Below are positions 1 to 19,318 of a stretch of 19,318 nucleotides of DNA, piece by piece. Position 1 is the stretch's first letter, and each line of letters opens with the position of its first letter. This stretch comes from a bacterium (GTDB lineage: Bacteria; UBA9089; CG2-30-40-21; SBAY01): positions 1 through 19,318 of the forward strand of contig JBFLYA010000058.1 in assembly GCA_040757115.1 (NCBI GenBank). Direction: 5' to 3'. Below the pieces are notes generated by a model. It did no database searches, had not been told where the DNA came from, and was given only the letters and a program-made list of their open reading frames with translations. Made by a program: the position numbers and the translations under genes.

Positions 1-121
1 GTGGAAAACAACAAATTTCCATAAATTTCTATTAGTTTCTATTAATTTCAATTTTTTTAATAATATCTCCCTATCTCCTTAATCTCCACATCTCCTTTTG
101 TTACACCACCTGAACGCTTAC
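1..121 (-). repeat. Dispersed repeat copy at left edge, truncated by the window
   Basis: Read on the minus strand, this stretch starts with GTAAGCGTTCAGG (109-121), continues through a purine-rich block of GGAGAT-type units and ends in a run of short units like AATAGAAA and GAAATT. The same order (GTAACCGTTCAGG, then GGAGATAA units, then ATAGAAAT units) occurs on the plus strand at 19198-19318. The two copies are therefore one repeat family in inverted orientation, each cut off at nearly the same point (tggaaaac / tgtgga). No coding potential is seen. Confidence 0.75.
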
Positions 122-131
122 TAAAATCGGA

Positions 132-207
132 GTAACTATTCACCGCAGAAACGCCAGAGTTCGCAAGGACGAAATACTTCGATTATCATCCTAAAATGAG
201 AGTATAA
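132..207 (+). repeat. GTAACTATTCACC-type repeat end plus leader of the first gene
   Basis: GTAACTATTCACC at 132-144 matches the terminal motif of the miniature element at 10269-10483 and resembles GTAAGTATTCACC at 876-888. The following ~60 bases hold no recognisable gene. A weak purine-rich stretch (GAGAG, 198-202) sits 5 nt before the ATG at 208. No partner end is seen nearby, so this is probably a solo or decayed end. Confidence 0.5.
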
Positions 208-879
208 ATGAACATATTCGGATATAAACAAGTTATGCGAAAGCTCCTGAGAGCTGTATTAAGAGGGGAAAGGAAAATACAGCGGGTAAGGAAAGATTAT
301 GGCCCACCGAGATTATCTAAAGACTTTTTTGATAAAAACCCGTTCAAGGAACTTTCTGCAGCAAGGATGTTATATTCTTTTCTTTTATACTCAGAATTGA
401 ACATAGACCAGTTCGCTTCGAAACTTGTAAGAATGTCCGTCGGAAAAAGAAGGGAAGAAGAGGCGAAGAGGATAAACAAAGAAACAAAACTCGAAAATCT
501 AATAAAAATGATGGAGCAAAAGCCAGATCCCCTTAATCACTGGCTACTAAAGAAAAGGATACTCCGTTTCCGGAAATCTGCAGTCCCAAAACTTATTGAA
601 AGCTTGAGAGATAATCGAGATGATACATTTGTCGAGATAGGTATACAGATAATTTACGAGTCCCAAATTGATTGTTCTTCCCAGCTTTTAGGAATTTTAG
701 ACTCAATAAAAGACCCTTATACTTTATCCCTGGTGTGCCTATTGTTAGGTCTTATTGGCCCAAAGGAAGCCCTACAACCTGTTTGGAATTATTATCATTT
801 CCTGAAAGATAAATATTTCCAGGAGCAGTATGCTCAAGGACCCTTATTAGCATTATATGAGTTTAAAGAAAGATTGTAA
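208..879 (+). CDS. Hypothetical protein with C-terminal HEAT-like helical repeats
   Basis: A 223-residue soluble protein with no signal peptide or membrane segment. The N-terminal ~100 residues are strongly basic and charged (for example GKRREEEAKR at 79-88). From about residue 110 to the end it reads as paired amphipathic helices of HEAT/Armadillo type: SAVPKLIESLRDN at 124-136, then VEIGIQIIYES, then QLLGILDSIKDPYTLSLVCL and LLGLIGPKEALQPV. Such repeats usually form scaffolds that bind proteins or nucleic acids; no catalytic motif is visible and I do not recognise a named family. The ATG at 208 has only a weak ribosome site (GAGAG, 5 nt away); a second ATG at 235 is possible but has none. 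The stop codon TAA (877-879) lies inside a dispersed repeat end (GTAAGTATTCACC, 876-888), so the original C-terminus may have been changed by repeat insertion. Confidence 0.7.
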   Translation: MNIFGYKQVMRKLLRAVLRGERKIQRVRKDYGPPRLSKDFFDKNPFKELSAARMLYSFLLYSELNIDQFASKLVRMSVGKRREEEAKRINKETKLENLIKMMEQKPDPLNHWLLKKRILRFRKSAVPKLIESLRDNRDDTFVEIGIQIIYESQIDCSSQLLGILDSIKDPYTLSLVCLLLGLIGPKEALQPVWNYYHFLKDKYFQEQYAQGPLLALYEFKERL

Positions 880-911
880 GTATTCACCACGAAGGACACG
901 AAGAAAATTAG
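876..911 (+). repeat. Partial repeat, GTAAGTATTCACC-type end
   Basis: GTAAGTATTCACCACGAAGG starts at 876 and overlaps the stop codon of the preceding gene. The same opening is found at 10269 (GTAACTATTCACCACGAAGG), where it forms the left end of a 215-bp element. Here it runs only ~36 bp before it meets another element at 912, so it looks truncated or interrupted. Confidence 0.55.
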
Positions 912-1012
912 GTAACCGTTCAGCCACGAATGTCACAGGTTAATTCGTGTCCATTTGTGGCTAATTTCTCTAATTCTCTGTGAACTCTGTGCCTCTGTGG
1001 CTGAACGGTTAC
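912..1012. mobile_element. 101-bp miniature terminal-inverted-repeat element
   Basis: GTAACCGTTCAGCCAC (912-927) is matched by its exact reverse complement GTGGCTGAACGGTTAC (997-1012), a 16-bp perfect terminal inverted repeat around ~69 bp of non-coding sequence. The flanking octamers, AAAATTAG (904-911) and AGGATTTG (1013-1020), agree at 5 of 8 positions and could be a decayed target duplication. The terminal motif recurs at 109-121, 8185-8197 and 19198-19210. There is no room for a transposase, so any movement must depend on an enzyme encoded elsewhere (inference). Confidence 0.65.
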
Positions 1013-1025
1013 AGGATTTGAAGTT

Positions 1026-1724
1026 ATGGAGATTTTTAATCGGTCTGAGCAAAGAGTAGTCTTATTTCTTATTGCCTCAGCATTAATTGCCTCCGGGATT
1101 TTAATAGTAACGCATATCCAGGGAGAAAACGCACTCTCTAAGATTGAGGTCGTGCATTCTGCCTTTGAGGTTTTTTCAGAAGAAACAATACCAGATAAAG
1201 TCAATATAAATACTGCTTCATTAGAAGATCTGATGACTTTACCCAGGATTGGAAGTGTAACTTCAAATAGGATTGTTGAGTATAGAAGGATGCATGGCAA
1301 GTTTAAATCGGTCGAAGAAATAACTAAGGTTAAAGGGGTTGGTAAAAAAAACTTTGAAAAGATTAGGGGATTGATAACCGTAGGTAATGTAGAAAAATTT
1401 GCCTCTATCACCGTAACATTAAAGGAAAGAAAGAGAGATTCTTCTTCCTTAAAAAAACATCGAGCTATTGATGTTGGCTCTATAACAGTAGAAGGAAGTA
1501 AATGTCTATCAGAGAAGTTGAAAATCAATCTAAATACTGCCTCTATCGAAGAACTTGATAAATTACCCGGCATTGGTTCTGACATAGCCAACAGAATTAT
1601 CGAATATCGAAATATACAGGGGGAGTTTTCATCAATTGAAGATATAACTAAGGTAAAAGGGATTGGGCAAAAGACATTTGAGAAGATAAAAGAGATGATA
1701 ACAGTAGATAAGGAGAATTTGTAA
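1026..1724 (+). CDS. ComEA-like membrane-anchored DNA-binding protein with two helix-hairpin-helix domains
   Basis: 232 residues. Residues ~11-30 form a single hydrophobic N-terminal anchor. Two ComEA-type helix-hairpin-helix domains follow, at about 57-119 and 165-227. Each opens with the family signature ([18 protein letters not shown] at 59-76; [18 protein letters not shown] at 167-184) and closes with a second hairpin ([28 protein letters not shown]). ComEA proteins bind incoming double-stranded DNA outside the inner membrane during natural transformation. Classical Gram-positive ComEA has an SLBB domain and one HhH unit; here there is no SLBB domain and the HhH unit is duplicated. The ~45-residue linker is lysine- and serine-rich. 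No comEC is nearby, though pilin genes are in the window. The ATG at 1026 is preceded by AGGA (1013-1016), just outside an inserted repeat element. A role in competence is inferred; general DNA binding at the envelope is the safer claim. Confidence 0.85.
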
Positions 1725-1775
1725 CTCAGATTTTATCCGAAAGCATTCATTATATTAGGGCTTCACGAAATTAAA

Positions 1776-1832
1776 AATTGGTAACTGGTAACTAATTATT
1801 GGTAATTGGTAACCAATTACCAGTTACCAATT
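1776..1832. repeat. Inverted repeat of TTACC/GGTAA units
   Basis: AATTGGTAACTGGTAA (1776-1791) pairs perfectly with TTACCAGTTACCAATT (1817-1832) across a 25-nt loop that itself contains GGTAATTGGTAACC. It lies between the ComEA-like gene and the CsgG-like gene and has no T-run, so it is not a standard terminator. The same unit occurs at the 3' end of the ecfT-like gene (7437-7456). Confidence 0.7.
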
Positions 1833-1858
1833 ACCAAATATAAAGAGGTGGAATTACC

Positions 1859-2617
1859 TTGAAGTTATTAACCTTTTTGCTTATTGTTTCCTGGCTTAAT
1901 TTCACAAGTTGTGCAGGCACAAGACCATATCAGGTGAATAACTTTTTTATTGATGACGCTATACATAAGTTAAAAGAAAAACGGGTTGCTGTCTTACCTT
2001 TTGAGAATTTAACCAAAATAAAAGAGGCAACCCTTTTAGTTACAGATGAATTTAATCTACAGTTAGGGAAGATTGGACAGTTTGATTTAGTAGAAAGGAT
2101 AAAGGTAGAAGAACTTTTTAAAGAACAGGATTTTTGCAAAGATAGGATTGATGAGGCAACTGCGGTTAAAATTGGCAAGATGCTTGGTGCTCACGCCGTT
2201 ATCTTAGGAGTAATTACTAAATATACACCTTATGGACAGGATAAACAAGTAGCCCAGGCACAACAACCTTCACCACCAGTTATCATCGGAGACCATCGCT
2301 GTCATAAAGATAAAGAAGAAGATGATGAAGATGACTGGTTAGATACTATCATCGTTATCGGAGCGGTAGTTAGTGTTGTAGGTATTCTTTACATCCTTTT
2401 CCTTCAACCATCTGCGGAAGCAGGAATTAGTGTGAGGATGATTGATGTCGAAACAGGACAACAACTATGGCAAGCAAGAGATACTTTTAAAGGGAATAGA
2501 CCATCTTTGAAAACATTAGTTAAGACAAGAGAAGAACGCAAGAGATTACGGAAAGATATTGATTTTTTAACTCAACATCTTTGCCAGAAATTAGCCGAAA
2601 CTTTATTGATAAAATGA
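1859..2617 (+). CDS. CsgG-like lipoprotein with an added hydrophobic segment
   Basis: 252 residues from a TTG start with a good ribosome site (AGAGGTGG, 1844-1851, 7 nt spacing). Residues 1-17 look like a lipoprotein signal and Cys18 (FTSC) is the probable lipidation site. The body resembles the periplasmic fold of CsgG-type proteins: KRVAVLPFENLT at 41-52, LVERIKVEELFKEQ at 77-90, AVKIGKMLGAHAVILGVITKY at 102-122 (approximate), then ISVRMIDVETGQQLWQ at 190-205. CsgG forms an outer-membrane secretion channel for curli subunits, but many relatives are uncharacterised lipoproteins. Between the last two blocks, about 123-189, lie an acidic patch (EEDDEDD, ~153-159) and a ~22-residue very hydrophobic stretch (~161-182). 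CsgG has a membrane beta-hairpin at about this place. No curli subunit gene is nearby. The channel role is uncertain; the lipoprotein and fold assignment are more secure. It is followed after 20 nt by the antitoxin gene. Confidence 0.7.
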   Translation: MKLLTFLLIVSWLNFTSCAGTRPYQVNNFFIDDAIHKLKEKRVAVLPFENLTKIKEATLLVTDEFNLQLGKIGQFDLVERIKVEELFKEQDFCKDRIDEATAVKIGKMLGAHAVILGVITKYTPYGQDKQVAQAQQPSPPVIIGDHRCHKDKEEDDEDDWLDTIIVIGAVVSVVGILYILFLQPSAEAGISVRMIDVETGQQLWQARDTFKGNRPSLKTLVKTREERKRLRKDIDFLTQHLCQKLAETLLIK

Positions 2618-2637
2618 AAATCAAGGGAGGTTTAAAA

Positions 2638-2823
2638 ATGGCTCAGCAGATAAAGAAAAAAATTTTCTCTCCAGATATTCAAAAGGCTATTAATTCATGG
2701 AAGGCTACTTGTGAAACCCTTTGTGACCATCAATTACTTAAGGATATAAAAGAGGGATTAGAGGATATTAAAACTGGAAAAGTCAGTCGGGTTTGGGATG
2801 ATATTAAAAGATGTTCGAAGTAA
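2638..2823 (+). CDS. Small protein, probable antitoxin of a RelE-type pair
   Basis: 61 residues, starting MAQQIKKKIF. I chose the ATG at 2638 because AGGGAGG (2624-2630) lies 7 nt upstream; a longer reading from 2581 would overlap the end of the CsgG-like gene and lacks a ribosome site. The sequence is basic at the N-terminus, helical in the middle and ends in a charged helix (DIKEGLEDIKTGKVSRVWDD) typical of toxin-wrapping antitoxin tails. Its last 13 nt overlap the toxin gene, the usual arrangement for type II toxin-antitoxin modules. The antitoxin family cannot be named from sequence alone; the call rests mainly on size, overlap and the partner. Confidence 0.65.
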   Translation: MAQQIKKKIFSPDIQKAINSWKATCETLCDHQLLKDIKEGLEDIKTGKVSRVWDDIKRCSK

Positions 2824-3071
2824 TCTGGACAAATAAGGCAAAAAAGTATTATGAAAAACTAAACAGAGATTTTCAAGAAAGATTTGAGAAGATGTTGGAT
2901 ATTCTGGAGGTAACGCCTTTTTATTATGGAAAATCTATAAAGAAACTAACAGGAGCATTAGAGGGCTTTTATCGGTTTAGAATAGGGAAATTAAGAGTCT
3001 TCTACATCATAGATACAAAGAATAAGAATGTTATTATAACTAATATGGATACAAGAGGAGATATTTACTAA
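2811..3071 (+). CDS. RelE/ParE-superfamily toxin
   Basis: 86 residues with the typical layout of the RelE/ParE fold: a first strand FEVIWTNKAKKYYEKL (2-17), a helical hairpin, then LTGALEGFYRFRIGKLRVFY (46-65), strand NVIITNM, and an end DTRGDIY (80-86) with the late Arg and Tyr that RelE-like nucleases often carry. RelE-type toxins cleave mRNA in the ribosome A site; ParE-type relatives attack gyrase. Sequence alone does not separate the two, but the YRFRIG..R core and C-terminal R/Y favour the RelE side. The start ATG lies within the antitoxin gene (13-nt overlap), suggesting translational coupling. trpD starts only 21 nt downstream, so the pair is probably co-transcribed with tryptophan genes. 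Confidence 0.82.
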   Translation: MFEVIWTNKAKKYYEKLNRDFQERFEKMLDILEVTPFYYGKSIKKLTGALEGFYRFRIGKLRVFYIIDTKNKNVIITNMDTRGDIY

Positions 3072-3092
3072 AATCAAAGGAGGTAACTAAAG

Positions 3093-4103
3093 ATGATTAA
3101 AGAGGCAATTGCAAAGGTTGTTCAAAATCAAAACCTAACGCAAGAAGAAACTGTAACCGTGATGAATGAAATTATGTCAGGCCAGGCATCGGATGCCCAA
3201 ATTGCCAGTTTTATCACCGCATTACGCATGAAAGGTGAAACAGTAGATGAAATTACCGGTGCGGCTTGGGTGATGCGAGAAAAGGTTACCAGAATAAATG
3301 TCGAAGGTGATGTGGTAGATACCTGCGGCACGGGTGGAGATGGATTACATACATTTAATATCTCGACTATCTCTGCCTTTGTCGTTGCCGGAGCAGGAAT
3401 TAAGGTAGCTAAACACGGTAATAAATCCGTTTCCTCAAAATGTGGTAGTGCAGATTTATTGACAGGTTTTGGAATAAATATTGAGGTATTACCTGAGGTG
3501 ATAGAAAAATGTATTAAAGAGGTTGGAATTGCCTTTTTATTCGCTCCTAAACTCCATCTGGCAATGAAATATGCCATTGGTCCGCGAAGAGAAATTGGCA
3601 TTAGAACCATCTTTAATATCCTGGGACCTTTGACTAACCCTGCCGGGGCTAAACGACAACTTTTAGGTGTTTATGATGAAAATCTAACCGAAACTTTAGC
3701 TAATGTTTTGAAAAATCTTGGTAGTAAGCGAGTATTTGTCGTTCATGGCGAAGAAGGGGTGGATGAAATATCTATTACCGGTCGAACTAAAATAAGTGAA
3801 TTAAAAAAAGACGGAAACATCTCTACTTACTGGATTACTCCAGAGGATTTTGGGCTAAAACGAGCCTCCATAGACGAAATTAAAGGCGGTGAGACTCAAA
3901 AGAATTTAGAAATGGCATTAGCCGTGTTAAAAGGAAAAGATGGGGCAAGAAGGGATGTTGTCTTATTAAATTCTGCCTTTGGTATTATGGCTGGTGATAA
4001 AGCAAATACCGTTGAGGAAGGAATTGAGTTAGCTAAAAAATCCATTGATTCAGGATTGGCATTAGAAAAGTTAGAAAGGTTAAAGGAATTTACTTCACAA
4101 TGA
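3093..4103 (+). CDS. trpD: Anthranilate phosphoribosyltransferase
   Basis: 336 residues, the usual length. TrpD joins anthranilate to phosphoribosyl pyrophosphate in the second step of tryptophan synthesis. Diagnostic motifs are present: the PRPP-binding glycine loop GTGGDG at 79-84, KHGNKSVSSKCGSAD at 107-121 (usually KHGNRS; here Lys replaces the common Arg), the region GPRREIGIRTIFNILGPLTN around 163-182, and EGVDEIS for the Asp-Glu pair that holds magnesium. A strong ribosome site (AAAGGAGG) precedes the ATG at 3093. The last 4 nt overlap trpC (ATGA), indicating translational coupling. No trpE, trpG, trpF, trpB or trpA is present in the window, and the immediate upstream neighbour is a toxin-antitoxin pair, which is not a usual trp arrangement. 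Confidence 0.96.
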   Translation: MIKEAIAKVVQNQNLTQEETVTVMNEIMSGQASDAQIASFITALRMKGETVDEITGAAWVMREKVTRINVEGDVVDTCGTGGDGLHTFNISTISAFVVAGAGIKVAKHGNKSVSSKCGSADLLTGFGINIEVLPEVIEKCIKEVGIAFLFAPKLHLAMKYAIGPRREIGIRTIFNILGPLTNPAGAKRQLLGVYDENLTETLANVLKNLGSKRVFVVHGEEGVDEISITGRTKISELKKDGNISTYWITPEDFGLKRASIDEIKGGETQKNLEMALAVLKGKDGARRDVVLLNSAFGIMAGDKANTVEEGIELAKKSIDSGLALEKLERLKEFTSQ

Positions 4104-4876
4104 TTCTAAAAGAAATACTTAAAGAGAAAAAAATAGAAATAGAAAAAAGAAAAATAATCAAGCCTATGGCAGAGATGAAAAAGATGGCTTACGATTTACC
4201 TAAAGATAGCAGAGGTTTTAAACGCGCTATCTCTTATCCGAGGGGCAAGGTAAAATTGATTGCTGAGATTAAAAAGGCATCACCAACAGAAGGGGTTATT
4301 TGCGAAGAATTCGACCCGGTGGCTATTGCCAAAATTTATGAGGAAAGCGGGGCAAAGGCTATCTCTGTGCTGACGGATGAAAACTTCTTTCAAGGCAATT
4401 TACAACATCTGAAGGCCGTTAAAGAAGCAACTCATATCCCTATTTTGCGTAAGGATTTCATTATTGATGAATATCAAATCTACGAATCAAAGGTTTGGGG
4501 CGCAAATGCCATACTTTTAATTGCCGATTGCCTACCTCTGGAGAAAATTAATAGTTTTTTAAACATAAGTCAAAGTTTAGGATTAGATGTTTTATTAGAG
4601 GTTCATAATTATGATGACTGGGATAAGGTTTCACAGGTGAAAACTGAGATTATTGGAATAAATAATCGTAATTTATATACATTTGTGGTTGACTTAAAAA
4701 CTACTTTTATGCTAAAATTAATCATACCAAAGGAGAAAATAGTCGTAAGTGAAAGTGGAATAAAGACAAAGGAGGATGTTCAATTACTTCAAGAAAAGGG
4801 AATCGATGCGATTTTAGTCGGCACAACATTGATGAAAAGTGGAAATATAAAGGATAAGATTAAAGAATTGTTGTAA
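4100..4876 (+). CDS. trpC: Indole-3-glycerol-phosphate synthase
   Basis: 258 residues, a stand-alone TrpC (not fused to TrpF). It closes the indole ring of carboxyphenylamino-deoxyribulose phosphate, a TIM-barrel reaction. Catalytic-site motifs are in order: AEIKKASP at 55-62 (Glu56, Lys58, Ser61), RKDF at 117-120 (Lys118), LLEVH at 165-169 (Glu167), IGINNRNL at 185-192, and VSESGI at 216-221. In the SPSKG loop the Lys is replaced by Glu (SPTEG). It overlaps trpD by 4 nt and ends a contiguous plus-strand run that began with the CsgG-like gene. Downstream is a 315-bp gene-free stretch with a large inverted repeat. Confidence 0.96.
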   Translation: MILKEILKEKKIEIEKRKIIKPMAEMKKMAYDLPKDSRGFKRAISYPRGKVKLIAEIKKASPTEGVICEEFDPVAIAKIYEESGAKAISVLTDENFFQGNLQHLKAVKEATHIPILRKDFIIDEYQIYESKVWGANAILLIADCLPLEKINSFLNISQSLGLDVLLEVHNYDDWDKVSQVKTEIIGINNRNLYTFVVDLKTTFMLKLIIPKEKIVVSESGIKTKEDVQLLQEKGIDAILVGTTLMKSGNIKDKIKELL

Positions 4877-4944
4877 GCATATTCAGCATTCAGCTATCAG
4901 TTTATAGCACTTATTAATCGAAATTTGACCCAGATATGGCTATG

Positions 4945-5088
4945 AAATTCCAAATCACAAATTCCAAATTCCATTTAGTGAATTAGTGAATTAAGCGAAT
5001 TAGCGAATTAGTAAAATCTAATCTCTAATTCACTAATCTCTAATTCGCTTTTTGGTATGTGGGATTTGGTGCTTGGGATTTGGGATTT
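4945..5088. repeat. Large nested inverted repeat downstream of trpC
   Basis: The gene-free stretch 4877-5191 holds mostly this structure. The outer arms, 4945-4973 (units like AAATTCCAAATCACAAATTCC) and 5060-5088 (units like GGGATTTGGTGCTTGGGATT), are complementary at roughly 23 of 29 positions. Inside, GTGAATTAG and GCGAATTAG units (4978-5010) face CTAATTCAC and CTAATTCGC units (5024-5049). A T-run at 5086-5092 follows the right arm, so the structure might also stop transcription of trpC, although the loop is too long for a standard terminator. Units of the outer arms resemble the low-complexity stretches inside both YfhO genes. Confidence 0.65.
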
Positions 5089-5191
5089 TTTTACTTATTC
5101 ACCCTGAGTAAAATTTTGACTAATAACTGCTATACGAATTGTTAAATTAAATCCGCTGGGAATTCTGTGGATTAAAAAAGGAGGAACTAAA

Positions 5192-5647
5192 TTGCAAAAA
5201 GGAATAGGGATTATTGGAATAATCTTAACTCTTTGTATCATTGGTTTTTTATGTGTTTATTTTACCTCTAAAACCACACAACAAATGACTCAAGAAACAG
5301 GAGTTAAATTTATGGAGCGAACGGTTGGTAAAACCGCTGATGTTTCTACTCAGGCAAATTTAAACATATTGAGAGAGGCAATTATGCGATATTATAATGA
5401 ACACCGTGTTTATCCGGATAGTCTGGATAGTTTTGGCGACCCACCGTTTATTCCAGGTTATCTAAGGAAAATACCATCAGCAAATCTGGGAATGAATGTC
5501 CCTTATAATATAAGAACAAGTGATAAAATAACTTATGGAAATAGTGTAACTAACACGGGTGGCTGGTTATACAATCCGGCAACAGGAAAGATTATGGTCA
5601 ATTATGATGGCTTAGATTCTGAGGGAGTGAATTACACTACATATTAA
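5192..5647 (+). CDS. Pilin-like (GspG-type C-terminal domain) protein lacking a normal prepilin signal
   Basis: 151 residues from a TTG start with a strong ribosome site (AAGGAGG, 5178-5184, 7 nt spacing). The C-terminal part matches the pilin encoded at 8965: QANLNILREAIMRYYNEHRV (55-74) parallels RGNLGALRSAIAIYYGDN, FIPGYLRKIPSANL parallels FIKGYMAKLPKATL, and GGWLYNPATGKIMVN (123-137) is the closing strand typical of type II secretion major pseudopilins. The N-terminus is different. Residues 4-25 form a hydrophobic helix, but there is no G-F-T-L-I-E cleavage motif and no glutamate at the +5 position (GIGIIGIILTL instead). It may be an uncleaved membrane-anchored relative, perhaps of a pilus or secretion apparatus. 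The glycosyltransferase gene begins 1 nt after its stop, so the two are almost certainly co-transcribed. Confidence 0.75.
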   Translation: MQKGIGIIGIILTLCIIGFLCVYFTSKTTQQMTQETGVKFMERTVGKTADVSTQANLNILREAIMRYYNEHRVYPDSLDSFGDPPFIPGYLRKIPSANLGMNVPYNIRTSDKITYGNSVTNTGGWLYNPATGKIMVNYDGLDSEGVNYTTY

Positions 5648-5648
5648 A

Positions 5649-6491
5649 ATGAATAAAGTAAGTATTGTTATCCCGGCTTATAATGAAGAAAAGAGTATTG
5701 GTGCTTTAATTGATACACTCCGCGAAAATATGCAGGGCTATGAGTATGAGATAATCGTTGTTGATGATGCCTCGAAAGATAAAACGGCTAATATTACTCA
5801 AGACAAAGGAACTTGTTTAATCCAACTTCCTAAAAATAGAGGATATGGTTTTGCGATTAAAACAGGTATTAAAAAGGCTAAATATGAAATCATAGCGATT
5901 ATAGATGCGGATGGAACATATCCGGTTTCAGAAATGCCAATGCTAATTAATTCTATTGGTGAATACGATATGGTGGTTGGAGCAAGAAAGAAACAAAAAA
6001 TCCCACTTATCCGCAGACCAGCCAAGTTTTTCTTAAATATGTTAGCCAACTATCTCACTGAGGCACAAATTCCGGACTTGAATTCAGGTATGCGTGTCTT
6101 TAAAAAAGATATTGCCTTGAAATTCTTTAATATATTACCTGATAGATTTTCTTTTACCATTACGATTACTCTGGCAATGCTCACAAATGATTATTTAGTA
6201 AAATTTATCCCCATAGATTACCTGCCGCGGGAAGGCAAATCTAAAATAAGACCGATTCGCGATACCTATAATTTTATCCTGCTTATTATTCGGACAGTGA
6301 TGTATTTTAATCCTTTAAAGATATTTATTCCTTTGAGTCTGACACTATTTTTAATCGCAATGGTTGTTTTTTGCTATAGTTATTTTGTGCTTGATAAAGT
6401 GATGGATATTACTGTCATCGTTATTTTAATGACTTGCGTGCAAATCCTGGCAATTGGACTTTTAGCAGATTTAGTGGATAAAAGGAGTTAA
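5649..6491 (+). CDS. Family 2 glycosyltransferase, polyprenyl-phosphate mannosyltransferase-like
   Basis: 280 residues. The catalytic GT-A domain covers ~1-215: VSIVIPAYNEE at 4-14, EIIVVDDASKDKT at 34-46 and the metal-binding IDADG at 85-89 (DAD 86-88). LNSGMRVFKKD at 144-154 is typical of the dolichol/polyprenyl-phosphate sugar transferase branch. Two membrane segments (~225-246 and 253-274) end the protein, which closes with LLADLVDKRS as complete family members often do. Such enzymes transfer a sugar from a nucleotide donor to a lipid carrier or glycan at the inner face of the membrane. The start is 1 nt after the pilin-like gene and no own Shine-Dalgarno site is clear, implying translational coupling. 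It converges with atpG (34 nt between the two stops) without an evident terminator. Confidence 0.85.
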   Translation: MNKVSIVIPAYNEEKSIGALIDTLRENMQGYEYEIIVVDDASKDKTANITQDKGTCLIQLPKNRGYGFAIKTGIKKAKYEIIAIIDADGTYPVSEMPMLINSIGEYDMVVGARKKQKIPLIRRPAKFFLNMLANYLTEAQIPDLNSGMRVFKKDIALKFFNILPDRFSFTITITLAMLTNDYLVKFIPIDYLPREGKSKIRPIRDTYNFILLIIRTVMYFNPLKIFIPLSLTLFLIAMVVFCYSYFVLDKVMDITVIVILMTCVQILAIGLLADLVDKRS

Positions 6492-6525
6492 ATTGCCCGG
6501 TCTTACATCTTACCTTTTGCCATAT

Positions 6526-7392
6526 TTATCCTTTAAGTGCTTCAGCGGTTCCTGTAATTTCTGCTATTTCCTTGGTAATAGAGGCTTGTCTTGCTCGGTT
6601 GAAAGAAAGCCATAACTCATTTATCATCTTTTTGGCATTAGTTGTCGCGGATTCCATCGCAACCATTCTTGCCGCATGTTCAAATGCCTGTGACTCTAAT
6701 AGAATACGATGAAGTTGCACAACGATATGTTTTTCAAGCAGGGTATTTAATATCTCTTTTTTAGAAGGCTCATAGAGATACTCTGAGACTATTTTGGAAG
6801 AAGGAGGTGACAGGGGAATAATAGGCAGTAATTTTTCTCGAACTACTTGTTGTCTAAAAACAGATTTGAATTCATTATAGACACAAGTTATCTCATCTAT
6901 TTCATTAGAGATGTATAAATCAATAACTCTTTTTGTTAGTCCTTCCGCAAATTTATAAGTAACCTGGTCAGGTGTAGGAAGTGTAAATGGTATATTGTAA
7001 TCAAATCGTTTAAAAAAATTAAATCCTTTTCTCCCGATTATCATTAATTTAATATCAATAGATTTATCCCGCTCTTCTTCTAAATAATGAAATACATTTT
7101 TAATCAGATTGGTATTAAATCCACCACACAACCCTCTTTGAGAAGTGAACATAAGTAATCCTGATGTTTTAACTTCCCGTTTTAAAAGTAGTGGATAATC
7201 TTCTTCTCTTTCTACCCTTAATGCCAGACTGCTGAGAATCTCATTTAACCCATAGGCATAAGGTCTGGCAGAAGTAATACTCATCTCTGCTTTCTTCATT
7301 TTAGCGGCGGCAACAAGCATCATTGCTCGAGTAATTTGTTGGATATTTTTAATCGATTTTATCCTTCTTTTTATATCACGCATCATAGCCAT
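6526..7392 (-). CDS. atpG: F1 ATP synthase gamma subunit
   Basis: 288 residues, normal length. The gamma subunit is the central rotating shaft of F1 that couples the membrane ring to the catalytic subunits. The N-terminal helix RDIKRRIKSIKNIQQITRAM (5-24) with following LVAAAKMKKA, the middle block FTSQRGLCGGFNTNL and the C-terminal helix ending FNRARQASITKEIAEIT are hallmark sequences. The start at 7392 has a perfect AAGGAGG (complement at 7401-7409, 8 nt away). Unusually, neither atpA/atpD nor any other ATP synthase gene is adjacent; the only co-directional neighbour is the ecfT-like gene 43 nt upstream, counted from that gene's stop. The two are likely one transcript from the promoter near 8292-8321. 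Whether this is the only gamma gene in the genome cannot be known from here. Confidence 0.95.
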   Translation of the reverse strand: MAMMRDIKRRIKSIKNIQQITRAMMLVAAAKMKKAEMSITSARPYAYGLNEILSSLALRVEREEDYPLLLKREVKTSGLLMFTSQRGLCGGFNTNLIKNVFHYLEEERDKSIDIKLMIIGRKGFNFFKRFDYNIPFTLPTPDQVTYKFAEGLTKRVIDLYISNEIDEITCVYNEFKSVFRQQVVREKLLPIIPLSPPSSKIVSEYLYEPSKKEILNTLLEKHIVVQLHRILLESQAFEHAARMVAMESATTNAKKMINELWLSFNRARQASITKEIAEITGTAEALKG

Positions 7393-7435
7393 AGTAATTT
7401 CCTCCTTTTTGAGGTAATTAATTACCCCTTACTAC

Positions 7436-8167
7436 TCACCAATTACCAATTACTAAAATAATCCCAATAACGGCTAAGAATAAATAATCTTTTTTCGCCA
7501 TTTTTAGTTTTTTAGTCCTGTTTTTGATTATTTGGTCTCCACTGCTTTCTAAAACCACTGCTAATTCATCAGCTCGCTGGAATGAATTTTTAAATAATAG
7601 AACCATAGCAGGAATGATATATCTTATCTTTTTTAAGATATTTCCTTTTTTAACCTCTATCCCTTCCATCTTAATGGCTGTATTTAATTCTTCAAACAAT
7701 ATCGGAATAAGTCTTAAACTTAAGTGAAGAATTAAGATTATGTCTTGTATCGGTATCTTGATTTTTTTTAAGGGAGTTAATAAATATTCTAATCCATGAC
7801 ATAAATCTACGGAAGAAGTGGTTAGTCCTAAAACTGAAACCCATAGAATTAAAACTACCAATTTTACACTAAATAATGTTCCTGAATATAACCGTTGATT
7901 TAAAGAATATTCTTGAGGAGCAATAAGATAGATTAGAAATGTAAATATCAAAAACCATTTCAAAAATCGCAATTGAACAAAAATATCTTTTAGTTGTAAT
8001 TGTGTTAAAATAATCATTAATAACAAAATGAAAATTATTACCCCTAAGGTAGTAAAATTATCTGCTAATACAGTAAATAAAAGCGCGGTTACTATCATTA
8101 TCAGTTTTGCTCTCGGGTCTAATGAATGAATCACAGAATTACCCGGGATATATTGTTCTATTTTCAC
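7436..8167 (-). CDS. EcfT-like transmembrane component of an ECF transporter, with altered coupling motifs
   Basis: I place the start at the GTG at 8165-8167, which has AGAGG (complement 8176-8180) 8 nt upstream and yields the typical opening (M)KIEQYIPGNSVIHSLDPRAK; an ATG at 8200 would add 11 residues encoded by repeat DNA. The 243-residue product has ~5-6 membrane segments and a cytosolic region resembling EcfT, the component linking ATPases to the vitamin- or metal-binding S component. In standard EcfT two Ala-Arg-Gly motifs in this region contact the ATPases. Here the first site reads AIKMEGIEVKKGN (about three residues shorter, no Arg) and the second reads LAVVLESSGD instead of AMEARGY. 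No ATPase or S-component gene is adjacent. The C-terminal LVIGNW is encoded by the dispersed GGTAATTGG repeat. Family membership is likely; transport function is doubtful or altered. Confidence 0.75.
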   Translation of the reverse strand: MKIEQYIPGNSVIHSLDPRAKLIMIVTALLFTVLADNFTTLGVIIFILLLMIILTQLQLKDIFVQLRFLKWFLIFTFLIYLIAPQEYSLNQRLYSGTLFSVKLVVLILWVSVLGLTTSSVDLCHGLEYLLTPLKKIKIPIQDIILILHLSLRLIPILFEELNTAIKMEGIEVKKGNILKKIRYIIPAMVLLFKNSFQRADELAVVLESSGDQIIKNRTKKLKMAKKDYLFLAVIGIILVIGNW

Positions 8168-8184
8168 TTTATGAGCCTCTTTTT

Positions 8185-8282
8185 GTAAGCGTTCAGGCAT
8201 CAGCAGTCAGAAGACAGTAGTCAGTAATCAGTGAGCAAGAGGTTATTACTTTTCACTGACTTCTGTTTTGTAATGGTTGAAT
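8185..8282. repeat. GTAAGCGTTCAGG-type repeat with TCAGT units
   Basis: GTAAGCGTTCAGG at 8185-8197 is the same terminal motif as at 109-121, 912-923 and 19198-19210. It is followed by CAGTAGTCAGTAATCAGTGA-type units and, near 8270-8282, by a sequence whose complement (GAAGTATTCAAC) weakly resembles the other end. Similar TCAGT units occur at 18426-18450. It lies in the leader of the ecfT-atpG transcript, between promoter and start codon. It is probably a decayed miniature element. Confidence 0.5.
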
Positions 8283-8291
8283 ACTTCCAGA

Positions 8292-8321
8292 ATTATATCA
8301 TTATTCCATTATATAAGTCAA
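8292..8321 (-). promoter_or_regulatory. Sigma-70-like promoter for ecfT-atpG
   Basis: On the minus strand, TTGACT (8316-8321) is followed after 18 nt by TATAAT (8292-8297), with TG one base before it (TGATATAAT, an extended -10). Transcription would start near 8285 and give a leader of about 118 nt before the GTG at 8167. The leader contains the repeat described at 8185-8282. Confidence 0.65.
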
Positions 8322-8395
8322 GGGGAATTTTTCGACCGGGTGCGTGTAAAATTTATGGGTAAAAATATTCTGAGAGTTAGACCTGAAATTAAATC

Positions 8396-8545
8396 AAATA
8401 TCAAATATCAAAATGCAAAATTACAAATCAAATTTCAAAAAGGACTTCAAATATTTTAATGCTGAAATGTAGTAGATAGTTTATAGTAGATAGTTGAAGG
8501 ACTATAGACTATAAACCATAAACTATAAACCATAAACTATACACA
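8396..8545. repeat. Low-complexity repeats (AAATATCAA units and ATAGTTTATAG inverted units)
   Basis: 8396-8450 is a string of short A-rich units (AATATCAAATATCAAAATGC and variants). From ~8469 to 8540, AGATAGTTTATAGT units face ACTATAAACCATAAACTAT units, making an imperfect stem. A 60-codon reading frame (8277-8459) crosses this region but is made of repeat sequence and is not called. No gene is seen between 8201 and 8964. Confidence 0.55.
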
Positions 8546-8562
8546 AATTTTACATACACCCT

Positions 8563-8831
8563 TTTCGACCTATGCGGTTAGAAATTACAAGCAAATTTCC
8601 TCAAACCTGAAAGGTTTGACTTTTACATAACCGTAGATAAAATCTACGGAGAGAAGAAAAACTCCTGCTTACTACTCAACCCTGAAAGGGTTGAATTCTA
8701 ACCATGGCTTACATTCGACCCTTTCAGGGTCGAGTTTTGCGGGCGTTTATTTCCGTAGATTGCATCTACGGTTATTTAAAATTCGACGCTTTCAGCGTCA
8801 ATAACCTAAAACCTAACCGCACAGGTCGAAA
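8563..8831. mobile_element. 269-bp nested palindrome with six hairpins and terminal inverted repeats
   Basis: Outer ends TTTCGACCTATGCGGTTAG (8563-8581) and CTAACCGCACAGGTCGAAA (8813-8831) are inverted repeats matching at 18 of 19 bases. Between them lie six hairpins arranged symmetrically about CCATGG (8702-8707): 8601-8619, 8631-8649, 8676-8694, 8715-8733, 8753-8771 and 8785-8799. Five have 8-bp stems with 3-nt loops (19 nt); the sixth is a 6-bp version. Hairpins 1, 3, 4 and 6 share a GAA (or complement TTC) loop and differ in stem sequence by paired changes; 2 and 5 share the CCGTAGAT stem. The left and right arms are reverse complements of one another apart from small differences. No open frame of interest is present. 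It looks like a non-autonomous mobile or REP/BIME-like element; no transposase is in the window. Confidence 0.8.
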
Positions 8832-8859
8832 TTTTTCTAAAAAAAATTTAAAAAAACTC

Positions 8860-8888
8860 TTGACAGAAATTCTTTTCTATGGTATAAT
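8860..8888 (+). promoter_or_regulatory. Consensus sigma-70-type promoter of the pilin gene
   Basis: TTGACA (8860-8865), exactly 17 nt, then TATAAT (8883-8888), preceded by TGG (extended -10). This is a perfect match to the housekeeping consensus and predicts strong transcription starting near 8895, about 70 nt before the pilin ATG. A small hairpin (AACAAACAC ... GTGTTGTT, ~8898-8918) lies at the start of the leader. The six-hairpin palindrome ends 28 bp upstream of the -35 box. Confidence 0.85.
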
Positions 8889-8964
8889 TTATTTTAGAAA
8901 CAAACACAAGGGTGTTGTTAATTATAAAATCTAAAAAAGAGATGTAAGGAGGTGAGAAAGGAAT

Positions 8965-9486
8965 ATGAAAAAAGGTAAAGGATTTACCCTTATTGAATTA
9001 ATGATAGTCGTTGCTATCATAGGCATCTTAGCCGCAATTGCTATCCCAAGATTTGCTCAATTGATTGATAAGGCAAGAGAGGCGGGAGCAAGAGGAAATT
9101 TAGGTGCCTTAAGAAGTGCAATTGCTATCTATTATGGAGATAATAAAGGACAGTGGCCAGTGAAATTAGATACAAATCAATATACAGTTCCAGTTACTGG
9201 CGGTGAACTTTTCCCCGCGTTTATCAAGGGATATATGGCTAAACTTCCGAAAGCGACATTACAACGGGCTGTTCCTCATAATAATACTGCGACTATTGAC
9301 TATGTTACTACACACCAAAATGATTATGTTTCTCAGACTCAAGTCTCAAACAGTCACAAGGGAGGATGGATATACTCGTCAAATAGTGGTGATTGTCGAA
9401 TTAACTGCGCCCACCGCGACACAGTATCAGTTAATACACCCAATTCATCCCTTTATTACTCAAATTATGGGCATGAAGAACCCTAA
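8965..9486 (+). CDS. Type IV pilin / GspG-type pseudopilin
   Basis: 173 residues with a textbook prepilin N-terminus: a short basic leader MKKGKG, cleavage expected after Gly6, then FTLIELMIVVAIIGILAAIA with Glu at position +5. The hydrophobic helix anchors the precursor in the inner membrane and packs the filament core. The globular part (~35-173) has the GspG-type arrangement NLGALRSAIAIYYGDNKG (45-62), LPKATL and GGWIYSSNSGDCR (133-145); Cys144 and Cys148 could form a small disulfide. A strong ribosome site (AAGGAGGTG, 8946-8954) precedes the ATG. It is a single-gene unit, with a consensus promoter upstream and a strong terminator 40-80 nt downstream, which suggests a highly expressed filament subunit. 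The assembly ATPase, platform and prepilin peptidase genes are not in the window. Confidence 0.92.
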   Translation: MKKGKGFTLIELMIVVAIIGILAAIAIPRFAQLIDKAREAGARGNLGALRSAIAIYYGDNKGQWPVKLDTNQYTVPVTGGELFPAFIKGYMAKLPKATLQRAVPHNNTATIDYVTTHQNDYVSQTQVSNSHKGGWIYSSNSGDCRINCAHRDTVSVNTPNSSLYYSNYGHEEP

Positions 9487-9528
9487 ACTTTAAATTCTTA
9501 AGTTAAGTGGTTCTCAAACAACAAAGAT

Positions 9529-9568
9529 AAAAAAGAGGTTGGTTAGTTACTAATCAACCTCTTTTTTT
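9529..9568 (+). terminator. Rho-independent terminator after the pilin gene
   Basis: A 17-bp stem (A-run plus GAGGTTGGTTA, 9529-9545, against TAATCAACCTC and T-run, 9551-9568) with loop GTTAC and one G-T pair. The stem ends in seven Ts. It lies 43 nt after the pilin stop and 23 nt before the lepB start. Confidence 0.9.
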
Positions 9569-9579
9569 AAAAAAAGAGG
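9558..9579. promoter_or_regulatory. 22-bp perfect palindrome joining terminator arm and lepB ribosome site
   Basis: CCTCTTTTTTT (9558-9568), the 3' arm of the terminator, is the exact reverse complement of the next 11 bases, AAAAAAAGAGG (9569-9579), which form the start of the purine-rich ribosome-binding stretch of lepB. In RNA the 3' arm could pair either with the upstream terminator arm or with the lepB leader. Whether this is functional is an inference from base pairing only. Confidence 0.45.
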
Positions 9580-9590
9580 AGAGAGGATTT

Positions 9591-10184
9591 TTGCTGACTA
9601 AAAAAGATAAACCAAAGTCAAAGATTTATGAGTTTATATTCGAGGTAATAATTCCTGCTTTAATTTTAGCTTTAATTATTCGAACATTTGTTATACAGGC
9701 ATTTAAAATACCCTCAGAATCAATGGTTCCGACACTTCAAATTGGAGATCACTTATTTGTCCTTAAATTTGCCTATGGATTACCTATTCCTTTAACTAAT
9801 AAAAAAATATTTGAATGGAATTCACCAAAGCGTGGAGAAATTATTGTCTTTCGTTATCCAGAAGACCCAAAAAGAGATTTTATCAAAAGGGTGATTGGAC
9901 TGCCGGGGGAGGAATTACTTATTAAACACAAACAGGTTTACATTAATGGAGAATTATTAAAAGAACCTTATAAAATTCATACAGATATTTCTTCTCTGGA
10001 ACAATTTCCTCGAGATAATTGGGGGAAATCAATAATTATTCCTTCTAATAGTTACTTTATGATGGGTGATAATCGTGACTCAAGCCTTGATTCTCGTTTT
10101 TGGAATTGTCTGCCTAAAGAACTAATTAAAGGGAAGGCATTTATTATTTATTGGCCTCCGTGGAGGATAGGATTAATTAAATGA
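9591..10184 (+). CDS. lepB: Signal peptidase I
   Basis: 197 residues, the short Gram-positive/cyanobacterial-like form. Signal peptidase I removes signal sequences from exported proteins at the outer face of the inner membrane. One N-terminal membrane segment (~14-32) is followed by box B with the catalytic serine, IPSESMVPTL (Ser44), box D with the catalytic lysine, RDFIKRVIGLPGE (Lys99), and box E, GDNRDSSLDSR (159-169). The start is a TTG at 9591 with a purine-rich AGAGGAGAGAGG stretch (9575-9586) just upstream. It follows the pilin terminator directly and shows no separate promoter that I can recognise, so expression may rely on read-through. No other secretion gene is adjacent. Confidence 0.95.
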   Translation: MLTKKDKPKSKIYEFIFEVIIPALILALIIRTFVIQAFKIPSESMVPTLQIGDHLFVLKFAYGLPIPLTNKKIFEWNSPKRGEIIVFRYPEDPKRDFIKRVIGLPGEELLIKHKQVYINGELLKEPYKIHTDISSLEQFPRDNWGKSIIIPSNSYFMMGDNRDSSLDSRFWNCLPKELIKGKAFIIYWPPWRIGLIK

Positions 10185-10260
10185 AACAGAAGCCTGTTGT
10201 TTCACTTCAGATAGCTAAATATACTCAAATAAATCAGGTTTGCAAAAAAGTTTAAACGAA

Positions 10261-10491
10261 AAGGGATCGTAACTATTCACCACGAAGGGTACGGAGAGCA
10301 CGAAGTGAAATTTGATGAATTATCGAATAGAGTCATTGGATGCGCTATAGCGGTGCATCGAACTCTTGGGCCAGGTTTGCTTGACACCGTGAAGAGTGAT
10401 AATTCACAATTCACAATTGACAATTCACCATTCACCATTATTAAGGAAATTTAGGGAAGAAATTGTGAATGGTGAATAGTTACAAGGGATC
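10261..10491. mobile_element. 215-bp miniature element flanked by an 8-bp direct repeat
   Basis: GTAACTATTCAC (10269-10280) and its exact reverse complement GTGAATAGTTAC (10472-10483) bound the element. The octamer AAGGGATC touches both ends (10261-10268 and 10484-10491), as expected for a target-site duplication. Inside are a fragment of a GxxExxY gene (10305-10391) and AATTCACCATTCACC-type repeats that extend the right inverted repeat. No transposase can be encoded here. The right-hand octamer begins a second, separate inverted repeat (10484-10566), so the element seems to have inserted in another repeat. Confidence 0.75.
10305..10391 (+). pseudogene. 5' fragment of a GxxExxY-family gene
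   Basis: From a GTG at 10305 the frame reads VKFDELSNRVIGCAIAVHRT then LGPGLLDTV, the characteristic opening of GxxExxY proteins (normally followed by a Tyr-Glu-Glu stretch and ~90 more residues with PD-(D/E)XK-like features). After about 29 codons the similarity ends and the frame runs into AATTCAC repeats. The gene is therefore a remnant. It lies within the 215-bp element, suggesting that a longer element once carried the whole gene (inference). Confidence 0.75.
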
Positions 10492-10566
10492 AAGGATTCA
10501 AGGGGTCAAGTGCTTGAAAAGTAGGGTTTTTACTTGAACCCTTGATCCCTGGACCCCTTGAATCCT
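10484..10566. repeat. Inverted repeat AGGATTCAAGGGGTC
   Basis: AGGATTCAAGGGGTC (10493-10507) is matched perfectly by its complement at 10552-10566, and GGGATCAAGG-type sequence near 10486-10495 is mirrored at 10541-10550. The right arm overlaps a TTG (10558) that opens the downstream reading frame but is not its likely start. Confidence 0.7.
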
Positions 10567-10579
10567 CTAGGTAAAACTT

Positions 10580-10607
10580 TTGCAAATTCGTTTTCATTGG
10601 GTATAGT
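10580..10607 (+). promoter_or_regulatory. Possible promoter directly before the first YfhO gene
   Basis: TTGCAA (10580-10585), 16 nt, TATAGT (10602-10607). If used, transcription would begin only ~7-8 nt before the ATG at 10621, giving a nearly leaderless mRNA, in keeping with the lack of a good ribosome site. The same TTGCAA -35 box is found upstream of pyrB. Confidence 0.3.
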
Positions 10608-10620
10608 TACTGGAAATCAA

Positions 10621-13005
10621 ATGATGAATTTAGACAAAAAAGACCTATGGCTAATATTCTTATTTTTAACCTTAATAATTCTCTTTTTTGGACAGGTATT
10701 ATTTACTCCAGCCACCTATGTCATTAGAGATTTTTACCGCACTTTTTATCCTACTCGATATTTTGTCGCAGAATGTGTAAAAGAGGGTTTTTTTCCGTTA
10801 TGGAATCCTTATCTTTACTGTGGACATCCTTTTTTTGCCTCTTTACAACATGGTCTTTTAAATCCTTTCTCTTTTTTTATTTATCTTTTTCCATTTGATA
10901 TAGGAATTAAATTATTTATTGTCTGGCATTTTTTTTTAGCAGGTTTATTTATGTATCTATTGATGCGAGATTTTGATATAAGCGGAATACCTTCTTTAAT
11001 TGCCGCTTGTGCCTATACTTTTAATAGTTATATGCTCTCAATAGATACCTTTACTCACCTTACCTCTGCCTGTTGGACACCCCTTATATTTTTGCTATTC
11101 AATCGAGTAATTTCATCTTCGGTGGGAAAAAAGTTCAAATATATTATTCTAACAGGCATCTCGTTAAGCCTTCAATTTGCAGGAGAAAAAGTCGAGATTT
11201 TTTTTGCAACTGTAATTGTTTTGATACTATGGACTTTGGCAAAAATCATTTTATTTAAACCACAAGAAAGAAAAATTGCCTTTTTTAGTTTATCTTTAGT
11301 TGGTTTGATAAGCCTGGGATTAATCCTTATTCAACTCCTACCGTTTTTTGAGGCAGTTGTTTCTTCATATCGAACAGAGCGTACCTCATATTCCCAGGCA
11401 ACAAACTGGTCTTTACCACCTTTAGAATTATTCACACTTATCTGTCCTATAAAATCAGGATTTATGGAATTTATCCATGTTGGTATACAACATGGTTTTT
11501 TTAAGGGGCTTTACTTTGGCATTGTTCCCCTTTTCCTTATATTAATTACTTTTTATGAAAAAAGGAAAAGAAATCTATTCTGGCAGGCTATATTTTTAAT
11601 AGGAATAATTCTATCTCTGGGTAACTATACCCCTTTTTATAAATTTTTATACGACTATCTCCCATTATTTTCTATGTTTCGTTATCCAGTAAAATTTTTC
11701 TGTATAAGTATCTTTGCCGGAAGTATATTAGCGGGAGTTGGATTTGAGTATCTATTAAAAACTATTAAGGCAAAAAAGATAAAACCCGCTATTGTCCTTT
11801 TTATCCCAAATCTTTTCCTGATTTTTATTTTACTCATCTGGTATCTTAACATGGGTAAGTTCCTCTGGTTATTAAAACTTCATTATTTTATTCCTGAGTC
11901 GATAGAAGAATTAATGGATATTGAAGGAAAAAATTTTATGATATATCAAAACTTTTTCTTAGTCACGATAGTTTTTTCTTTATTTAATTTACTGGTAATT
12001 ATCAGCTCAAAACTTAGAATCAAATTAACTGTCTTTGCTATAACTTCAACTATCATCATTATTTTTGATTTAATCTTTTTTGGCTTAAATTTAAACCCAC
12101 TTGTTGACCAAAAATTATATCATCAGCAACCTGAAATGTTAAAGATACTAAAAAAAGAAGAGGGTTACTCTCGTTTTATGATAGAACCTAAGACCATCCA
12201 ATATTATTCTTTTATGACTGATGTATCAGAAAAGACTCAATTTGAAACTGTTGATGAAATGCAATTAAGATTAATTCCCAATTTTGGATTAATGCATAAA
12301 ATATATGAGATTGAAGGATACGGATTTTTAATATTAGAAGATTACCTGAAATTTTATGAGAGATTAATTTCTGGTGAATTTACTGCGGTTCATCAACTTC
12401 TTAATCTATCTAATGTCCAATACATCCTCTCTAAATTTGAGATTCCATCTTCGAGTGTTCAATTAGTTTATAAAATGAAAAAATATGGGGAGGAATTTAT
12501 GCTTTATAAAAATCCAGATTACCTGCCTCGTGCCTTTTTTGTCTCTAAAGCAAAAATAGTTAAAAACCGCGAAAAAATCTTAAATATACTTACAAACAAA
12601 AACTTTGACCCACAAAAAGAGGTAATTCTGGAAGAAAATGTTCTAAATTATCCAGAATCCAAAATCCAAAATTTTGCTTCGCAACATTCTTCGAATTCAA
12701 AATCCAAAATCCAAATTACCGCTTATCAACCTAATAAAGTAAAAATCAATACCTCTTGCCAGACCAATGGCTTTTTATTCTTAAGTGATACCTATTATCC
12801 TGGTTGGAAGGCGTATGTAGATGGACAACAAACAAAGATTTATCGAGCTAATTTTCTCTTTAGGGCTGTTGTCTTACCAAAAGGAAGTCATCAAGTTGAA
12901 TTTGTCTATTCCCCATTGAGTTTTAAAATAGGACTTTTGGGAAGTATCCTTACTTCACTTGTTTTAATTCTGATAGGACTATGGAAAAATAGAGGTTATA
13001 AATGA
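10621..13005 (+). CDS. YfhO-family polytopic membrane protein (GT-C type), first paralog
   Basis: 794 residues from the ATG at 10621; a longer frame from the TTG at 10558 would be encoded by an inverted repeat and is rejected. About a dozen membrane segments are followed by a C-terminal soluble domain and a final membrane helix. Family features are VIRDFYRTFYPTRYF near the first extracytoplasmic loop, FPLWNPYLYCGHPFFA, FRYPVKFF and the C-terminal DTYYPGWKAYVDG. YfhO proteins belong to the GT-C membrane glycosyltransferase group and are implicated in adding sugars to envelope polymers such as teichoic acids; the substrate here is unknown. Near 12650-12717 the gene contains ATCCAAA-type low-complexity repeat DNA in frame (giving SKIQ and SKSKIQI peptides). 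It overlaps the next paralog by 4 nt (ATGA). A 48-bp stretch (12769-12816) is identical to the paralog. Confidence 0.85.
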   Translation: MMNLDKKDLWLIFLFLTLIILFFGQVLFTPATYVIRDFYRTFYPTRYFVAECVKEGFFPLWNPYLYCGHPFFASLQHGLLNPFSFFIYLFPFDIGIKLFIVWHFFLAGLFMYLLMRDFDISGIPSLIAACAYTFNSYMLSIDTFTHLTSACWTPLIFLLFNRVISSSVGKKFKYIILTGISLSLQFAGEKVEIFFATVIVLILWTLAKIILFKPQERKIAFFSLSLVGLISLGLILIQLLPFFEAVVSSYRTERTSYSQATNWSLPPLELFTLICPIKSGFMEFIHVGIQHGFFKGLYFGIVPLFLILITFYEKRKRNLFWQAIFLIGIILSLGNYTPFYKFLYDYLPLFSMFRYPVKFFCISIFAGSILAGVGFEYLLKTIKAKKIKPAIVLFIPNLFLIFILLIWYLNMGKFLWLLKLHYFIPESIEELMDIEGKNFMIYQNFFLVTIVFSLFNLLVIISSKLRIKLTVFAITSTIIIIFDLIFFGLNLNPLVDQKLYHQQPEMLKILKKEEGYSRFMIEPKTIQYYSFMTDVSEKTQFETVDEMQLRLIPNFGLMHKIYEIEGYGFLILEDYLKFYERLISGEFTAVHQLLNLSNVQYILSKFEIPSSSVQLVYKMKKYGEEFMLYKNPDYLPRAFFVSKAKIVKNREKILNILTNKNFDPQKEVILEENVLNYPESKIQNFASQHSSNSKSKIQITAYQPNKVKINTSCQTNGFLFLSDTYYPGWKAYVDGQQTKIYRANFLFRAVVLPKGSHQVEFVYSPLSFKIGLLGSILTSLVLILIGLWKNRGYK

Positions 13006-15254
13006 AATATAAAAAAGACCTATATGCCATCTTTTTTATTTTACTATTAGTAGTTATTTTTTTTAGTGAGGTGTTATTTACTAACAAAAATTTTGTCTTT
13101 CGTGATTTCTTTATGTATCAATATCCTATTAGACATTTTACAACTGAGTGTCTAAGAACAGGATTTATTCCATTTTGGAATCCATATCTTTTTTGCGGGA
13201 ATCCATTTTTAGCTAATATAAACTCAGCTATATTTTATCCACTTTCTTTCATTAATTGTCTCTTCCCTTTCTATTTTGGTATAAAGTTATTCATGGTCAT
13301 TCATTTTTTCTTATCTTCTTTATTTATGTATTGGCTAATGCGAAGTTGGCTAAAGATAATGCCTTCTTTAATATCAAGTATTACTTATGGTTTTAGTGGT
13401 TATCTCTTATCAATGATAGATACTTATACGATATTAGCTACCTCTACCTGGACACCACTTTGTTTCCTACTTATCAATCGTGCCATTGAAGGAAGGAATT
13501 TTGCAGTTATTTTATCAGGAATATTTTTAGGAATTCAATTTTTAGCAGGTGCTCCAGATGTATTTCTTATTGCCATATTAGGACTTTTCTTGTTTAGTTT
13601 GTCTAAGAGTTTAGTAGGTAATAATAAGGGAATTTATTCCTTTTTGTTAGCTGGATTAATTGGAATGGGACTTACCCTATTTCAATCTTTGCCTTTTTTA
13701 GAGATGGCTTCTTTTTCTACCAGGATTATCAGTGGTTTAGAATATTCTGAGGCTACACTTAGAGCTTTAAGTCTGGCTGAATTATTTACCCTTTTCATTC
13801 CTATTACAAAATCAGTTAATTTCTGGTTTGGTCAAAATATAGTAAAAAGTTGTTATTTAGGAATTATCCCCTTTTGTTTTATTTTAATAGGGATTTTTTA
13901 TTCAAAAAGGAAATTAATCTTGTTTTGGACCGTGCTATTCTTTGTATCTCTTCTTTTAGCTATGGGAAAATATTTCCCTGTTTATCAACTTTTATATAAA
14001 TATATACCATACTTTGCAAGTATGAAAGACCCCATAAAGTTTTTTTCGTTAACCGTATTATCAGGAGCTATTTTGACAGGATTTGGAGCGGCTAAGTTGA
14101 TGGAAGAAAATAAAGGCATAAATTTTCTGTTGATATTTAATCTTATATATTTTATTCTTTGGCTAATAGCCTGGATGGCTAAAGATTTTATCCTATCTTT
14201 ATGGATTAATACCGTAGAATGGTATTTTTTGAATATATGGGGAAGTTTTTTATCACTCATTCTCCTTTCCTTAACAACATCACTTTTTATTTTAAAAATA
14301 CATGGATATGTTAGAGCATCAGTTGCTTTTATAGGTATAATTTTCATTCTTATAATAGATCTTTTTCTTATGGGATGTAAACTTAATCCATTAATAGATA
14401 AAGGTTTTTATGATTATGAACCCGAAATTGTAAAATTAATTGAAAAAGATAAAGATTACTTTCGTATCCTCTCTGCTTACAATATTAAAGTTAATGATTT
14501 TACTTTGCCGCCTATGTTTATAATAAACTTAAAGTTAAAAAATAGCGTGCATCCCAATGTGGGAGTTCCTTACCATTTATATGATGCCTATGGTTATGAT
14601 GGATTTAGATTAAAAGATTATGATACCCTAATTTCTCTTGAACAATTAGAAAAAACTTCCAAATTATTATCTTTACTTAATATTAAATACATAATTAGCC
14701 ATTTTAAACTTATCAATATGGATATATTTTATGATGGAGGTGACTTTAAAGTTTATAAAAATACCGGGTATTTAAAGAGAGCCTTTTTCGTTCCAAAAGC
14801 AAGGGTAGTTAAAGACAGGAGAGAAATTTTGAATATACTCTCAAAGGGTGATTTTGAACCCAAAAAAGAGGTAATATTAGAAGAATTTCCAAATTCTAAA
14901 TTCCATCCTAAATCTCAAATCTTAAATCCCAAATCCAAAATCCAAATTATAGATTATCAACCTAACAAAGTTATTATTAACAGCTCTTGTGAGAAAAGTG
15001 GCTTTTTATTCTTAAGTGATACCTATTATCCTGGTTGGAAGGCGTATATAGACGGCAAACCAACAAAGGTATATCGGGCAAATTACCTTTTTAGGGCAAT
15101 TGTGCTTCCAGAAGGAAATCATCAGATTGAATTTGTCTATTTTCCTGCAAGTTTTAAAATCGGGCTTTTGGGAACATTAATCACTATTACTATCTTAGTT
15201 AGCTTCATGATTATCCTGAGAATTAAACATTTTTCCAATCCCATATTCTTTTAG
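13002..15254 (+). CDS. YfhO-family polytopic membrane protein (GT-C type), second paralog
   Basis: 750 residues. It has the same layout as its neighbour: an N-terminal membrane helix, FVFRDFFMYQYPIRHF, a loop with FIPFWNPYLFCGNPFLA, many membrane segments, MKDPIKFFSLTV, then a soluble C-terminal domain with DTYYPGWKAYIDG and a last helix (~725-745). The two genes are clearly a tandem duplication but are diverged along most of their length. Translational coupling to the first copy is likely (4-nt ATGA overlap). In-frame low-complexity repeat (14885-14947, units like AAATCCCAAATCC) lies at the position equivalent to that in the first copy and encodes PNSKFHPKSQILNPKSKIQ. Paralogous pairs may act on different substrates or work as one complex; neither can be decided from sequence. 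An envelope glycosylation role is inferred from the family. Confidence 0.85.
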   Translation: MKYKKDLYAIFFILLLVVIFFSEVLFTNKNFVFRDFFMYQYPIRHFTTECLRTGFIPFWNPYLFCGNPFLANINSAIFYPLSFINCLFPFYFGIKLFMVIHFFLSSLFMYWLMRSWLKIMPSLISSITYGFSGYLLSMIDTYTILATSTWTPLCFLLINRAIEGRNFAVILSGIFLGIQFLAGAPDVFLIAILGLFLFSLSKSLVGNNKGIYSFLLAGLIGMGLTLFQSLPFLEMASFSTRIISGLEYSEATLRALSLAELFTLFIPITKSVNFWFGQNIVKSCYLGIIPFCFILIGIFYSKRKLILFWTVLFFVSLLLAMGKYFPVYQLLYKYIPYFASMKDPIKFFSLTVLSGAILTGFGAAKLMEENKGINFLLIFNLIYFILWLIAWMAKDFILSLWINTVEWYFLNIWGSFLSLILLSLTTSLFILKIHGYVRASVAFIGIIFILIIDLFLMGCKLNPLIDKGFYDYEPEIVKLIEKDKDYFRILSAYNIKVNDFTLPPMFIINLKLKNSVHPNVGVPYHLYDAYGYDGFRLKDYDTLISLEQLEKTSKLLSLLNIKYIISHFKLINMDIFYDGGDFKVYKNTGYLKRAFFVPKARVVKDRREILNILSKGDFEPKKEVILEEFPNSKFHPKSQILNPKSKIQIIDYQPNKVIINSSCEKSGFLFLSDTYYPGWKAYIDGKPTKVYRANYLFRAIVLPEGNHQIEFVYFPASFKIGLLGTLITITILVSFMIILRIKHFSNPIFF

Positions 15255-15299
15255 GCTCAATATCTATATTAATTAGTATATCGTTCAAAAAAAATGATA

Positions 15300-15328
15300 T
15301 TGCAATATAATTTTATTTATGGTATAAT
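15300..15328 (+). promoter_or_regulatory. Sigma-70-like promoter of pyrB
   Basis: TTGCAA (15300-15305), 17 nt, TATAAT (15323-15328), with TGG before the -10 box (extended -10). The start of transcription would be near 15335, leaving a ~57-nt leader before the pyrB ATG. The -10 area (TATGGTATAATT) is almost the same as that of the pilin promoter. No PyrR-type attenuator or open leader frame was recognised. Confidence 0.7.
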
Positions 15329-15370
15329 TATCTACAAACAAAGTTATGAATTTCGTGAAAGGCACTTTAA

Positions 15371-16339
<969 letters not shown>

Positions 16340-16360
16340 TTACAAAAGGAGGAATAAAAG

Positions 16361-18424
16361 ATGAATTGTCCAAATTGTTCAATCCAACTAACCCCAACTA
16401 TGACTACTCAAGGTGTAGAAGTTGATGCGTGCAGTAAATGTAATGGTGTCTGGCTGGATAAAGGTGAGGTATTTTTCTTTACTAAAAAAGTAAATGCCGT
16501 TGCCAGGGCACTTGAGCAAGCAATTAAAGAAGGAAAACCTACGACAAAACTTAGTCCTAAAACCCAAAAACCAATGCAAGAAATATCTCTCTCAGAGGGA
16601 AAAATTCAAATTGACTATTGTCCCCAGAGCAATGGACTCTGGTTTGATGCCGGAGAATTAGAGCAATTACAAAAGACTGATATTAAAATAACCCTTGATA
16701 AAGAGGCAAAAATATCCACTAAACCCAAAATTTACGAGATAAAGGAAAAAGTACCTCCGTTAATTAAAAACCTGACTCCACTTCCAAATCTCTTCATTCG
16801 GTCATGTAGTGTCCTTTTTGGGCTATATGCACTTTTGACACTTGTTTTAATTACGGTGGTAAATTTTGGTCTTATCACGCCAGATTTTGCCATATTAATC
16901 GCTCTGGGAATTATTTCTTTACAATTTATCCTGGGTCCCTGGCTGATGGATATATCACTGCGATTCTTTTATAAGATTTCCTGGAATGCCTATTTACCAG
17001 AGCCTCTAAATAATTTTATTAAAGATACCTGTCGAAAACAAGGAATGAAATTTCCTCGATTTGGTATTTTACAAGATGGTGCACCGCAAGCATTTACTTA
17101 TGGACATCATCCCAATAACGCCAGAATCGTTATTTCGCAAGGATTAATTGACCTTTTAGAACCAGAGGAAGTTTGCGGTGTTGTTGCCCATGAAATTGGA
17201 CATGCCAAACACTGGGATATGTTAGTTATGACGATTGCGTATCTTGTTCCACTTATTTTATACTATGTATATCGGACACTTATACAAATGCGAACAAAGG
17301 GCAGAGAGGACAAATCTGCACACATACGCTATGCCATTGCTATTGGTTCATATATTCTTTACATTATCAGTCAATATCTGGTTTTATGGCTATCTCGGAC
17401 CAGGGAATATTATGCCGATAGATTCGCAGGTGAAGTAACTAAAAATCCTAACGCCCTGGCATCGGCATTAGTCAAAATTGCTTATGGATTGGCTGGACAA
17501 CAGAAAAAAGAAGAAAAAGAAACTCGAAGAGCCCCAACTTTAGATGCAATTGGTGCCTTAGGAATATTCGATGCTAAAGTCGCCCGTTCGTTGGCTATGG
17601 TCAGTTATTCATCCCCTGCGGCTAAAATGGGTGGTGAGATAAATAAAGAAAATCTACAAGAAGCAATGAAATGGGATTTGTGGAATCCCTGGGCAAAATA
17701 TTATGAATTGCATTCTACTCACCCATTAGTCGCAAATCGACTAAATTATCTCTCTGAACAAAGTATTTCCCTGGGACTTGAACCTTTTGTGTCCTTTAAT
17801 CAAAAGAAACCTGAATCATACTGGGATGAATTTTTTGTGGATTTATTGATACTCTACTTGCCTACAATGGTGATACTCTTTAGTTTGGGAGGTATCATTG
17901 CACCACCCTTGTTGCTACAAAGTTCTCCTGATATGACGCTATTGGGTCTGGTTTTTTGTTTATTTGGAATTGCACAATTAATTCAGATAGTATTTTCTTA
18001 TAAAAATCCGGGTTATTTCCCGCAAATGGATATTGTCAGCTTACTAAAAAATGTAAAAGTCTCGGCAATAAGACCTGTTCCTTGTAGACTTAAAGGTAAA
18101 ATAATAGGTCGGGGAGTGCCAGGTCTTATCTGGTCAGAAGATTTTGTCATGCAGGATTCAACCGGGATAATATTCCTTGATTATCGTCAGCCATTAGGTA
18201 TCTGGGAATTTCTATTTGGATTACTTCGTTCTTCACAACTTCAAGACCAGGAAGTAACTCTTACTGGCTGGTATCGTCGAAGCCCTGTGCCGTATGTTGA
18301 ATTGAAAAATTTTACTATCGGCTCAACTACTCGTAATTGCTATGTTTATCAGATGAAACTTATTTCATCAGGATTTATAATATTATTGGGAATAGGTATG
18401 TTACTTATGTCAATAGTAAAGTAG
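16361..18424 (+). CDS. Zinc-ribbon / M48 metalloprotease fusion membrane protein
   Basis: 687 residues, well over twice the length of HtpX. Residues 1-40 are a TFIIB-type zinc ribbon (CPNC at 3-6, CSKCNGVWLDKGE at 24-36). A second copy (~62-103) is degenerate: NGLWFDAGEL remains, but only one cysteine (Cys87) of four is left. Membrane segments (~150-168, 174-195) precede an M48 peptidase domain with HEIGH at 277-281, two further membrane segments (~285-304 and 327-345), the third zinc ligand in EYYADRFAGE (Glu349) and STHPLVANRL (452-461). M48 proteases of this type degrade damaged membrane proteins. Two more membrane segments (~491-515, 526-546) lead to a ~90-residue beta-rich domain (~565-655; GRGVPGLIWSEDFVMQDSTG, LTGWYRRSPVPYVE) and a last helix (~665-684). 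The tail resembles the GIDE-type domain (tentative). AAAGGAGG precedes the ATG; likely co-transcribed with pyrB. Confidence 0.88.
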   Translation: MNCPNCSIQLTPTMTTQGVEVDACSKCNGVWLDKGEVFFFTKKVNAVARALEQAIKEGKPTTKLSPKTQKPMQEISLSEGKIQIDYCPQSNGLWFDAGELEQLQKTDIKITLDKEAKISTKPKIYEIKEKVPPLIKNLTPLPNLFIRSCSVLFGLYALLTLVLITVVNFGLITPDFAILIALGIISLQFILGPWLMDISLRFFYKISWNAYLPEPLNNFIKDTCRKQGMKFPRFGILQDGAPQAFTYGHHPNNARIVISQGLIDLLEPEEVCGVVAHEIGHAKHWDMLVMTIAYLVPLILYYVYRTLIQMRTKGREDKSAHIRYAIAIGSYILYIISQYLVLWLSRTREYYADRFAGEVTKNPNALASALVKIAYGLAGQQKKEEKETRRAPTLDAIGALGIFDAKVARSLAMVSYSSPAAKMGGEINKENLQEAMKWDLWNPWAKYYELHSTHPLVANRLNYLSEQSISLGLEPFVSFNQKKPESYWDEFFVDLLILYLPTMVILFSLGGIIAPPLLLQSSPDMTLLGLVFCLFGIAQLIQIVFSYKNPGYFPQMDIVSLLKNVKVSAIRPVPCRLKGKIIGRGVPGLIWSEDFVMQDSTGIIFLDYRQPLGIWEFLFGLLRSSQLQDQEVTLTGWYRRSPVPYVELKNFTIGSTTRNCYVYQMKLISSGFIILLGIGMLLMSIVK

Positions 18425-18460
18425 CCAGTAGTCAGTGAACAGTGGTCAGTAATTAGAAAC
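18425..18460. repeat. Short TCAGT-unit repeat
   Basis: CCAGTAGTCAGTGAACAGTG and GTCAGTAATTAG resemble the units at 8200-8240. It fills the 55-bp gap between the metalloprotease stop and the regulator gene. Confidence 0.4.
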
Positions 18461-18479
18461 CAATTTAAGAGGTAATGAA

Positions 18480-19172
18480 ATGACTAAAAGTCAGTTTTTA
18501 GGTAAAATATCTATTTTTAGTTCCTTAGAAAAAGAAGATTTGGAACTATTAGCAACCGCTACTCAAGAAGTAACTTACAAAAAAGGACAAACAATTATCA
18601 GCAGTGAAGAGATAGGGACGACATTTTTCGTTGTTAAATCAGGTAAAGTCAAGGTAACTGCAGAGGCGTTAGATAGTCGAGAGATTGTGCTGAGCACCCT
18701 TGCCCCTTTATCTTTCTTTGGGGAGATGTCTATTCTTGATGGTGAACCGAGGTCTGCGACTATCACTGCCTTAGAGGAGACAGAATTGATTACTATGGAT
18801 AAGGATGTTTTTCTCAGAATACTACACCGTTATCCCCAAATTGCAATTAATATACTAACTATTTTATCTCAAAGGTTACGAAGAGCAGATGAATTAATTC
18901 AAAATTTAAGATTTTTAAGTGCCTCAGGAAGGACAATCCAAACATTATTTAAGCTCTTAGATGAGCATGGTGTGAAGGTAAAAGAAGGAATGCTAATTGA
19001 TATGCGATTGACTCATCAAGAGCTGGCAAGTTTAGCCGGGACATCAAGAGAATCAATGCGTAAGGTTATCCACGATTTTCAAGAAAAAGGTTATCTAAAA
19101 TTCTACCGTGGCAAAATCACTGTTTTAAATGAAGATATACTCTTAAGAACATTAGCGAGATCTATTGTTTAA
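18480..19172 (+). CDS. Crp/Fnr-family transcriptional regulator
   Basis: 230 residues. The N-terminal cyclic-nucleotide-binding-type beta-roll (~10-125) contains FFGEMSILDGEPRSATITAL (79-98), which matches the phosphate-binding cassette of cAMP-binding regulators, including the Gly-Glu and the Arg-Ser/Thr-Ala positions. A long dimerisation helix (~118-140) leads to a winged helix-turn-helix (~145-225) with LTHQELASLAGTSRESMRKV (173-192), in which TSRESMRKV is the DNA-recognition helix. There is no N-terminal or internal cysteine cluster, so it is not an iron-sulfur Fnr-type sensor; a nucleotide ligand is plausible. The ATG at 18480 has AAGAGGT (18468-18473) 6 nt upstream. It could belong to the pyrB-M48 transcript or have its own promoter in the repeat-bearing gap; no clear promoter is visible. 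Targets are unknown. Confidence 0.92.
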   Translation: MTKSQFLGKISIFSSLEKEDLELLATATQEVTYKKGQTIISSEEIGTTFFVVKSGKVKVTAEALDSREIVLSTLAPLSFFGEMSILDGEPRSATITALEETELITMDKDVFLRILHRYPQIAINILTILSQRLRRADELIQNLRFLSASGRTIQTLFKLLDEHGVKVKEGMLIDMRLTHQELASLAGTSRESMRKVIHDFQEKGYLKFYRGKITVLNEDILLRTLARSIV

Positions 19173-19197
19173 TTATTCTCCTATCTTCATATATTTC

Positions 19198-19318
19198 GTA
19201 ACCGTTCAGGCTATATATCAAAAGTGTAAGAAAGGGGATAAGGAGATAAGAGTGATATGGAGATAAGATAATAGAAATAGATTGAAATTTATAGAAATAG
19301 GTAGAAATTGATTGTGGA
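19198..19318 (+). repeat. Dispersed repeat copy at right edge, truncated by the window
   Basis: Starts with GTAACCGTTCAGG (19198-19210), then GGGGATAAGGAGATAAGAG-type purine units, then ATAGAAATAG and GAAATTTATAG units to the end of the window. This is the inverted counterpart of 1-121. No gene is seen. Confidence 0.75.

Follow-up and report, generated by a model that had tools for sequence, protein, structure and literature searches.

What kind of element is the 269-base palindrome at positions 8563–8831 of the window (the whole 19,318-nucleotide stretch of DNA that was analysed), what moves it, and which part of it is kept in evolution are the questions that this locus raises. The initial annotation regarded it as a non-autonomous element whose folded structure is itself the functional signal, read, for example, by a REP-associated Y1 (RAYT) transposase or by a structure-specific nuclease. 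The explanation favoured here, with a probability of roughly 80%, is that it is a MITE that would be moved in trans by an ISKra4-like transposase and that carries a separate six-hairpin cassette between its ends.

The element and its insertion site

The mobile element proper comprises 263 bp (8566–8828), including both 16-bp ends; the outer TTT and AAA of the palindrome are bases of the target duplication and lie outside the mobile ends at 8566 and 8828. The six hairpins and the inverted-repeat ends, with 18 of 19 positions matching, are present as initially described, and the DNA fold of the element is far more stable than that of shuffled sequences (−69.8 kcal/mol vs. −24.6 ± 3.6; z −12.5). 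All six hairpins have three-base loops, with stems of at least 8 bp in five of them and 6 bp in the last, and they follow the order A-B-A and then inverted A-B-A (Table 1).

Table 1. Positions of the element's parts, of the duplicated target, of the nested second MITE and of the neighbouring promoter
Feature	Position	Strand	Remark
Left copy of target duplication, GAATTTTT	8325..8332	.	Present once at the empty site (G001:C107)
Second, unrelated 224-bp MITE, ends GGGTGCGTGTAAAATTT / GGGTGTATGTAAAATTT	8338..8561	.	9-bp duplication; interior repeated in G001
Left terminal inverted repeat, CGACCTATGCGGTTAG	8566..8581	+	End-sequence search
Hairpin A1: TCAAACCT, loop GAA, 8-bp stem	8601..8619	+	Pairing kept in 96.7% of cells
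Hairpin B1: CCGTAGAT, loop AAA, 8-bp stem	8631..8649	+	Compensatory changes at four pairs
Hairpin A2: TCAACCCT, loop GAA, 8-bp stem	8676..8694	+	99.2% paired, almost invariant
Hairpin A3: TCGACCCT, loop TTC, 8-bp stem	about 8715..8733	+	A-type on the opposite strand
Hairpin B2: CCGTAGAT, loop TGC, 8-bp stem	8753..8771	+	
Hairpin A4: GACGCT, loop TTC, 6-bp stem (8 bp in some copies)	8785..8799	+	Compensatory changes at two pairs
Right terminal inverted repeat, CGACCTGTGCGGTTAG	8813..8828	-	End-sequence search
Right copy of target duplication, AAATTTTT	8829..8836	.	7/8 bases equal to left copy GAATTTTT
Perfect sigma70-type promoter, TTGACA-17-TATAAT	8860..8888	+	Drives type IV pilin-like gene at 8965

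The genomes compared are fragmented metagenome assemblies. Within them, the element is far from single-copy: its end (CGACCTGTGCGGTTAG, or the 19-base form that includes the outer bases) has 138 matches within two mismatches in its own genome (G000), where a reversed-pattern control gives none. Full copies number four in this genome (97–100% identity, in addition to several partial ones) and five further ones in the sister species G001, with copies of the two genomes 96–100% identical overall, and G008, from a different family within the phylum, has about 40 copies at about 82% identity. The non-autonomous, multicopy nature proposed by the initial annotation is thus borne out. The exact 19-mer end occurs in many Desulfobacterales and also in Parabeggiatoa, Electrothrix, Chloroflexi, and Clostridia; a terminal-inverted-repeat scan of viral contigs gave no match. 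Copies at contig ends in the genome G004 proved to be another MITE.

Insertion duplicates 8 bp of target. Identical 8-mers flank 43 of the 119 MITEs with these ends, compared with 2.1 expected from shuffled flanks, and the duplicated target is AT-rich and roughly symmetric (AAAATTTT). In the sister species, contig C107 lacks the whole insertion, and both flanks adjoin there as ...GGGGAATTTTTCTAAAAAAAATT.... At the locus itself, a second MITE (ends GGGTGYRTGTAAAATTT) landed exactly at the first element's left end and duplicated TTTTCGACC, now found at 8329–8337 and 8562–8570; owing to this second insertion, the left target duplication lies far from the element to which it belongs. The element is short and non-coding, has terminal inverted repeats and many copies, and is accompanied by a target duplication and an empty site. 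Thus, as far as sequence can define it, the element is a MITE, which is shown by the copies of its ends, the target duplications, and the empty site in the sister species.

Mobilization and choice of landing site

An autonomous copy comes from a Parabeggiatoa contig, from which a 1,629-bp IS with ends identical to those of the element and a two-frame transposase was recovered by joining two neighbouring tiles; it is without a clean target duplication. Its transposase matches the ISKra4 model NF033572 (E 3.4e-20). Long end-pairs were sought in eight other genomes, and none was found. Since the scores of the transposases against this model (72.6, 79.5, and 48 bits; E 3e-20 to 9e-13) fall below the curated cut-off of 205, the enzyme is filed as ISKra4-like only, i.e., as a diverged ISKra4 relative. 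Homologues with 45–58% identity are encoded at nine places in G000 and in G001. At three contig ends of the element's own genome (C65, C340, and C211), the reading frame of the transposase terminates approx. 10 bp within ends identical to those of the element, and in G001:C211 the C-terminus of the transposase lies beside a slightly different end. No complete IS with exact CGACCTGTGCGGTTAG ends is assembled in the own genome, where copies are cut by contig ends. A complete 1,660-bp transposase-bearing relative is present in G000:C221, with ends CGACCTGTGAAATAGGT and a perfect 8-bp duplication (AAAGATTT), and the MITE L327 has the ends of this C221-type IS and a partial hairpin core where the transposase would be. 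IS66 was rejected as a source: IS66 genes are present but their ends differ, and a 2.8-kb element at C91 has ends of its own.

Guerillot et al. assign transposases of this type to p-MULT 4, within the Mutator superfamily, and describe p-MULT elements as having 8–9 bp direct repeats and a terminal cytosine (PMC3942029); the elements analysed here have both the repeats of 8 or 9 bp and the terminal cytosine. Some groups, the ISKra4 group among them, are described as inserting upstream of sigmaA promoters (PMC3942029). The likeness to ISKra4-group MITEs extends to terminal-C inverted ends, 8-bp duplications, a related transposase in the genome, and promoter-upstream targeting, whereas the distant match of the transposase to the ISKra4 model and the interior, a structured cassette common to unrelated MITE frames, set the present elements apart. 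An ISKra4-like transposase of this kind (p-MULT 4, Mutator superfamily) would move the MITEs in trans by acting on their ends and would direct new copies mainly to sites immediately upstream of sigma70 promoters. Insertions are enriched at such sites: promoters beside these ends are directed outward in 32 cases vs. 6 inward, with a peak of 14 cases in which the −35 box is 5–14 bp from the end, and a perfect promoter lies 31 bp downstream of the window copy (Table 1). It should be noted that promoter-adjacent insertions are a minority of sites and that the Desulfobacterales set has no outward-promoter bias (5 vs. 4).

The partner that the initial annotation proposed, a Y1 transposase reading the hairpins of a REP- or REPIN-like element, is by comparison a most improbable one. 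REPs and REPINs likewise consist of short hairpins between genes, commonly paired in inverted orientation and present in many copies, the hairpins of the element are also in an inverted pair arrangement, and Y1 genes are present in G000, G001, G004, and G013. However, a search at E ≤ 0.001 gives no Y1 gene in G008, where copies are most numerous, and in the four other genomes the loci encoding Y1 are free of core hairpin motifs. Nor is an unpaired GTAG or CGTC tag, as defined for REPs (PMC3733652), conserved at the foot of the hairpins; the GTAG that does occur is part of the B stem and is missing from the G008 copies. The six hairpins, terminal inverted repeats, and 8-bp target duplications are further differences from RAYT-associated REPs, and the last two point to a DDE enzyme. 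Y1/RAYT mobility in these genomes is thus refuted by the lack of Y1 in G008, by hairpin-free Y1 loci, and by the 8-bp duplications, and what stands of the earlier interpretation is a non-autonomous multicopy element with preserved hairpins.

The idea that hairpin structure is itself the mobility signal also has to be given up. It is the terminal inverted repeat of 16 bp that serves as the signal, since hairpin-poor MITEs with the same ends spread as well. Only about ten of the 35 interior families with these ends are clearly hairpin-rich, and a family of 176–190 bp with the same ends (16 members) has no hairpin enrichment (z +2.0). This suggests that the ends alone suffice for movement, and because hairpin-free MITEs share these ends and spread, the cassette would not be needed for transposition. 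In G000, the loci L009, L037, L048, and L051 belong to the hairpin-free 176–190 bp family, which has many copies. Three other MITEs with the same ends (L026, L024, and L027; 341 and 531 bp) contain an apparent remnant of coding sequence (RFADDEVLNQIEDVTRNIEMVIEE).

Preservation of the hairpins

Structural preservation was assessed on 46 distinct cores. Local pairing within the six hairpins holds in 95.8% of cells, with 39 compensatory cells distributed over six base pairs; both values exceed those of all 500 shuffles, and local pairing falls to about 43% when partner columns are slid by one. Pairing between the arms, in contrast, holds in 80.6% of cells and comes with 3 compensatory ones, which is no better than in shuffles. 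The expectation that hairpins would be preserved across copies is therefore confirmed, while describing the element as a single large palindrome fits it only in part: the identity between its arms is about 73%, and what is preserved is the six local hairpins rather than arm-arm pairing. The CCATGG at its centre is not conserved either, with GATGGAT at that place in the G008 copies. On the evidence of the aligned copies, evolution preserves six local hairpins and not a giant cruciform. The proposal of a single large cruciform extruded by the entire element, which would be the signal for a structure-specific nuclease, draws some support from the lowest-energy single-strand fold, which includes some arm-arm pairing; with the figures given above, it is very unlikely, and the whole-element cruciform was rejected as the conserved structure.

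Preservation of the hairpins may be due to selection or to palindrome correction. Correction of palindromes by template switching is a known mutational process, and the compensatory changes could stem from template switching within the hairpins, without selection. In that case, the hairpins would be functionless and replication itself would keep their stems matched, and indeed the changes fall in hairpins with very short loops. Nonetheless, an A-C mismatch at columns 34/48 persists uncorrected in about half of the copies, which argues against rapid correction. Moreover, the order, loop type, and spacing of the hairpins are also kept across phyla, which goes beyond the matching of stems, and other interiors with identical ends are without hairpin enrichment. 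Taken together, these observations make a purely mutational origin unlikely.

One cassette in different ends and in distant phyla

It is usually the ends that define a MITE, whereas what lies between them is regarded as debris. In the present case the conserved part is the interior, i.e., hairpins under compensatory change that are common to different transposon ends and distant phyla. The hairpin core occurs in at least four inverted-repeat frames (CGACCTGTGCGGTTAG, GTATGTGTTTAGCG, GTAACTATTCAGC, and CGACCTGTGAAATAGGT), and L316 may represent a fifth. In the GTATGTGTTTAGCG frame, 8-bp duplications (GAACCTTT and AAAGCCTC) are visible in the flanks, and the CGACCTGTGAAATAGGT frame, with ends of the C221-type IS, has a partial core and perfect GATTTTTT duplications. 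Homology among complete cores stops at the outermost hairpins. The tree of cores groups them by frame and not by host, and therefore each frame acquired the core rarely. By eye, two other interiors seem to be common to two frames each (L030 with L066/L312, and L053 with L216/L271), so that exchange of interiors among MITEs may be general here. In the former case, a GCTCC-hairpin interior is found in L030 (253 bp) and in L066/L312 (288–290 bp), seemingly in two different end-frames.

These findings raise the possibility that the six-hairpin cassette is a repeat that spreads by itself and has come to reside in different MITEs, whose ends would be but one vehicle. This would account for a core present in at least four frames with homology that ends at the outermost hairpins, and also for the arrays of G166, most of which have unrelated flanks beginning right at the outer hairpins. 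However, an enzyme for such movement is neither known nor found, empty sites that cleanly lack just the core were not seen, and the recent spread in G000, G001, and G008 follows the MITE ends. In addition, unrelated interiors also cross frames, and a general exchange of MITE interiors would explain the pattern as well. Independent spread is accordingly a possibility to be taken seriously, albeit on balance a doubtful one; if the cassette is a passenger, a route of spread of its own is to be expected. In the open-access literature, no report of such a cassette or of MITE interiors shared between ends was found.

A covariance model of the core matches 9 of 290 genomes, including G205 (E 1e-18) and G166 (E 2e-13), with E-values that are rough. 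With the same rough, home-made model, Desulfobacterales MITEs L089 and L140 are matched at E of about 1e-7 to 3e-8; they have CGACCTGTGCGGTTAG-type ends, the A-B-A|A-B-A order, and conserved CTGAAAG/CTTTCAG tops on different stems. In G205, from another phylum, the loci L380–L387 are six-hairpin arrays, some of them bounded by inverted sequences (GGAGTTTTCGT or GGAGTTTCCCC).

Halves of the Desulfobacterales arrays match the Rfam family Acido-Lenti-1 (RF01687; L140 46.5 and L089 45.9 bits, threshold 37 bits), an orphan motif described in 2010 (PMC2864571). Its 8-bp hairpin, linker of approx. 12 nt, and 5-bp hairpin with a TTC loop correspond to the B2-A4 layout, whereas the Rfam entry is that of an sRNA gene and not of a mobile-element part. 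The window gives nothing in an Rfam scan at the default threshold, its below-threshold microRNA matches were dismissed as chance hairpin matches, and the window copy has no match to RF01687 even at E ≤ 10; for this reason, its link to Acido-Lenti-1 runs through shared ends and architecture. Of 386 genomes, 22 contain matches to Acido-Lenti-1, frequently arranged as inverted pairs with a distance of about 150 bp, alongside tandem and single ones. It is quite conceivable, although a little short of an even prospect, that the cassette, architecturally conserved across phyla while its stem sequences are not, is a self-standing passenger adopted time and again by unrelated transposons as their interior, and that Acido-Lenti-1 represents a piece of cassettes of this kind and not a stand-alone RNA gene. 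The cassette connects an unexplained Rfam family with mobile DNA, and both can thereby be put to the test.

As for its role, the cassette would act as RNA or as single-stranded hairpins, on either strand, and would buffer transcription at promoter-proximal landing sites, making insertions tolerable. Such an insulator function is put forward tentatively; if the cassette is active as RNA, an effect on transcription at adjoining promoters is to be expected. Terminator-like T-runs are more numerous in the window copy than expected (3 vs. 0.2), but they are not conserved in the arrays of other phyla, which weakens the case for an intrinsic terminator as the conserved function.

Two further observations concern Acido-Lenti-1 within the phylum of the window. 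In the own genome, a similar hairpin pair that falls just under the Rfam threshold lies within a nest of two MITE frames (L407; G000:C32, about 24480–24525). G013 (MAG JASEGY, 'bacterium isolate Yes70-08'), which belongs to the same phylum and is without the core, has at least 15 Acido-Lenti-1 matches, including several inverted pairs.
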